A stretch of DNA of 64,000 nucleotides from Weeksella massiliensis (GCA_000751595.1 CCMH01000004.1:186001-250000), one strand, 5' to 3'. Counted from the stretch's first letter, positions 1 through 64,000 are shown. Notes: generated from the letters alone by a model not told the origin. Numbers and translations: made by a program.

Positions 1-157
1 AATAGGATTGTGATTTATCAAAAGTTTTTTCTTTCTCTACTTTCGGCAATGATGATTTGAATGATTCGAAAATAAAATTAAAATTCTTTTCACCTTCTGT
101 AGAACAACTTGAGTAGAATAAAATTATTAGAAATATATAAAAAACTTTACGAGACAT
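1..157 (-). CDS. Putative lipoprotein, C-terminus beyond window edge
   Basis: On the minus strand an ATG at 157 opens a frame that stays free of stops to the window edge (52 codons). It begins MSRKVFYIFLIILFYSSC, a basic start, a hydrophobic core and a lipobox (YSSC, Cys18), followed by a charged, Lys/Glu-rich stretch. This is the pattern of an exported lipoprotein. Only the N-terminus is visible, so no family can be named. It is divergent from the SMR gene, with about 165 AT-rich bases between them and no clear TAnnTTTG element on either strand. Confidence 0.55.
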   Translation of the reverse strand, partial: MSRKVFYIFLIILFYSSCSTEGEKNFNFIFESFKSSLPKVEKEKTFDKSQSY

Positions 158-323
158 TTGTATTTTATTTGGTAAATATATTCATTTCTATGAAATGATT
201 AAACTATATAAACATTCTAAAATCTTTAAATTGATAGAAACTAATAAAAGAAAATTAGATTTTAATATTAAATAAGTCATTTGAAGATTTGTATATTTAA
301 ATTGGTAAAATTAAACTAATGTT

Positions 324-659
324 ATGAAAAGCTATTTATACCTTGCTTTTGCAATTTTGTTCGAAACATTTGGAACTTCTCTTTTGAAAAAAACAGAAAG
401 TTTCTCTAAACCGATTCCCTCTATCTTTTTTGTCGTGTGTATGGGACTTTCATTTTATTTGCTTTCATTGGCACTCAAAGGGATTCCGATAGGTATTGCG
501 TATGCAATTTGGTCAGCCGTTGGAATTGTTTTTATCTCTATAGTTGGATTTTTTGTGTACAAAGAAAAATTAGATTTTCCAGCGATTTTAGGTATTCTAT
601 TTATTATCGTTGGCGTTGTCATTATTAATATTTTCTCTAAAACGAATACTCATACTTAA
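324..659 (+). CDS. Small multidrug resistance (SMR) efflux protein
   Basis: A 111-residue protein with four hydrophobic segments and almost no soluble part, the size and topology of the SMR family (EmrE/QacE). Glu14 in the first helix, the proton- and substrate-coupling residue of EmrE, is present, and Tyr60 and Trp63 fall at their EmrE positions in the segment GIAYAIWSAVG. SMR proteins work as antiparallel dimers in the inner membrane and exchange protons for cationic drugs or guanidinium. The YAIWS.VG segment looks more like the Qac (drug) than the Gdx (guanidinium) branch, but that is a by-eye judgement. The next frame starts 10 bases downstream, so they may share a transcript. Confidence 0.9.
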   Translation: MKSYLYLAFAILFETFGTSLLKKTESFSKPIPSIFFVVCMGLSFYLLSLALKGIPIGIAYAIWSAVGIVFISIVGFFVYKEKLDFPAILGILFIIVGVVIINIFSKTNTHT

Positions 660-669
660 GCCAAAAACT

Positions 670-843
670 ATGATACAAAATTGAGATTATTGTCAAGTTA
701 TTCAAGGAACACACAAAGGAAAATCGGGTTTTGTGAGTGATAAAAATACAAGTAAAACGGGAGCAATTACCATTACTGTTACCCAAGAAAATGGAGTTCG
801 ATTCAAAACATTAGCTAAAAATGCAGAAAAGTTAAATAACTAA
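670..843 (+). pseudogene. KOW-like small protein gene with an in-frame TGA at codon 5
   Basis: The frame reads MIQN, then TGA at 682-684, then DYCQVIQGTHKGKSGFVSD and on to a TAA at 841-843. After the stop the sequence looks fully protein-like: the G-T-H-K-G-K-S-G core resembles a KOW turn as found in small RNA-associated proteins, and the rest (TGAITITVTQENGVRF) continues as alternating beta-strand sequence. A single change (GGA to TGA) would explain the break. There is no downstream in-frame ATG; only a GTG occurs, beyond the KOW core. The start lies 10 bases after the SMR stop and the end 3 bases before the DUF1801 start, so the frame fits neatly between its neighbours. It is probably a recent pseudogene; a sequencing error or stop readthrough is also possible. 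Confidence 0.6.
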
Positions 844-846
844 AGT

Positions 847-1305
847 ATGAAAATTGAAGCGTCTACGGTAGAAGAATATTTGGTGCAATTATCAGCTGAT
901 CGACGACAAGCCATCGAAAAATTGAGAACTATTCTGAAAGATAATTTAGATCCAAACTTTAAAGAAACCCTTTCTTATGGGATGATTGCGTATGTTGTTC
1001 CGCATTCTTTGTACGAGAAAGGATATCATTGCAATCCGCAAACTCCTTTGCCTTTTATCAATCTAGCATCTCAGAAAAACTTTATTGCCCTTTACCACAT
1101 GGGGATTTATGCCAATAATGCTTTGTATGATTGGTTTGTCGAAGAATATCCAAAACATTGTACGTCCAAACTCGATATGGGAAAAAGCTGTATTCGATTC
1201 AAAAAAATAGAACAAATTCCTTACGATTTAATTGCTGAGTTAGCTCAAAAAATTACAGTTGAAGATTGGATACAAACCTATGAGGAAGCATTGCTGAAAA
1301 AGTAA
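847..1305 (+). CDS. DUF1801 (YdhG/YjhT-like) protein
   Basis: 152 residues. The N-terminal part (EYLVQLSADRRQAIEKLRTI) and the following YGMIAYVV segment match the DUF1801 family, small soluble proteins with an alpha/beta fold also called YdhG-like or iron chaperone frataxin-like. The end (VEDWIQTYEEAL) is typical for the bacteroidetal members. Biochemical role is not established. It starts 3 bases after the broken KOW-like gene and probably shares its transcript. The ATG is preceded by AAAG rather than a clear Shine-Dalgarno sequence, as is usual in this phylum. Confidence 0.8.
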   Translation: MKIEASTVEEYLVQLSADRRQAIEKLRTILKDNLDPNFKETLSYGMIAYVVPHSLYEKGYHCNPQTPLPFINLASQKNFIALYHMGIYANNALYDWFVEEYPKHCTSKLDMGKSCIRFKKIEQIPYDLIAELAQKITVEDWIQTYEEALLKK

Positions 1306-1345
1306 GCTTATACAAATACGATATAAAACGATAATTACACTAAAA

Positions 1346-2062
1346 ATGTCTAAAACTTTTGCAGATAAAATAATAGAATTCAATCAAAGTTTATCATTCG
1401 ATTTGCGTTTGCCCGAAGGTTTTCAGGTGATGAATCCTTTCCTTGATAATCCCGAAACGATGTCGGTGATGAAAGAGTTTTATACAAAGTTTTACAACGA
1501 TTCTAATCCAAGAAAATTTATTATCGGAATCAATCCGAGTAGGAAAGGAGCGGGCGTAACCGGCGTACCTTTTACCGATACTAAAAGGTTGTTGTCGGAT
1601 TGTGGAATCGAAATGAAATCGGCTCATACACACGAGATTTCATCGGTTTTTATGTATGAGATGATTCGAGATTATTGCGGTGTCGATGCGTTTTATCATC
1701 AATATTATATCAATTCTCCGTTTCCTTTAGCAATCATCCGGATGAATAAAAATAAACAATGGGTAAATGCAAATTATTATGATGACGTGAAGCTCTTTAA
1801 TGCCCTAAAATCGTATATGATTGGTTCGTTGAAAAAGCAAATAGAACTTGGTCTTTTGACCGAAGAAGTTTATGTTTTAGGGAAGAAAAATGCTCACTTT
1901 TTAGATAAGATTAATCGAGAAGAAAAGTTGTTCGGGCGTTTACAAGTGTTAGAGCATCCAAGATATATACAACAATATAAATCGAAAGAAAAAAAAGCGT
2001 ATATTGATAAGTATATCCGAGTTTTGGAGGGAGATTTGGATTCATTTTATGGATTGACATGA
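1346..2062 (+). CDS. SMUG2-type uracil-DNA glycosylase family protein (DUF4918)
   Basis: 238 residues. The segment from residue 58 (FIIGINPSRKGAGVTGVPFT, followed by DTKRL) is the hallmark of the SMUG2/DUF4918 branch of the uracil-DNA glycosylase superfamily; GINPSRKG corresponds to the catalytic motif 1 region and the late LEHPRYIQ segment to the second, His-containing motif that inserts at the flipped base. Family members remove uracil or related damaged bases in base-excision repair, but substrate range for this branch is little known. The last four bases overlap the start of the next gene (ATGA), so the two are translationally coupled. Confidence 0.85.
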   Translation: MSKTFADKIIEFNQSLSFDLRLPEGFQVMNPFLDNPETMSVMKEFYTKFYNDSNPRKFIIGINPSRKGAGVTGVPFTDTKRLLSDCGIEMKSAHTHEISSVFMYEMIRDYCGVDAFYHQYYINSPFPLAIIRMNKNKQWVNANYYDDVKLFNALKSYMIGSLKKQIELGLLTEEVYVLGKKNAHFLDKINREEKLFGRLQVLEHPRYIQQYKSKEKKAYIDKYIRVLEGDLDSFYGLT

Positions 2063-2541
2063 AGATGCTAAAGAAAACATTTTTAGATTTATGTATTGAT
2101 TTTTCTACCTATTTGGTTTTGATTGTTTCGGTTATCTTGCTGATGGTTAATTATCAACAATTACCAACAACAATTCCGATTCATTTCAATGCGCGTGGTG
2201 AAGTTGATGGTGTTGGAGAAAAATACACGCTCTATATTTTGGTGTTGATACAAATTATTCTTTTTGTAGGTCTCAATTTTCTGAGTAAAAAACCGCATCT
2301 CTATAACTATCCTGTACCAATAACTGACGAAAATAAAGTACGACAATATCAATTGGCAAGTCGTTTTATTCGGGTGCTTAACCTATTTATAAGTCTTACT
2401 TTTTTGGTGATTATTTACGAAACTATTTCAGTTGCTTTAGAGAAATCGAACGGTTTGGGAGAGTGGTTTTTACCGCTATTTCTAGGTTTTATTTTCGGAC
2501 CGATTCTTATTTATTGGATTCAAGCAAGAAAGGTTAAATAA
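2059..2541 (+). CDS. DUF1648 membrane protein
   Basis: 160 residues with four hydrophobic segments. After the first helix comes the characteristic loop LPTTIPIHFNARGEVDGVG, which defines DUF1648 (also found in SdpI-like membrane proteins): a periplasmic H-F/W-N-x-x-G-x-x-D-G motif. Function is unknown; in Gram-positives related proteins act in immunity or sensing, which should not be transferred here. The start overlaps the glycosylase stop by four bases, indicating co-translation. A weak hairpin with a T-run follows the stop. Confidence 0.8.
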   Translation: MKMLKKTFLDLCIDFSTYLVLIVSVILLMVNYQQLPTTIPIHFNARGEVDGVGEKYTLYILVLIQIILFVGLNFLSKKPHLYNYPVPITDENKVRQYQLASRFIRVLNLFISLTFLVIIYETISVALEKSNGLGEWFLPLFLGFIFGPILIYWIQARKVK

Positions 2542-2552
2542 TTTTTTCCTAT

Positions 2553-2592
2553 AAAACGTAAAATAAATAGAATACGTTTTGGATTTTTTTTA
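2553..2592 (+). terminator. Probable weak intrinsic terminator
   Basis: AAAACGTA at 2553-2560 pairs with TACGTTTT at 2573-2580 and is followed by GGA and a run of T. The stem is short and AT-rich, so strength is doubtful. Confidence 0.4.
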
Positions 2593-2678
2593 TTTTAGAG
2601 CTCAGAAATAAAGTAGAATAAAATGATAATTTCATTAAAAAATATTCTTTGACTTCTACTTTTTGTTGTCTAAATTAT

Positions 2679-3425
2679 ATGAATACATCCAAAAATTGTT
2701 TGAATTGCGGAACCGAAGTTTCCCTCAATTTTTGTCCGAAATGTGGCCAAAAAACGACCATTCATCGCTATTCTTTTGCTCATTTTGTCGAACATGATTT
2801 GGTGCATGGGATTTGGCATTTAGACAAAGGAATTCTTTTTACCATAAAAAAGTTACTTCTGCAACCAGGCCATAGTATTCGAGAATTTTTGCAAGGGAAA
2901 AGAGTAAATTATTTTAACGTCATTACATTATTGATTTTGATAATGGGGTTGAGTTATTTTTTGAACGAAGCTTCTCCTATAAAAATCACGGATCTTTTTG
3001 GTGATGAAGAAACCAAAAAGGCCATGTCGTCGATCGAAAAGTTCTCAAAAGAATATCCGAAATTGCAATTATTACTTTTTATTCCGGTGTATTCTTTGTT
3101 TAGTTTTTTGTGGTTTCGAAAAGCAAAACTCAATTTCGTAGAACATTTCATCCTCAATGCCTACCTTATCTCTGGCGTATTTCTTTTGACATTGATTTTT
3201 AGTTTCGCAACTTTTATTTTTTCATCGATTCCTATCCTCCAAATTATATTTCTTCTGACCCAAATCCTTGCAATAGCCTATACTATTTGGTTTTATTATC
3301 AGTTTTTCAGCGCTTATTCTTATTCTAAAATAGCTTTGTTTGCGAGAAGTTTAGCCGTTATCATTTCGGTCTATTTCTTTTATAGTATGATTGGTTTTAT
3401 GATTGGTATGATGAAATTGATTTAA
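2679..3425 (+). CDS. DUF3667 membrane protein with N-terminal zinc ribbon
   Basis: 248 residues from the ATG at 2679; the frame extends up to a TTG at 2649, but the ATG gives the usual start just before the zinc ribbon. Two CxxC knuckles (CLNCG and CPKCG, residues 6-23) form a rubredoxin-like zinc ribbon, followed by the family segment FVEHDLVHGIWHLDKG and PGHSIREFLQGKRVNYFN, and then about four membrane helices. This is DUF3667, common in Bacteroidota and without known function. It stands alone between terminators, in the same direction as its neighbours. Confidence 0.8.
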   Translation: MNTSKNCLNCGTEVSLNFCPKCGQKTTIHRYSFAHFVEHDLVHGIWHLDKGILFTIKKLLLQPGHSIREFLQGKRVNYFNVITLLILIMGLSYFLNEASPIKITDLFGDEETKKAMSSIEKFSKEYPKLQLLLFIPVYSLFSFLWFRKAKLNFVEHFILNAYLISGVFLLTLIFSFATFIFSSIPILQIIFLLTQILAIAYTIWFYYQFFSAYSYSKIALFARSLAVIISVYFFYSMIGFMIGMMKLI

Positions 3426-3559
3426 CGTAAAGTTTTAATCAATATTTGATTATCCGATTGTAAATGAGAAATAAATCAAAAATAATTTATGTATATTTAT
3501 CGAAACAAGTGAGAGGAGTTTTGAGTTTTTCCTACCAATAAAAATTAAATTTAACTGCA

Positions 3560-4429
3560 ATGTACCAAATAAGTGATGCATTAAATGTTGACGGATTTAG
3601 TATACATCCGACTTATAGATTGATTGAACGAAATAATGGAAGTGGAAGTTACAATACATTAGAATTTTTTCAGATACAGATTGTTTTAACTGAAACACAA
3701 ATAACCGTTGAAAATAAAACCTATCCGGTGCCCAAAGGGAGTTTGGTGTTCATAAGTCCGGGTAAAAATGTCACGCTTGGCAAAGGATATCACACTGCAG
3801 GTAATGCATATTTCATTACTTTTTCGTCGTCTTTTTATGAACAATCTGTTAACGATGGCATTTGGCTGAATTCTGAATTGTTTTTTAGTTACACTTCCGA
3901 TATTCATATTACGCCAATCACGATACCGTTAGAGAATGTAGAAGATTTACTTTTCGAACGGCTTTTGCGTTTTCGAGAGAAAAAAACTCCAGGTTTTTAT
4001 GTGGCGGCTGCACACAATTGTGTTGAGGCCTTGTTGCTCGACGGTTTATCGTATGTAGAGGGCCAGAATGAGAACTTAGACGGAAACAAAAAATATAGCG
4101 CCATTGATTACGTGAATCGTTTTCGGATTTTGTTGCAACGCAATTTCAAAAAAGAAAAACAAGTTGCTTTTTATGCCGATCAACTTTTTATCACGCCAAG
4201 ACGTTTGTCGGATACGACAGAAGTGGTGCTCAAAAAAACAGCCAAACAGGTTATTATAGAAAAAATTGTCAATGAAAGTTTACGTATGCTCAAGCACTCT
4301 ACTATGACAATTGCCGAAATTGCTTTTGATTTAGGTTTTAATGATGAAAGTAACTTTAGCACATTCATTAAAAAACACACTCAGAAAACACCAAGAGAAC
4401 TCCGGGATAAAGTGGTCATGAAAAATTAG
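3560..4429 (+). CDS. AraC-family transcriptional regulator
   Basis: 289 residues. The N-terminal half (about 1-165) is a cupin-like sensing domain with alternating beta strands; the C-terminal hundred residues carry two helix-turn-helix units, with the second in the pattern MTIAEIAFDLGFNDESNFST followed by FIKKHTQKTPRELR, the AraC/XylS signature. It probably binds DNA as a monomer or dimer and responds to a small ligand. A terminator hairpin follows 40 bases downstream, so it is its own unit. It lies directly upstream of, and in the same direction as, the pilus-like locus. AraC-type activators control CFA/I-class fimbriae in enterobacteria, so a role there is possible but unproven. Confidence 0.9.
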   Translation: MYQISDALNVDGFSIHPTYRLIERNNGSGSYNTLEFFQIQIVLTETQITVENKTYPVPKGSLVFISPGKNVTLGKGYHTAGNAYFITFSSSFYEQSVNDGIWLNSELFFSYTSDIHITPITIPLENVEDLLFERLLRFREKKTPGFYVAAAHNCVEALLLDGLSYVEGQNENLDGNKKYSAIDYVNRFRILLQRNFKKEKQVAFYADQLFITPRRLSDTTEVVLKKTAKQVIIEKIVNESLRMLKHSTMTIAEIAFDLGFNDESNFSTFIKKHTQKTPRELRDKVVMKN

Positions 4430-4468
4430 TATCTCATTTTTTAGTTTACTTTTCTTACTATAAACTAC

Positions 4469-4516
4469 AACTTCAATATTGGTTTACATTCCTTGTAGAC
4501 AATATTGAAGTTTTTT
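4469..4516 (+). terminator. Intrinsic terminator of the AraC gene
   Basis: AACTTCAATATTG (4469-4481) pairs perfectly with CAATATTGAAGTT (4500-4512) across an 18-base loop, followed by a T-run. Confidence 0.75.
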
Positions 4517-4776
4517 GTTTTTAAGGAGAATTTCGATAGGAGAGAAGCAGTATGAGTCCTCCTAAAAAATAACATATTTTTATTGATAGGCTAAACGAAT
4601 TACGCAAAACAGGTAAATACAATTTTCGGTATAAAAATATATTTTTAATTGACTATATTCTGATTAAGTGTTTAATCTAATATTGTAAAAACTAACAACT
4701 TAAAAGTATAAAATGACAAATGTTTGATGGTTTTTTTGATTATTTTGCCAGGAAATAAAGGGGTAGGAAATAGATT

Positions 4777-4800
4777 AAACTTGTAAAAAGTTACAAGTTT
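4777..4800. promoter_or_regulatory. Perfect palindrome, candidate operator of the pilus-like locus
   Basis: AAACTTGTAA and TTACAAGTTT are perfect 10-base arms around the spacer AAAG. The centre lies about 50 bases upstream of the -7 element, where an activator could sit. As it has no following T-run and is far from any stop codon, it is more likely a dimer binding site than a terminator. Which regulator binds is unknown; the AraC-type protein upstream is one candidate, although AraC sites are usually direct repeats. Confidence 0.5.
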
Positions 4801-4839
4801 TAAGTATTTATTAATAAGTTATTCGTTCAAAATCGAATA

Positions 4840-4873
4840 TATATTTGCACCCGCATTCAGAGAAAAGGAATGC
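4840..4873 (+). promoter_or_regulatory. Promoter -7 element and 5'-end mRNA hairpin of the major subunit gene
   Basis: TATATTTG at 4840-4847 matches the Bacteroidota TAnnTTTG element. No clear TTTG is found at -33. Transcription would start near 4853, exactly where GCATTC (4853-4858) and GAATGC (4868-4873) form a stem with a 9-base loop. A hairpin at the extreme 5' end is a known mRNA-stabilising device of abundant outer-membrane protein genes such as ompA; here it would fit a highly expressed structural subunit. Confidence 0.6.
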
Positions 4874-4934
4874 TTATCACGTAGTAAAGATAATTAAAAA
4901 ATATAAACAACTTTATAAAACAGACAATTAAATT

Positions 4935-5483
4935 ATGAAAAAAATTATTTTATCATCTATCGCATTAGTTTTCGGAGTAGCTGCACAAGCACAAACTTCT
5001 AATACAGGTAACGTTACATTAAATGTACACTTAAAACCTATCCAAACTTTAACTGTTAATCCTAACTTAGACGTTGTGGATTTAACGTATGCGACGAAAG
5101 AAGATTATGCTGGAGGTGTTTCTTCTAAGAAAGATGATCAAATTTCAGTATATAGTACAGGTGGGTTTAGAGTATCTGTAAAAGCTGCAGGTGCATGGTT
5201 GGAAAATAGTCAAGCTGGTGTAAACGGTTTAATCAATGCTAACTCAATCAAAATTAAAGCAGAAGCAGGTTCTAAAGCATTGGCTGGAGCGCAGTACAAT
5301 GAAGTTGCTTTAGATGCTCAAACAGCTCAAACCATTATCTCTTCTACAAAAGGAGCAGTAGACAGAACGTTCAACGTAGACTATAAAGGTGCTTTGGATA
5401 ATGCATATGTAGATTACTACGTAGACGGACAAGATCCTACAACGTACACCACTACTTTAACGTACACGATTGTTGCACAATAA
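4935..5483 (+). CDS. Exported small subunit, putative major pilin of a chaperone-usher-like system
   Basis: 182 residues with a signal peptide ending VAAQAQ (residue 20). The mature protein starts with an alternating strand (GNVTLNVHL, 26-34) that could serve as a donor strand, has the motif TKEDYAGGVS at 54-63, is rich in Ala, Thr and beta-strand sequence, has no cysteines, and ends in an alternating strand TTLTYTIVAQ. The same TK.DY..GVS motif and TTL.Y.I ending recur in the C-terminal domain of the gene two downstream, with similar spacing (about 120-129 residues from motif to end). No named family is recognised. Size, repeat relation, own promoter and following attenuator all fit a polymerised subunit. 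A soluble surface protein of other function cannot be excluded. Confidence 0.6.
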   Translation: MKKIILSSIALVFGVAAQAQTSNTGNVTLNVHLKPIQTLTVNPNLDVVDLTYATKEDYAGGVSSKKDDQISVYSTGGFRVSVKAAGAWLENSQAGVNGLINANSIKIKAEAGSKALAGAQYNEVALDAQTAQTIISSTKGAVDRTFNVDYKGALDNAYVDYYVDGQDPTTYTTTLTYTIVAQ

Positions 5484-5508
5484 GTAGTCGTTATCAAAAT
5501 AACTTTCA

Positions 5509-5541
5509 AAAGTGTTGCATGAATCATGCAGCACTTTTTTT
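5509..5541 (+). terminator. Terminator/attenuator between subunit and chaperone genes
   Basis: AAAGTGTTGCATGA pairs with TCATGCAGCACTTT (one G-U pair) and runs into a tract of T. It sits 25 bases after the subunit stop and before the chaperone gene. As there is no evident promoter in the short gap downstream, partial readthrough probably feeds the next three genes, giving excess of the first product. Confidence 0.75.
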
Positions 5542-5620
5542 AAACCTTGTTCTTTGAACTTTTTGTAACTTGCTTACTCATATTGATATATTCAGTTATA
5601 AACTCTTAAATATTTTGACT

Positions 5621-6418
5621 ATGCGTCACACTCTTTTCTTTTTATTCCTTTTGATATTTTCGCAGTTTGCATTAGCGCAAACCGGAATTTCGGTTTCGCC
5701 TCCTCGTTTATATTTCGAGGCCGATCCGGGGCAGAGTAATACTCAAAAAGTTTTGGTGACCAATGTGAGCAAAAGCAATACGCTCGAGTTAGCCGTTAGT
5801 TTAAGTGATTGGAAATACGATAATCGCGGAGAAAACATTTTGTTTCCTTCGGATAGTTTGGACACCTCTTGTAGTAGTTGGGTAACCATCAAACAGAAAG
5901 ATAACTTTTTTTCTCTGAAACCCGGCGAGTCAAAAGAACTCGACGTTACCATCACCACGCCCAATACCCTGACATCTGAAAATCCAGTGCATACCGCTTT
6001 GTTGTTCGTAACGCAAATGAACCCTATTGATGATGTTGATGGTCGAGGAGCCAATATAAAAGTGTCGGTTCGTTCGGGAATCAAACTTTTGCACCGAACA
6101 TTAGAGAAAAAAAATAGAAAACTCGAAATTCAGAATCTAAAATATCTTCCACAAGAAAAAAAGATCGAATTGCATTTCGAGAATTTAGGAAACATTTGGG
6201 GCGATGGAATCATTTATCCCGAATTGCTCAACACCCAAACCGGAAAGAAAACCAAATTAGATCACACCATTTTCTATAGCATGCCCAAAGATTATCGTAT
6301 CACCGATTTTCCTTTGCCTGCCAATTTAGAAAAAGGCAAATATGTGGCAACGTTTTTATTGGATTATGGAGATGAAAATGCCGTAGAAATGGCCGAATTA
6401 ACTTTTACTTATGAATAG
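5621..6418 (+). CDS. PapD-like periplasmic chaperone
   Basis: 265 residues from the ATG at 5621; the frame reaches a TTG at 5570, but the ATG gives a clean signal peptide (MRHTLFFLFLLIFSQFALAQ). The mature protein opens with GISVSPPRLYFEADPGQSNT, the first-strand pattern of fimbrial chaperones (V-x-P-x-R-x-x-x-x-x-G), followed by VLVTNVSKS and a long immunoglobulin-like domain (to about residue 145) with the closing SVRSGIKLL strand. A second beta domain (about 150-265) has conserved LHFENLGN. This is the two-domain layout of PapD/CsuC-type chaperones that hold pilin subunits by donor-strand complementation. It overlaps the next gene by 8 bases. Sequence identity to any proven chaperone is unmeasured. 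Confidence 0.7.
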   Translation: MRHTLFFLFLLIFSQFALAQTGISVSPPRLYFEADPGQSNTQKVLVTNVSKSNTLELAVSLSDWKYDNRGENILFPSDSLDTSCSSWVTIKQKDNFFSLKPGESKELDVTITTPNTLTSENPVHTALLFVTQMNPIDDVDGRGANIKVSVRSGIKLLHRTLEKKNRKLEIQNLKYLPQEKKIELHFENLGNIWGDGIIYPELLNTQTGKKTKLDHTIFYSMPKDYRITDFPLPANLEKGKYVATFLLDYGDENAVEMAELTFTYE

Positions 6419-7433
6419 ATTATTTTTTCTGATTCTATGGATAGGATGCTCGACCAGCGTGTGGGCTCAAAACTTTTTCGGATGGTCGAATAACTATTTC
6501 AGTATCACCTCTTATGCAGGCGTAACTTCGCCTGAAGCTTTTACCCTTCGCCTTGATGGAAACGGAACCGTTTCGTTGCCTACTTTTCGGATGTCGGTAG
6601 AAGTAAAAGGCCCAATCATGAACGGATACGGTCAAACTTTTCCGACCGAAAAACTCAGCCTTCAACCCATAAGAACCTACGGAGTTGTGAACCAAAATTC
6701 CATTCCTACCATTCCGCAAATTGGGATGCCGCTGAAAACAGCATTGCGCACTTCGGGCGAATGTTTTATTATTCCGCGCTCGCAAGCGGGTATATACAAC
6801 CAAGCTTCGGGTGGAAATCCTTACTATAATTTTCATGTTGTTTGGAATTTAGTTGTTGAAGGAGGAAGTTATTTAGGCGAACTAAAACCCTATTCGGAAT
6901 TTTTAGTGCCTTTGGTTTTTCGATTTTATGATGAGAAGAACAAGATGCAAATTTTTGAAACGTTTTATAAGTTACAAATCGGATATCTTACCGGAACACC
7001 GCCACAACCGAGTCAGAATTATTCGTTGGTGGTAGATGCAAGTGCGGTAAATGCCTTGTTGCAATTTCAGACCAAAAAAGATTATGTAGAAGGCGTTAGC
7101 GCAACCTACCCGAACGGCCTTAAGGTAAATAGTTCTACCGAATATGTAATCAAGGTGAAATCTTTGCAGTCTACTTTTTTGTCCGACAGAAATAACACCT
7201 TACCTCTGAATACCGTGCAGGTAAAAGTATTGCCTGTTTCGGGGCAGAATGCAACGGTGAATCCTATAAATCTTAGTACCGTTTCTCAGCAAATTGCATC
7301 AGGAAAAGCAACGCAAGGGACATCTGTTTTTTATGATATTCAGTACACAACCAAACCCAACGATCAGCAAATCATCATCGCAGAATCCGATCAATACAAA
7401 ACAACGCTTCAGTACGAAATTACCCCTAAATAA
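6411..7433 (+). CDS. Two-domain exported subunit, putative tip adhesin
   Basis: 340 residues with a signal peptide (MNRLFFLILWIGCSTSVWAQ). The N-terminal part (about 21-205) is a beta-rich domain of unknown fold with no counterpart in the small subunit. The C-terminal part (about 205-340) resembles the small subunit at 4935-5483: it has TKKDYVEGVS at 221-230 and ends KTTLQYEITPK. A unique N-terminal domain joined to a pilin-like C-terminal domain is the layout of two-domain tip adhesins (FimH, CfaE). The N-terminal domain could bind a host or surface ligand; this is inference. The start overlaps the chaperone by 8 bases and the stop lies 11 bases before the barrel gene, so the three are one operon. 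Confidence 0.55.
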   Translation: MNRLFFLILWIGCSTSVWAQNFFGWSNNYFSITSYAGVTSPEAFTLRLDGNGTVSLPTFRMSVEVKGPIMNGYGQTFPTEKLSLQPIRTYGVVNQNSIPTIPQIGMPLKTALRTSGECFIIPRSQAGIYNQASGGNPYYNFHVVWNLVVEGGSYLGELKPYSEFLVPLVFRFYDEKNKMQIFETFYKLQIGYLTGTPPQPSQNYSLVVDASAVNALLQFQTKKDYVEGVSATYPNGLKVNSSTEYVIKVKSLQSTFLSDRNNTLPLNTVQVKVLPVSGQNATVNPINLSTVSQQIASGKATQGTSVFYDIQYTTKPNDQQIIIAESDQYKTTLQYEITPK

Positions 7434-7444
7434 TAGATTTTTTT

Positions 7445-10258
7445 ATGTTTCGATTGCTCCTCCCAAAAATCATTTTACTTTTTGGACTGTTGTTCTTGGC
7501 CACTCCTGTCAGCGCACAATCGGTATCGATGGATGTGAAAAAAGACAAAGAAACGGCCAAAAAAAATCTGATCGATATGGTGGTAACATTGCGCAACAAC
7601 AGCAATGTTCCTTTTTCGGGTCGATTGAAAGTTCAGCTTCCGAAAGGTTTCAGAAGTATTTCGGGGCAAAATATCGAGGTGCAATTAGAGGCAAACGAAA
7701 CGCAATACATTCCGATTAAAATTTTGGTTCAAGTCGCGGCACAAGCTGGATCTTCTCAAATCAAAATCAATCTCGAAAATCAAAACCAAAAAGCCATTCA
7801 AGAATTCGTCCTGAAGCAATCGATCGAAGAAAACAATACGCTCCGTCTCTACAGCAAGCAACCGATAGTGTACATTCACAACCCAAACGATTCGCTTGTT
7901 TTGCAAGTTGGCGTGTCGAATCTCGGAAATCGTGCGCAAGAAACGAGTTTGGTTTTTAGCATTCCGGGAATGGTGGGCGAGAAAAATTTCTTCGAAGTAA
8001 AAGGTCGAATCCATGTAGAACAAGATTCTGTTTTTCAATTTAAATTTCTTCCTTCGGCTGCTTTGCTCGAGCGACCTCAGTTCAATATTCACGTAGCCGG
8101 AATGCGAGGTTCTGACAAAGAATTGTTTGGTAATTTGATTATTCCGGTGCAAAATATTACCTCCGTTAAACGTTTTCAAGACATCGAATTGGCGCGTCAA
8201 TCAGCAGCTTTGCGACATAATAGTTTGAGTGCAAGTTATAGAACGTCGGGCAGAGACAATGGCGTGTACCAATTGCGCGGCGCCGGAAATGTGAATCTAT
8301 CGGCCGGATATTTGGCGTTTAGTGGAAACTTGTACCAATCGATTAACGACCCGAATGTGGTGTTGAGCAATACGTATGTGGGCTATCATTATGAAAATTA
8401 TCAACTTACGATAGGAAATCTCAACAAATCGATGGAAATGGCTTTGTTTGGGCGAGGTATTCAGTTGAGTGGACAAAGCAAAGATGAGTCAAAATCATTG
8501 GAAATTGGTTTTATTGATCAGAATTTTAATTTGATCGAACGAAACGCTTTTCTCGATCATGGATACGCTTTTTATACCGCAGGAACTTTGGGCGCCAAGA
8601 ACGAAACGCGTCGTACATCGGCTTCTTATGTGTATAAAAAAGATGTGTACGAAAAAGCCAATTCTCATTTGCTTAGTTTGGATCAGCATTATGCCTGGGG
8701 ACGCGATTGGAACGGAAGTGTGAGTCTTTTTGGAGGACTTAGTACGTATGAAATCAACAACCGAACCGAGCCTTCTTTTGCCGTAGAAACGCAATACAAT
8801 GGCGATTGGCGTCAGACCAAATTAACGGGAAATTATTTTTTTAGTTCTGGATTTTTTCCAGGAAATCGACGCGGAATGTTGCAAATTCAACAAAATGCGT
8901 ATCGCAATATCAACGACAAAAAAATGGTGTACGGAAGTTTTTTCTATTCCGATTTTTCACCTAAATCTTATACCTATTTAATGAACTTAGATGCCTCGAA
9001 TTTGCGTTTCGAAAGCGGTATAAGTTTCATGCAATACAAGAATTTTTCTTTTCGATTGGGTATGCTTTATCAAAGCGAACAAAGTACAAGTTTTGGTGGA
9101 AATGGTATGACCGAATCGAAAGAACTCGACATGAAAACCTATCGCTTGCTGCAACAAATGACATGGCTCAGTGGCAATTCAAAACACTCGATTTCGGCTT
9201 CTTTCGAAGAAGGTTTGTCGTCGGTTTCTTTAGAAGATGAAATCCAACCGCAATTTAAACTGAATGCTACCTATCGCTTTAAATCTTTCGCTTTCAATAC
9301 GATGTATCAATACGGGAGTTTTTATTTGTCGGAGTTTTTAAGTTCGTTTTATCGTTGGTACGGCAACCAAACTTTTCAGCGTGTTACGGCTTCTTTGGCG
9401 TTTGAACAAAATGCTGCACACAACAAACTGATGATGAGTTCGGGCTTGGCGTACACGCAAGATTTCAATATCGGACAAACGCCTTCAGCTTTTCTCAACC
9501 TTCGTTATCTTCCTACCGAAAACTGGCAATTGTACCTCAATACGTCATGGTATCGGTATGATATGAATCGACAAATGGCGCAAAATTTTGCCAATAGCAG
9601 CCATATGCTGATGGTGGAAGGCGGCATTACGTATAGCTTTAAAGGTAGAGCTCCTTCGCCCGGAAAAAAAGCAACCCTTTCGGCTTTGGTGTATTATGAT
9701 CACAACCAAAATGGGGTGTTTGATGAAGCGGATGAAGTGGCAACCGATTATTTGATAACGCTAAACAACACGACTTTCAAGACGGATCTCAACGGACAAT
9801 TTTCTTACAGATCGTTGCCATTTGGCACCTATAAATTGAAACCAAGTGCGCAAAAAGGTTGGTTTAGTGTGGCGCAAGAAGTGGTGGTGGATCAATTTGT
9901 AACGCAACTTGCCATTCCGTTGTACCAAAGTGGAACGGTTCGTGGGCAAATCAAATATTGGTTTGATGAAAAAGCTTCGATGGAAATAGATCCGCAATAT
10001 AGTGGAATCGTATTTCAGGTGTCGCAAGACGGACGGTTTATTCAGCGTATTTCGACCAACGAAGAAGGAGAATTCATCTTGTTTCTACCCACCGGAAATT
10101 ACCAAATAGAACTCAATGAAAACTCACTTCCTGCCCAAACACAAGTGTCAGAAGCCCTACAAAACTTCCAGATAGAAGCCGGGAAAATCACGCAATTACC
10201 CATTTTCGAACTAAAAGTGAACACCAAAAAAGTGAACATTAAAAAATTCGGTAGTTAG
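7445..10258 (+). CDS. Large outer-membrane barrel protein, usher-like
   Basis: 937 residues, signal peptide ending TPVSAQ (about residue 25). About 26-235 looks like two beta-sandwich domains (for example DMVVTLRNNSNVPFSG). About 240-730 is rich in alternating aromatic strands and turns, the look of a big outer-membrane beta-barrel. From about 740 there is a carboxypeptidase-regulatory/SdrD-B-like domain with a D-x-N-x-N-G-x-x-D calcium-like loop (DHNQNGVFDEAD, 752-763) and TDLNGQFSYRSLPFGTYKL, and a second such domain to the end. Ushers also combine N-terminal periplasmic domain, a large barrel and two C-terminal beta-sandwich domains, at 800-900 residues. A plug domain was not identified. 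The last gene of the operon; no obvious terminator follows. Confidence 0.55.
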   Translation: MFRLLLPKIILLFGLLFLATPVSAQSVSMDVKKDKETAKKNLIDMVVTLRNNSNVPFSGRLKVQLPKGFRSISGQNIEVQLEANETQYIPIKILVQVAAQAGSSQIKINLENQNQKAIQEFVLKQSIEENNTLRLYSKQPIVYIHNPNDSLVLQVGVSNLGNRAQETSLVFSIPGMVGEKNFFEVKGRIHVEQDSVFQFKFLPSAALLERPQFNIHVAGMRGSDKELFGNLIIPVQNITSVKRFQDIELARQSAALRHNSLSASYRTSGRDNGVYQLRGAGNVNLSAGYLAFSGNLYQSINDPNVVLSNTYVGYHYENYQLTIGNLNKSMEMALFGRGIQLSGQSKDESKSLEIGFIDQNFNLIERNAFLDHGYAFYTAGTLGAKNETRRTSASYVYKKDVYEKANSHLLSLDQHYAWGRDWNGSVSLFGGLSTYEINNRTEPSFAVETQYNGDWRQTKLTGNYFFSSGFFPGNRRGMLQIQQNAYRNINDKKMVYGSFFYSDFSPKSYTYLMNLDASNLRFESGISFMQYKNFSFRLGMLYQSEQSTSFGGNGMTESKELDMKTYRLLQQMTWLSGNSKHSISASFEEGLSSVSLEDEIQPQFKLNATYRFKSFAFNTMYQYGSFYLSEFLSSFYRWYGNQTFQRVTASLAFEQNAAHNKLMMSSGLAYTQDFNIGQTPSAFLNLRYLPTENWQLYLNTSWYRYDMNRQMAQNFANSSHMLMVEGGITYSFKGRAPSPGKKATLSALVYYDHNQNGVFDEADEVATDYLITLNNTTFKTDLNGQFSYRSLPFGTYKLKPSAQKGWFSVAQEVVVDQFVTQLAIPLYQSGTVRGQIKYWFDEKASMEIDPQYSGIVFQVSQDGRFIQRISTNEEGEFILFLPTGNYQIELNENSLPAQTQVSEALQNFQIEAGKITQLPIFELKVNTKKVNIKKFGS

Positions 10259-10636
10259 GATTGGTTTTGAAGAGATGAGTTTTTTACAAAACAACAATCA
10301 ATGAAATGCAAATTTGTTTTATCAAGTAAATCTTCGTAAATTAGCAAATTATGTTGCGAATACATGAAGTTAATTTATTCAACATATCAATTTTTATTTT
10401 GTGCAAAAAGTCTCGTTTCTTCTTTGGCTTATTTGCATGATGATTCTTATATGCGATGCTCGAAAGAGTTTATCAACTAAGCCCTGCTGAAACTTAAAAA
10501 GCAGGGAAAAACACCTTACGAAATTTAACGTTTAATTTATATCATCGATTTTCTTTTTTTCGATCCTATAAACCTATCTATTGAATACGTTTTTTGAGTT
10601 TGAAAAAGGGAAGTTCATCTTACAAAAAAAAATATT
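10259..10636. other. 378-bp intergenic region after the barrel gene
   Basis: Holds no clear gene. A short broken frame (10364-10528) and a 7-base inverted repeat (CCCTGCT...AGCAGGG, 10482-10506) without a T-run are present. No convincing TAnnTTTG element was found for the Rnk-like gene that follows. Confidence 0.5.
10364..10528 (+). pseudogene. Possible remnant of a small gene
   Basis: An ATG at 10364 gives 38 codons to a TAA at 10478-10480; reading on in the same frame gives ALLKLKKQGKTPYEI and a second TAA at 10526-10528. The part after the first stop has a coding-like look (Lys-rich, helical), as if one small gene was interrupted by a stop. No family is recognised, and chance is quite possible over such a length. 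Confidence 0.2.
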
Positions 10637-11026
10637 ATGGAGTACAATGTTGTTTTAACGACGGGGATCAGTGATATGATCAGAGAACATTTAAGAAGAA
10701 AACTTGTAAACCCACAAGTTGAAGCTTTGTTAACAGAAGAAATCAGAAACATGGAGTTGGTTTCTAGAAAAGAATTACCGGAAGATGCTGTTTACATCAA
10801 CCGAAAAGTTCGTGTGAAAAATCATACAAAAGGAACTGAACAAGATTATATTTTCTTGTCGAGCAACTTCCGCGAGAAACCTAAGAAAAATAAATATTCT
10901 ATTCTTTCTGCAATGGCTTTGGCAACTTTAGGTCGTAAAACAGGAGATCGTTTTACATGGCCATTTGACGAAGGAGAAATGGATATTGAAATCCTAAGTG
11001 TAGAAGAGTTTGTAAATCCAAACTAA
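10637..11026 (+). CDS. Rnk/GreA-type RNA polymerase secondary-channel factor domain protein
   Basis: 129 residues. The C-terminal half (VYINRKVRVKNHTKGTEQDY, then PKKNKYSILSAMALATLGRK and GDRFTWPF) matches the GreA/GreB C-terminal FKBP-like domain, with the SALA.ALLG.K.GD pattern. The N-terminal half is short and lacks the long coiled coil with acidic tip that GreA/GreB use for transcript cleavage, so it resembles Rnk-like proteins that occupy RNA polymerase without cleavage activity. Effects on transcription or NDP kinase levels are known only from proteobacteria. It is a single gene ending in a strong terminator. Confidence 0.8.
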   Translation: MEYNVVLTTGISDMIREHLRRKLVNPQVEALLTEEIRNMELVSRKELPEDAVYINRKVRVKNHTKGTEQDYIFLSSNFREKPKKNKYSILSAMALATLGRKTGDRFTWPFDEGEMDIEILSVEEFVNPN

Positions 11027-11097
11027 AAATGGTAGTATTTCGTTTCTAATTGAATGAACAACTAAACGAAATAGTTATCAATAACATTTCATATCAA

Positions 11098-11133
11098 AAC
11101 AGCAAACTTTGTGATAAGGTTTGCTGTTTTTTT
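11098..11133 (+). terminator. Intrinsic terminator of the Rnk-like gene
   Basis: AACAGCAAAC...GTTTGCTGTT stem with a short loop, followed by seven T. Confidence 0.85.
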
Positions 11134-11212
11134 ATGGGTAATACAATTATTTTTTTGCTAAGAGCAGCATCCTATCAATATATTTTTCAGAAAAAAATTC
11201 GTAACTTGAAAG

Positions 11213-12217
11213 ATGAAAAAATTTAAAAAAATGAACTATTCAATACTCGATTTGGCTTATGTGATGAAAGGAGATTCGTTTACTGAAACTTTCGAGAAGT
11301 CTGCCTTATCGATCCAAATTGCTGAAGAGCTTGGTTACACGCGTTATTGGGTTTCGGAGCATCATAATATGGAGAATGTCATCAGTTCGGCAACCAGCAT
11401 TTTTATTGGTTATTTGGCTGGTAAAACAAAAAAAATTCGTGTTGGTTCGGGCGGAATTATGTTACCGAATCACACCACTTTGTCGATTGCAGAACAGTTT
11501 GGGACGCTAGATGCCATGTATCCTAATAGAATAGATTTAGGGTTGGGTCGAGCACCCGGCACAGATGCCTTAACCGCGCAGCGATTGAGAAGAGGAAGTT
11601 TGGATTTTAATTATCCTTTCGAGCAGCATATAGAAGAATTAGAATTGTATTTTTCGTCCGAAAATGCCACTTCTAAAGTTAGAGCGCTGCCAGGTGAAGG
11701 AGCTAATGTACCGTTGTATATGTTGGGTTCTAGTACCGATTCTGCTTTTTTATCAGCTAAGCTGGGATTGCCTTATGCTTTTGCAGGGCATTTTGCACCC
11801 GCTCAGTTCTTTGCAGCTCATAAAATATACCATGAAAATTTTCAACCGTCAGAGCGATTAGCCAATCCGTATATGCTTTTGTGTGCGAATTTTATTTTGG
11901 CAGATACGGTGGAAGAGGCACATTATTTATCGAAAACCATGTACCAAGGATTTGCCAATATTGTCACTGATCATCGTAAACCAATTGTTTCACCAGATGA
12001 AACAACCCTAGAAAATCTGAGTAAAGAACAATTAGCTGTAGTGCAAAACATGACTGCTTTTAGTTTTATAGGAGATGTAGAAACAGTGAGAACAAATTTA
12101 GAAGCGTTTTTGACGCCGAATCCGGTAGATGAAATTATTGTATCGACCAATATTTATAACTTCGAAAATAAATTACATTCGTATCGATTAACAGCTGATA
12201 TTTTTAATGCTGAATAG
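11213..12217 (+). CDS. LLM class flavin-dependent oxidoreductase (MsnO8-like)
   Basis: 334 residues. The start YSILDLAYVMKGDSF, the RYWVSEHHNM segment near residue 45, the GSGGIMLPNH strand and LGLGRAPGTD are diagnostic of bacterial luciferase-like TIM-barrel monooxygenases, in particular the branch annotated MsnO8. These bind reduced FMN (supplied by a partner) and oxidise small molecules; substrate is unknown. A second in-frame ATG at 11231 (MNYSIL) is an equally good start. No flavin reductase lies beside it. Confidence 0.85.
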   Translation: MKKFKKMNYSILDLAYVMKGDSFTETFEKSALSIQIAEELGYTRYWVSEHHNMENVISSATSIFIGYLAGKTKKIRVGSGGIMLPNHTTLSIAEQFGTLDAMYPNRIDLGLGRAPGTDALTAQRLRRGSLDFNYPFEQHIEELELYFSSENATSKVRALPGEGANVPLYMLGSSTDSAFLSAKLGLPYAFAGHFAPAQFFAAHKIYHENFQPSERLANPYMLLCANFILADTVEEAHYLSKTMYQGFANIVTDHRKPIVSPDETTLENLSKEQLAVVQNMTAFSFIGDVETVRTNLEAFLTPNPVDEIIVSTNIYNFENKLHSYRLTADIFNAE

Positions 12218-12242
12218 GTTATTTACTTTGAATGATAAACTC

Positions 12243-12250
12243 TATATTTG
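12243..12250 (+). promoter_or_regulatory. -7 promoter element before the polyprenyl synthase gene
   Basis: TATATTTG, 23 bases upstream of the ATG at 12274, matches the Bacteroidota consensus; no TTTG at the ideal -33 spacing. Confidence 0.5.
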
Positions 12251-12273
12251 TGAGAATTTATTTTTAAAAGCTC

Positions 12274-13245
12274 ATGCATTCAATCGAAGAACTACATCAA
12301 ATTATCGATCAAGCGATCGAGAAAAATCTAGTTGTTAAATCGCCACGTGAACTCTATGAACCGATCGAATATATTTTAGGAATCGGAGGAAAAAGAATTC
12401 GTCCGTTGATTGTCCTTATGGGGAATCAAATGTTCAACGGTCGAGTAGAAGATGCGGTGAAACCTGCATTGGCAATGGAATACTTTCATAATTTTACCCT
12501 AATGCACGACGATATTATGGATTCTGCTCCGCTTCGTCGCGGTAAAGAATCGGTGCATATGAAGTATGATATTAATTCGGCAATTTTGTCGGGCGACACC
12601 ATGCTGATTCAGGCATATGAGCTGTTAGAAGATTTGCCAAATGATGTTTTCAAAGAAGCAATCAAACTATTCAATAAAACCGCAATCGAGCTGTGCGAAG
12701 GGCAACAGTATGATGTAAATTACGAAACCCAAAAAGAGATTTCCTACGAAGATTATTATAAAATGATCAAAGGAAAAACGGCTGTTTTGGTAGGAGCTTG
12801 TCTCAAATTAGGCGCTCTTGTTGCTGGCGCACCTAAAGAAGAAGCCGACCGATTGTATGAAATTGGACTGAATTTAGGGATTGCCTATCAACTGAAAGAT
12901 GATTATTTAGATGTATTCGGGACGTCGGTGAAAATTGGTAAAAAACACGCTGGCGATATTTACGAGAATAAAAAGACCATTCTTTTTGTTACTGCTCTTC
13001 AAAATGCAGATGCCAAAGAACGGGACGAATTATTGTATTGGTATAATATAAAAGCAGAAAATATCGACAAAGTTTATGCTGTAGAAAAATTATACCGAAA
13101 ACTAAAAGTCAATAAACAAATATCGCAACTGATCAAAGAATATACTCAAAAAGCTAAACAGCTTATTGATGAAGTGGCAGTTGCTGATGAAAATAAATAT
13201 TATTTACGAGAGTTGAGTGAAATGTTAATCGATCGTCAAGAATAA
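12274..13245 (+). CDS. Polyprenyl diphosphate synthase, trans-type
   Basis: 323 residues. GGKRIRP (38-44), the first aspartate-rich motif DDIMD (79-83) followed by RRGK, and the second motif DDYLD near residue 212 (AYQLKDDYLD) are those of trans-isoprenyl diphosphate synthases, which add isopentenyl units to an allylic diphosphate. The fifth residue before the first Asp motif is Phe74, and the motif has no insertion; in type I enzymes an aromatic at this position favours C20 (GGPP) products, which would feed carotenoid or quinone side-chain synthesis. That is inference; a longer-chain enzyme is possible. It is followed after 3 bases by the GSCFA gene. Confidence 0.88.
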   Translation: MHSIEELHQIIDQAIEKNLVVKSPRELYEPIEYILGIGGKRIRPLIVLMGNQMFNGRVEDAVKPALAMEYFHNFTLMHDDIMDSAPLRRGKESVHMKYDINSAILSGDTMLIQAYELLEDLPNDVFKEAIKLFNKTAIELCEGQQYDVNYETQKEISYEDYYKMIKGKTAVLVGACLKLGALVAGAPKEEADRLYEIGLNLGIAYQLKDDYLDVFGTSVKIGKKHAGDIYENKKTILFVTALQNADAKERDELLYWYNIKAENIDKVYAVEKLYRKLKVNKQISQLIKEYTQKAKQLIDEVAVADENKYYLRELSEMLIDRQE

Positions 13246-13248
13246 ACT

Positions 13249-14238
13249 ATGCAATTTCGGACCGAAATTACACCCAAAAAGCCTCCTTTTTCTATCCATC
13301 ATAAACATAAAATTGTTTCGATTGGTTCGTGCTTTGCGCAAGAAATGGGAGATCGAATGTCGAATGCAAAATTCAATATTCAGACCAATCCTTTTGGGAT
13401 ATTGTTTCATCCTTTGGCCATCGAAAATGCATTGGGTAGGATTCACTCGCGCATCCATTACATCACCAACGAAATTTTCGAGTTTAATAATTTGTTTTTT
13501 TCGTGGGATCATCATTCGAGTTTCAGCAATCCATCGAAAGTGGAATGCATCAATCAGATCAATCAAACCATAGAGTTTTACAACGATTTCTGTAGAAATG
13601 CAGATTATTTTATGATTACTCTTGGGACGGCGTGGGTGTATAAAATAAAAAGTATGGATTTGGTGGTGGCCAATTGTCATAAATTACCCCAACGAGAATT
13701 CGAAAAAAAACTACTTTCTACGCAAGAAATTTATCAATCTCTGTTGTCGATAATGCAATTGATTTTGGATATGGCTCCGAATGCAAAAATTATTTTCACG
13801 GTAAGTCCAGTTCGGCATATCAAAGATGGTTTGATGGAAAATCATGTTAGTAAAGGACGCTTGATTGATGCGGTTTACGAAATAGAACAACAATATAATG
13901 AGCTGTTTTATTTTCCGGCTTATGAACTGATGATGGATGATTTGCGTGATTATCGTTTTTATAAAAATGATTTTCTGCATCCGAACGATTTAGCAACCGA
14001 TTATATTTGGGATAAATTTACCCAAACGTGGATGCAGCCTCGCACACATGATGTGCTGAACGATATAAAAAAAGTAAATCAAGCCTTAGGGCATCGAGCT
14101 TTTAATGAACAATCTGTTCAGCATCAATCTTTTTTGTACAATACGATTAAAGAAATGAAAAGATTGAACGAAAAACTAACCGTGAACAATTATAAAAAAG
14201 AAATAGAATTACTAGAAGCAAAACTGAGAAAATGCTAA
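13249..14238 (+). CDS. GSCFA domain protein
   Basis: 329 residues. The block VSIGSCFAQEMGDRM (24-38) names this family; GSCFA proteins have a SGNH-hydrolase-like fold, and the late LHPNDLATDYIW segment supplies the His of a possible Ser/His hydrolase pair. The YFMITLGTAWVY segment is also typical. They are common next to housekeeping genes in Bacteroidota, possibly as acyl esterases of cell-surface material, but no activity is established. It starts 3 bases after the polyprenyl synthase and overlaps the TatD start by 7 bases, so all three are probably co-translated. Confidence 0.88.
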   Translation: MQFRTEITPKKPPFSIHHKHKIVSIGSCFAQEMGDRMSNAKFNIQTNPFGILFHPLAIENALGRIHSRIHYITNEIFEFNNLFFSWDHHSSFSNPSKVECINQINQTIEFYNDFCRNADYFMITLGTAWVYKIKSMDLVVANCHKLPQREFEKKLLSTQEIYQSLLSIMQLILDMAPNAKIIFTVSPVRHIKDGLMENHVSKGRLIDAVYEIEQQYNELFYFPAYELMMDDLRDYRFYKNDFLHPNDLATDYIWDKFTQTWMQPRTHDVLNDIKKVNQALGHRAFNEQSVQHQSFLYNTIKEMKRLNEKLTVNNYKKEIELLEAKLRKC

Positions 14239-15002
14239 TCGATACCCATACACATCTCTATTCTGAACAATTTGATGAAGACCGAGACGAAATGATTCAA
14301 CGAGCTTTTGACGCTGGTGTACAACAATTTTATTTGCCAGCAATAGATTCGTCTTACACGGAAGCTATGCTCCAATTAGAAACGCAATATCCAAATAATA
14401 TTCATGCCATGATAGGATTGCATCCTACATCGGTTAATCCTGAAACAGTGGAGGATGAATTGAATTATGTAAAGGATTGGTTGAAGAAAAGAACTTTCAA
14501 AGCTATAGGAGAAATTGGAATAGATTTATATTGGGAAAAAGAAAATTTAGCGATTCAACAAGATGCTTTTAAAGAGCAAATTCAATTAGCCAAACACTAT
14601 CAGTTGCCAATTGTGATTCATTGTAGAGATGCTTTCGAAGAGGTTTTTGAAGTTTTGGAAGATGAAAAAGATGATTCCCTTTTTGGAATTTTTCATTGTT
14701 TCACCGGTACTTTAGACGATGCAAAACGTGCATTGGATTATAATTTACATTTGGGGATTGGAGGAGTTGTAACTTTTAAGAATGGAAAAATAGATCAGTT
14801 TCTACAAGAAATTCCATTAGAAAAAATTGTGTTAGAAACAGACAGTCCATATTTGGCTCCTACGCCATATCGAGGCAAGCGGAACGAGAGCAGCTATCTT
14901 ACACGAGTAGTAGAAAAATTGGTTGATATTTATAGAAAAACTCCTACCGAAATTGCCGAACAAACAACCGCGAATGCTTTATCAATTTTCGAACGAAGCT
15001 AA
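14232..15002 (+). CDS. TatD-family metal-dependent DNase/hydrolase
   Basis: 256 residues. The metal-binding residues of the TatD amidohydrolase-like barrel are all present: [11 protein letters not shown] at the start, GEIGIDLYW near residue 98, [17 protein letters not shown] and ETDSPYLAP near the end. TatD enzymes are 3'-5' exonucleases that work in DNA repair and fragmentation; E. coli TatD is not needed for Tat export despite its name. The 5' end overlaps the GSCFA frame by 7 bases. Confidence 0.92.
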
Positions 15003-15032
15003 AATTCAGGTTCGAATATTCATCAAATCCAT

Positions 15033-15040
15033 TATATTTG
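15033..15040 (+). promoter_or_regulatory. -7 promoter element of pyrH-frr
   Basis: TATATTTG, 18 bases upstream of the pyrH ATG at 15059, would start transcription about 12 bases before the start codon. Confidence 0.6.
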
Positions 15041-15058
15041 CAAAGAAATCCTTTAAAA

Positions 15059-15769
15059 ATGAAATACAAAAGAATACTCCTCAAGCTAAGTGGAGAAGCC
15101 TTAATGGGTGATTTACAATATGGTATAGATCCTGCAGTCTTACAACAATATGCAGAACAAATAAAAGAAGTCGTAGATTTAGGCTGTGAAGTTGCCATAG
15201 TTATTGGTGGAGGAAATATTTTTAGAGGAGTGCAAGGAGTCGCCTCTGGGATGGATCGCGTGCAAGGTGATTATATGGGCATGCTTGCAACCGTGATAAA
15301 CAGTATGGCTTTGCAAGGTGCATTGGAAGATATTGACCTGAAAACACGTTTGCAAACCGCAATCCGTATGGAGCAAATTGCAGAACCTTTTATCAAAAGA
15401 AGAGCAACAAGACACTTAGAAAAAGGACGTGTCGTGATTTTTGGAGCCGGAACAGGTAATCCGTATTTCACAACAGATACCGCAGCAGTTTTGCGCGCGA
15501 TAGAAATTAATGCAGATGTAATTCTGAAAGGTACTCGCGTAGATGGAATCTATACCGCAGACCCTGAAAAAGATAAAAACGCACAAAAATTCGATACGAT
15601 TTCGTACGAAGAAGTATATGATAAAGGTTTGAAAATCATGGATATGACGGCCTTTACTTTAAGTGATGAAAACAATTTGCCGATTATCGTATTTGATATG
15701 AATACAAAAGGTAATCTGAAGAATTTAGTTTTAGGAGAAAACGTAGGAACATTGGTAACAAATAATTAA
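15059..15769 (+). CDS. pyrH: UMP kinase
   Basis: 236 residues from the ATG at 15059; an upstream in-frame TTG at 15038 lies within the promoter element and is rejected. [16 protein letters not shown] is the N-terminal ATP-binding segment of the amino-acid-kinase-fold UMP kinases, followed by [10 protein letters not shown], the [16 protein letters not shown] segment and TDTAAVLRA. It phosphorylates UMP to UDP in pyrimidine nucleotide synthesis; the hexamer is GTP-activated and UTP-inhibited in most bacteria. pyrH-frr is a widely conserved pair, here separated by 8 bases. Confidence 0.97.
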
Positions 15770-15777
15770 ATCCCGAA

Positions 15778-16332
15778 ATGGAAGAATTAGATTTAATCAT
15801 TGCAGAAGCAAAAGAACAAATGCAAAAAACCTTGGAACACTTGGATAATGCATTCGGAAAATTAAGAGCTGGTAAAGCATCTCCAGCCATGTTGAGTACT
15901 GTAAAAATTGATTATTACGGTAGTATTACGCCCTTAAGTCAGGTAGCGAATATCAATACACCCGACGCGATGACCATTAGTGTACAACCTTGGGAGCGCA
16001 ATTTGATTGGTGAAATAGAAAAAGCAATCATCAACTCGAATCTTGGGTTTGCTCCTTCGAACAATGGAGATATGATCATTATCAATATCCCACCATTAAC
16101 AGAAGAGCGTCGTAAAGAATTATCGAAAATGGCCAAAGCAGAAGCTGAACATGCAAAAGTTAGTATTCGTAATGCACGAAAAGATGCCAATAACAATCTG
16201 AAAAGTGTGAAAGATGCTTCAGAAGACGTGGTGAAAGGCTATGAAAATGATGTGCAAGAATTAACCGATAAATACATCAAGAATATTGATGAAGCTTTTG
16301 CTAAAAAAGAAGCAGAAATCATGAAAGTATAA
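15778..16332 (+). CDS. frr: Ribosome recycling factor
   Basis: 184 residues, the normal length. LRAGKASPAMLSTVKIDYYG (near 30-49), NINTPDAMTISVQPWE and LTEERRKELSKMAKAEAEHA are the conserved blocks of RRF, which with EF-G splits the post-termination ribosome. The C-terminal half forms the long helices of domain I (EDVVKGYENDVQELTDKY). A strong terminator follows the gene. Confidence 0.97.
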   Translation: MEELDLIIAEAKEQMQKTLEHLDNAFGKLRAGKASPAMLSTVKIDYYGSITPLSQVANINTPDAMTISVQPWERNLIGEIEKAIINSNLGFAPSNNGDMIIINIPPLTEERRKELSKMAKAEAEHAKVSIRNARKDANNNLKSVKDASEDVVKGYENDVQELTDKYIKNIDEAFAKKEAEIMKV

Positions 16333-16380
16333 TTAAATCAAGTATTTACTTATACCTAAATCGATAAAAAATATCAATTA

Positions 16381-16405
16381 AAAGCAGCATTATGCTGCTT
16401 TTTTC
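16381..16405 (+). terminator. Intrinsic terminator of pyrH-frr
   Basis: AAAGCAGCAT pairs with ATGCTGCTTT and is followed by further T. An ATG at 16392 lies inside the hairpin and is therefore not used as the start of the next gene. Confidence 0.8.
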
Positions 16406-16430
16406 ATTTACTTTGCACAAATTGCAAAAA

Positions 16431-18857
16431 ATGGGTAAATATTTACTTTGTTTTTCTTTCTTTCTTGTTTCTTTTGTGCAAGCGCAACAACTTCTTCGCG
16501 TTTTTGATGCAACAGATGAATTTCGAGTGTCTAAAGCAAAAATACTTAATGTCGATAATCAACTGATTGGTCTAACCGATGAAAAAGGAGAATTTCTTCT
16601 TCCGAAATTCTATGCAAAGATTATCGTTTTTCAAGATGGATACGATACACAAGTTTTGCGTTTGTCGCCAACCGATAATCCTATCGATGTGTACTTAGAA
16701 CCTTTGTATATCGAGTTAGAACAGGTGAGTGTTGGACGAGAAGATCAATATTTAGCAGGGAGAAATTTCATGCAACAAGTTATCAATCGAACCAAAAAAA
16801 ATGACCTAAATACTGCTGATTCTTATTTTTTCAGAAGTTATACCAAATATTGGAGTTCCGTAAACAAGGATTCTATTCCGTTTATTTTACAACCCAAAAG
16901 TGAACGCGATGTCATCAGCAATCATTGGCGAACAATTTTAGAAAAAAGTCATTTATTTTTGGGTGAACGCGCAATGGATCATAAATACGCCAAAAGATTT
17001 GGCCGTAAAAACATTGTGCAATCATCTAAAATTGCCGGTATCAATTCTCCGATTCATGAATATTTAGCGATACAGCCGGTTGCATTGCAATTCAATCGAC
17101 CGACGATCAATTTCTTTTTTCGCGATATTATCAATCCGATTTCTACAGAAGGTTTGGCCTATTATCGTTACACCATCAAAGAAAAAATTACCTACAATAA
17201 TCGTCCGACAACTTTGGTTTCTTTCGTTCCGGCAAAGCGAACAAGCGAGCAACAGTTCAAAGGAATGTTGTATATCGATGATGAAACTTTAGGTTTGACC
17301 AAATTCAAAGCCGAAAATTTTCTTAGTGATGATATTGCCGATATTGATGCCGATTGGAAGTTGGTCAATGGTTTATGGTTCCCGTACAAACAGAAATTTC
17401 TTTTAGATGCTGGAAATTTTGGGTATAATGCAAATGCCAATAAAGAAAATGAAGAAGACAAAGAGCAGGTAGAAAAAATCTGGATTCATGTAGAAATTTC
17501 TATCTCCAATTTGCAATCGCCTCATCCGTTCAAAAGAAAAGAGTTTGCAGGATACGAAACCGAAATTGCTTTTCAGAATATGGGGGCCGGTACATGGGAT
17601 CGTGTGATGCAGAATTATCGAAATCAAAAACTCGATAAAATCGAACAAAACACCTATCCGGTTATCGACAGTATCAGTGGCGATACCTATGCGACCAAAC
17701 AAAAAATGATGCGTTTTCTTGCAACGGGCCGAAAAATAAGTGTAGGAAAAATTGATGTCGATGCAACCAAATTTTTATCGTTCAACAATTACGAAGGAAC
17801 TCGTTTGGGAGCCGCTATAAATACGAACGAAAAATTGAGTCAGAACTATTCACTCAATGCATATACAGCGTACGGAACGAAAGACAGAGCCTGGAAATGG
17901 GGAAGTGGTTTGGATATTTTTGTCAATAAACCATATTCGGGTAGGATTCAACTCAACTATGCGCAAGATGTAAGTCCGTCTGGTAAGAGTAGTAATTTGT
18001 TGCAAAATGGTTACAATCGCTTTATGAATCAGACTTTGGGAAATTTATACAACGATCAATTTTATCATTATCATCGTTATACTTTGGGGTATGAACAAGA
18101 TATTTTTAACAATTTCACGTTTAATGTTTCGACCAATTACGAAAAACAAAGTGCGAATTTCGATTATTTATACCGAAATGAAGATAAATCCTACCATACA
18201 TTGTACTCTAAATTAGCTTTGCGTTGGGCACCGAAAGATCAATATATTCGCACACCTTACGGGAAAGTTACGGTAGAAAGAGGCAATACGATTTTCTATT
18301 TTACGATTCAAAAATACTGGGATTTATTCAACTCAGATTTCGAGCCTTTGCGTATGAATTTTTCGTATTATGATATTTTCGAGAATTATTTTGGCGAAAC
18401 TCACCTCAATATTAATGCTGGTTTGTTGATTGGTGATGCACCGATTATGAATCATTTCGAATCGTCAGGGAATGCGAAACTCGGAGGTTTTCCTAAGAAT
18501 TTTCAGCTTGCCGGGTTGAATAATTTCGAAACGATGCGTGCCGGAGAATTTTATTCTTCTCAATTTTTATCTTTTCAGGTGAAACATACTTTTGGTGGTT
18601 TTGAATGGTTCGGAAAACCGGTTTTCCCGTTGTTTATTTATCGTGCAGCCTTAGGTGAAATGAAAAATGCGCAAGAACATACTCAATTCGATTTCAAACA
18701 ATTGCAACATTATTATCAGGAAGCGGGAGTAGAGTTTAATCATTTGATTTTTAATACTTTCGGACTCGGAACGTATTATCGATTTGGCGGATATCAATAC
18801 CCGAAATTCAAAGATAATTTCTTCTTGAAATTAACGTTACGCCTTAATTTGTATTGA
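16431..18857 (+). CDS. DUF5686 outer-membrane protein with carboxypeptidase-like regulatory domain
   Basis: 808 residues from the ATG at 16431, which gives a proper signal peptide (MGKYLLCFSFFLVSFVQAQQ). Residues about 20-100 form a carboxypeptidase-D regulatory-like beta domain (VFDATDEFRVSKAKI...DEKGEFLLPKF). The following region, up to about 440, is the soluble DUF5686 part (SYFFRSYTKYWSS), and the rest is a beta-barrel that ends with alternating strands FFLKLTLRLNLY, as for outer-membrane proteins. The family is specific to Bacteroidota and often linked to TonB-dependent uptake, but substrate and function are unknown. It is alone between a terminator and the asnS promoter. Confidence 0.85.
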   Translation: MGKYLLCFSFFLVSFVQAQQLLRVFDATDEFRVSKAKILNVDNQLIGLTDEKGEFLLPKFYAKIIVFQDGYDTQVLRLSPTDNPIDVYLEPLYIELEQVSVGREDQYLAGRNFMQQVINRTKKNDLNTADSYFFRSYTKYWSSVNKDSIPFILQPKSERDVISNHWRTILEKSHLFLGERAMDHKYAKRFGRKNIVQSSKIAGINSPIHEYLAIQPVALQFNRPTINFFFRDIINPISTEGLAYYRYTIKEKITYNNRPTTLVSFVPAKRTSEQQFKGMLYIDDETLGLTKFKAENFLSDDIADIDADWKLVNGLWFPYKQKFLLDAGNFGYNANANKENEEDKEQVEKIWIHVEISISNLQSPHPFKRKEFAGYETEIAFQNMGAGTWDRVMQNYRNQKLDKIEQNTYPVIDSISGDTYATKQKMMRFLATGRKISVGKIDVDATKFLSFNNYEGTRLGAAINTNEKLSQNYSLNAYTAYGTKDRAWKWGSGLDIFVNKPYSGRIQLNYAQDVSPSGKSSNLLQNGYNRFMNQTLGNLYNDQFYHYHRYTLGYEQDIFNNFTFNVSTNYEKQSANFDYLYRNEDKSYHTLYSKLALRWAPKDQYIRTPYGKVTVERGNTIFYFTIQKYWDLFNSDFEPLRMNFSYYDIFENYFGETHLNINAGLLIGDAPIMNHFESSGNAKLGGFPKNFQLAGLNNFETMRAGEFYSSQFLSFQVKHTFGGFEWFGKPVFPLFIYRAALGEMKNAQEHTQFDFKQLQHYYQEAGVEFNHLIFNTFGLGTYYRFGGYQYPKFKDNFFLKLTLRLNLY

Positions 18858-18973
18858 TTTTCCGATTCAAAACCTATCGACTTATCCTACCGAAAATTAA
18901 GAGAAAATTTGTGAGAAGTCTTACAGATTAGCAAAAATTATGCCCTCGAATTTCCTAAGGTAAATAAAAGTAT

Positions 18974-18981
18974 TAAATTTG
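18974..18981 (+). promoter_or_regulatory. -7 promoter element of asnS-rpoN
   Basis: TAAATTTG, 21 bases upstream of the asnS ATG at 19003. Confidence 0.55.
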
Positions 18982-19002
18982 TGTCACTATAGAATTTTAG
19001 AA

Positions 19003-20451
19003 ATGCAATCATACAGTATAAAAACATTGTTGGAGAAAGGCAAAGAATTGGCCTTGCAGGAAGTAAGTATTCATGGATGGGTGAGATCTTTTCGTAGCAA
19101 TCGATTCATCGCACTCAATGATGGTTCTTGTTTAAATACGATTCAAGTCGTAGTTGATTTTGATAATTTTGATGATCAACTTATTCAACAAATATCTACC
19201 GCAGCATCGTTAAAAGTTGTAGGAGAAGTAGTCGAAAGTCAAGGAAAAGGGCAAGATATAGAAATTATTGCCAAAGATATCAAAGTGTTGGGGGTTGCGC
19301 CATCGGAAGATGTTCAGGGAACGATTCTTCAACCAAAAGCACACTCATTAGAAAAGTTACGCGAACAAGCGCATTTGCGTTTTCGAACCAATATGTTTGG
19401 TTCTGTGATGCGCGTGAGAAATGCCTTGATGTTTGCGATTCATCAATACTTCAATGAGCGTGAGTTTGTCTATGTAAATACGCCAATTATTACAGGATCT
19501 GATGCCGAAGGAGCAGGAGAGATGTTTCATGTGACGAATTTCGATTTAGAAAATTTACCACGTACCGAAGAAGGCAAAGTAGATTATAGCCAAGATTTCT
19601 TTGGGAAAGCGACAAATCTTACGGTTTCAGGACAATTAGAAGGAGAAGCAGCTGCAATGGGATTGGGGAAAATTTATACTTTCGGACCAACTTTCCGTGC
19701 AGAAAATTCGAATACCACTCGTCATTTAGCTGAGTTTTGGATGATCGAACCCGAAATGGCTTTTTATGATTTGGATCAAAATATGGATTTGGCAGAAGAT
19801 TTCTTGAAATATGTTATCCAATATGCCAAAGATAAATGTCCGGATGATTTAGCTTTCTTGGCCGAACGTTATGCCAAAGAACAAAGTCAGAAACCTGCCG
19901 ATGAGCGATCAGAGTTAGGTTTGATGGATCGTTTAGATTATGTTTTGAATAATCGTTTTATTCGCTTATCTTACACCGAAGCTATTGATATTCTGAAAAA
20001 TTCTAAGCCAAACAAAAAAGGAAAATTCAAATATCCGGTAGATGGTTGGGGTGTGGATTTACAATCTGAACACGAACGTTATTTGGTAGAAAAACATTTC
20101 AAAACACCAGTAATTTTGTTCGATTATCCTCAAGAAATTAAAGCCTTCTATATGCGTCTTAACGAAGATGGTAAAACTGTTCGTGCAATGGACGTATTAT
20201 TTCCAGGAATTGGTGAAATTATCGGAGGTTCTCAGCGAGAAGAACGTTTGGATGTGTTGGATGAAAGAATAAAACAATTCGGCATCGACCAAGAAGAAAT
20301 TTGGTGGTACAGAGATACACGTCGTTTTGGTACAGTGCCTCATGCAGGTTTTGGATTAGGATTAGAACGTTTGGTCCTTTTTGTAACTGGAATGGGTAAT
20401 ATTCGCGATGTAATTCCGTTCCCTAGAACACCGAACAATGCAGAATTTTAG
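19003..20451 (+). CDS. asnS: Asparaginyl-tRNA synthetase
   Basis: 482 residues from the ATG at 19003 (an upstream TTG at 18979 falls in the promoter). N-terminal OB-fold anticodon-binding domain ([20 protein letters not shown], about 20-40), then the class II core with [20 protein letters not shown] and motif 3 [12 protein letters not shown] near the end, closing with [15 protein letters not shown]. The GE.F.V and PRTPN features mark AsnRS rather than AspRS. The [12 protein letters not shown] insertion near 310 is typical for the bacteroidetal enzyme. rpoN follows after 35 bases, probably on the same transcript. Confidence 0.96.
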
Positions 20452-20486
20452 TAGAATAAAATAATCGAGAAGAAGAGAGAAAATAT

Positions 20487-21959
20487 ATGTTAAAGCAGGA
20501 ATTAAATCTAAAATTACAACAAAAGTTATCGCCACAACAAATTCAGTTGATGAAGTTGGTGCAATTGCCTACTGTTGCCTTTGAACAAAGAGTGAAGGAG
20601 GAGTTAGAAGAAAATCCGGCTTTGGATGAAGATTCACCTAATTACGAAGATGAGTTCGAGATGTCGAATGATAACGATTGGGATTCGCAAGATGAATACC
20701 AAGAAGAAAATGTTATCGATACAAGCGACATTAATATCGATGAGTATTTGAGTGATGATGATATTCCAAACTATAAAACATACACCAATAATTATAGCGA
20801 TGATGATGACGAAAAATCTGTGCCTTATGCGCAAGGAGTTTCGTTTATCGAATATCTAGAAAAACAATTGTACACCAATCGTTTGACAGAAGATGAATAT
20901 CAAATCGCTGAATTTCTTATTGGGAATATCGATGAAGATGGCTACATCCGTCGCGAATTGAAAGCTTTGGTCGACGATTTGGCTTTTTCGCAAAATATCT
21001 ATACCGAACTAGAAGTTGTCGAAAATTTACTCGTAAACTATATTCAACGAATGGATCCGGTTGGTGTAGGAGCAAGAGACTTGCAAGAATGCTTGATGAT
21101 TCAGCTCGAAAATAAAACACAAAACGAATCGATCGAATTAGCAGAAAAGTTGATTACCGAATCGTTTGATGCGTTTACGAAAAAACATTATACCAAATTA
21201 ATGACCAAGTATGATGTGAACGAAGATGAATTGAGAGATGCGATTAGCGAAATCGAAAGATTGAATCCGAAACCTGGCAAATCTTTTTCAAGTAGCAGTA
21301 AAATCATCGAGCAAATTACTCCCGATTTTACCATTACGATTGATAATAGCGAACTGAATCTTTCCCTGAACGGACGAAACGTTCCCGAGTTACGGATTTC
21401 ATCTGCCTATGCAGAAATGCTCGATACGTATAAAAAAACCGAGAAAAAATCGAACGAGCAAAAAGAAGCAGTTTTGTTTGTAAAACAAAAATTAGATTCA
21501 GCCAAATGGTTTATCGATGCCGTACAACAAAGACGTAATACGTTGATGATTACGATGCAAGCGATCATGAAGTTTCAGAAAGAATATTTTCTTACCGGTG
21601 ACGAAACCAAGATAAAACCAATGATTCTGAAAGATATTTCTGATCTTATCGGAATGGATATTTCGACAGTTTCTCGTGTGGCAAATAGCAAATACGTTCA
21701 AACGCCTTACGGTACTTTCTTGATCAAAGATTTGTTCTCTGAAAGTTTGACCAATGACGAAGGAGAAGAAGTTTCGACCAGAGAAATTAAACGAATTTTG
21801 CAAGATGTCATCAACGAAGAAAATAAACGGACGCCACTTACAGATGAAAAATTAACTGAAATTCTGAAAGAAAAAGGATATCCGATTGCGCGAAGAACTA
21901 TTGCGAAATACCGTGAACAATTGAGTATTCCAGTGGCGAGATTACGCAAAGAGATTTAA
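20487..21959 (+). CDS. rpoN: RNA polymerase sigma-54 factor
   Basis: 490 residues. Region I is Gln/Leu-rich (LNLKLQQKLSPQQIQLMKLV, from residue 6), then comes a strongly acidic linker (about 46-110, mostly Asp, Glu, Asn), the core-binding domain, the helix-turn-helix (ISDLIGMDISTVSRVANSKY) and the RpoN box ARRTIAKYREQL near the end, which reads the -24 promoter element. Sigma-54 needs AAA+ activators; none is in this window. The acidic linker (region II) is variable between species and is long here. Ends in a bidirectional terminator. Confidence 0.95.
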   Translation: MLKQELNLKLQQKLSPQQIQLMKLVQLPTVAFEQRVKEELEENPALDEDSPNYEDEFEMSNDNDWDSQDEYQEENVIDTSDINIDEYLSDDDIPNYKTYTNNYSDDDDEKSVPYAQGVSFIEYLEKQLYTNRLTEDEYQIAEFLIGNIDEDGYIRRELKALVDDLAFSQNIYTELEVVENLLVNYIQRMDPVGVGARDLQECLMIQLENKTQNESIELAEKLITESFDAFTKKHYTKLMTKYDVNEDELRDAISEIERLNPKPGKSFSSSSKIIEQITPDFTITIDNSELNLSLNGRNVPELRISSAYAEMLDTYKKTEKKSNEQKEAVLFVKQKLDSAKWFIDAVQQRRNTLMITMQAIMKFQKEYFLTGDETKIKPMILKDISDLIGMDISTVSRVANSKYVQTPYGTFLIKDLFSESLTNDEGEEVSTREIKRILQDVINEENKRTPLTDEKLTEILKEKGYPIARRTIAKYREQLSIPVARLRKEI

Positions 21960-21980
21960 TATAATTCTAAGATATTTTAC

Positions 21981-22010
21981 AAAAAAAACCAGCACATGCT
22001 GGTTTTTTTT
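21981..22010. terminator. Bidirectional intrinsic terminator between rpoN and the lipoprotein gene
   Basis: Eight A, the stem ACCAGC..GCTGGT around CACATG, and eight T: perfect symmetry that serves the convergent genes on both strands. Confidence 0.9.
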
Positions 22011-22028
22011 ATTCAATTAGAAAAAGTA

Positions 22029-22790
22029 TTACTCGAATTCTACTTCGAAATCAAGATTGCTGTTTTCTGTAATATCTTGTAAGCTTACCGAGTAGGTAAA
22101 TGATTTTTTATCGTCTGCGATTACGGCATTTTCTAAGTTCACTGAGCGAATTGGTTTCTCGAAATGATATTTTAGATTAACCGTAAATAGCTGTAAAATT
22201 TCGCTATTCATATCCATTGAATCATTTTTTTCTTCTGCTGCCAATTTGCTCCATTCATTCGAAATCTCTGATCGTCTGAAATGTTTTTTATCCATCGAAA
22301 AAGTAAGGTCGTTGAACATCGCTTTACTTTGTTGTAAATTCATAGAAGGTTCTTTATCGGCAAATTCTAGATAAGCTTCGCGAATAGTTTTCAGTTCATT
22401 CGAAAAATCTTGTAAACTTTTGGCTTTGATTTCATATCCCAACTGAAAGACTTGATCATCGAATTGGAAAAGCCATTTTAGGTTTTTCGTTTTATCAAAA
22501 AAAGATTTATTTTCCTGAATTAATAATTGAATACTGTCTTTATCGGTTTGATTTTTCGCCATTTTTAACATCAAATCATCTAAACGGATATATTGATTAT
22601 TGGTAAATTCTGAAATTTGTTTCAGACTATCGAGTTCTTCTGCAGGAATCATTTCTAAGAATTGGGTAAAATCAAGATTCATTCGGTAATCGATTTCACC
22701 AGAATTTTTTACAAAAACTTCTTCATTGATTGCACAAGAAAACAAACTAAATAAGAAGACAAATAAACCAAGGATAGAGGTTTTTTTCAT
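22029..22790 (-). CDS. Lipoprotein of unknown function
   Basis: 253 residues, with a signal peptide and lipobox (FSLFSCAIN, Cys19). The mature protein is mostly helical with charged segments, and no known domain is recognised. The stretch YRMNLDFTQFLEMIPAEELD, followed by repeated Phe/Met/Leu-rich segments, is reminiscent of outer-membrane lipoproteins that carry a lipocalin- or LolA-like concave sheet, but this is only an impression. It is divergent from the S46 peptidase gene and ends at the shared terminator with rpoN. Confidence 0.75.
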   Translation of the reverse strand: MKKTSILGLFVFLFSLFSCAINEEVFVKNSGEIDYRMNLDFTQFLEMIPAEELDSLKQISEFTNNQYIRLDDLMLKMAKNQTDKDSIQLLIQENKSFFDKTKNLKWLFQFDDQVFQLGYEIKAKSLQDFSNELKTIREAYLEFADKEPSMNLQQSKAMFNDLTFSMDKKHFRRSEISNEWSKLAAEEKNDSMDMNSEILQLFTVNLKYHFEKPIRSVNLENAVIADDKKSFTYSVSLQDITENSNLDFEVEFE

Positions 22791-22830
22791 ACAAGAAAAT
22801 TAGGGTTTAATAAAAGTAAAGATACGCTTT

Positions 22831-22862
22831 TTTGCTTTGTACGATGAGAACAATTATCTTTG
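22831..22862 (+). promoter_or_regulatory. Promoter of the S46 peptidase gene
   Basis: TTTG at 22831-22834 and TATCTTTG at 22855-22862 are separated by 20 bases, an ideal match to the Bacteroidota -33/-7 promoter. This is the best full promoter in the window. The start codon is 28 bases downstream. Confidence 0.75.
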
Positions 22863-22890
22863 GTAATGTTAAAAAATATAATAGGATAAA

Positions 22891-25044
22891 ATGAGAAAGA
22901 CATTGATTAAATCGTCGTTACTTCTAAGCTTTTTGGCCTTAGGGAGTAGTCTTTTTGGACAAGGAGGAGGAATGTGGATTCCGACAGAATTGAATGAAAA
23001 AGAGATGAAAGAAATGGGGCTAAAAATTTCTGCAAGCGATATTTTTAGTAACGGAAAAAAGAGTATAAACAATGCCGTTGCCCATTTTGGCGGTGGATGT
23101 ACATCAGAAGTTATTTCGCCTCAAGGATTATTGTTGACCAATCATCACTGTGGATACGGTGAAATCCAAAGTCATTCGTCATTAGAAAACGATTATTTGA
23201 AAGATGGTTTTTGGGCCAAGGATATGAAAGCTGAATTACCAAACGAAGGATTGACAGCTACATTTATTGTTGATATTATCGATGTTACAGATAAAATTCT
23301 ACAAGGTGTTACCGATAATATGCCTGAAGAACAACGGATGGAATTAGTAAAACAAAACACAAAAAATCTTACTGCTCAAACCAAAACAGCATCCTACCAA
23401 GATAATTTTGTTCGACCATTTTACAAAGGAAATAAATATTACCAATTCATCACCGAAACCTTTCGCGATGTACGTTTAGTTGGTGCGCCACCTTCGGCAA
23501 TTGGTAAATACGGAAGCGATACCGATAACTGGGTTTGGCCTAGACATACGGGAGATTTTGCCTTGTTCAGAATCTATGCTGATAAAAATAATCAACCAGC
23601 AGATTATTCTCCTAACAACGTCCCATACAAACCAAAACATTTCTTACCGGTGAATATTGGTGGGATAAAAGAAGGGGATTTTACCTTTGTGTATGGATTT
23701 CCAGGAACAACCGATGAGTATTTACCTGCATCATCATTGAAACAAATTCAAGATGTTATTAATCCGGCTAGGATAGGAGCGAGAACGATTGCGTTGGAAT
23801 ATATTGATAAGAAAATGCGTCAAGACGATGCTACACGTATCAAATATGCCTCTAAACAAGCTAGAATTTCGAATTCTCATAAAAAATGGATTGGTGAGAA
23901 ATTAGGATTAGAAAGGAGTAAAGCTGTTGAGTTGCGTTTGGCTAAAGAAAATGATTTTGCAAAGAGAATTGCCAAAAATAATCAACAAAAAAATGCGTAC
24001 GGAAACATCATTCAACAATTGAATACACTCAACCAAGAGAATGAAAAATATGCAGTTGCGACTACTTTATTCAGCGAAATTTTCTCGGCAAACTCAGAAA
24101 CATTCCGAATGACTTTGGCGTTGAATAACTTAGCGAATGCTTATAATACTGATAATTATCAGAACGTTAAAGCTCGAGTAATCAATCAATTAAGTGGAAT
24201 GTACAAAGATTATGATGCACGCTTGGATCAAACCATTTCTGCAGAATTAATTGCGTATTTCAATTCTACAATGCCTAAAGATTTATTGCCAACAAAGGTA
24301 GCTTCAGCCGAAGAAGTTCAAGCAGTTTTGGACAAGACGTTGATCAATGGAACAGCAAAGTTAAAAGGAAAAACTTTATTAGCGTCTCTTGAAGAGTTGT
24401 CTAAAAATGATGCAGAATTTGTAAAAGCTATTCAGCAAGATCCTTTGGTTCAGTTGGTCCAGCGTTATTTAGGGACTTATCAAGATAAAGTTGCTCCGCA
24501 ATATTTAGCCAATCAAAACAAAATGAACCAGTTGATGCGTACATATATGAAAGCCCAAATGGAAGTATTTTCTGATCAAAAACTTTTCCCAGATGCCAAT
24601 TCAACTTTACGCGTAACGTATGGTAAAGTTGATGGATATCAGCCGCGCGATGCCGTTTATTATGAGCCAATAACACATTTAGATGGTGTGATGGAAAAAC
24701 ATATTCCAGGTGATTATGAGTTCGATTTACCACAACCTTTGATTGATTTGTATAACAAAAAAGATTTTGGAAAATACGCGGATAAAGATGGAAAATTACC
24801 AGTGAACTTTATTGCAACCAATCATACGACAGGTGGAAATTCTGGAAGTCCAGCCATTGATGGAAACGGAAATTTGGTAGGATTGAATTTTGACCGTGTT
24901 TGGGAAGGAACTATGTCTGATCTGAATTATGATCCAGAAATCTGTAGAAATATTATGGTCGATGCTCGATATATTCTTTGGGTTATCGAAAAATATGGTA
25001 AAGCAGATCATCTGATAAAAGAAATGAAAGTTGTTACCAAATAA
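22891..25044 (+). CDS. dpp11: S46 dipeptidyl-peptidase, DPP11-like (Asp/Glu-specific)
   Basis: 717 residues with signal peptide (ending LFGQ). The S46 catalytic His is in TNHHCGYG (residues 85-86) and the catalytic Ser in TGGNSGSP (Ser651). Eighteen residues later, in LNFDRVWEG, is Arg669. In the characterised Porphyromonas enzymes Ser655 and residue 673 have the same spacing, and residue 673 is Arg in DPP11 (Asp/Glu at P1) but Gly in DPP7; the Arg here points to DPP11. Such periplasmic exopeptidases release dipeptides from oligopeptides for asaccharolytic, protein-feeding Bacteroidota. Single gene with its own promoter and terminator. Confidence 0.88.
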   Translation: MRKTLIKSSLLLSFLALGSSLFGQGGGMWIPTELNEKEMKEMGLKISASDIFSNGKKSINNAVAHFGGGCTSEVISPQGLLLTNHHCGYGEIQSHSSLENDYLKDGFWAKDMKAELPNEGLTATFIVDIIDVTDKILQGVTDNMPEEQRMELVKQNTKNLTAQTKTASYQDNFVRPFYKGNKYYQFITETFRDVRLVGAPPSAIGKYGSDTDNWVWPRHTGDFALFRIYADKNNQPADYSPNNVPYKPKHFLPVNIGGIKEGDFTFVYGFPGTTDEYLPASSLKQIQDVINPARIGARTIALEYIDKKMRQDDATRIKYASKQARISNSHKKWIGEKLGLERSKAVELRLAKENDFAKRIAKNNQQKNAYGNIIQQLNTLNQENEKYAVATTLFSEIFSANSETFRMTLALNNLANAYNTDNYQNVKARVINQLSGMYKDYDARLDQTISAELIAYFNSTMPKDLLPTKVASAEEVQAVLDKTLINGTAKLKGKTLLASLEELSKNDAEFVKAIQQDPLVQLVQRYLGTYQDKVAPQYLANQNKMNQLMRTYMKAQMEVFSDQKLFPDANSTLRVTYGKVDGYQPRDAVYYEPITHLDGVMEKHIPGDYEFDLPQPLIDLYNKKDFGKYADKDGKLPVNFIATNHTTGGNSGSPAIDGNGNLVGLNFDRVWEGTMSDLNYDPEICRNIMVDARYILWVIEKYGKADHLIKEMKVVTK

Positions 25045-25068
25045 GCTTTTATTTATAGTCTAACTAAG

Positions 25069-25100
25069 AATCCTGTATATTTTGTATACAGGATTTTTTT
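25069..25100 (+). terminator. Intrinsic terminator of the S46 peptidase gene
   Basis: AATCCTGTATA pairs with TATACAGGATT across TTTTG, followed by T-run. Confidence 0.85.
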
Positions 25101-25310
25101 GTATTTGATTGATATTATGGAATTTATTAAATCGTTAATTCATTCCTATAATATATATTATGTTAAATAGAATGTATCAATTCATCCTCTATATTAGAAT
25201 ATTTTAGTTTGCAATCAAATATTGACAATTAATAAATTTTATTATTTTACTCGAATAACTATTTTACCTTGCACCGAAGTTGAACTTAAATATTCTTATG
25301 CTTTTTATCA

Positions 25311-25341
25311 AAAAAAGCTATCAATATTACATGATAGCTTT
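25311..25341 (-). terminator. Intrinsic terminator of the metal-efflux genes
   Basis: On the minus strand AAAAGCTATCA pairs with TGATAGCTTTT and runs into T. Confidence 0.8.
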
Positions 25342-25359
25342 TCGTTAACTTCTTTTCTT

Positions 25360-26490
25360 TTACTCTTCTTCAGTGTTTTTCATCGCCATAAGTAAGGCAT
25401 ATGCTCCTTTTGAAACATAGTTTTGGGTAGGATCTAATGGCGTAATAATCGCTATTTTATTTTTTTCTGCCTTCCCTATTTTTATTTCTTTCATCCGATA
25501 CGAATTGTTTTTTAGCGCTTCGTACACATAGTCTTTTCCTTCAAAATGCACCACAGATTCTTCGGGCAAAGCTTGCACAGCCTGATTGGCAAACGTTAAT
25601 TCTACCGTAAAATACATTTGCGAAATCAAGGGTTGTGGCAAAGCAGAATTCAGACGAGCCAACACATTCACTGACCCATCAGGATTTACTTCCTGACCAA
25701 TAGAAATCACGTTGGCTTCGTATTTTTGTTCTGGATTTTGATTGGTTGATGCTAAAATTTTTTGACCAATTTTCAATGCAGCTAATTGATTTTCAAAGGC
25801 TTTTATTTCCAATAATGGTGTTGAAGATTGGATAATTTCCAACAATGGTTCTGAAGCCGAAACATACTGACCGCGATTTACGGAAACCTTATTTATAGCG
25901 CCCGAAACCGGCGAAACAACCGTCAAACTTCTTTTAATAGCATTTACAGTGACCGAATTGGGTGACAAATGCATCAAGTGTAATTTTTCTTCCAAAGCCC
26001 TTTTCTTGATCAACAATAATTTTCGATCAGCTTGTGCTTCTTCCAAAATTTTGGTGCTTGCCGCCTGCGCTTCATTCAGTTCTTTTTGTCGTTTAAAATT
26101 AGATTCCGCCTTCTCGAACAAAGCTTTTGTCGTGAGATAATCTTCTTGTATTTGCACATACATCGGGTCTTCTAACACTGCCAAAACCTGTCCTTTTTTC
26201 ACATATGTTCCCGGAATTACCTGAATCGACTTCACAAAACCACCTAGCATATGCGTTACCGAAATTCGGTCTTGCGGCAACACTTGAGTTCTTGCGCTCA
26301 ATTGCATCGTAGCATTCAGGTCTATCGTTTCAACTTTCACGGTTTCGATTGTGAGTTGTTTTTGCTGCGCTTGGGTTAATGTTATTTCCTGTGTGTTTTC
26401 GGTTTCTAGAAGCGTTTTGTTTTCTTCTTTTTGAGGTGTACAAGCACTGAAACTCATTCCGATAATCAATGCCCAAATATAGTTTTTCAT
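25360..26490 (-). CDS. RND efflux periplasmic adaptor (CzcB/CusB type), lipoprotein
   Basis: 376 residues, lipobox FSACTP (Cys17). Typical membrane-fusion-protein order: a beta-barrel/lipoyl start (VTHMLGGFVKSIQVIPGTYV, then KKGQVLAVLEDP), a helical hairpin (about 115-190), the second lipoyl half (TVVSPVSGAINKVSVNRGQY) and a C-terminal barrel. It joins the inner-membrane CzcA pump to the outer-membrane channel. No N-terminal His-rich metal-binding extension is seen, and the protein is on the short side. The start touches the stop of the pump gene (1-base overlap), and it is the last gene of the unit. Confidence 0.9.
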   Translation of the reverse strand: MKNYIWALIIGMSFSACTPQKEENKTLLETENTQEITLTQAQQKQLTIETVKVETIDLNATMQLSARTQVLPQDRISVTHMLGGFVKSIQVIPGTYVKKGQVLAVLEDPMYVQIQEDYLTTKALFEKAESNFKRQKELNEAQAASTKILEEAQADRKLLLIKKRALEEKLHLMHLSPNSVTVNAIKRSLTVVSPVSGAINKVSVNRGQYVSASEPLLEIIQSSTPLLEIKAFENQLAALKIGQKILASTNQNPEQKYEANVISIGQEVNPDGSVNVLARLNSALPQPLISQMYFTVELTFANQAVQALPEESVVHFEGKDYVYEALKNNSYRMKEIKIGKAEKNKIAIITPLDPTQNYVSKGAYALLMAMKNTEEE

Positions 26491-29400
26491 TATTCGTTTG
26501 TTAAAAAATTAAAAGTTATAACCGATTGATTTCGTTGCAAAAGCTGATCTGCAAATTGATTCTGAATCTGAATTACCTGATCATTTTGCACCACCCAATC
26601 GAGATAATTGATTTCGCCACTCAACAATTGTTGCGAAATGGTTTGTTGTAAAAGTTGCGTTTCTGGCCACTGAATCGATTGATATGAAGTAAGCACTTTG
26701 TCTAACGCGTCAATTTCGTTGTTGATTTGTTGCACTTGATTCGACCAGTTTTTTTGTTCGATTTGCACTTGATTTTCTTGCATTTGCACCAAAACTTCTG
26801 CCGATTCGATGTTCGATCGAATGCTTCCAGAAAAAAGCGGAACCGCCACGCCCACCATCAAACCTTGGTAGCGTTTGTCATTAAGTTCCTTAAAACTCTG
26901 ATTAAAATACCCTACCGAAAACTCTGGCAAACGCTTTGTTTTCTCCACCTCTACTTGCATTTGATTGATAAGAAGTTTCTCTTTTTCTACTTCTATTTGT
27001 GCCGATGTTGTACCGATTTGCTTTTGGGGTAGGAAAAAATCTTGCTCGGTTTTGGGTTCGATGGGTTCTTCGATTTGCAACAAATTCTGAAGATTCCAAC
27101 GAATAGACTGCAATTGAGATTCGATAAAAACAGCTTCATTTTTCAAGTTTTGAAAACGAATTTTAGCCATCGAAACCTCTGCTCGATTGCTCTCTCCTTT
27201 TTGGAAACGCAAAGAAGCCTTCGCTAAAAAATCTTCATATATCTTTAGGTTTTTTGTAAGAATAGCTTGTTTCAATTGCCAATATTGCCAAGCAACATAT
27301 TCTACTGCAATGTTTTTTTCGAAAACCTGCTCGCCTAATTTTTCTTGCATTTTCGCCGTTTTGATTCGTTGCTGATTCACATTTCGTTGTTTCTGAAAAT
27401 AAGTTGGAAACGGAATTTTCTGAGAGACACTAATTTTTTCATCAAACAAATCACTATTAATTTTTCCGAATTCAACCGAAAAATCCGTAGGTGCTAAACC
27501 TAAATTGGAACGATTGTTCTTTTGATGGTACGCGGTTTCAAAACGAGCTTGCTTCAACTGTAAATTCTGATTTTTTCCGACCGAAATCATTTCGTCATAC
27601 GTCATAATTTGTTGCGCGCTAAGCGAATTTCCTACCAAAAGAAACAAGAAAATACTGACCGTTTTTAGCGGTGTGGATACTTTGGATTTCATATGTGTTT
27701 TTTCGAATAAAATGTATAAAATGGGTAAAACAAAAAGGGTGAGAAAGGTGGCAATCAATAAACCTCCGATGACCACGGTGGCCAAAGGACGCTGTACTTC
27801 TGCACCCGAACCTTGACTGAGCGCCATGGGTAAAAAACCAAGCGATGCAACCGAAGCTGTCATCAGGACAGGACGTAAACGGGTACGAGTTCCCATCAGA
27901 ACAACGCGCGGAATATTGTGAATGCCTTGTGCTTTGAGGCGATTATACTCGGACACCAACACGATGCCGTTGAGTACCGCCACTCCGAAAAGTGCAATAA
28001 AACCAACGCCCGCACTGATGCTGAAAGGCATGCCTCGAAGAACTAAAAAGTAAATGCCGCCAATCGAAGACAATGGAATAGCGGTATAAATCAATAAACT
28101 GTATTTGATGGATTTGAAGGCAAAATACAACATCAGAAAAATCATCATCAAAGCAATCGGAACTGCAATTCCTAAACGTTCTTTGGCTTGATTGAGGTTT
28201 TCGAAAGCGCCGCCATACGTTGCATAATATCCAGAAGGAAATTGAATTTTTGCGGCCACTTGTGCTTGTAAATCTTCTACAACGGTTTGTACATCTTTCT
28301 CTTTCACATTGAATCCTACAATAATTCTTCTTTTGGCATCTTCTCGCTGAATTTGGTTTGGCGTGTTTTTATAAGCCACTTCAGCCACTTGAGAAAGCGG
28401 AATTTGCAACCCGGTATCGGTAGGAAGCAGCAGATTTTGAATATCGGTTATGGAAGCTCTACTTTTTTCATCCAAGCGAACCGTTAAATCAAAACGTCTT
28501 TGTCCTTCGAAAACATTTCCGGTTGTTTGACCTGCAAACGACATGTTGATGATTTTATTCGCATCGCCAATACTCAGACCATGTTGAGCCAATAACGCAC
28601 GGTTGAATTCTATCACCACTTGAGGCGTTCCGCTAACGGGTTCGATGTACAATTCATGTGCACCATCTACTTGCTGAATAACATTGCCCAATTTTTGCGC
28701 ATAATGAGCCAAACTGTCCAAATTTTCTCCAAAGATTTTTACTACTACATCTTGGCGCGCGCCCGTCATCAACTCATTGAAACGCATTTGTACCGGATAT
28801 TGAAAACTGGTACTTAAACCAGGAACTTCGGCAACAGCAGCGCTCATTTTTTCGGATAATTCGGGGAAAGTTTTGGCAGATGTCCATTCTTTTTTAGGTT
28901 TCAGCACCACAATCATATCGCCGGTATCCATTGGCATAGGATCGGTCGGAATTTCGCCACTTCCGATTTTGGTCACAACCATTTCGACTTCAGGAAAACG
29001 ATCTTTCAGGATTTTAGCGGCTTTGTTGGTGTATTCTATTGTGGTAGATAAATTACTACCGGGCAAAACGCGCGCTTCTACGGCAAAGTCGCCTTCTTCT
29101 AAAGATGGGATAAATTCGCCTCCTAATCGGCTTAAGAGAAACAAAGCAAAAGCGAACATCAGCACCACAGCAGACAATACGATTTTTCTTTGTTTGATGG
29201 CTTTCAGCAACCAATGATGATGAATGTTCTCTATCCTACTCATCACTCGATCAGAAAGATTTGGTTTGATTTTTTTCTTTTTACTCAACACCAAAGAAGT
29301 CATCATTGGCACGTAGGTCAAAGACAAAATAAAGGCTCCGACCAAAGCCAAAGAAACGGTTTGTGCCATGGGTTTGAACATTTTACCTTCGATTCCTTGC

Positions 29401-30809
29401 AAAGAAAAAATCGGGAGATACACGATGAGGATAATGATTTGTCCAAAAACGGCAGAATTCACCATTTTTTTAGCAGCCGATCCTACCGTAGCATTCATGT
29501 TTTGTGTAGAAAGTCGTTGATTCTTCCCAAAATGTTTACTCAACACCAATTGATGCATCGCGGCTTCTACAATAATCACAGCGCCATCAACGATCAAACC
29601 AAAATCAAGCGCTCCTAAACTCATTAAGTTTCCACCGATTCCTAAAATATTCATCATTATAATGGCGAAAAGCAACGACAGCGGAATGACTGAGGCAACG
29701 ATGAAACCGGCCCGAAGATTTCCTAAAAATAAAACCAACACAAAAACAACAATCAGCGCGCCTTCTAAAAGATTCACCTGAACGGTATGAATAGTATTGT
29801 CGACCATTTTTTTACGATCCAGAAAAGCTTCGATCACCACGCCTTCGGGCAATGTGTTTTGGATACTTTCGATTCGATCTTTGACCCGTTGCACCACTTC
29901 ATTACTATTTTCTCCTTTGAGCATCATGACCACCGCACCCGAAACTTCGCCCTGATCATTATAAGTCATGGCGCCATAACGCGTTGCGTGGCCAATTCTA
30001 ACTTCGGCAACGTCTTTCAGCAATAAAGGCAAACCACCCGAAACCCGTTTTACTGCAATATTTTCTATGTCTTGAATGGAACCAATCAATCCTTCGGAGC
30101 GAATAAAAAGGGAGGTCGGACCTTTTTCGATGTACGCGCCACCAGTATTTTGATTGTTCTTTTCTAAGGCATCAAAAACATCGTTTATAGTGAGATGATG
30201 CGCCTGTAAACGGTTCGGTTGTAAGGCAATTTCGTATTGTTTTAACTTCCCACCAAAACTACTTACATCGGCCACACCGGGAACGCTTATCAATTGTTGA
30301 CGAACTATCCAATCTTGAATGGTGCGCAATTCTGTGGCATCAAAACGATCTTCGTATCCTTTTTTCGGACGAACAACGTATTGATAAATTTCTCCCAAAC
30401 CGGTAGAAATCGGGCCTAATTCTGGTTCACCAATTCCGTCCGGGATTTCGTTTCGTACTTGCAGCAAACGTTCGCTCACTTGCTGTCTTGCCCAATAAAC
30501 ATCGGTCTGATCGTTGAAAACAATCGTTACCAAAGACAAACCAAAGCGAGAGAAACTCCTCAATTCGGTAATTCCTGCAATGTTTGCCGTTGCTTGCTCG
30601 ATTGGGAAAGTGACCAAACGTTCGATGTCTTCTGCTCCAAAAGAAGGTGCAACGGTAAGAATTTGAACCTGATTGGATGTAATATCAGGTTGAGCATCAA
30701 TAGGTAACTTCTTTACTTCGTAAATTCCGAAAACGAGTAAAGCAAGCGTAAAAAGACCTATGATGAATTTATTTTTGATTGAAAAATCAATGATTTTATT
30801 TAACATCAT
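26490..30809 (-). CDS. czcA: CzcA-type heavy-metal RND pump fused to a TolC-like outer-membrane domain
   Basis: 1439 residues from the ATG at 30809 (MMLNKII); the frame extends to a TTG at 30857, not needed. Residues up to about 1030 are a complete RND pump: IGLFTLALLVFGIYEV first helix, periplasmic porter loops, and in helix 4 LGALDFGLIVDGAVIIVE. This D-F..D...E set is the CzcA (Zn/Co/Cd) proton-relay motif rather than CusA's, so a divalent metal cation substrate is more likely than Cu(I)/Ag(I). Near residue 1050 lies a signal-peptide-like segment (TVSIFLFLLVGNSLSAQQ), followed by about 390 residues of helical TolC/CusC-like repeats (YDEMISVGKNQNLQLKQARF). So inner- and outer-membrane parts are encoded in one frame. 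The adaptor gene follows. Confidence 0.9.
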   Translation of the reverse strand: MMLNKIIDFSIKNKFIIGLFTLALLVFGIYEVKKLPIDAQPDITSNQVQILTVAPSFGAEDIERLVTFPIEQATANIAGITELRSFSRFGLSLVTIVFNDQTDVYWARQQVSERLLQVRNEIPDGIGEPELGPISTGLGEIYQYVVRPKKGYEDRFDATELRTIQDWIVRQQLISVPGVADVSSFGGKLKQYEIALQPNRLQAHHLTINDVFDALEKNNQNTGGAYIEKGPTSLFIRSEGLIGSIQDIENIAVKRVSGGLPLLLKDVAEVRIGHATRYGAMTYNDQGEVSGAVVMMLKGENSNEVVQRVKDRIESIQNTLPEGVVIEAFLDRKKMVDNTIHTVQVNLLEGALIVVFVLVLFLGNLRAGFIVASVIPLSLLFAIIMMNILGIGGNLMSLGALDFGLIVDGAVIIVEAAMHQLVLSKHFGKNQRLSTQNMNATVGSAAKKMVNSAVFGQIIILIVYLPIFSLQGIEGKMFKPMAQTVSLALVGAFILSLTYVPMMTSLVLSKKKKIKPNLSDRVMSRIENIHHHWLLKAIKQRKIVLSAVVLMFAFALFLLSRLGGEFIPSLEEGDFAVEARVLPGSNLSTTIEYTNKAAKILKDRFPEVEMVVTKIGSGEIPTDPMPMDTGDMIVVLKPKKEWTSAKTFPELSEKMSAAVAEVPGLSTSFQYPVQMRFNELMTGARQDVVVKIFGENLDSLAHYAQKLGNVIQQVDGAHELYIEPVSGTPQVVIEFNRALLAQHGLSIGDANKIINMSFAGQTTGNVFEGQRRFDLTVRLDEKSRASITDIQNLLLPTDTGLQIPLSQVAEVAYKNTPNQIQREDAKRRIIVGFNVKEKDVQTVVEDLQAQVAAKIQFPSGYYATYGGAFENLNQAKERLGIAVPIALMMIFLMLYFAFKSIKYSLLIYTAIPLSSIGGIYFLVLRGMPFSISAGVGFIALFGVAVLNGIVLVSEYNRLKAQGIHNIPRVVLMGTRTRLRPVLMTASVASLGFLPMALSQGSGAEVQRPLATVVIGGLLIATFLTLFVLPILYILFEKTHMKSKVSTPLKTVSIFLFLLVGNSLSAQQIMTYDEMISVGKNQNLQLKQARFETAYHQKNNRSNLGLAPTDFSVEFGKINSDLFDEKISVSQKIPFPTYFQKQRNVNQQRIKTAKMQEKLGEQVFEKNIAVEYVAWQYWQLKQAILTKNLKIYEDFLAKASLRFQKGESNRAEVSMAKIRFQNLKNEAVFIESQLQSIRWNLQNLLQIEEPIEPKTEQDFFLPQKQIGTTSAQIEVEKEKLLINQMQVEVEKTKRLPEFSVGYFNQSFKELNDKRYQGLMVGVAVPLFSGSIRSNIESAEVLVQMQENQVQIEQKNWSNQVQQINNEIDALDKVLTSYQSIQWPETQLLQQTISQQLLSGEINYLDWVVQNDQVIQIQNQFADQLLQRNQSVITFNFLTNE

Positions 30810-30930
30810 TTTCTTTATTAATCCAGAAATAGGCTCATTATCAGTAAGATAAATCAAACCGAATAATGAAATTTCTAGATGAATTAACCACTAAGTGAAA
30901 CTTGAATTCTACCGAAAATAGAATTCGAAA

Positions 30931-31323
30931 TTATGCGAAAATGTGTTGTTGTTTTGGCGGTTGCCAAATAGCATCGAGATAAGAAGATTGGACGAATTGA
31001 TCGGTCCACAAACGCGTGGTTTGCGAATCAATTTCTATATTATTTTCGTAAATAAACAACTGAAAATCGGGTACAAAACAAGGATCGAGATGAACGCGAT
31101 CGACTGTCATAAAAGGTAATTTTTGATCCGTTTCCCAATCATCATCCATTTCATGTCCATAATAATGATGTACAATAAAGGTTTTGAGTTCGGAAAATGT
31201 CCAGTTGTTTTGACTGTGTTCGATGAAGTGCGAAAAGAACAGAGGAATCTTGTACAGCTGCGAGAATTGAGTTGTAGAAGCCAACTGCATAAAAGCAATC
31301 GTTATGATCAACCATCTTTTCAT
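30931..31323 (-). CDS. Small exported protein preceding the metal-efflux genes
   Basis: 130 residues with a hydrophobic N-terminus (WLIITIAFMQLASTTQ) that could be a signal peptide or anchor. The centre has a cluster of His, Tyr and acidic residues (VHHYYGHEMDDDWETD, about 50-65), followed by KLPFM, and the end is WQPPKQQHIFA. Small proteins with this layout stand in front of czcA homologues in many Flavobacteriia, as far as I recall, without known function. The His/Asp cluster suggests metal binding or sensing (inference). TATTTTTG lies 4 bases before the ATG. The gap to the pump gene is about 120 bases. Confidence 0.7.
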   Translation of the reverse strand: MKRWLIITIAFMQLASTTQFSQLYKIPLFFSHFIEHSQNNWTFSELKTFIVHHYYGHEMDDDWETDQKLPFMTVDRVHLDPCFVPDFQLFIYENNIEIDSQTTRLWTDQFVQSSYLDAIWQPPKQQHIFA

Positions 31324-31327
31324 ACGA

Positions 31328-31335
31328 CAAAAATA
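31328..31335 (-). promoter_or_regulatory. -7 promoter element of the metal-efflux unit
   Basis: TATTTTTG on the minus strand, only 4 bases before the ATG at 31323; transcription would begin at or within a few bases of the start codon. Confidence 0.55.
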
Positions 31336-31520
31336 GCAAGATTATCTAGAAAATACCAGGCAGAACGTCAGGAAAAGGTAGTTTAGAATTAGATTAAATA
31401 TGGAGGTGTAATTGGTTTAGATTCAATAGTATAAATTATTATTGAACTTATATTAATTTAGTCCATGAATGATTTCTAATGAAAGTTCTACGTATTAATA
31501 CTTAGAAAAAAGAAACAAAA

Positions 31521-31552
31521 AAAAATAACCTCAAAAATTTGAGGTTATTTTA
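31521..31552 (-). terminator. Intrinsic terminator of the PEP-mutase-like gene
   Basis: AAAATAACCTCAAA pairs with TTTGAGGTTATTTT around AATT; on the minus strand the T-run follows (TTTTTTT). Confidence 0.85.
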
Positions 31553-31570
31553 TTGGGTTGAATGATAAAT

Positions 31571-32338
31571 TTAGAAAAGGAAATAAAATGATTTCGAATC
31601 ATTGAGGTGTTTAAAAAAGTAAGAAGTGAAATCTGTAACTTTTGAGTGAACCGCATTCCCACTACTAATTCTTTTTACCCCTAAATTTTTCTGCGCAGCA
31701 TAATCCAATGATTTTATAGTAACAAACGTATTGAGTGGTAAATCAATTGTTTCTACTACTTTCTTGATGTCTTCTTCGGTATTTATCAACGGAACAAAAA
31801 TTCCATCGGCGCCAACCTCTTGATAAATTTTCGCCCGAACAAGCGTTTCTTCTAATGCTTTTGGATGTTCGGTGGTATAAGTATCAATCCGAGCATTGAT
31901 GAAAATATCTTTGCCTTTAGCTTTCAGATAGGTTTTGATAGAATGAATTTTATCGGCTAATTCTTTTACATCACCTAACTTGCGTTCATCAGTACTTGTA
32001 TCTCCATCTTCGATATTGATGCCCACTACTCCAACATCTACCAGTTTTTCTATATTCTCATTCAATAAATTGAGGTCTTTCGTAAAACCAGATTCTATAT
32101 CAGCGCTAACCAACAAATGAGTCGATTTAGTAATGCGTTCGATCATGTACAACATTTCATAAAATGACATATTCTCCCCATCTTCATAGCCTAAGACGTT
32201 TGCAATTGCATGACTCGATGTACCCATTGCTTTGAAGCCTGCTTTTTCAGCAGCTTTCGCGCTTATTGCATCCCAAACATTGGCAATAAATAGCGGATCT
32301 GCTTGTTGATGTAATTTTCTAAATTTATCTACTTTCAT
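31571..32338 (-). CDS. Isocitrate lyase/PEP mutase superfamily protein
   Basis: 255 residues. FIANVWDAISAKAAEKAGFK (17-36), the TSSHAIANVLGYEDGE segment, VSADIESGF (metal-binding Asp) and GINIEDGD are the conserved barrel motifs of the PEP mutase/isocitrate lyase superfamily. The KKCGH catalytic loop of true isocitrate lyase is absent, so it probably cleaves or rearranges another 2-hydroxy/oxo-acid (methylisocitrate lyase, oxaloacetate hydrolase or phosphonate enzymes are all in the family). Neighbours give no hint. Single gene ending in a strong terminator. Confidence 0.85.
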   Translation of the reverse strand: MKVDKFRKLHQQADPLFIANVWDAISAKAAEKAGFKAMGTSSHAIANVLGYEDGENMSFYEMLYMIERITKSTHLLVSADIESGFTKDLNLLNENIEKLVDVGVVGINIEDGDTSTDERKLGDVKELADKIHSIKTYLKAKGKDIFINARIDTYTTEHPKALEETLVRAKIYQEVGADGIFVPLINTEEDIKKVVETIDLPLNTFVTIKSLDYAAQKNLGVKRISSGNAVHSKVTDFTSYFFKHLNDSKSFYFLF

Positions 32339-32431
32339 AATGGTTTGTTTTTATTGTTTTTTTCGTATCTATAAGATAGTTAAAAATACAATAAAGCATT
32401 GAGTATGAATTGATAAATTAATGTTAAATAA

Positions 32432-33988
32432 TTATTTTGAATCCAATCTTCCGGCGCGATTAGCATCAACAACTGCCGGCCATTGAGCAGTTTTCCCATC
32501 GCGCGTTGGTAAAACTCTTTTCGTACGATCAACTAACTCCTCTTCTTCTGAAGCTAAATACGCCAAACTAGCTGTTAAAATGACATTATTTTTCACTTCA
32601 TCAAAAATAATTTTATCGTACGTATCTTTATTTGTATGCCATGTATAACCGAAATATCCCCAATTGAGTGATCCTAACATAAATGCAGGAACGCCTGCTG
32701 CTACAAATGAAGAATGGTCTGATCCTCCTCCACTAGGCATACCAGGAAATGAAGTTTCGATATGTTTACTGACCTCACGTGGTACTTGACTCAACCAACG
32801 AGAAACATAGTCGTAGGCATTTACAAAACCTTGACCATTGATGCTAACAACTCTACCAGTTCCGTTATCTTGGTTGAAAACTGCTTGCGTTTTAGCGATA
32901 ATTTCTGGATGATCTTTTACGAATGCTCTAGATCCATTGAGTCCTTGCTCCTCACTTCCCCAAAGGCCAATAAGGATAGTTCGTTTTGGGTTAGGATAAA
33001 GCTTCTTTAGAATCCTCGCAGTTTCCATCATGGTAATCACGCCAGTTCCGTTATCCGTAGCTCCTTGTGCCCCATCCCACGAATCGAAATGCGCCGACAA
33101 AATAACGTATTCATTCGGTTTTTCTTTTCCTTCTATTTTGGCAATAGTATTGAAAGCTTTTGCTTTTCCTAAATCTTTTGATTGAACATTGATCGAAATT
33201 TTAGGTTTTTTATTATTAACTGCTAATCTATACAACATTCCATATTGTTCTAGTTCGATGTCGATCATCGGAATTTGTTTAGTTTTTGCATCAAAAATTC
33301 TATTTGCCCCCATAATTCCACTCCAGTTAGAAATCGCTATAGCTGCTGCACCTTTTTGTTCTAAAAACTCAGCCAATTGGTTTTGAGTATATCCTATTGC
33401 TTGTAAAAAAGCTTGATATTCATTTTGGCGTTCTTCGTTTTCTTTCTTTAATTTCTCATACGTTTCGGGCGTAGCAAATTCTTTTAGTTGATAATCGGGT
33501 CTTCCAACCGGTTGATACATAGCTAAAAGCACAACTTTATTTTTGATTTGATTACTCCATTGCGCAAAATCTTTCGGATCTTTTGGTAAAGCGACAACTT
33601 CTGCTTCGATTGTTTTTTTGGTTGCTGGACTCCAAGCAAGTTGCGTAGCATTTAACGTAACTACACGCGGCGAAGTCATCGTAATGGTCGATGTTCCTCT
33701 TTGCCAAGCTTTCCATTCGCCCCAATTTTGTCTTTCAGCGTCAATTCCCCATTGTTTGAATTGTGCAATGGCCCAATCACTCGCTTTCTCCATTTCGGGC
33801 GATCCTACCAAACGTGGACCGATTCCATCCAAAAGTTCAGTTGCTAAAAGCTCGAGCTGAGAATTGTTTTGTGCTTCTTGTGCAAAAGCATTGATAAAAG
33901 CTTCTTGTTGCGTATTGCTCTGCGCAGAAAGCGTCATGGTGGCACACAGAACGGTTGCCAATTGTAATGGTCTATAAAACTTCATCAT
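32432..33988 (-). CDS. M28-family metallopeptidase, exported
   Basis: 518 residues with signal peptide (ATVLCATMTLSAQS). The M28 zinc-peptidase core is clear: LSAHFDSWDGAQGATDNGTG (first zinc His and bridging Asp), WGSEEQGLNGSRAF (catalytic Glu), QDNGTGR, and GGSDHSSFVAAGVPAFML (last His). A PA-like insert (about 150-270) precedes the catalytic core, as in carboxypeptidase Q or aminopeptidase homologues. Predicted to trim peptides in the periplasm. Starts as MMKF; the second Met is equally good. The gene is preceded by the terminator of the PepSY gene. Confidence 0.88.
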   Translation of the reverse strand: MMKFYRPLQLATVLCATMTLSAQSNTQQEAFINAFAQEAQNNSQLELLATELLDGIGPRLVGSPEMEKASDWAIAQFKQWGIDAERQNWGEWKAWQRGTSTITMTSPRVVTLNATQLAWSPATKKTIEAEVVALPKDPKDFAQWSNQIKNKVVLLAMYQPVGRPDYQLKEFATPETYEKLKKENEERQNEYQAFLQAIGYTQNQLAEFLEQKGAAAIAISNWSGIMGANRIFDAKTKQIPMIDIELEQYGMLYRLAVNNKKPKISINVQSKDLGKAKAFNTIAKIEGKEKPNEYVILSAHFDSWDGAQGATDNGTGVITMMETARILKKLYPNPKRTILIGLWGSEEQGLNGSRAFVKDHPEIIAKTQAVFNQDNGTGRVVSINGQGFVNAYDYVSRWLSQVPREVSKHIETSFPGMPSGGGSDHSSFVAAGVPAFMLGSLNWGYFGYTWHTNKDTYDKIIFDEVKNNVILTASLAYLASEEEELVDRTKRVLPTRDGKTAQWPAVVDANRAGRLDSK

Positions 33989-34011
33989 GTTAATTTTTTT
34001 ACTAAAATAAG

Positions 34012-34034
34012 AAAAGCCTCTTAAATAGAGGCTT
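34012..34034 (-). terminator. Probable terminator of the PepSY gene
   Basis: AAGCCTC and GAGGCTT arms with a 7-base loop and a short T-run on the minus strand. Confidence 0.6.
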
Positions 34035-34048
34035 AATCTAGATGATTT

Positions 34049-35176
34049 TTATTTTTTGTTAGTTTTTCTTCGTTTATTCCACCAAATTAAAGTTCCCGTA
34101 ATCGGCAAGGATGTACCAATTAGGCAGGTGATAAAATAAATGATCTCCGACCAAATGCCATAAATTTCGCCTGTATGCAAAGGTCGAATTAAGGAAGCTA
34201 TTTTTTGTCCGAAAGTTTTATCAGCAAATAATTCTTTTTTAAGAATTTCACCGTTCTGATCATAAATAATTTTATCTGTATTATATGTAGCAACGCTATT
34301 GATTGGAAATTTCGTTACGATAAAAGCATCGCTTTCTTTCTGTGGTAAACTGATTTTTGTAATTCCTTGGTATGGAAAATCTTGATTCGATTTTAGATAG
34401 ATTTCGTCTATATTTTTTTTCGGTAGGAGTAGAATCGTATCCGATTTGAATTTTTTATCAGCACCACGATCGAATACTTTTGCTTGCAAAACTTCGCTCG
34501 CGCCATCTTTGTACCATTCGAAAGACCAACACAAACCGGTTAATCCCATAATCAAAATAAATACAAACGTATAAAAACCCAAAACGTTGTGTAGATCCTG
34601 ATTAAGACGTTTCCAATGTGCTTTGGTTTTGATACAAAAACCTGCTTTCCAACATCTCCAGCTTGCTTTCATTTTTTTAGGAACCCAAAGAATCAACCCA
34701 CTTAAAGTAAGAAAAACAAAGCAAAGGGTGGCTACACCAACAATAGGGCGACCAACCGTGTCTTCAAGTAATAGCCATCGATGAAGTTTGAAATTGAAAC
34801 GATAAAAGTCATCGTACCATGTTTTTTCATTTTCATACAATTTCCCTGAATATTGATCCAAAGAAAAGTTGGTTCCGCGTCGATCTTCTTTTCCTTTTTT
34901 CAGATTTACCACATAAGGAGAATTGTCGTCAGCAATGGTAAAAGAATTTATTTTTCCTTTGTTTAGATCTTTTACTTTATGAGATAATTTGTTTAATGAT
35001 AGCGGTTTATCCGTTTTTTCTAAAACAATCGGAGTTGATAAATGTTTACGAATGCTATCACTAAATGTGAGCATTGTTCCCGAAAAACATATAATAAAAA
35101 TGAAAAGTCCTGATAGTAGACCTATCCAAAGGTGTAAATCGTTGATTAATTTTCGAAATTTTGACTGTTTCGCCAT
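34049..35176 (-). CDS. PepSY-associated membrane protein
   Basis: 375 residues with four membrane helices: the first in DLHLWIGLLSGLFIFIICFS (13-32), then a PepSY domain, helices with RFNFKLHRWLLLEDTVGRPI and a closing pair near PLHTGEIYGIWSEIIYFIT. This is the PepSY-TM family, often iron-regulated and linked to ferric siderophore reduction, with His residues in helices that may hold haem. Whether it reduces iron here is unknown, since no TonB receptor is nearby. A TACTTTTG element lies 20 bases upstream of the start. Confidence 0.85.
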   Translation of the reverse strand: MAKQSKFRKLINDLHLWIGLLSGLFIFIICFSGTMLTFSDSIRKHLSTPIVLEKTDKPLSLNKLSHKVKDLNKGKINSFTIADDNSPYVVNLKKGKEDRRGTNFSLDQYSGKLYENEKTWYDDFYRFNFKLHRWLLLEDTVGRPIVGVATLCFVFLTLSGLILWVPKKMKASWRCWKAGFCIKTKAHWKRLNQDLHNVLGFYTFVFILIMGLTGLCWSFEWYKDGASEVLQAKVFDRGADKKFKSDTILLLPKKNIDEIYLKSNQDFPYQGITKISLPQKESDAFIVTKFPINSVATYNTDKIIYDQNGEILKKELFADKTFGQKIASLIRPLHTGEIYGIWSEIIYFITCLIGTSLPITGTLIWWNKRRKTNKK

Positions 35177-35196
35177 GCGCGTGTGTTATTTGCGCA

Positions 35197-35204
35197 CAAA
35201 AGTA
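35197..35204 (-). promoter_or_regulatory. -7 promoter element of the PepSY gene
   Basis: TACTTTTG on the minus strand, 20 bases before the ATG at 35176. No clear operator was seen. Confidence 0.5.
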
Positions 35205-35230
35205 AATTAATTTATACTAATTAAAAATAG

Positions 35231-36157
35231 TTAGTTTATTTTTTCTTTTAGAAAAGCTAAAATATTTTTACCTTCCTTCGGTGAGAACCAATGAATAGCT
35301 TCATCTTTTCTGAACCATGTTAGTTGCCTTTTGGCAAAACGTCGTGTGTTTTTTTTAATTTCTTCGACCGCTTGCTCTAAGGATACTTCTTGATCTAAAT
35401 ATTGAAACAACTCGCGATAACCAACTGTTTGTAAGGCGTTTAGGTTTTTTTTATAATGAACGCTTTTCACTTCTTCCAACAAATTATTGTCCATCATAGA
35501 ATCTACTCGTCGATTTATTCGATCATACAATTCTTCACGCGGCAAACTAAGTCCAATCTTGATGATTTCGAACGGACGTTGTGTAACAGAATTGCTTCGG
35601 TAAGATGAAAATTTGTTTCCAGTTCCACGAATAATTTCAAGAGCACGAATAATTCTTTTTCCGTTTTGTTGATCCACTTCCGCAAAATATTCAGGATCTT
35701 TTTCAGCTAATTCTTGTTGTAAAACCTCTATGCCTTCAGTTGCTAAAATTTCATTAAGCGTTTCTCTAATTGTAGGATCCACTTCCGGAAAATAATCTAG
35801 TCCTTGGGTAAGGGCTTTTTCATATAAACCAGAACCACCAACCAAAAGGGCAATATTTTTAGTTGTGAAGTAATTAGCTAAAAATGCCAAAGCATCACGC
35901 TCGAAGTCTCCTACCGAATAGTCATCTTCTATAGAAATATGTTGTATAAAATGATGTGGAACCTGAGCCAATTCCTCTTTTGAGGGGACTGCCGTGCCGA
36001 TAGAAAGTTCTTTGAAAAATTGCCGAGAATCATTAGAAAGAATTTCAGCTTGCATGTTTTGAGCTAAAGAAATAGCCAAGTCGGTTTTGCCAATTGCAGT
36101 GGGACCGACTAGGCTAATTAAGTATTTTTTATTTGTTTCAATCGATGATTTTTGCAT
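35231..36157 (-). CDS. miaA: tRNA dimethylallyltransferase
   Basis: 308 residues. P-loop SLVGPTAIGKTDLA (from residue 16), SNDSRQFFKELSIGTAVPS with the catalytic Asp-Ser-Arg-Gln block, GGSGLYEKAL, and the late RRFAKRQLTWFRKD are diagnostic. MiaA adds a dimethylallyl group to N6 of A37 in tRNAs that read UNN codons. miaE, which can hydroxylate the mature modification, is 9 kb away in this window. The start overlaps the YkvA gene end by 20 bases, so it is translationally linked to it. Confidence 0.96.
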   Translation of the reverse strand: MQKSSIETNKKYLISLVGPTAIGKTDLAISLAQNMQAEILSNDSRQFFKELSIGTAVPSKEELAQVPHHFIQHISIEDDYSVGDFERDALAFLANYFTTKNIALLVGGSGLYEKALTQGLDYFPEVDPTIRETLNEILATEGIEVLQQELAEKDPEYFAEVDQQNGKRIIRALEIIRGTGNKFSSYRSNSVTQRPFEIIKIGLSLPREELYDRINRRVDSMMDNNLLEEVKSVHYKKNLNALQTVGYRELFQYLDQEVSLEQAVEEIKKNTRRFAKRQLTWFRKDEAIHWFSPKEGKNILAFLKEKIN

Positions 36158-36491
36158 CTTCTACGTACGAATATTTGAGCTGTGAAATTTCCCACGCAAG
36201 ATACTTTTCTATTTCCTTATTTAAAAATTTTAGTCCAAACATTAGAATTCCAAAATCGTCTAATAAACCAATCGGTCCGAAAACAAAAGCTGGAATAAAA
36301 TCTAAAGGAGAAACAATATAAATAAGTGCCAATATCGGAAGTATAATATTTTTCCAATTTGGTTTGTACACGCCACGAACAATATCATTTACCATACGAA
36401 AAGCGGTTTTTACTTTTGAAGTAAACGATTTGTCTTGTTGTGCTTTAGTAGCTGCAGCTCCAGCTAATTTGAAAAATCTTCTTTTGTTCAT
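36138..36491 (-). CDS. YkvA-family (DUF1232) membrane protein
   Basis: 117 residues. The core ILPILALIYIVSPLDFIPAF, followed by FGPIGLLDDFGIL, is the DUF1232 signature (YIxSPxDxIPD and DD). One or two hydrophobic segments and a basic N-terminus suggest an inner-membrane protein. Function unknown. Upstream of miaA in the same unit. Confidence 0.85.
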   Translation of the reverse strand: MNKRRFFKLAGAAATKAQQDKSFTSKVKTAFRMVNDIVRGVYKPNWKNIILPILALIYIVSPLDFIPAFVFGPIGLLDDFGILMFGLKFLNKEIEKYLAWEISQLKYSYVEDAKIID

Positions 36492-36613
36492 TTCCTTAAA
36501 ATAGTTTTGATTAATTATTTAAATTTCAAAGCCCGTGCCAAAGTCTATTTGTCAGGTTTACAATAGTTTATAAACGAAAAGTTATTTCAAACTTTAAAAT
36601 TTCCTAAAAAAAT

Positions 36614-36639
36614 AAAGCCTCGAAATTTCGAGGCTTTTA
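36614..36639 (-). terminator. Intrinsic terminator of the fused mutase gene
   Basis: TAAAGCCTCGAAA pairs perfectly with TTTCGAGGCTTTA; T-run follows on the minus strand. Confidence 0.8.
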
Positions 36640-36663
36640 TCTTATATACTTTTGACGGTACAA

Positions 36664-39600
36664 TTACATATTTCTTCTGTATTGTCCTCCCACCTTGAAT
36701 AACGAATCTGTAATTTGACCGAGTGAACAAACTTTTGTAGCTTCCATAAGCGCTTCGAAAAGGTTTCCATTCTGGATGGCAATTTCCTGAATTTTTTCCA
36801 ATTGTTCTTTTTCTTCAGCTGCTTTTATTTGATGCAGTTTTTCTTTGGTCTGAATCTGGAATTGCTTTTCTTCCTCGGTAGCACGAATCACTTCTGCCGG
36901 AACTACGGTTTTTGATCCGGTAGAACTCAAGAACGTATTCACACCAATAATAGGAAAATCTCCGTTGTGTTTCAAAGTCTCATAATACAAAGATTCTTCT
37001 TGAATTTTCGAACGTTGATACATGGTTTCCATTGCTCCTAAAACGCCTCCACGCTCCGTAATTCGATCAAATTCAGCTAAAACGGCTTCTTCTACCAAAT
37101 CGGTCAATTCTTCGATAATAAACGAACCTTGTATTGGATTTTCGTTTTTCGCTAATCCTAATTCTTTATTAATAATCAACTGAATGGCCATCGCTCTACG
37201 CACCGATTCTTCTGTTGGCGTCGTAATCGCTTCATCGTATGCGTTGGTATGTAATGAGTTACAGTTGTCGTAAATCGCATAAAGCGCTTGCAAAGTGGTT
37301 CGAATATCATTAAAATCAATTTCCTGCGCATGCAACGATCGACCAGATGTTTGAATATGGTATTTCAACATTTGTGCTCTTTCGTTTGCGCCGTATTTTT
37401 GTTTCAATGCTTTCGCCCAAATTCTTCTTGCTACTCGTCCGATCACCGAATATTCCGGATCGATTCCGTTAGAAAAGAAGAACGATAAGTTTGGTCCAAA
37501 TGCATTGATATCCATTCCTCTCGACAAATAATATTCTACATACGTAAAGCCGTTTGCCAATGTAAAGGCCAATTGCGTCACCGGATTTGCCCCAGCTTCG
37601 GCAATGTGATAACCCGAAATAGATACGGAATAAAAGTTTCGAACATTATGATCGATAAAATATTCTTGCACATCTCCCATCAAACGCAAAGCAAATTCGG
37701 TAGAGAAAATACAAGTATTTTGCGCCTGATCTTCTTTTAGGATATCCGCCTGAACGGTTCCACGCACTTGTGCCAAAGTATGTTTTTTGATTTCTTCGTA
37801 CACTTCTTTTGGCAAAACTTGATCTCCGGTTACGCCCAACAACATCAGTCCTAAACCATCATTGCCTTCTGGTAAGTCGCCATTGTATCTTGGTCTTTCA
37901 AAGCCTTTGTCTTCGTAAATTGCTTTTATTTTGGCTTCTACTTCAGCTTCTAATCCATTTTCTATGATGTATTTTTCGCAATTCTGATCGATGGCAGCAT
38001 TCATAAAAAAGCCTAACAACATCGGCGCAGGTCCGTTGATGGTCATTGAAACCGACGTCATCGGATGCGACAAATCAAAACCAGAATATAATTTTTTAGC
38101 ATCATCCAAACAACAAATGGACACACCTGCATTTCCGATCTTTCCGTAAATATCTGGTCGGTGCCCCGGATCATTTCCATAAAGCGTTACCGAGTCAAAC
38201 GCAGTTGACAATCGTTTGGCAGGCATTCCTTTCGAAACATAGTGGAAACGACGGTTTGTACGCTCTGGTCCTCCTTCACCGGCGAACATTCGGGTAGGAT
38301 CTTCTCCTTCACGCTTGAATGGATATAAGCCCGAAGTGAACGGAAATTCTCCCGGTACATTTTCTTGCAAAACCCAACGCAACAAATCGCCCCAAGCTTC
38401 ATATTTTGGTAAAGCTACTTTTGGAATTTGTAAGTGTGATAAGGATTCTGAATGGGTTTTTATTTTGATTTCTTTGTCACGAACCTTGAAACTATAAATT
38501 GGATTTTTGTATTTATTTACTTTTTCGTCCCAAGTGATGATCACTTCCCAATTGAAAGGGTCTAAATTCCGTTTTAATTTATCGAATTCCGCCAAAAGAA
38601 CTTTTGACAATTCTTCGTTTTCGGTTCCGGTTATTTCGATTCCGTGTTGTGTCAGTTGCGGCATTTTCCCCGAAAGAGTTTCGATCGTTTTGAAAATTCC
38701 GTATAATTTTTGCGCCACTTCTTTTTGTGCGGATGCTTTGGCATCGTATGCGCGATTATTCTCGGCAATCTCTGATAAATAACGCGTTCTTGCCGGAGGA
38801 ATAACAAATATTTTTTCCGACATTTCTTTTGTAATTTCAAATGATGAAGCCAAATCTGCACCCGTTTTTTCTACCACTTTATCTATGATGGCTTTGTAGA
38901 GTTGATTGGTTCCTGGATCGTTGAATTGAGAAGCAATCGTACCAAAAACAGGCATTTCATCCGGATTTACATCCCAAAGATTATGGTTGCGTTGGTATTG
39001 CTTTTTCACATCGCGAATAGCATCTAAAGCGCCTCTTTTATCGAATTTATTGATAGCTACAATGTCAGCAAAATCCAACATATCAATTTTTTCTAATTGA
39101 GTAGCCGCACCAAATTCTGGTGTCATGATATAAAGTGATGCATCTGAATGATCGAGAATTTCGGTGTCAGATTGTCCGATTCCGGAAGTTTCTAAAATGA
39201 TCAAATCAAAATTAGCCGCTTTCAAAACTTGCAAAGCTTCTTCTACATAGCGAGACAAAGCCAAATTGGATTGGCGTGTGGCCAACGAACGCATATAGAC
39301 ACGCGGATTATTGATCGAGTTCATACGAATACGATCGCCCAATAAAGCACCGCCTGTTTTCTTTTTAGATGGATCTACCGAAACCAAAGCGATGGTTTTT
39401 TCTGGAAAATCAATCAAAAAACGGCGAACAATTTCATCGACCATCGACGATTTTCCTGCTCCACCGGTTCCGGTAATTCCGAGAACTGGCGCCGATTTAT
39501 CGGTTACTTTATCATAATCAAAAACTTTCAGAAAGTCTTCTTCTCTATTTTCTGCCAAAGAAATTAAACGCGAAATGGTTGTAACATCTTTGTCTTGTAA

Positions 39601-40140
39601 CGATTGGTACACATCTTTACCTTCGGGCAACTCTAAATTACCTGTTGGGAAATCGGATTTCTCGACCATATCGTTGATCATCCCTTGTAAACCAAGTTCA
39701 CGACCATCATCGGGCGAATAAATACGGGTAATTCCGTAATCCATAAGATCTTTGATTTCGGTCGGAAGAATTACTCCGCCTCCACCACCAACAATTTTGA
39801 TGTGTCCTGCTCCTTTTTCCTGAAGCAAATCATACATATATTTAAAATATTCATTGTGACCACCCTGATAAGAAGTCATCGCAATTGCGTTTGCATCTTC
39901 TTGTATCGCTGTGTTCACCACGTCTTCTACTGATTTGTCATGACCCAAATGGATCACTTCGCATCCGGTAGACTGAATGATGCGGCGCATGATATTGATA
40001 GCGGCATCGTGACCATCAAACAAAGCCGCGGCAGTAACTATGCGCACTTTGTTCTTTGGATTATAGGGTTGTTGCGATGGTTGATGAGGGGAAACTTTTT
40101 TTTCTTCTTTTTCTGTAGTAATCTCAGACATTTTGTTCAT
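36664..40140 (-). CDS. icmF: Fused acyl-CoA mutase, IcmF type
   Basis: 1158 residues in the IcmF order: an N-terminal B12-binding domain ([15 protein letters not shown], near 38-52, and the GGGGGVI loop), a MeaB-like G-protein chaperone domain (P-loop [12 protein letters not shown], near 222-233; [20 protein letters not shown]), a linker, and the C-terminal substrate-binding barrel (from about 570; [33 protein letters not shown]). IcmF catalyses cobalamin-dependent carbon-skeleton rearrangement of isobutyryl- and n-butyryl-CoA, with a built-in GTPase for cofactor loading. In the GLYPFKRE segment a Tyr stands where I would expect Phe of IcmF, so substrate is not settled. A second Met (codon 4) is an alternative start. 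Confidence 0.9.
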
Positions 40141-40248
40141 TTTGATAATGGCTAATATACATTAATTTCAATAGTTTTTATGAAAAAAAGACTATACGAA
40201 CTAAAGTTGTTTACAATCAATAAGATAAATGTATAAAAATAGTCAGAA

Positions 40249-40779
40249 TTATTTTTTATTTATTTTACGTAGTCGAAGTTTTTCTTTGTAAAAAACTTGG
40301 GTACATACATAAAGTTCTTTTTCTAATTCCGCATAAACGTTTCCTTCTTTATCTTTGATTTCTATTGGTTTAATGAAGGTTATCTCTTTTTTTTCTTCAA
40401 CTCTTTTTTTTATTTGTTCGATTTCTTTTTCCGTAAAAATATAATCGACCCAAACCGTTTTTTTTATTGGTCTTTTGAATTTTGCTTTCACAGACTTATC
40501 CCAAACTACGTACTCCTTTCCTAAAATTTGAGTCAATTGAACCATGTAAATTGGGTCGGTTGCCGACAACATACTTCCGCCAAACATAGTGCCCATATAA
40601 TTCATGTTTTTATACGAGAAAATGATTTTTCCTTTTATGCGATGCATATCCTTCGAAATTTCGACCAAACGCCCACAAGAGCGACGATACATAGGTGAAA
40701 TATTAAAGAAAAATTTTAGATATTTATGTTTGTTTGGACTTTTTTCTAGCGAATTGGCTAACTTTTGATAGAATGACAT
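40249..40779 (-). CDS. DUF4442 hot-dog-fold protein
   Basis: 176 residues from the ATG at 40779 (MSFYQKLANSLEKSP); the longer frame overlaps menE and is not preferred. FFNISPMYRRSCGRLVEISK and YMGTMFGGSMLSATDPIYMV are the DUF4442 pattern, a hot-dog-fold branch related to acyl-CoA thioesterases (PaaI/YiiD-like). As last gene of the menaquinone unit it might hydrolyse DHNA-CoA, the one step of the pathway not otherwise visible here; that is inference from position. It begins 13 bases after the menE stop. Confidence 0.75.
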   Translation of the reverse strand: MSFYQKLANSLEKSPNKHKYLKFFFNISPMYRRSCGRLVEISKDMHRIKGKIIFSYKNMNYMGTMFGGSMLSATDPIYMVQLTQILGKEYVVWDKSVKAKFKRPIKKTVWVDYIFTEKEIEQIKKRVEEKKEITFIKPIEIKDKEGNVYAELEKELYVCTQVFYKEKLRLRKINKK

Positions 40780-40792
40780 ATTAGTTAACTTT

Positions 40793-41812
40793 TTAGAGTT
40801 TTCTTCGTTTGATTTTTCCCGATTCGGTACGTTCAAATTGAGTTTGGAAAATTATTTCTTTTGGTTTTTCGTATTGATTAAATTCAATTTTATCCATCTG
40901 AAAATCAATAGGTTCTCCTTCAATCATCAAGATCAACTTTTCACCTAAAAGATCATCTTTTTTACTGCTTACGTAAAATGCACGTTGAAGATAAGGTTTT
41001 AATTTTTCTTCTATCTTTTCCGGAAACAATTTTATTCCACCCGAATTGATAATATTATCAGCTCGTCCGACCCAAATAAATTCTTTCGTAGAATGAATTT
41101 CTACCACGTCGTTTGTCGTAAGAATTTCGTCAGAATAAGGTGTTTTGATTTGTAAACAAGAGCGTTCGTCTTGACTAATTTCGACTTCATCAAAAACTTC
41201 GAAACTCTCTTTCTGATTAGGATATTGTTCATTACTCACCTGTTTAAAAGCGATATGCGTAATAGTTTCGGTCATGGCATATGTTTCGAAAATTCTATTT
41301 CGAAATACATACAATTTATCCTTAATGCTTTGATTAAGTGGTGCTCCACCAATAATCAAACAACGACAATGCGCTACAAAATCAAGTGATTTTTCTATTT
41401 GCATCGGAGTTAAGGCAACAAAATCTATCGAATCATTCGGCAGATTTAGTTGTTGAAAATCATCCCACAAAAAAACCGAACGTGGCGTAGTGCAAATCAA
41501 TTTTAGACCTAAAACAATTGCACGAACAAGCATCATTTTTCCGGCTATATAATTCACAGGCATTACCAAAAGTGCGGTATTTCCTTTTTCTAAAGAAAGA
41601 TATTTCGCTGTATGTTCGGCACTTTTTTTCATGTTGCTTTTGGTCAACATCATTTTTTTAGGAACTCCCGTAGAGCCAGAAGTTTGCACTTCAACTTCAT
41701 TCTCTTCGTTGTACCAAACTTCTAAAAAATCTAAAACATCTTGTTCGAAAGCTGTACTAGCCTGAAGATTTTTATAGCTAAAATTCGGCAAACTAAAATC
41801 TAAAATCATCAT
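40793..41812 (-). CDS. menE: O-succinylbenzoate-CoA ligase, short form
   Basis: 339 residues. The AMP-binding signature is VQTSGSTGVPKKMMLTKSNM (near 42-61); later ETYAMTETITHIAFK (adenine-binding T.E motif), WVGRADNIINSGGIKLFPEK (hinge) and a final RTESGKIKRR with the C-terminal catalytic Lys. It is much shorter than proteobacterial MenE, as is usual for the bacteroidetal enzyme. Activates o-succinylbenzoate with ATP and CoA in menaquinone synthesis. Its start overlaps the DUF1684 stop by four bases. Confidence 0.9.
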   Translation of the reverse strand: MMILDFSLPNFSYKNLQASTAFEQDVLDFLEVWYNEENEVEVQTSGSTGVPKKMMLTKSNMKKSAEHTAKYLSLEKGNTALLVMPVNYIAGKMMLVRAIVLGLKLICTTPRSVFLWDDFQQLNLPNDSIDFVALTPMQIEKSLDFVAHCRCLIIGGAPLNQSIKDKLYVFRNRIFETYAMTETITHIAFKQVSNEQYPNQKESFEVFDEVEISQDERSCLQIKTPYSDEILTTNDVVEIHSTKEFIWVGRADNIINSGGIKLFPEKIEEKLKPYLQRAFYVSSKKDDLLGEKLILMIEGEPIDFQMDKIEFNQYEKPKEIIFQTQFERTESGKIKRRKL

Positions 41813-42429
41813 GGCATCGAGTAGCTAACGCCAGCATTAATTTCGATTGGTAAGAAATTATTGGTAGGCGGAATTGGACAACTGTAATGTGAACTGTAAG
41901 CACAATAAGGATTATAAGCTTTATTGAAATCTATAAAAACAGTATTATTTTCGAGGTTGATTTCAGTTATGTTTATATCTAAATATCGACCCCCTCCGTA
42001 TGAAGTATCGCCTGAAGTTTCGTCTGTAAAAGGCAAGAAAAGCGAATGTTGACTTTGTTTACTTACAGGATAAAACTGATATAAAGTTAGTGTTAATGGC
42101 TGATTGTCAATTTCGAAATCTATGGTACCATATTCTTTATAAGTCTGTATTTTTTGAGCTGATGTAGGAAATTTTACAATTTCACCGTTTGTTAAAAATG
42201 TAAAATTAGCTTTTACTCGATATTTTTCTTGTATAGGAAAAAATTGAATTCCTTTGAATTTCGCAATTTCATCTCCTTTCAGTGGGGTTGTATTTGGATT
42301 GAGGTAGTGCTTATTCAAATCGGTTTGATAATCAGCAATTCCTTTTTGATAGGATTCATTTTTAGGTGAACTAACACTACAAGAAAAAATAATTAAACCA
42401 CTAATAATTATTGTGATAGTCTTTTTCAT
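41809..42429 (-). CDS. DUF1684 lipoprotein
   Basis: 206 residues with lipobox IIFSCSVS (Cys17). The segments KFKGIQFFPIQEKYRVKA, GGGRYLDI and DFNKAYNPYCAYSSHYSCPI (PPTNN) are diagnostic of DUF1684, a beta-rich family with conserved N-P-x-C-x-Y. Function unknown. It sits inside the menaquinone unit between menC and menE, with a 4-base overlap to menE and 1 base to menC, so it is co-translated. Confidence 0.85.
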   Translation of the reverse strand: MKKTITIIISGLIIFSCSVSSPKNESYQKGIADYQTDLNKHYLNPNTTPLKGDEIAKFKGIQFFPIQEKYRVKANFTFLTNGEIVKFPTSAQKIQTYKEYGTIDFEIDNQPLTLTLYQFYPVSKQSQHSLFLPFTDETSGDTSYGGGRYLDINITEINLENNTVFIDFNKAYNPYCAYSSHYSCPIPPTNNFLPIEINAGVSYSMP

Positions 42430-42430
42430 T

Positions 42431-43468
42431 TTATGGTTTTTTACGAAATATTTGATCTTTTTCTACTTGCAATCTAGACCGAAAATTATTAGTAAATAAA
42501 CTTCCAGTTCCCAAACCTTGAGGCATTTCTGGATACAGAATCGCGGTCCATTGAGCAATAGCATTGAGCCCGATATTACTTTCGAGTGCAGAAGTAATCC
42601 AAAAACCAATGCCTAAAGCATCGCAACAATCTATCCATTCTAACGATCCTCGAACTCCACCAACCAAACTTGGTTTGAGGATAATATATTGCGGTTGGAT
42701 TTCTTGTAAAAGCGCATATTTATCTTCTAGATGAAAAACGCCAATCAATTCTTCGTCCAAAGCAATTGGTGTTGGAGTTTCGGCACAAAGCGCTTTCATT
42801 TCTTTAATTTGACCAGCTTTGATTGGTTGCTCTATCGAATGTATCGATAATTCTTTCAATTGATGCAAAACTGTTTTTGCTTCATCAAAACTAAAACCAC
42901 CGTTAGCATCAACCCGAAGTTCTAATTTATCGGCTGGATAATTAGCCCGTAATTCTTTCAGGATTTCATATTCATCTTTCCAATTTACGCCAATTTTCAA
43001 TTTAAGACAATGAAAACCTTGCGCTAATTTTTCTTCGATTTGTTCTTTCATAAAATCGACATCCCCCATCCAAATAAGTCCATTGATCGGAATTCCTTTT
43101 TCGCCATTTTTAAAAGCAGATTCGTACAAATCTGGGTTATATGGATCGGTATAATCAGGATTATCGAGGTTGATTCTAATGGATTGAAAAAGCTGTTCTA
43201 ATCCAAATTGGATAGAAGGAAAAGCCCGTAATTCATCCCAAAGAAAAGCCAATCCTTTATCGAAATTATCACAAGCCCATTGTAATTTTGTTTCATATTC
43301 TGGCACATCATCTGCGCTTAAACCTTTGAAAAGACCGCACTCGCCAAAAAAAACTTGTTTGTTTTCCTCTGCTTTGAGGATGTAGGTTAATTTCTCTGTT
43401 AATACGCCACGAGATGTTCCGCCGGGACGCTTAAATTGTAAGGTATATGGTGTAAAAGATACTTTCAT
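42431..43468 (-). CDS. menC: o-Succinylbenzoate synthase
   Basis: 345 residues of the enolase superfamily: LKLKIGVNWKDEYEIL (catalytic KxK), LRVDANGGFSFDEA (metal Asp), SIEQPI (metal Glu), ALDEELIG (metal Asp/Glu) and ILKPSLVGG (second catalytic Lys). N-terminal lid with PGGTSRGVLTEK. It dehydrates SHCHC to o-succinylbenzoate in menaquinone synthesis, consistent with menE and menA around it; some relatives racemise N-acylamino acids, but context argues for MenC. TATATTTG is 4 bases before the ATG. Confidence 0.92.
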   Translation of the reverse strand: MKVSFTPYTLQFKRPGGTSRGVLTEKLTYILKAEENKQVFFGECGLFKGLSADDVPEYETKLQWACDNFDKGLAFLWDELRAFPSIQFGLEQLFQSIRINLDNPDYTDPYNPDLYESAFKNGEKGIPINGLIWMGDVDFMKEQIEEKLAQGFHCLKLKIGVNWKDEYEILKELRANYPADKLELRVDANGGFSFDEAKTVLHQLKELSIHSIEQPIKAGQIKEMKALCAETPTPIALDEELIGVFHLEDKYALLQEIQPQYIILKPSLVGGVRGSLEWIDCCDALGIGFWITSALESNIGLNAIAQWTAILYPEMPQGLGTGSLFTNNFRSRLQVEKDQIFRKKP

Positions 43469-43472
43469 TTCT

Positions 43473-43480
43473 CAAATATA
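43473..43480 (-). promoter_or_regulatory. -7 promoter element of menC
   Basis: TATATTTG on the minus strand, 4 bases before the start codon; predicts a leaderless or nearly leaderless mRNA. Confidence 0.55.
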
Positions 43481-43499
43481 CGGATGTTCTATAAAAGAA

Positions 43500-43525
43500 A
43501 AAATGCCCGATAATCGAGCATTTTA
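43500..43525 (-). terminator. Probable terminator of the UPF0173 gene
   Basis: AAAATGC.CGAT and ATCG.GCATTTT arms with one mismatch, T-rich on the minus strand. Confidence 0.5.
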
Positions 43526-43542
43526 GTAGTATGATAAAAAAA

Positions 43543-44223
43543 TTAAATCGTGATAGAGTCGCCAATTTCTAGAAGAACCAATTCTTTGTTTTGCTCAGCA
43601 AATGCTTTTTTAGCCTCTTCATGATTTATTTTGATTGGAGGGAAAGTATCGTAATGATAACCAAGAACCTTATCGACTTCTACGAACTCTGCAGCTTTTG
43701 TAGCTTGTTGATAGCCCATCGTGAAATTTCCTCCGATGGGTAAAATAGCCAAATCTACTTTACCGAGTGTTTCTGGAATCAGTTTCATTTCATAGGTCAA
43801 CGCTGTGTCGCCTGCAATATAAAGTCGTTTTCCATCGCTTTCTATCACATAACCATTAGGACTTCCACCATTCGATCCATCATCAAAAGAACTCGAGTGG
43901 AATGCAATTGTAGCATGCAGTTTCCCAAACGGAAAATCGTACGAACCACCGGTGTTTAGCCCATGCGAACGCAAACCTTTTGCCCCATAATAACTTGCTA
44001 TTTCTGCATTCGATATTATAGTTGCATCGTTTTCTTTTGCCAATTGTTCTGCATCATAAACGTGATCGCCATGCGCATGCGTGAGGACAATGAAATTTGG
44101 TTTTAATGATTGAAGATCAATTTTTTTTGCCAATTCGTTCGGAGTAATAAACGGATCGACCACGATGCGTTGATCTTTGGTTTCGATTAATAAACTAGCG
44201 TGACCTAAAAAAGTAATTTTCAT
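43543..44223 (-). CDS. UPF0173 metallo-beta-lactamase-fold hydrolase
   Basis: 226 residues from the ATG at 44223 (MKITFLGHASLLIET). THAHGDHVYDAEQL (near 49-62) supplies the HxHxDH zinc site, then GNFTMG and LGYHYDTFPPI with the last His. The family UPF0173 is of unknown substrate. It lies between menA and menC in the same direction but appears to have its own promoter and terminator, so a link to menaquinone synthesis is only positional. Confidence 0.88.
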   Translation of the reverse strand: MKITFLGHASLLIETKDQRIVVDPFITPNELAKKIDLQSLKPNFIVLTHAHGDHVYDAEQLAKENDATIISNAEIASYYGAKGLRSHGLNTGGSYDFPFGKLHATIAFHSSSFDDGSNGGSPNGYVIESDGKRLYIAGDTALTYEMKLIPETLGKVDLAILPIGGNFTMGYQQATKAAEFVEVDKVLGYHYDTFPPIKINHEEAKKAFAEQNKELVLLEIGDSITI

Positions 44224-44244
44224 TATTTTGTTTTTTGTTCCAAC

Positions 44245-44252
44245 CAAAGGTA
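44245..44252 (-). promoter_or_regulatory. -7 promoter element of the UPF0173 gene
   Basis: TACCTTTG on the minus strand, 21 bases before the ATG at 44223; it lies within the gap after menA. Confidence 0.45.
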
Positions 44253-44268
44253 CAATTTTTGAAATGTT

Positions 44269-45189
44269 TTAGCGTGTTAAAACATCTATAAAATCGAAGC
44301 CAACCAAGCCATAGCCTAATAACAAAGAGAAAATTAACGCCATCATGGCAATGGGCTTTAGGTAATTATCAAAATCTTTAGGATCTTCAACATTCATGAT
44401 TTTTCTTCTGATCTGACTTGCCATAAAGAAAACAATCATAAATACAATTCCGCTTAATTTTCCTGGTTTCACCTGAAGAACATACGCTAAGGCTAAGAAA
44501 AATGGAACGTTCATCAAGATAATTTGGTAAATTTTACCTTTTTTCATGCCGAGTTTAGAAGCAATCGTGATTTTATTGTTGCGCACATCATTTTCGACAT
44601 CGCGCATATTGTTCATGTTGAGAACTGCCACACTCCAAAAACCAATTGCAGCCGCAGGCAAAACGTTGATCCATTGAAAAGATTTCGAATATAAAAACTC
44701 GCCACCAAGTACTGCAACTAATCCGAAAAATATAAAAACAAAAACATCCCCTAAACAAATATAACCATAAGGTTTTTTCCCCATAGTATAGAGCATTGCA
44801 GCCAAAATACTCGCAATTCCTAAACCTAGAAAAAAGATAAAATAATTCCAATGCAATGGTACAAAAGCAACATATAACAAGGCCAAAACAGAAATCATAG
44901 AAATGATCGACATAATAAGAATCGCCATTTTCATTTGTTTGGGCGTAACTTCCCCGGCGGCTACTACTCTTTTTTCTCCTACACGATGCGTATCGGTTCC
45001 GCGTACTGCATCTCCATAATCGTTGGCATAATTGGATAAAACCTGAAAGCAAAACGCGGTGAAAAGTGATAAGAAAAATATATCTGTTTGATAAATACCT
45101 TCGAATTTAGCGATGAAACCTGCTAATATTAATCCACTTAGAGAAAGTGGTAAGGTCCGTAAACGTGCTGCGTGTATCCATTTTTTCAT
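44269..45189 (-). CDS. menA: 1,4-Dihydroxy-2-naphthoate polyprenyltransferase
   Basis: 306 residues, about eight or nine membrane helices, UbiA superfamily. NYANDYGDAVRGTD (near 52-65) is the first Asp-rich motif that binds the prenyl diphosphate via Mg2+; NNMRDVENDVRNNK (near 192-205) is the second. It joins a polyprenyl chain to DHNA and so needs the product of a polyprenyl synthase, for which the gene at 12274 is one candidate. First gene of the men group; TATCTTTG is 5 bases before its ATG. Confidence 0.95.
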   Translation of the reverse strand: MKKWIHAARLRTLPLSLSGLILAGFIAKFEGIYQTDIFFLSLFTAFCFQVLSNYANDYGDAVRGTDTHRVGEKRVVAAGEVTPKQMKMAILIMSIISMISVLALLYVAFVPLHWNYFIFFLGLGIASILAAMLYTMGKKPYGYICLGDVFVFIFFGLVAVLGGEFLYSKSFQWINVLPAAAIGFWSVAVLNMNNMRDVENDVRNNKITIASKLGMKKGKIYQIILMNVPFFLALAYVLQVKPGKLSGIVFMIVFFMASQIRRKIMNVEDPKDFDNYLKPIAMMALIFSLLLGYGLVGFDFIDVLTR

Positions 45190-45194
45190 GTTGG

Positions 45195-45202
45195 CAAAGA
45201 TA
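45195..45202 (-). promoter_or_regulatory. -7 promoter element of menA
   Basis: TATCTTTG on the minus strand, 5 bases before the ATG at 45189. Confidence 0.55.
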
Positions 45203-45380
45203 ACGATATTTCCAAGTTATAGAATGTTTTGGTTGGATAGTTTTAGGACGTTTAAAATCAAAAAAATCTTTAGTCACGTTCTGTATTTCATCCTACCGAA
45301 ATAAACAAACTTTCCCTTTCGAAAACGAAAAACGATAAATGGCTTGAGATAGGTCAATGGATTTATGAGAAGATTATGCT

Positions 45381-45388
45381 TAACTTTG
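45381..45388 (+). promoter_or_regulatory. -7 promoter element of miaE
   Basis: TAACTTTG, 19 bases before the ATG at 45408. Confidence 0.5.
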
Positions 45389-45407
45389 TAAGAATAAATA
45401 CAATAAA

Positions 45408-45989
45408 ATGTTAGGACTAAAATTATTGACCGATCCGCGATGGGCCAATATCGCTGAATCTAATTTAGAAGAAATATTAACCGACCATGCTTGGTGCGAG
45501 CAAAAAGCAGCTTCTAATGCCATTACGTTAATTACCAATAATTCTGAGCACGAAGATTTAGTGCACGAATTGTCGGCGATTGCAATTGAGGAAATGGAAC
45601 ACTTCAAAATGGTGGTTGACATCATCAAAGAACGTGGATATACGTTGGGTAGAGAGCGTGCCGATGATTATGTTAATCAACTTTTCAAGTTCATGAAAAA
45701 AGACGGCTCGCGCAATCAGGCATTTATCGATCGTTTGCTTTTTGCAGCGATGATCGAAGCTAGAAGTTGTGAGCGTTTCCGAGTTCTTTCGCAGAATATA
45801 AAAGATGAAGAACTGAAAAAGTTTTATTATGATTTGATGGTTTCTGAAGCGAATCATTATACCACTTTCTTGAATTTTGCTAAACAATATTCGAAAGATG
45901 TTGATGTAGATAAACGCTGGAAAGAATGGTTGGATTTTGAAGGAGAATTGATTCAATCATACGGAAATAAAGAAGCAATACACGGGTAA
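45408..45989 (+). CDS. miaE: tRNA-(ms2io6A)-hydroxylase
   Basis: 193 residues. The four-helix di-iron residues are seen in order: DHAWCEQKAAS, AIEEMEHFKMV (E..H), EARSCERFRV and SEANHYTTFL (E..H). This ferritin-like layout with EARSCERF is typical of MiaE, which hydroxylates the isopentenyl group of ms2i6A37 in tRNA and needs O2. miaA in this window makes the i6A precursor; miaB is not in the window. The luciferase-like gene follows after 27 bases. Confidence 0.9.
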   Translation: MLGLKLLTDPRWANIAESNLEEILTDHAWCEQKAASNAITLITNNSEHEDLVHELSAIAIEEMEHFKMVVDIIKERGYTLGRERADDYVNQLFKFMKKDGSRNQAFIDRLLFAAMIEARSCERFRVLSQNIKDEELKKFYYDLMVSEANHYTTFLNFAKQYSKDVDVDKRWKEWLDFEGELIQSYGNKEAIHG

Positions 45990-46016
45990 GAATCATACAA
46001 AAACCACCTGAACAAT

Positions 46017-47069
46017 ATGAAAACAGCACAACAAAAGTTCGAAATTGGAATTGGCATGTTTGGTGATCTTCGGATTGATGAAAAAACTGGCTATAAACAA
46101 ACTCCACAACAACGCTTACAAGAAATAGTACGCGAAGTGCAATTAATGGATGAAACAGGAATCGATTTCTTTGGGATTGGCGAACATCATCGTTCGGATT
46201 ATGCCGTTAGTGCACCAGAAATTCTTTTGGCAGCCCTATCTACTGTTACCAAAAATATTCGTTTAGGGAGTGCTGTTTCGGTTATAAGTTCTGCTGATCC
46301 GGTGAAATTATTTCAAGATTTTTCTACCATAGATTTGTTGAGTAATGGACGAGCAGAAATTATGGCAGGTCGTGGCTCTTTTATCGAATCGTTTCCGTTA
46401 TTTGGCTATGATCTCCAAAACTATGATGCGTTATTTGATGAAAAACTTCGCTTATTATTAAAACTTTCTACAAAAGAAGTCATCAATTGGAAAGGAAATT
46501 TTAGAGCTCCTATTGTCAATCAAACCATTTATCCTCAACCGATCCAAAAACCAATTCCGATTTGGGTTGCTGTCGGTGGCACAACGTCGTCGGTTATTCG
46601 TGCGGCAAAACTTGGTTTGCCAATAATGTTGGCAATTATCGGTGGAAATTGGCGAAGCTTCTTACCACTTGTCGAAATGTATCAGCAAGCTTATGAGGAA
46701 GCTGGACATCCGAAAGAAAACTATCAGATTGGTGTACATTTGCATTCTTTTTTTGGAGAAGATGGCACGGATTGGATTAATCAATACTATACTCTGTATG
46801 CAGAACAAATGGATCGTGTAGGAAAATCGAGAAATTGGCCTCCTTACCAACGTCCGCACTACGATTATGGTCGTTCGCCGGAAGGACATTTGGTTGTAGA
46901 CGATGTCGATAAATCAATTGATAAAATTGTAGAGATTGTTAAAACTTTTGGTTTAACGCGTTTCTCAGCTCATATGGATGTCGGGAGTCCGAGTCATCTT
47001 GATATGATGAAATCCATAGAAATTTTTGCAACTAAAATTGCACCTAAAGTAAAAGAAGCGCTTCGATAA
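46017..47069 (+). CDS. LLM class flavin-dependent oxidoreductase
   Basis: 350 residues. The start FEIGIGMFGDLRIDEKTGYK, FFGIGEHHRSDYAVSAPEI, LGSAVSVISSADPVKLFQDF and AEIMAGRGSFIESFPLFGYD place it in the luciferase-like superfamily, in a branch annotated as FMN-dependent oxidoreductases of unknown substrate. It is in a different sub-branch from the protein at 11213. Follows miaE after 27 bases and ends in a strong terminator, so probably co-transcribed with miaE. Confidence 0.85.
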   Translation: MKTAQQKFEIGIGMFGDLRIDEKTGYKQTPQQRLQEIVREVQLMDETGIDFFGIGEHHRSDYAVSAPEILLAALSTVTKNIRLGSAVSVISSADPVKLFQDFSTIDLLSNGRAEIMAGRGSFIESFPLFGYDLQNYDALFDEKLRLLLKLSTKEVINWKGNFRAPIVNQTIYPQPIQKPIPIWVAVGGTTSSVIRAAKLGLPIMLAIIGGNWRSFLPLVEMYQQAYEEAGHPKENYQIGVHLHSFFGEDGTDWINQYYTLYAEQMDRVGKSRNWPPYQRPHYDYGRSPEGHLVVDDVDKSIDKIVEIVKTFGLTRFSAHMDVGSPSHLDMMKSIEIFATKIAPKVKEALR

Positions 47070-47102
47070 GAAACTTTTTTATTAAACTAATAAAATCAAA
47101 TA

Positions 47103-47132
47103 AAAAGCTCACTAATATTAGCGAGCTTTTTT
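47103..47132 (+). terminator. Intrinsic terminator of miaE and the oxidoreductase gene
   Basis: AAAAGCTC.CTAA and TTAG.GAGCTTTT arms, followed by T. Confidence 0.8.
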
Positions 47133-47210
47133 ATTTCGAATATAGTAACAGTTACGTAATCAATTTATTGTTAAAATAATTTATCTTTAAGGCTTCTAAA
47201 AATCCAAAAT

Positions 47211-48218
47211 ATGAAGAAACCATTACTTATTATTGCAATCGCTGCATTGTTTGTTTCGTGCAATTCATCAGACAAGCAACAAGAAAACTCTGGTCAATCA
47301 ACGGAAACTACTCTCGATTTAGAACAAAATAATTCAGAGGAAAACACGACTTCTCATTTCGATATTGAAAAGATTCCGTTTACCAACGCAGATATAGGAG
47401 ATTTTCCTTTTATTACGCTTCCAGAAGGATTGCGCTCGATGAACAAACCATTTGAGCGAAAATTTGACATTTGTTTTTTTCCGATCGATGGTAAAATGAC
47501 GCCTTTTGAAGGAAGATTGTATAAAATAAACGTGACCAATGAACGGGGCGAAGAATATTCTCAACATTATTTCGAAAAAAGTATGGACGATTATTTACGT
47601 TCTGTTGGAGCGGTAAAAGTTTTTGACGGCGAGATTACCAAAGAAGAATACAATCGTTATCATAAACAAGATCCCAATAAAGGAAATGATGGCGACATAG
47701 GATATGGTCCTGGAGAAAACATAAAATTCTATGTGATTCGCACGAAAGATAAAGGAAATATTTACATTCAATTTACCTCTAATAATGCTGGAGGAAAACT
47801 TAATGTATTACAAGAAGAAGCGTTTCAACAAACGATAACCAAAGTTACAGCTGATGAAATTGCGAAAGATTTAACTGAAAAAGGAAAGTCAATTGTATAT
47901 ATCAATTTTGATGTCGATCAATCGAGTATCAAAGCTGAAGGAAAAGAAGTGGTGAACCAAATTACCGAAGCTTTACAACGAGATAACACGGTAAAAATTT
48001 CGATTGAAGGTCATACGGATAACACAGGAGATGCTGCGCACAACAAGAAATTATCAACTGAACGTGCCAATGCCGTTATGAATTCTCTGATCGCCAATGG
48101 AATTGATAAATCTCGATTAACCGCAAAAGGTTTTGGTGCAGAAAATCCTTTAGTAGCCAATGATTCTGAAGAAAACAAAGCGAAAAACCGCCGAGTGGAA
48201 TTGGTGAAAGTAAAATAA
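47211..48218 (+). CDS. OmpA-family lipoprotein
   Basis: 335 residues, lipobox LFVSCNSS (Cys17), then a Ser/Glu/Asn-rich linker (19-45), a central domain of about 160 residues with no recognised family, and a C-terminal OmpA/MotB peptidoglycan-binding domain (IYINFDVDQSSIKAEG; ISIEGHTDNTGDAAHNKKLS; KNRRVEL). The Asp and Arg that grip diaminopimelate (GHTDNTG and NRRVE) are present. Predicted to tie the outer membrane to the wall. Flanked by terminators, so a single gene. Confidence 0.9.
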   Translation: MKKPLLIIAIAALFVSCNSSDKQQENSGQSTETTLDLEQNNSEENTTSHFDIEKIPFTNADIGDFPFITLPEGLRSMNKPFERKFDICFFPIDGKMTPFEGRLYKINVTNERGEEYSQHYFEKSMDDYLRSVGAVKVFDGEITKEEYNRYHKQDPNKGNDGDIGYGPGENIKFYVIRTKDKGNIYIQFTSNNAGGKLNVLQEEAFQQTITKVTADEIAKDLTEKGKSIVYINFDVDQSSIKAEGKEVVNQITEALQRDNTVKISIEGHTDNTGDAAHNKKLSTERANAVMNSLIANGIDKSRLTAKGFGAENPLVANDSEENKAKNRRVELVKVK

Positions 48219-48273
48219 GAAGGCTTAGCTGTTCTGAAAGACAGCTTCTTAATATCAAAAATAAAATCATAAA

Positions 48274-48304
48274 AAAAAGCTCTATACTTTACTATAGAGC
48301 TTTT
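48274..48304. terminator. Bidirectional terminator between ompA-like and nrdA genes
   Basis: AAAAGCTCTATA and TATAGAGCTTTT arms with a 7-base loop, flanked by A on the left and T on the right. Confidence 0.85.
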
Positions 48305-48316
48305 GATATTTATTGG

Positions 48317-50005
48317 TTAAGCTTCACAAGAAACGCAGCTTACTAAGTTCGATACTAATTCTTTAGCAACCGATTGTGAGCGCTGATAGTATAAAGTTTT
48401 CACCCCTAATTGCCAAGCTTCGATCATTAAACGATTTACTTCTTTTACTGGTAAATTCGCAGGAATATTTAAGTTCAATGATTGAGATTGATCCACAAAT
48501 TTCTGACGAATAGCTGCTTGTTGAACAATTTCTAATTGAGAAATTTCTTTAAAGGTTTTGAAAACCGATTTTTCATTTTCTGTCAATTCGGCAATATGCT
48601 GCACAGAACCTCCGTTCAACATAATTCCTCTCCACACATCTTCATTGTCCAAGCCTTTTTCTTCTAACAGTTTTTTCAGGTATTTATTTTTTCGCATAAA
48701 GTTTCCTTTCGATAAACCTGCTTTGTAATAGTTGGATGAAAAAGGTTCGATACCTGGAGAAGTTTGTCCTAAAATCGCCGAAGACGACGTTGTTGGGGCA
48801 ATCGCCAAAGTGGTTGTGTTTCTTCTTCCATACCCTTTCAGAAGTTCAGGTTCTCCATAAATACGTGCCAGTTCTTCTGAGGCTTTATCTGCTTTTGATT
48901 GGATATGTTTGAAAATTTCTGTTGTTCTTAATTTAGCTTCCATTCCCTCGAAAGGAATCATGTTTTTCTGAAGGTAAGAATGCCATCCTAAAACGCCTAA
49001 ACCTAATGCGCGGTGTCTTTTTGCAAAGCGATTCGCTGCGGTTAAGTAATAATTTCCTTCTGTTTTTTCTATAAATTCTTGTAGAACTGCATCCAAAAAG
49101 AAAATAGCCAAACGAACGGCTTCGGTATCTTTCCATTCATCATACAATTCCAAGTTCATAGAAGATAAACAACAAATAAACGATTCATCGCGAGAAGAAG
49201 GCAACATAATTTCCGAACAAAGATTACTCGCATTGATTCTCATGTTGAGATCTTTGTACACTTGCGGTTTATTTTTGTTGACGTTATCTGAGAAGAAAAT
49301 ATACGGTAAACCTTTTTCTTGTCTCGATTCTAAAACTTTTGCCCAAATATTGCGCTTTTCCATGTCGCCATCAACCATCTCTTGCATCCAATAATCGGGT
49401 ACACAAACACCGTAGAATAAATTCTGAATCGGATTTCCGATAGATTTTATTTTCAAAAACTCTTCAATATCCGAATGGTCAATATCCAAATAAGCAGCAA
49501 AAGCACCACGACGAACCCCTCCTTGAGAAATGGTATCCATCGCCGTATCGAAAAGTTTCATAAAACTTACCGCTCCACTACTCTTTCCGTTATCGGTAAC
49601 CGCAGAACCACGTTCGCGTAACTCACCAAAATAACCCGATGTTCCGCCACCGATTTTGGTTTGCATAATCACTTCGCCCAATTTATGGGTAATTCCTTCT
49701 ATACTGTCGGGAATATGCACATTGAAACATGAAATTGGTAAACCACGTTCAGTTCCCATATTGGCCCAAATAGGTGAACTTAAACTCATCCATCCACGCT
49801 CGATCATCTCCTTAAAAGATTCTTGCATTTCTGGTTTGTACAATCTTCTTGCAGCAGCCGCTGTAATACGGTCAATTGCACCTTCGACGGTTTCTCCTTT
49901 CAAAAGATAACCGCGATTAAGGATCTGTTCTGATTCTGAATTCTTCCACCAAAGTTTTGGGGTTTCTTCAGTATGGTCTGATGAACTGAGTGATATATTC
50001 TCCAT
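48317..50005 (-). CDS. nrdA: Ribonucleotide reductase class Ia, alpha subunit
   Basis: 562 residues. Active-site elements: SSPIWANMGTERGLPISCFN with the first redox Cys, NASNLCSEIMLPSSRDESFIC (NLCxE, thiyl Cys and Glu, then second Cys region), LAIAPTTSSSAILG (P-loop-like), and the C-terminal CVSC pair that passes electrons from thioredoxin. It is clearly shorter than E. coli NrdA (761) because the N-terminal ATP-cone is missing: the protein starts just before the catalytic domain (WWKNSESEQILNRGYLL). It makes dNDPs from NDPs with NrdB, encoded upstream after 57 bases. Confidence 0.95.
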   Translation of the reverse strand: MENISLSSSDHTEETPKLWWKNSESEQILNRGYLLKGETVEGAIDRITAAAARRLYKPEMQESFKEMIERGWMSLSSPIWANMGTERGLPISCFNVHIPDSIEGITHKLGEVIMQTKIGGGTSGYFGELRERGSAVTDNGKSSGAVSFMKLFDTAMDTISQGGVRRGAFAAYLDIDHSDIEEFLKIKSIGNPIQNLFYGVCVPDYWMQEMVDGDMEKRNIWAKVLESRQEKGLPYIFFSDNVNKNKPQVYKDLNMRINASNLCSEIMLPSSRDESFICCLSSMNLELYDEWKDTEAVRLAIFFLDAVLQEFIEKTEGNYYLTAANRFAKRHRALGLGVLGWHSYLQKNMIPFEGMEAKLRTTEIFKHIQSKADKASEELARIYGEPELLKGYGRRNTTTLAIAPTTSSSAILGQTSPGIEPFSSNYYKAGLSKGNFMRKNKYLKKLLEEKGLDNEDVWRGIMLNGGSVQHIAELTENEKSVFKTFKEISQLEIVQQAAIRQKFVDQSQSLNLNIPANLPVKEVNRLMIEAWQLGVKTLYYQRSQSVAKELVSNLVSCVSCEA

Positions 50006-50062
50006 TGTAATTGCGATGTAATTATGTGTTAGGTTATGTAGTTTTTATATAAATATTTTGAT

Positions 50063-51037
50063 CTAAAATAAATCTTCTCCGGTAATACTCTTATCGTGTT
50101 TTGTGTATTCTACTGGTCTTTTTGCAAAGAAATCATCTAAACTATTGGCAAAAACTTCTTCTTCGAACCACGCCATAGGCTGGTATTCTTCTGAGGTAAT
50201 ATTGAAAATTTTACCAAAACCAATTTTCAACATGCTTTCATCAACACGATATTTCATGAAATTTAATAAATCTTTTTTCTGAATCGTTTCGATTTCACCT
50301 TGTTCGAAAATCCAATCCAAAATTTGCGCCTCCACTTCGATCGAATGTAAAACGACCTCTTTTATTTCTTGTTTGGTTTCTTCTGAAAAGAAATCAGGGA
50401 ATTCTTCTTTGATTTTATTCACGATATAAATTCCTGCATTGGCATGAATTTGTTCATCAACCGACGTCCAAGCAATAATATTCGATACGTTTTTCATGTA
50501 ACCTTTGAAACGAGTAAACGATAAAATAATCGCAAACTGACTGAATAAAGATACGTTTTCGATAAGAATACTAAACAAAATCAACGAAATAACATACGAT
50601 TTTCTATCCGATGATTTCGCATCTTTCAAGGCATTTGATAAATAGTCCACTCGCCCTTTGATCACTGGATTATCTAACAAAGTTTGGAAATCATCATTGT
50701 ATCCCAAAACTTCTAATAATCGAGAATAAGCTTCTGAATGACGGAATTCACACTCCGCAAAAGTAGCTCCTAAACCATTGAATTCAGGTTTCGGAAAATG
50801 ATCATAAATATCTCCCCAAAACGTTTTAACAGCAACTTCTATCTGCGCAATCGCCAATAAACTATGCTTGATTGCAGTTCGTTCTGCCAAACTAAGATGA
50901 GAATGAAAATCTTGTGTGTCCGCCGTAAAATCTACTTCACTATGCACCCAAAAAGCTTTATTAATGGCTTCGGTAAAAGTTAGAATCTCTGGATATTCGA
51001 AGGGTTTATAATTTATTCTTTTATCAAATATTGACAT
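50063..51037 (-). CDS. nrdB: Ribonucleotide reductase class Ia, beta subunit
   Basis: 324 residues. Iron ligands and radical Tyr in ECEFRHSEAYSRLLEVLG (E..H...Y, near 100-117, same spacing as E. coli Glu115, His118, Tyr122), further ligands in FSILIENVSLFSQF and TSVDEQIHANAG. So it is a di-iron tyrosyl-radical protein, class Ia. There is no N-terminal ATP-cone, unlike some Bacteroidota NrdB. Transcribed first of the pair, behind a leader of about 240 bases. Confidence 0.95.
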   Translation of the reverse strand: MSIFDKRINYKPFEYPEILTFTEAINKAFWVHSEVDFTADTQDFHSHLSLAERTAIKHSLLAIAQIEVAVKTFWGDIYDHFPKPEFNGLGATFAECEFRHSEAYSRLLEVLGYNDDFQTLLDNPVIKGRVDYLSNALKDAKSSDRKSYVISLILFSILIENVSLFSQFAIILSFTRFKGYMKNVSNIIAWTSVDEQIHANAGIYIVNKIKEEFPDFFSEETKQEIKEVVLHSIEVEAQILDWIFEQGEIETIQKKDLLNFMKYRVDESMLKIGFGKIFNITSEEYQPMAWFEEEVFANSLDDFFAKRPVEYTKHDKSITGEDLF

Positions 51038-51282
51038 TTTGTTTCTTGTTTTTTTGTTGTTTAATCGTGTGTTTTGAATGGTCGTTGTTTCATTAAAAAT
51101 GAATAACCTATTCGTACTAAATTCGTTAAGATTATTCGCTATTTTTTCTACAACTTTTCCAAAGTTAGGATAAGTATTTTAATTCGAACGAATGCTTTTT
51201 ATTAAATTTTCGAACATTATCAACAAGTTATTAACTAATTGATAAGCAATCATCTACGAAAGACTGATTTTGTTCGGTTTTG

Positions 51283-51290
51283 CAAATATA
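51283..51290 (-). promoter_or_regulatory. -7 promoter element of nrdB-nrdA
   Basis: TATATTTG on the minus strand, about 245 bases before the nrdB start; gives a long leader. Confidence 0.5.
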
Positions 51291-51360
51291 CAAAATAAGA
51301 TTATAGAATTATCTTACCCTCATTCTAAATAAAAAGACTTAAAAAAACTGCTTTAATATA

Positions 51361-51404
51361 CAAAAAATTTTGGTAGAATAATGTACGTCATCCTACCAAA
51401 ATTT
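51361..51404 (-). terminator. Intrinsic terminator of the first M13 peptidase gene
   Basis: AAATTTTGGTAG and CTACCAAAATTT arms pair over 12 bases, followed on the minus strand by T-run (TTTTTTG). Confidence 0.85.
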
Positions 51405-51434
51405 CAGGTTAAAAATTGAGTATTCAACAAAACA

Positions 51435-53444
51435 TTACCAGATCACAATTCGATCTTTTTTAGGCACGTAAAGTTTATCTCCTTTTTTCACATTGAATGC
51501 GTCATAAAAAGCATCAATATTTACCAACGGTCCAAACGCACGGAAATATCCAGGCGAATGCGGATCGGTTTTAACTTGATTGATCACGGCTTCATCGGTT
51601 GTTTTGGTTCGCCAAATCGTTGCCCAAGACAAGAAAAAACGTTGTTGTTGCGTGAAACCATCAATTTTCGGTAAAGTTCCTTTGTCTTTCAGGTACATCA
51701 TCAGCGCATCATAAGCCACAGCTGCACCTCCTAAATCGCCAATATTTTCACCTAATGTAAATTGACCATTTACAAAAGTTCCTTTCACTGGTTCGTACTT
51801 GTCGTATTGTGCTGCCAGAGCTGCAGAGGCCGCTTTGAATTTTTCTTCATCTTGCGGAGTCCACCAATTTTCCAAGTTACCATCACCATTGTATTTGGCA
51901 CCAGAATCGTCAAAACCATGAGAAATTTCGTGTCCAATAACCGCTCCAATTCCACCAAAATTTACCGCAGGATCAGCTTTGTAATTATAGAAAGGAGATT
52001 GTAGAATCGCAGCCGGGAAAACAATTTCGTTTGCCGACGGACGGAAATAGGCATTCACAGTTTGTGGCGACATTCCCCAACGTGATTTATCTACCGGTTG
52101 CCCCACATCTTTTAGGTTTTCTTGGAAAGACCATTGACGGATTAATAAGGCATTTTCAATCAAGTTTTTACCGGTTATTTGTAGACCAGAATAATCTCTC
52201 CATTTGTCTGGATAACCAATTTTTACGGTAAATTTATTCAGTTTTTCTAATGCTTTTTCTTTCGTTGCAGGTGACATCCAAGCTAAATTTTTGATGTGCA
52301 TATCAAATGATTTGAATATATACGAAATCATTTCTTCTGCATTGGCTTTTGCCTCTGCCGGGAAATTATCCTTCACATAAATTTTCCCTAACAACTCGCC
52401 AACATTATTGTTTACATAAGCTAAACCACGTTTATCTAATGGGCGTTGTTCTTTTTGTCCAGCCAATTTTTGTCCATAAAAAGAGAAGTTCAATGCATCT
52501 AAATCTGTGGTTGAAAGTGATGAAAAACGATCCAATAATTGAAACGTCAAATACGCTTTGATATCAGTCAGGTTTTCTTGTATCAACAATTGATTTAAGC
52601 CTTCGAAATATTTAACCTCAGAAATAATAACTTCATCAACATTGACTCCGTAAGTTTTCATAAACTTTTCTAAATCAACAACTTTTACTAAATTCTTAAG
52701 GTCTTTTGTTTTATAAACATTGTACCGTTTATCGGGATCACGAGCTTCAACAACCGTTTTTAGATTGTTTGCAATTTGTTTCTCAAAAGCCAAAACACGT
52801 GGCCCTTTTAGATCTTTTGTTTTAGAACCGCTATACGGATAAAGTTGATTGATATAAGTGATATATTGATCTAAAGTTTCTTTGTTTCTTTCGTCCTCTA
52901 CCTGATAATAAGTTCTTCCCAAACCAAGGCTTCCTCCACCTAAATATACTGCATTGATGTCTGAATTTTTCATATCAGCAGAAGCAAAAAAGCTATAAAA
53001 AGGATTAAGGCCGAGTGGCGTAACTTTGGTAAGATAAGCTTCTAAATCTGCGATAGATTTCAGATTATTTATTTGCTCGATATAAGGGGCAATAGGCTGT
53101 AAACCAACTTTGTTTCGCGTTTCAAGATCGATATAACTATGATAAAGATCGGTGATTTTTTGTTCATCAGAACCTGCAAGATGTTTTTTACCGTCTAAAT
53201 CTTTTAACAATTGCAAAGTAACTTTATCAGTTGCATCACGCAATTCATCAAAACTTCCCCAACGGCTACGATCGGCCGGAATTTCGGCTTTTTTCATCCA
53301 ATTTCCGTTCACGTAATTATAGAAATCATCTTGTGGACGAACCGAAGTGTCCATATAATCCAACCGAATAAATTGGTTTGTTTCTTGCGCAGTTGCTGTA
53401 AGCGCCGTGAATAAGGCACCTCCTAACATGAGCTGTTTTTTCAT
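51435..53444 (-). CDS. M13-family metallopeptidase (neprilysin/PepO-like), copy 1
   Basis: 669 residues from the ATG at 53444 (MKKQLMLGG), signal peptide ending TATAQE. Zinc site VIGHEISHGFDDSGAKY (HExxH) and ENIGDLGGAAVAYDA (third ligand Glu, ExxxD), substrate-binding NAYFRPSANEIVFPAAILQ, and the closing FGPLVNIDAFYDAF and KKDRIVIW. Periplasmic endopeptidase acting on short peptides. A closely similar copy lies upstream (53953-55974); large blocks of the C-terminal third are nearly identical. Confidence 0.93.
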   Translation of the reverse strand: MKKQLMLGGALFTALTATAQETNQFIRLDYMDTSVRPQDDFYNYVNGNWMKKAEIPADRSRWGSFDELRDATDKVTLQLLKDLDGKKHLAGSDEQKITDLYHSYIDLETRNKVGLQPIAPYIEQINNLKSIADLEAYLTKVTPLGLNPFYSFFASADMKNSDINAVYLGGGSLGLGRTYYQVEDERNKETLDQYITYINQLYPYSGSKTKDLKGPRVLAFEKQIANNLKTVVEARDPDKRYNVYKTKDLKNLVKVVDLEKFMKTYGVNVDEVIISEVKYFEGLNQLLIQENLTDIKAYLTFQLLDRFSSLSTTDLDALNFSFYGQKLAGQKEQRPLDKRGLAYVNNNVGELLGKIYVKDNFPAEAKANAEEMISYIFKSFDMHIKNLAWMSPATKEKALEKLNKFTVKIGYPDKWRDYSGLQITGKNLIENALLIRQWSFQENLKDVGQPVDKSRWGMSPQTVNAYFRPSANEIVFPAAILQSPFYNYKADPAVNFGGIGAVIGHEISHGFDDSGAKYNGDGNLENWWTPQDEEKFKAASAALAAQYDKYEPVKGTFVNGQFTLGENIGDLGGAAVAYDALMMYLKDKGTLPKIDGFTQQQRFFLSWATIWRTKTTDEAVINQVKTDPHSPGYFRAFGPLVNIDAFYDAFNVKKGDKLYVPKKDRIVIW

Positions 53445-53560
53445 AGCTTTCTTTTTTTGATATATGATTTTGAAATTATTATACTTTTCTATCAATAATG
53501 GAAACTAATTCTAGCTGATTTTTCAACTCCTAAATAGAATCTATTTTTGCTAATATAAAC

Positions 53561-53592
53561 AAAAAAACTCTACCTTTTGGGTAGAGTTTTTT
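53561..53592 (-). terminator. Intrinsic terminator of the rhodanese gene
   Basis: AAAAACTCTACC and GGTAGAGTTTTT arms with a short loop and T-run on the minus strand. Confidence 0.8.
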
Positions 53593-53613
53593 ATCGGCTA
53601 TCTGGAAGCGATC

Positions 53614-53949
53614 TTACGCCTTCAGGATTTCATTTACATCATCGGCTCCTCCTCCATTGTACACATCTTCCACTCCATTTTGTTGCATAAATTGTGCAGC
53701 AGTTGCAGAACGATTTCCACTTCGGCAAAAGAAAACCAATGGTTTTGCCATTTCTTTTATTTCTTCTACTTTTTGCGGAACTTCTCCTAATGGAATATTG
53801 ATTGCTCCTTCAACTACCCCATCCATTTCTAATTCATATGGTTCGCGTACATCGATAAGGGTTGCATTTGGATTTTTTATTGCTTCTGTTGTTGTCATTT
53901 TTATAATTTTCTTTCGTTCTTTATACCAATTAATAATTTTTCTGAACAT
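53614..53949 (-). CDS. Rhodanese-like domain protein
   Basis: 111 residues as called; a later ATG at 53898 (MTTTEAIKNPN) would give 94 residues, the usual single-domain size. NATLIDVREPYELEMDG and VFFCRSGNRSATAAQFM, with active-site Cys in CRSGNRS, are the rhodanese (GlpE/PspE-like) motifs. Probably moves sulfane sulfur. TATATTTG overlaps the last codons of the upstream M13 gene and ends 7 bases before the first ATG, so this gene may have its own promoter while also being reached by readthrough. It splits two M13 paralogues. Confidence 0.88.
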   Translation of the reverse strand: MFRKIINWYKERKKIIKMTTTEAIKNPNATLIDVREPYELEMDGVVEGAINIPLGEVPQKVEEIKEMAKPLVFFCRSGNRSATAAQFMQQNGVEDVYNGGGADDVNEILKA

Positions 53950-53952
53950 AGT

Positions 53953-55974
53953 TTACCAAATATAAACACGATCTTTTTTAGGAAGGTATAATTTATCTCC
54001 TTTTTTCACATTGAATGCGTCATAAAAAGCATCAATATTAACCAATGGACCGAATGAACGGAAATATCCTGGTGAATGTGGATCGGTTTTCACTTGATTG
54101 ATTACCGCTTCATCGGTTGTTTTGGTACGCCAAATCGTTGCCCAAGACAAGAAGAATCGTTGTTGTTGGGTATAACCATCAATTTTTGGCAAGGTTCCTT
54201 TGTCTTTTAGATACATCATCAACGCATCATACGCTACCGAAGCACCTCCTAAATCTCCAATATTTTCACCAGAAGTAAATATTCCGTTGACAAAAACTCC
54301 TTTTACAGGCTCGTATTTGTCGTATTGTTTTGCTAATTTTTCGGTTGCTTTTGCAAATTTAGCTTCATCTTCTTCTGTCCACCAATTTACCAAATTTCCA
54401 TCTCCATCGAATTTTGCTCCTGAATCATCAAAACCATGAGAAATTTCGTGACCGATAACAGCACCAATTCCACCAAAATTTACTGCAGGATCTGCTTTGT
54501 AATCATAGAAAGGAGGTTGTAATATTGCGGCAGGGAAAACAATTTCGTTGTTCACTGGATTAAAATAAGCATTTACCGTTTGTGGTGCCATTCCCCAACG
54601 AGATTTATCTACTGGTTGACCGAAATCTTTTAAGTTTTGTTTAAAAGCCCACTCGCTAACCGCCATATTGGCTTGAACTAAATTTCCGCCATCTTCTAAA
54701 GAGGTGATTTTTAGATCAGAATAATCTCTCCATTTGTCTGGATAACCAATTTTCACGGTGAATTTATTCAATTTTTCTAAAGCTTTTTCTTTCGTTGCAG
54801 GCGACATCCAAGCTAAATTTTTGATGTGCATATCGAATGATTTGAATAAATACGAAATCATTTCTTCTGCTTTTTCTTTTGCTTCTGGCGGAAAATTATC
54901 TTTCACATAAATTTGTCCTAACAATTCTCCTGTGGTTCCGTTAACGTACGACAAACCTCTTTTTTCTAGAGCGCGTTGTTCTTTTTGGCCAGAAAGAGTT
55001 TTCCCGTAGAAATTGAAATTAATTTGATCTAATTCGGTTGTGGTGTAACCAGCAAAAGAATTCATCAAATGAAATTTTAGATAATCTTTGATAATTGGAA
55101 GATTTTCTTGATTAAGGATTTTGTCTAAATTTTTATAATAATCCAATTCACCAATCACAACAACATCAGGATTTATCCCAAGTGAAGTTACATATTTTTC
55201 GAAATCGATATTTTTAGTAAGATTTTTTATCTCACTCAATTTCACAGGATTGTATGATTTATTCGGGTCGCGATCTTCTTCTACGGTTTTAATGTATTGA
55301 GAAATCATCTTTTCGAAAGCCACAATTTTCGGACCTTTAAGATCTTTTGTTTTCTGACCAGTAAAAGGCATTAACTGATCGATGAACTGCGCATATTTAC
55401 CAAGTGTTTCGGTGTTTTTAGCATCTTCTTTTTGGTAATAAGTTTTCCCTAAACCTAAATTCGCATCGCCCATATAAACTGTGTTTTGATGACTGTTTTT
55501 TAGGTCTGCGTAAACATAAACACCATAAAAAGGATTTTCACCTATCGGAGTAACATCTAATAAATAAGCTTGTAAATCGTTTAGGTTTTTGATGTCATCA
55601 ATCTGTTTCAACAAAGATTGCAACGGCGCTAAACCTACTTTATTACGAACATCTAAATTGGTATAAGCATTGTATAAGTCGGCAATTTTTTGTTCGCTGC
55701 TACCTTTGGCATGTTTAGATTGCAAAAGCTCGTGCAAAAGATCAAGACTCACTTTGTCTGTATTTTCACGTAACTCATCAAAACTTCCCCAACGGCTCTT
55801 ATCAGCAGGAATTTGTGTTGTTTTCATCCAATTTCCATTCACATAATTATAGAAATCATCTTGCGGACGAACCGATTTATCCATAAAATCTAAACGAATA
55901 GCTTGATGCGCTTCTTGCGCCATACCCATTATAGAGGCGCAAGCAAAACTTGCTACCATTAGTTGTTTTTTCAT
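53953..55974 (-). CDS. M13-family metallopeptidase (neprilysin/PepO-like), copy 2
   Basis: 673 residues with signal peptide ending GMAQE. Same HEISHGFDDSGAKF and ENIGDLGGASVAYDA zinc motifs as copy 1. Both copies share the N-terminal RPQDDFYNYVNGNWMK segment and most of the last 130 residues, so they are a tandem duplication with faster change in the middle (about 100-330). A TAAGTTTG element precedes the gene. The C-terminus is KKDRVYIW. Confidence 0.93.
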   Translation of the reverse strand: MKKQLMVASFACASIMGMAQEAHQAIRLDFMDKSVRPQDDFYNYVNGNWMKTTQIPADKSRWGSFDELRENTDKVSLDLLHELLQSKHAKGSSEQKIADLYNAYTNLDVRNKVGLAPLQSLLKQIDDIKNLNDLQAYLLDVTPIGENPFYGVYVYADLKNSHQNTVYMGDANLGLGKTYYQKEDAKNTETLGKYAQFIDQLMPFTGQKTKDLKGPKIVAFEKMISQYIKTVEEDRDPNKSYNPVKLSEIKNLTKNIDFEKYVTSLGINPDVVVIGELDYYKNLDKILNQENLPIIKDYLKFHLMNSFAGYTTTELDQINFNFYGKTLSGQKEQRALEKRGLSYVNGTTGELLGQIYVKDNFPPEAKEKAEEMISYLFKSFDMHIKNLAWMSPATKEKALEKLNKFTVKIGYPDKWRDYSDLKITSLEDGGNLVQANMAVSEWAFKQNLKDFGQPVDKSRWGMAPQTVNAYFNPVNNEIVFPAAILQPPFYDYKADPAVNFGGIGAVIGHEISHGFDDSGAKFDGDGNLVNWWTEEDEAKFAKATEKLAKQYDKYEPVKGVFVNGIFTSGENIGDLGGASVAYDALMMYLKDKGTLPKIDGYTQQQRFFLSWATIWRTKTTDEAVINQVKTDPHSPGYFRSFGPLVNIDAFYDAFNVKKGDKLYLPKKDRVYIW
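53957..53964 (-). promoter_or_regulatory. Possible -7 element of the rhodanese gene
   Basis: TATATTTG on the minus strand within the final codons of the M13 copy 2 gene, 7 bases before the ATG at 53949. Could be a coincidence of the Tyr-Ile-Trp codons. Confidence 0.35.
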
Positions 55975-56022
55975 AATATAAATTTTCGCTAGTATAAGTC
56001 GTCTTTACACGCTTATTTGTTA

Positions 56023-56030
56023 CAAACTTA
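56023..56030 (-). promoter_or_regulatory. -7 promoter element of M13 copy 2
   Basis: TAAGTTTG on the minus strand, 48 bases before the ATG at 55974. Confidence 0.5.
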
Positions 56031-56065
56031 GTGATTTTAGCTAGAAAAATATTTATATAAAATAG

Positions 56066-56073
56066 TATATTTG
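56066..56073 (+). promoter_or_regulatory. -7 promoter element of the threonine dehydrogenase gene
   Basis: TATATTTG, 27 bases before the ATG at 56101. An in-frame TTG at 56071 lies inside it and is not a start. Confidence 0.6.
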
Positions 56074-56100
56074 GTGCGCAAACAAATTATTTTATTCATC

Positions 56101-57057
56101 ATGCAAAATGACACAGTTCTCATTACCGGTGCTTTAGGGCAAATTGGTTCTGAATTAGCGGAAAAATTAATTTCTATTTACGGTAAAGACAAGGTAATTG
56201 TTACCGATATTCAACCAAAATCTTCTATCGAACAAGATTTTATATATGAAGAATTAAACGTTCTCGATGCCGAACGAATCCACGAAATCGTAGAAAAATA
56301 CCAGGTGAAAATTGTTTACCATTTAGCTGCCTTGTTATCCGGAACTGCAGAAAAAAATCCACTTTTTGCATGGAAACTGAATATGGATTCGTTGTTGACT
56401 TTTCTAGAATTGGCAAAAGAGAAAAAAATCAATCAAATTTTTTGGCCTTCATCTATCGGGATTTTTGGTCCGGATACACCAAAAAATAATACGCCACAAA
56501 ACACCGTTCATACGCCTTCTACCGTGTATGGAATCTCTAAATTATCGGGTGAATATTGGTGTAATTATTACCACGAAAAATTTGGAGTTGATGTAAGAAG
56601 CGTTCGTTTCCCTGGACTTATCAGCTGGAAAACTTTGGCTGGCGGTGGAACAACCGATTATGCAGTAGATATTTTTTACAAAGCCTTAGAAAATAATCAT
56701 TACACTTCTTTCCTAAATAAAGGAACCTATTTACCAATGTTGTATATGGATGATGCTATCGAAGCTATTATCCAATTGATGAATGCGCCTTTAGAGAATT
56801 TAAGTATTCATACGTCTTATAATTTAGGTGGTTTGAGTTTTGAGCCTGAAGAACTGGCCGCAGAAATTAGAAAACATTTGCCAGATTTCACGATCGATTA
56901 CGAACCCGATTTTCGACAAGCAATTGCCGATTCTTGGCCTTCGAGTATTGATGATGAAGTTGCCCGAAAAGATTGGCAATATCAGCCCAAATATGATCTT
57001 GATCGGATGACCGAAACGATGTTGCAACATCTAAGAAAAAAATTAAACATTCAATAA
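56101..57057 (+). CDS. tdh: L-threonine 3-dehydrogenase, SDR (GalE-like) type
   Basis: 318 residues. NAD-binding GALGQIGSELAEKL (from residue 8), catalytic PSSIGIFGPD and VYGISKLSGEYW (Tyr-x-x-x-Lys), and FPGLISWKTLAGGGTTDYAV, a segment that marks the short-chain-type threonine dehydrogenase known from Flavobacterium. It oxidises threonine to 2-amino-3-ketobutyrate, which a ligase splits to glycine and acetyl-CoA; the ligase gene is not in the window. The epimerase branch is the alternative, but the GGGTTDYAV segment argues against it. An acyl-CoA dehydrogenase follows in the same direction after 70 bases. Confidence 0.9.
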   Translation: MQNDTVLITGALGQIGSELAEKLISIYGKDKVIVTDIQPKSSIEQDFIYEELNVLDAERIHEIVEKYQVKIVYHLAALLSGTAEKNPLFAWKLNMDSLLTFLELAKEKKINQIFWPSSIGIFGPDTPKNNTPQNTVHTPSTVYGISKLSGEYWCNYYHEKFGVDVRSVRFPGLISWKTLAGGGTTDYAVDIFYKALENNHYTSFLNKGTYLPMLYMDDAIEAIIQLMNAPLENLSIHTSYNLGGLSFEPEELAAEIRKHLPDFTIDYEPDFRQAIADSWPSSIDDEVARKDWQYQPKYDLDRMTETMLQHLRKKLNIQ

Positions 57058-57127
57058 ATAAGAATTTTTATCCTTTTAACTTTCGGAATGTTCTTTGCAG
57101 TTTTCTGTGTATCAAAACACAAACAAC

Positions 57128-58486
57128 ATGGCAAATTTCATTTCAAAGTTAAAAGGTCTTTATCAGTTAGCTTCTACAATTGATATCGAACAAGTTAATA
57201 AAATCTCTCAACAAGTCGATCTTCCTAAAATGCTGAATGCTTTGTCGCATCTCGACAAAAATAAAATGAAAGCTTTGGAAAAAATGATCGATCCTTCTCG
57301 CAAGAAAAAAGAACTTCCTCCGATTGATGGTGATTTTTATGATGTGTACCACGAATTATCTCCAGAATTACGTGCTATACAACTAAAAGTTCGGGAAGTA
57401 ATGGAAACAAAAATTCAACCTTTGGTCAATGATTATTGGTTGCGAGACGAATTCCCCTTCGAAATAATTCCGATTTTTCAAGAACTCAATATTTGTGGCG
57501 TTACCTTCGAAGGATACGGTTGCCCTAATCTTCCTTTTCTTATGGAAGGAGTTATCGCTCACGAAATGGCAAGAATAGACGCTTCTATAGCTACCTTTTT
57601 CGGTGTACAATCTGGTTTAGTTATGGGATCAATTTATCTTTGTGGATCGGATGAACAAAAAAATAAATGGTTACCAGAATTGCAAAAACTCAACAAAATT
57701 GGCGCTTTTGGTCTTACCGAACCCGAAGTTGGTTCGGGTGCTGCAGGTGGCTTAACCACTACTTGTGAAAAAACTGAAAATGGTTGGCTTCTCAACGGTG
57801 AAAAAAAATGGATTGGGAATGCTCCTTTTGCAGACGTTATCATTATTTGGGCGCGTGATATTGCCGACGATCAGGTGAAAGGATTTTTGGTAGAAAAAGA
57901 TAATCCTGGTTTTTCGGTAGAAAAAATTAAAGGTAAAATGGCGCTTCGAATTGTGCAAAACGGACAAATTACCTTGAATAACTGTTTCGTTCCTGATGCC
58001 GATAAATTAGAAAAAGCCAACACCTTCAAAGATACCGCAAATGTATTGCGAATGACGCGTGCTGGCGTTGCTTGGATGGCTACCGGATGTGCGCGCGGTG
58101 CTTATGAAAATGCGTTAGATTATACCCGAAAAAGAGAACAATTTGGTAAACCGATTGCTTCTTTTCAGATGATTCAAGGGCATTTGGTCGAGATGTTATC
58201 GAATCTTACAGCAATGCAAACCATGGTTTATCGCTTATCTGAAATTCAAGATGAAGGTAAATTGAAAGACGAACATGCGTCGTTGGCAAAAGTTTTTTGT
58301 ACCCTTAGAACTCGAGATATCGTGGCTCATGCGCGCGAAGTGATGGGCGGAAACGGAATTTTACTCGATTATAATGTCGCGCGTTTTGTAGCCGATGCAG
58401 AAGCAATTTATTCGTATGAAGGCACTAAAGAAATTAACTCGTTGATTGTCGGTCGTTCAATTACTGGTTTTAGTGCTTTTGTATAA
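57128..58486 (+). CDS. Acyl-CoA dehydrogenase, glutaryl-CoA-dehydrogenase-like
   Basis: 452 residues from the ATG at 57128; an upstream in-frame TTG at 57095 is not needed. A roughly 70-residue helical N-terminal extension precedes the core (IDEQVNKISQQVDLP-like, Lys-rich). The core has GAFGLTEPEVGSGAAG (FAD/substrate loop), NGEKKWIGNA, REQFGKPIASFQMIQGHLVE, and AREVMGGNGILLDYNVARF with YEGTKEINSLIVGR, where the Glu of YEGT is the catalytic base. The GGNGI and YEGT...I..L..GR..TG.... pattern is closest to glutaryl-CoA dehydrogenase. Would act in lysine/tryptophan degradation; isovaleryl or other branches are less likely. Confidence 0.85.
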   Translation: MANFISKLKGLYQLASTIDIEQVNKISQQVDLPKMLNALSHLDKNKMKALEKMIDPSRKKKELPPIDGDFYDVYHELSPELRAIQLKVREVMETKIQPLVNDYWLRDEFPFEIIPIFQELNICGVTFEGYGCPNLPFLMEGVIAHEMARIDASIATFFGVQSGLVMGSIYLCGSDEQKNKWLPELQKLNKIGAFGLTEPEVGSGAAGGLTTTCEKTENGWLLNGEKKWIGNAPFADVIIIWARDIADDQVKGFLVEKDNPGFSVEKIKGKMALRIVQNGQITLNNCFVPDADKLEKANTFKDTANVLRMTRAGVAWMATGCARGAYENALDYTRKREQFGKPIASFQMIQGHLVEMLSNLTAMQTMVYRLSEIQDEGKLKDEHASLAKVFCTLRTRDIVAHAREVMGGNGILLDYNVARFVADAEAIYSYEGTKEINSLIVGRSITGFSAFV

Positions 58487-58514
58487 GGGTTTGATATTTT
58501 GTGTTTTAAAAACA

Positions 58515-58546
58515 AAAAGCAGTTATATTATTTAATAACTGCTTTT
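58515..58546. terminator. Intrinsic terminator between convergent genes
   Basis: AAAAGCAGTTAT and ATAACTGCTTTT arms with an 8-base loop; near-symmetric, serving both strands. Confidence 0.85.
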
Positions 58547-58574
58547 ATATTTTGGTTTTGATAGGATGAAAATC

Positions 58575-59504
58575 TTATACGTATTGATTGATTTCGTATT
58601 GATCAATCGGATAGGTTGCAAACTGTTTTTGTTTTCCTTTTTGGAAGAAAAAATCTATCCTACCTAAAAATAATCCTGACCATCCGACTTGGTTTATCAA
58701 TACTTTTTCTCCTACCGAATTTGTGTAAACTTGCGGCTCAGGCAAAAAAGTATGTGTATGTCCTCCGATAATCAGATCTATATTTTTGGTCGATTTTGCC
58801 AATACAACATCACTCACCTGATCGCTTGGATATTCGTACCCCAAATGAGAAAGACAAATTACCAAATCGCATTTTTGTTCTTCTCGTAAAATTCGGGTCA
58901 TATCTTGTGCAATTTCTATCGGATCCAAATAAACAGTTTCCGCATAAGCACGTGGATCAACAAGACCTTTGAGTCCAACACCTAGTCCGAAAATTCCGAT
59001 TTTTACACCATCTTTCACAATAATTTTATAAGGTTTTATCAGACCTTCTAAAATCGTATTGCTAAAATCGTAATTGGCATTTAGGATATCAAAATTAGCG
59101 TTTGGAAGTTGTTTTTTTAATCCTTCTAAATGATTATCAAACTCATGATTTCCTATCGTTCCGGCATCATAACCCATTTTCGACATCAGTTTATACTCCA
59201 ATTCACCACCAAACATATTAAAATAAGGCGTTCCTTGAAAAACATCGCCTGCATCTAATAAAAGAACATTTTTCTCTTCTTTTCTGATTTGATGCAACAA
59301 AGTTGCTCGACGCGCAAAACCACCTTTGTTCGAGTATTTCGGATCTTTCGATTCTTCGAAAGGCTCTATTCTCGAGTGTTGATCGTTGGTGTGCAAAATG
59401 GTAATTTTCTTTACAGACGGTTCGTTGGCCAACAAATCTATAGAAGGCAATAAGGTGAAAGCAGAAGCCGCTGCGGTTTGTAGGATAAAATCTCTTCTTT
59501 TCAT
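58575..59504 (-). CDS. Metallophosphatase domain of a split 5'-nucleotidase (UshA N-terminal type)
   Basis: 309 residues. A twin-arginine-like signal (MKRRDFILQTAAASAFTLL) starts the protein. The calcineurin-like di-metal motifs follow in order: HTNDQHSRIEPF, LLLDAGDVFQGTPYF, TIGNHEFDNHLEGL, CLSHLGYE and GGHTHTFLPE. This is the N-terminal half of a 5'-nucleotidase/UshA; the substrate-binding C-terminal half is the neighbouring gene, whose stop overlaps this start by four bases (ATGA). Both halves probably form one enzyme in the periplasm, hydrolysing nucleotides for salvage. Confidence 0.9.
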   Translation of the reverse strand: MKRRDFILQTAAASAFTLLPSIDLLANEPSVKKITILHTNDQHSRIEPFEESKDPKYSNKGGFARRATLLHQIRKEEKNVLLLDAGDVFQGTPYFNMFGGELEYKLMSKMGYDAGTIGNHEFDNHLEGLKKQLPNANFDILNANYDFSNTILEGLIKPYKIIVKDGVKIGIFGLGVGLKGLVDPRAYAETVYLDPIEIAQDMTRILREEQKCDLVICLSHLGYEYPSDQVSDVVLAKSTKNIDLIIGGHTHTFLPEPQVYTNSVGEKVLINQVGWSGLFLGRIDFFFQKGKQKQFATYPIDQYEINQYV

Positions 59505-60253
59505 TTGGCAAAAATTCTTTGGTTGGTATCTACATGTAAAGTATCCGTTTTCTGAAATTCGACCATCAGCAAATCGCGTAATTTCAAGTTGAGTACTTTG
59601 GCATCGGTCGCTTTAGCAAAAAAGAACATTCGGTCACCTCCATTGTATAAGTAATCGGTGGTTGCAATACGGTATGTTTTTTGGTCGGATATTGGTTCTC
59701 CTTTTATGGTATAATCAGTGGCAGATTTTATCTGAATATTCGCTACTGGATGTCCAACACTAAAAGTTCTTAGGTACTCCATCATTTCTCTAACAGTTTG
59801 TCCTGAAAGAGTTAATAACATCATTTCGTTCTCAAACGGCATCAATTCGTAAACATTCCCAACGGTAAATGGTCCTTTGTTGAAACTTCTACGCAATCCA
59901 CCATAATTCAAAACAACTGCGTCTGCTTGTAGTTTCGGGTCGTTTGCAAAATGCTGATTAATGTATGTCAAAGTCATATCGGCTGTCAGGTTGCACAAAG
60001 TACAGCTAAAACCGTCTTTGGTAAGATCCACTGGCGTATAAGTAATCACACGATTCATTTCTGCATCGAGTTTTTGTTTATACGGTTGGATAAAAGAAAC
60101 CGTCGCAGAATCATCTTTCAATGAAGAATCTATCGGCTGATTTGCTTGAAAATCAACCTTTTCTTGATGCAGAGTTTGTGTAGCGCAAGACAACGTGAAG
60201 GTCATCAAACCAAACAAACCAAGATATTTTAGTTTTTTAATAGGTACTATCAT
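59501..60253 (-). CDS. 5'-Nucleotidase C-terminal domain, separate gene
   Basis: 250 residues, lipobox FTLSCATQ (Cys23), so a lipoprotein. NYGGLRRSFNKGPFTVGNVY, LLTLSGQTVREMMEYLR and ATTDYLYNGGDRMFF are the conserved blocks of the UshA C-terminal domain, which provides the nucleobase-stacking site. It is upstream of the metallophosphatase gene and translated first, the reverse of the order in fused UshA. Lipid anchoring of this half and Tat export of the other would bring both to the periplasm by different routes. Confidence 0.88.
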   Translation of the reverse strand: MIVPIKKLKYLGLFGLMTFTLSCATQTLHQEKVDFQANQPIDSSLKDDSATVSFIQPYKQKLDAEMNRVITYTPVDLTKDGFSCTLCNLTADMTLTYINQHFANDPKLQADAVVLNYGGLRRSFNKGPFTVGNVYELMPFENEMMLLTLSGQTVREMMEYLRTFSVGHPVANIQIKSATDYTIKGEPISDQKTYRIATTDYLYNGGDRMFFFAKATDAKVLNLKLRDLLMVEFQKTDTLHVDTNQRIFAK

Positions 60254-60333
60254 ACTTGCAAAATTCTTTATTTTAATTGGGAATCACGACTAAAAATCAT
60301 TATTTTTTTTTAAACAAATTCTAAAGTTAAGTT

Positions 60334-60341
60334 TAGATTTG
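60334..60341 (+). promoter_or_regulatory. -7 promoter element of dapA-ferritin
   Basis: TAGATTTG, 45 bases before the ATG at 60387. Confidence 0.5.
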
Positions 60342-60386
60342 TGTTTACAAAAGATTATTAGGAAATTTACATATTTAATACCATTC

Positions 60387-61268
60387 ATGAAAAAATTAAT
60401 TGGAACCGGAGTTGCCCTTATCACTCCCTTCAAAGAAGATAAAAGTATTGATTTTCCTGCATTGGAAAAATTGGTTGATTATACCATAGAAGGCGGTGTA
60501 GAATTTTTAGTTGTGTTAGGTACAACTGCCGAAGCTGCTACGCTGACTGCAGAAGAACAACAAGCTGTAATAAATACAGTAATTCGGGCAAATAAACAAC
60601 GAGTTCCATTGGTTTTAGGTATTGGTGGTAATAATACAGCTGCCGTTGTTAATGCATATAAAACAACAGATTTAGGAGCGTTTGAAGCGGTGTTGACTGT
60701 TTCTCCTTATTACAATCGACCAAGCCAAGAAGGAATTTATCAACACTATAAAACGATTGCGTCCCAAACCGATGCTAAAATAATTTTGTATAATGTACCA
60801 AGCAGAACTGGCTCGAACATTGAAGCTGAAACGACCATTCGTTTGGCCAATGAGTTTGACAATATTATTGCGGTAAAAGAAGCGTCACCAAATTTTTTGC
60901 AATCAACCGACATCCTACGACTAAATACAAGAAACGATTTTTTTGTTTTATCGGGTGATGATGAGTTTGCTTTGCCCATGACTTTGGCGGGAGGAAAAGG
61001 AGTAATTTCTGTTATTGCGCAAGGAATACCACAACAATTTTCGTCTATGATTCGTTTAGGATTAGACAGAAAAGTAGATCAAGCGTATGATGCTCATTAT
61101 AAAATGGTAGAAATTACCCGAGCTATTTTTGCAGAAGGTAATCCTGCTGGTATAAAATCTGTATTGACTCATCAAGGAATCTGTTCACCTTACACACGTT
61201 TACCGTTGATGCCAGCCACAGAAAGTCTTTCGAAGACGATAAAAGAATTATTAAACAATATTAAGTAA
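60387..61268 (+). CDS. dapA: 4-Hydroxy-tetrahydrodipicolinate synthase
   Basis: 293 residues from the ATG at 60387 (an upstream TTG at 60339 lies in the promoter). GTGVALITPFKED start, GTTAEAATLTAEE (substrate Thr-Thr), SPYYNRPSQEGIYQHY (catalytic Tyr), and VKEASPNF (Schiff-base Lys) are all present, with GNPAGIKSV near the end. It condenses pyruvate and aspartate semialdehyde for lysine and diaminopimelate. The ferritin gene follows after 12 bases. Confidence 0.96.
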   Translation: MKKLIGTGVALITPFKEDKSIDFPALEKLVDYTIEGGVEFLVVLGTTAEAATLTAEEQQAVINTVIRANKQRVPLVLGIGGNNTAAVVNAYKTTDLGAFEAVLTVSPYYNRPSQEGIYQHYKTIASQTDAKIILYNVPSRTGSNIEAETTIRLANEFDNIIAVKEASPNFLQSTDILRLNTRNDFFVLSGDDEFALPMTLAGGKGVISVIAQGIPQQFSSMIRLGLDRKVDQAYDAHYKMVEITRAIFAEGNPAGIKSVLTHQGICSPYTRLPLMPATESLSKTIKELLNNIK

Positions 61269-61280
61269 AAAAAAGAAAAT

Positions 61281-61787
61281 ATGATATCACAAGTTATTCT
61301 CGATGCGCTGAACAAGCAAATAAAATTAGAAGGGGATTCTTCTCAACTCTACTTAGCAATGGCCTCTTGGGCTGAAGTAAAAGGATTAGAAGGTTCGGCA
61401 AACTTTTTATATGCGCATGCAGACGAAGAAAGAATGCATATGCTAAAATTGATTAAATTCATCAACGAACGCGGAGGAAAAGCACATGTTCCACAAATTG
61501 AGGAGCCAGATCAAAGCTTTACAAGTCTTAAAGATGTTTTCAAAGCTATCTTGAAACATGAGATTTTTGTATCAGAAAGCATCAATGAAATTGTAGGACT
61601 TACCTTGGATGAACGCGATTATACTACCCATAACTTTTTACAATGGTATGTATCAGAACAGATTGAAGAAGAGCGACTTGCGCGCACCATTCTCGATAAA
61701 TTAGAAATGATTGGTGAAGACAAAGGAGGGCTTTATCTATTCGATCGCGATGTGGTAAATATGGATCAAGGACAAACAGCTGAATAA
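61281..61787 (+). CDS. Non-haem ferritin
   Basis: 168 residues, prokaryotic FtnA type. Ferroxidase ligands appear at LEGDSSQLYLAMASW, HADEERMHMLKL (E..H), FVSESINEIVGL and WYVSEQIEEERLARTIL, closing with GGLYLFDRD. No haem-binding Met typical for bacterioferritin, so an ordinary ferritin. Stores iron as ferrihydrite in a 24-mer shell. Directly behind dapA, with which it probably shares a transcript. Confidence 0.93.
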   Translation: MISQVILDALNKQIKLEGDSSQLYLAMASWAEVKGLEGSANFLYAHADEERMHMLKLIKFINERGGKAHVPQIEEPDQSFTSLKDVFKAILKHEIFVSESINEIVGLTLDERDYTTHNFLQWYVSEQIEEERLARTILDKLEMIGEDKGGLYLFDRDVVNMDQGQTAE

Positions 61788-61847
61788 CAGTTGATAGAAA
61801 AAAGAATGGTTGGATATTTTTTTATTCAACAAATAGTTTATTTTTAG

Positions 61848-61855
61848 TAAATTTG
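61848..61855 (+). promoter_or_regulatory. -7 promoter element of bamD-rpoZ-coaBC
   Basis: TAAATTTG, 4 bases before the ATG at 61860; implies a leaderless or near-leaderless mRNA. Confidence 0.55.
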
Positions 61856-61859
61856 CAGA

Positions 61860-62750
61860 ATGTTTAAAAAAGTTAGTTTAACCTTACTTGTAGCCGCGAT
61901 GCTTACTTCGTGTAATACGCAGTACAACAAAGCAATGAAAAGCTCTGATAAAGATGAGATTTTTTCTATTGCCAATACATTGTTCGAACAAGGTAAATAC
62001 GATTTAGCACTTGAGTTGTATAATCGAATTTCTACCTCATTTGTTGGAACAGAAAAAGCGGCAGACATTGCCTATAATATCGCACAAGCCAACTATAACG
62101 ATGAAAATTATCGTTTAGCGGGGCATTTGTTCAAGAATTTTGCAGGTACCTATCCATTGGATCATCGTGCAGAAGATGCCCTTTATTTATCGGCTTTTTC
62201 ATATTACAAAGATTCTCCTCGCTATAATCTCGATCAGACTAGTACATATAGTGCGATTGATGAAATGCAAAATTTCATCAATACTTATCCAGAGTCTGAA
62301 CACGTTGCACAAGCAAATGAGTATATAGACGAACTTCGTGGTAAGTTAGAGAAAAAAGCATTCGAAATTGCACGAGTATATTATAAAACAATGAAGTACA
62401 AAGCTGCAGGAGTTGCTTTTGATAATATGGCGGACGATTTTCCGGATTCTAAATACCGAGAAGAAGCAATGTTGTATTCACTTCGTTCGAAAGCTGAATT
62501 GGCCATGAATTTTAGCCGATTAGAAAACAAAGAACTCCGTTTACAAGAAGCACTAACCCAGTATAAAGTATTTTCTCGCCTATATCCTGAATCATCTTTC
62601 AAAGGAGAAGCAGAAAAAATAAACACTAGCTTAGCCAAAGCAGTCATCGATTTTGATAAAGTGAAAGCACAAGTCGATTTGCAAAAAGAGGCACAAAAAG
62701 CGAAAGATAGAAACGTACAATATAACTTAGATAATCAAACTGTAAATTAA
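61860..62750 (+). CDS. bamD: Outer-membrane assembly lipoprotein BamD
   Basis: 296 residues, lipobox MLTSCNTQ (Cys18). TPR-like repeats from residue 25 (MKSSDKDEIFSIANTLFEQG and YDLALELYNRI; AYNIAQANYNDENYRLAGHL; EDALYLSAFSYYKDSPR; QNFINTYPESEHVAQANEYI; AGVAFDNMADDFPDSKYREE) match BamD/YfiO, which with BamA folds outer-membrane proteins. It heads a cluster with rpoZ (11 bases downstream) and coaBC, the standard order in this phylum. Confidence 0.93.
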   Translation: MFKKVSLTLLVAAMLTSCNTQYNKAMKSSDKDEIFSIANTLFEQGKYDLALELYNRISTSFVGTEKAADIAYNIAQANYNDENYRLAGHLFKNFAGTYPLDHRAEDALYLSAFSYYKDSPRYNLDQTSTYSAIDEMQNFINTYPESEHVAQANEYIDELRGKLEKKAFEIARVYYKTMKYKAAGVAFDNMADDFPDSKYREEAMLYSLRSKAELAMNFSRLENKELRLQEALTQYKVFSRLYPESSFKGEAEKINTSLAKAVIDFDKVKAQVDLQKEAQKAKDRNVQYNLDNQTVN

Positions 62751-62761
62751 ACGAAATCATT

Positions 62762-63082
62762 ATGAACTTTAAAGATATAGACGCTGCAACAACAACTGTA
62801 ACGTATAACCGTAACCAAATTGAGGCCAAAACAGGGAACATCTACGAAGCCATCGTGATTATGGGAAAACGTTCTGAGCAAATCAATCAAGAGATGAAAC
62901 AAGAACTTATCCAGAAATTAGATGAGTTTGCTTCTCATACCGATTCTTTAGAAGAAGTATTCGAAAACCGTGAGCAAATCGAAGTATCAAAATTCTACGA
63001 ACGCTTACCAAAACCTACTTCTATCGCTATCAAAGAATGGGTAGATAATGATATTTATTTCAGAAATCCAAACGAGGATTAA
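62762..63082 (+). CDS. rpoZ: RNA polymerase omega subunit, Bacteroidota type
   Basis: 106 residues. NFKDIDAATTTVTYNRNQIE, then GNIYEAIVIMGKRSEQINQE with the omega core residues (I..R..Q), and the tail PKPTSIAIKEWVDNDIYFRN are those of the diverged omega subunit in Bacteroidota. Promotes assembly of beta' into RNA polymerase. Its stop (TAA) overlaps the coaBC start by one base (TAATG). Confidence 0.9.
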   Translation: MNFKDIDAATTTVTYNRNQIEAKTGNIYEAIVIMGKRSEQINQEMKQELIQKLDEFASHTDSLEEVFENREQIEVSKFYERLPKPTSIAIKEWVDNDIYFRNPNED

Positions 63083-64000
63083 TGTCAAGACTGAAAAATA
63101 AAAATATACTTGTGGCAGTAACTGCCGGAATAGCGGCCTACAAGGTCGCTATTTTAGTTAGATTACTCATCAAACAAGAAGCGCAGGTGAAAGTCATAAT
63201 GACGCCTGATGCCCGAAATTTTGTAACGCCTCTCACCCTTTCTACTCTTTCTAAAAATTCGGTAGAATGGGAATTTTTTGGCGAGCATGGCGATTGGAAC
63301 AACCATGTAGAATTTGGTCTTTGGGCCGATTATATGGTCATTGCGCCTTGTACCGCAAATACGCTTTCTGCGATGGCAGATGGCACTTGTAATAATCTTG
63401 TGCTTGCAACGTATTTGTCGGCAAAATGCCCTGTGATTATTGCACCGGCAATGGATTTGGATATGTATCAACATCCAACGACTAAGTCGAATTTCGAAAT
63501 TCTTGAGAAAAATAATGTTCACATCATTCCGTCAGAAAGCGGTGAATTAGCAAGTGGTTTAGTCGGTGAAGGTCGAATGGCTGAACCCGAACATATTGTC
63601 GATTTCTTAGATAAATTTATCGAAAAAGATTTACCACTTTTGGGGAAACATGTCTTGATTTCTGCTGGTCCAACGTACGAAAATATCGATCCGGTTCGAT
63701 TTATCGGAAATTACTCTTCAGGAAAAATGGGCTATTCTTTGGTCGAAGCTGCTTATTTGCTTGGCGCAAAAGTAACCTTGGTTTCTGGTCCAAGTGCCGA
63801 AAAAGTTTCTCATAACGAAATTATTGTCGAGAAAGTTACTTCTGCGCTTGACATGTATTCTGCGATGCACAACAATTTTCAAGAAGCAGATATTACTATA
63901 ATGGCAGCCGCTGTAGCGGATTATCGTCCGAAAAATAAAGCCGAACAAAAGATCAAAAAAGATGAAGATACGATGATTATCGAATTGGTGAAAAATCCTG
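63082..64000 (+). CDS. coaBC: Phosphopantothenoylcysteine decarboxylase/synthetase, 3' end beyond window
   Basis: The frame is open from the ATG at 63082 to the end (306 codons of about 400). VAVTAGIAAYKVA and the block GDWNNHVEFGLWADYMVIAP (catalytic His, flavin binding) form the CoaC decarboxylase; NTLSAMADGTCNNL and PAMDLDMYQHP match the conserved substrate clamp, though Asp replaces the usual Asn in PAMN. From about residue 190 the CoaB synthetase begins: ISAGPTYENIDPVRFIGNYS with SSGKMG, then VTLVSGPS and AAAVADYRPKN. Third gene of the bamD unit; converts phosphopantothenate to phosphopantetheine in CoA synthesis. Confidence 0.95.
   Translation, partial: MSRLKNKNILVAVTAGIAAYKVAILVRLLIKQEAQVKVIMTPDARNFVTPLTLSTLSKNSVEWEFFGEHGDWNNHVEFGLWADYMVIAPCTANTLSAMADGTCNNLVLATYLSAKCPVIIAPAMDLDMYQHPTTKSNFEILEKNNVHIIPSESGELASGLVGEGRMAEPEHIVDFLDKFIEKDLPLLGKHVLISAGPTYENIDPVRFIGNYSSGKMGYSLVEAAYLLGAKVTLVSGPSAEKVSHNEIIVEKVTSALDMYSAMHNNFQEADITIMAAAVADYRPKNKAEQKIKKDEDTMIIELVKNP

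Follow-up and report, generated by a model that had tools for sequence, protein, structure and literature searches.

Chaperone-usher (CU) pili have been placed in proteobacteria, cyanobacteria and Deinococcota, with the archaic CU pili (Csu, CupE) showing the widest known phylogenetic spread and Bacteroidota unnamed among their carriers (PMC9452303, PMC10104325). The type V (FimA/Mfa1) pili of Bacteroidia are built from lipoprotein precursors that are processed at the surface, with neither a chaperone nor an usher. Here, we describe a locus of Weeksella massiliensis whose four genes very probably build a CU-type pilus belonging to a branch of Bacteroidota. It lies in a 64,000-nucleotide stretch of DNA (GCA_000751595.1, CCMH01000004.1:186001-250000), hereafter the window. 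If this reading is correct, these pili and the type V pili would both be donor-strand filaments of Bacteroidota that are otherwise unrelated, and the subunits of the window, in which the lipobox cysteine is missing, are not lipoproteins.

The closest described systems are the E. coli type 1 (FimA/FimC/FimD/FimH) and P pili (PapC/PapD), with which the locus shares its gene set, the roles of the encoded proteins and a two-domain tip, together with a PapD-like chaperone carrying equivalents of Arg8 and Lys112, a strand-6 motif in the usher and counterparts of the usher domains CTD1 and CTD2. However, the E. coli ushers have 24 strands and a plug, whereas that of the window is predicted to be plugless with about 26 strands; in addition, two Ig-like N-terminal domains replace the classic N-terminal domain, no match is found at the level of Pfam, and the host belongs to another phylum. 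The tip and pilin folds have some of their nearest solved structures in the CFA/I, CS1 and ECP systems (CfaB, CfaE, CooA, EcpA), although usher architecture differs from theirs. The csu genes are ordered subunits-chaperone-usher-tip, and the same order is found in one of the two locus types described below (type II), while the usher of the window family differs from archaic ushers in its missing plug. A further relative is provided by the TLP filaments, which we take to be the pond-water filaments of CryoSeek, with cryo-EM structures for TLP-1a and TLP-1b (PDB 9ikj, 9ikk). Their subunits are homologous to those of distant loci of our set and share a fold with the tip pilin domain; at about 237 residues they are larger, and the TLP entry names neither the source organism nor the assembly genes. 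Pond-water filaments found by the same approach were considered not conclusively identified in a 2026 review (PMC12967142). The working principle of the system is already known; the Bacteroidota branch, the plugless usher and their spread were not found described in the open-licence literature.

Gene layout, spread and origin

Four exported proteins are encoded in one run on the plus strand: a pilus subunit (pilin) of 182 residues including its signal peptide (4935..5483), a PapD-like periplasmic chaperone of 265 residues (5621..6418), a two-domain tip of 340 residues (6411..7433) and an usher-like outer-membrane barrel of 937 residues (7445..10258). For the chaperone, the ATG at 5621 is the most likely start and 6418 the stop; its residues are numbered from the codon at 5615. 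Its gene overlaps that of the tip by 8 bp, and 11 bp separate the tip and barrel genes. All four proteins carry a hydrophobic N-terminal signal peptide, which ends around A-Q or A-x-A and has no lipobox cysteine. The order and coordinates of the genes, their signal peptides and the tight spacing of genes 2-4 had been claimed in a preliminary description of the window, and all were found as described. No CU family was returned for the window proteins by Pfam or NCBIfam: no member scored above the cut-off of the Pfam usher, PapD and pilin models, and PF00577 (Usher) has no match in the genome. PDB sequence searches with the single proteins and with chaperone, usher and tip profiles likewise gave nothing of note.

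The four-gene run is nevertheless more than chance, because homologous genes recur together in other genomes. Barrel relatives are present in 41 of 148 genomes of the host's family, covering 9 of its 33 genera. All 40 usher-seeded loci contain at least one subunit-type gene and 39 contain the chaperone; in the remaining locus, L048, the chaperone is lost to the contig end. When the chaperone by itself was used to scan named genomes independently, 80 loci were obtained, each with tip and usher downstream; a subunit lies upstream in 78 of them, and the contig ends there in the other two (L140, L205). Chaperone and usher are also found near 19 of 20 distant, subunit-seeded (TLP-type) loci, the twentieth being a 5.9-kb contig. 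Co-occurrence of the four genes, for which the preliminary description had looked to a neighbourhood survey, therefore holds in 40/40, 80/80 and 19/20 loci, barring contig ends.

Two arrangements were observed: subunit(s)-chaperone-tip-usher, as in the window, and subunits (1-7)-chaperone-usher-tip, the type II order. Carriers include Chryseobacterium, Elizabethkingia, Myroides, Empedobacter, Algoriella and Flavobacterium species such as F. hibernum, and further Arenibacter, Niabella, Dysgonomonas, a Leadbetterella MAG and a member of the Sphingobacteriaceae. A class-wide scan detected the chaperone profile in 45 of 295 genomes and 30 of 156 genera, and in more distant genomes, searched for the barrel only, a chaperone adjoins a barrel of 850-1,300 residues. 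The set reaches Dysgonomonadaceae, Chitinophagaceae, Sphingobacteriaceae, Leadbetterellaceae and many further families. Thus, of the earlier proposal of a separate CU branch of Flavobacteriia, the separate branch stands, but its confinement to Flavobacteriia does not.

Individual loci show variations on this plan. In the type II loci L056-L061, tandem and partly near-identical subunit genes precede the chaperone, the usher and a tip of 477 residues, with up to seven tandem subunit genes in L060:8738-13991. Both locus types can coexist in one Chryseobacterium genome. At L031:3632-4093 and at equivalent positions in other Chryseobacterium loci, the AraC gene and the main subunit are separated by a strongly diverged pilin-like gene of about 144-153 residues; its product keeps an N-terminal donor-strand-like segment, lacks much of the remainder, and is possibly a minor subunit or terminator. 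The usher of Empedobacter sedimenti (L021, L206), which has an in-frame stop or is split into two frames, is apparently a decayed copy, and the chaperone gene of one TLP-type locus is split into two frames (L244:4820-5739).

Upstream of the pilus genes, an AraC-type transcription regulator is encoded at 3560..4429 on the plus strand (PF12833, E 6.6e-17). Its relatives adjoin pilus genes in 91 loci, and it is probably the regulator of the pilus genes. A candidate promoter element, TATATTTG (4840..4847, plus strand), matches TAnnTTTG, which we take to be the Bacteroidota -7 consensus; the -33 box is weak. The interval between the subunit and chaperone genes harbors a strong intrinsic terminator (5508..5538, plus strand), a 14-pair hairpin followed by a T-run, in a stretch with a minimum free energy of -20.5 kcal/mol (z -4.46). 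This hairpin was found by folding; the scanner missed it because the stem uses up the T-run. Similar hairpins occur in 48 of 78 loci, compared with 9 of 390 shuffles. The GC3 of the subunit gene is 0.225, against 0.40-0.415 for the other three genes and a window mean of 0.309 (sd 0.044). Together, the terminator and the subunit GC3 fit high pilin expression.

Weeksella virosa has an empty site, in which the genes flanking window positions 2542-10636 are only about 450 bp apart (L256:5669-6115). The approximately 8 kb absent there comprise the gene at 2649-3425, the AraC gene and the pilus genes. The usher tree joins the window sequence to Myroides indicus (SH-aLRT 99) rather than to other Weeksellaceae. 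The pilus set of the window was likely acquired horizontally.

Chaperone, subunit and tip

The chaperone profile aligned by hhalign with nine E. coli K-12 CU chaperones at a probability of 95.5% and an E-value of 1.5e-8 over 198 columns, in comparison with 0.28 for a reversed decoy and 0.024 for pilins. The alignment spans both Ig domains, in agreement with the PapD-like two-domain chaperone proposed earlier; the protein opens GISVSPPRLYFE, the fimbrial-type opening named in the preliminary description. In the alignment, SPPR falls opposite the Arg8 motif and GIKLLHR opposite IKLYYRP, the Lys112 motif. The Arg8 equivalent is invariant in a 27-row chaperone alignment and present in 45 of 48 sequences of a wider set; the Lys112 equivalent is kept in 36 of the 48, with His as the usual replacement in type II loci. 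Searched singly against Pfam, 4 of 27 chaperones gave PapD_N, at sub-threshold scores only, and further Ig families, WxLIP and MSP among them, also appeared below threshold. By its sequence, the protein is a homolog of the PapD family that retains both key residues. The Class 5 (FGA) CU chaperones lack the N-terminal Arg (PMC4133393), whereas the window-family chaperone has its equivalent; given its presence in 45 of 48 sequences, the chaperone is closer to the FGS type.

In the mature N-terminus of 69 subunits, positions 29, 31 and 33 are occupied by a large hydrophobic residue in 99-100% of sequences, and positions 28, 30 and 32 in 0-16%. This alternating segment, TSNTGNVTLNVHLK in the window (4995..5036, plus strand), is the putative donor strand. 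The tip combines an N-terminal Ig-like domain, putatively for binding, with a C-terminal pilin domain for which hhalign shows homology to the subunit (99.4%, E 5e-22). The alignment of the two begins just behind the donor-strand segment of the subunit, and the pilin domain of the tip has no donor strand of its own. The structural model of the tip (pLDDT 88) has CfaE among its matches, covering both domains, along with EcpA, CooA, CsuE and other CU pilins. Comparison of the subunits with the E. coli pilins and EcpA by hhalign detected no sequence link.

The usher-like barrel

The AlphaFold model of the usher, computed with 38 sequences (pLDDT 83, pTM 0.56), comprises a signal peptide, two Ig-like domains (residues 27-243), a barrel of about 26 strands (259-732) and two C-terminal β domains (742-925). 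In a Foldseek search of the PDB, the nine best matches are all FimD or PapC (E 3e-14 to 5e-11). The preliminary description had named a barrel of 16 or fewer strands without a plug as the contrary outcome; about 26 strands are predicted. In VIA, PapC is matched with a Z score of 16.6 over 360 residues. The sequence evidence is weaker but specific: against E. coli ushers, hhalign gave E-values of 1.1e-4 (alignment A2, residues 659-906) and 7e-5 (wider set), better than reversed ushers (0.03-0.04), TonB receptors (0.07-0.17) and LptD (0.12-0.15). The C-terminal domains (9662..10255, plus strand) align with CTD1 and CTD2 of FimD.

Residues 322-345 of the usher (8408..8479, plus strand) are the counterpart of FimD strand 6 in the hhalign alignment, with LTIGNLNKSMEMALFGRGIQLSG aligned to LTLGDGYTQGDIFDGINFRGAQLAS of FimD. 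The plug comes next in FimD, whereas in the model the chain runs directly into the next strand, and no plug-sized insert is present at the β6-β7 hairpin in 16 usher rows that cover both locus types and distant members. A plug elsewhere inside the barrel was considered and rejected, as the model contains no loop long enough. The usher thus appears to lack a plug domain, with model and alignment in agreement; the preliminary description had likewise not seen the classic plug and had named the barrel its weak point. This absence weakens membership in the classic usher family and does not lower the claim that the protein works like an usher.

A second Bacteroidota usher family (L108-L111, L114) has a plug and is preceded by several short exported subunits; its usher C-terminus is fused to SPOR domains in L108 and L111. 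Their alignment with E. coli ushers continues through the plug (E 1.6e-5), and over the CTDs they match the window usher family (E 3.6e-14). Plug-bearing and plugless ushers thus coexist in Bacteroidota, and loss of the plug would be the simplest reading of the plugless family.

Related filaments, assembly and alternative readings

The best PDB match of the subunit profile for the window's own family is TLP-2/TLP-1, at an E-value of 0.058 that is not significant alone. Independently of this profile, the pilin domain of the tip has TLP-1a as its best structural match (Z 9.4). A 54-residue piece of TLP-2 matches one of 395 Bacteroidota genomes, and the match is a subunit adjoining a chaperone and an usher (L105; E 4.9e-9 against TLP-2); the link between subunits and TLP is direct for distant family members only. 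The ushers of the TLP branch gave a negative result against E. coli ushers by hhalign (0.043, compared with 0.0023 for the reversed decoy) and match the window usher family at E 1e-58; the TLP branch is therefore tied to ushers only through the window's usher family. Neither the TLP name nor the PDB codes led to a relevant paper in the open-licence literature, and the CryoSeek authors may already have seen part of the link between TLP and these genes.

The gene set, the homology of the chaperone, the usher model and the homology of tip and subunit all support the CU pilus reading of the preliminary description, and we weighed it against two others. In the first, the locus would be another kind of outer-membrane export system, with an ordinary barrel pore resembling porins, LptD or TonB receptors and with Ig proteins exported as non-polymerizing adhesins. 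LptD has 26 strands too, porins tie with PapC in VIA Z (over an aligned length of about 300 residues or fewer), and the barrel lacks both a plug and a Pfam usher match. However, Foldseek places ushers ahead of LptD and BtuB (about 1e-9) by about five orders of magnitude, TonB receptors and LptD remain at decoy level in hhalign, and the usher-like C-terminal domains, the strand-6 motif, the constant linkage with a PapD-like chaperone and the formation of filaments by related TLP subunits all make such a pore improbable.

Slightly less probable still is a CU product that is not a long pilus, for instance a short surface adhesin or a thin coat, assembled from the tip plus one or a few subunits. 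Length is not readable from sequence, and the window has a single subunit gene; against this, the subunit looks set up for high expression by its terminator and GC3, sister loci contain up to seven tandem subunit copies, and 16 chains are modeled in the TLP filament structure.

For the CU pilus, we propose a plausible route of assembly. The signal peptides point to export of all four parts to the periplasm by Sec. As in PapD, the chaperone would lend its G1 strand to each subunit, and the conserved Arg8/Lys112-type residues would anchor the subunit C-terminus. Complexes of chaperone and subunit would then dock at the barrel, probably via the N-terminal Ig-like and the C-terminal domains of the usher, and the fiber would grow by donor-strand exchange, in which the N-terminal strand of the incoming subunit displaces the chaperone strand in the previous one. 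Since its pilin domain has no donor strand, the tip could only exit first, presumably carrying the binding domain. With no plug predicted inside the barrel, the pore would have to be gated in another way, the usher's own N-terminal Ig domains or the tip being the most likely candidates. The terminator after the first gene may keep pilin in excess over the assembly machinery.

We rate as an even chance that plugless ushers with about 26 strands, gated by N-terminal Ig domains, form a further major CU class specific to Bacteroidota, of which the freshwater TLP-1a/1b filaments are one branch; that branch would thereby become assignable to genes, an assembly machine and a phylum. The match to TLP-1a/1b would give a gene set to one filament of the pond-water class (PMC12967142). 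A plugless usher separates "pore" from "plug" and would make usher gating directly testable. If the CU reading is true, Bacteroidota, a large phylum with members in soil, water, gut and mucosal habitats, possess a widespread CU branch of their own that Pfam and NCBIfam miss.
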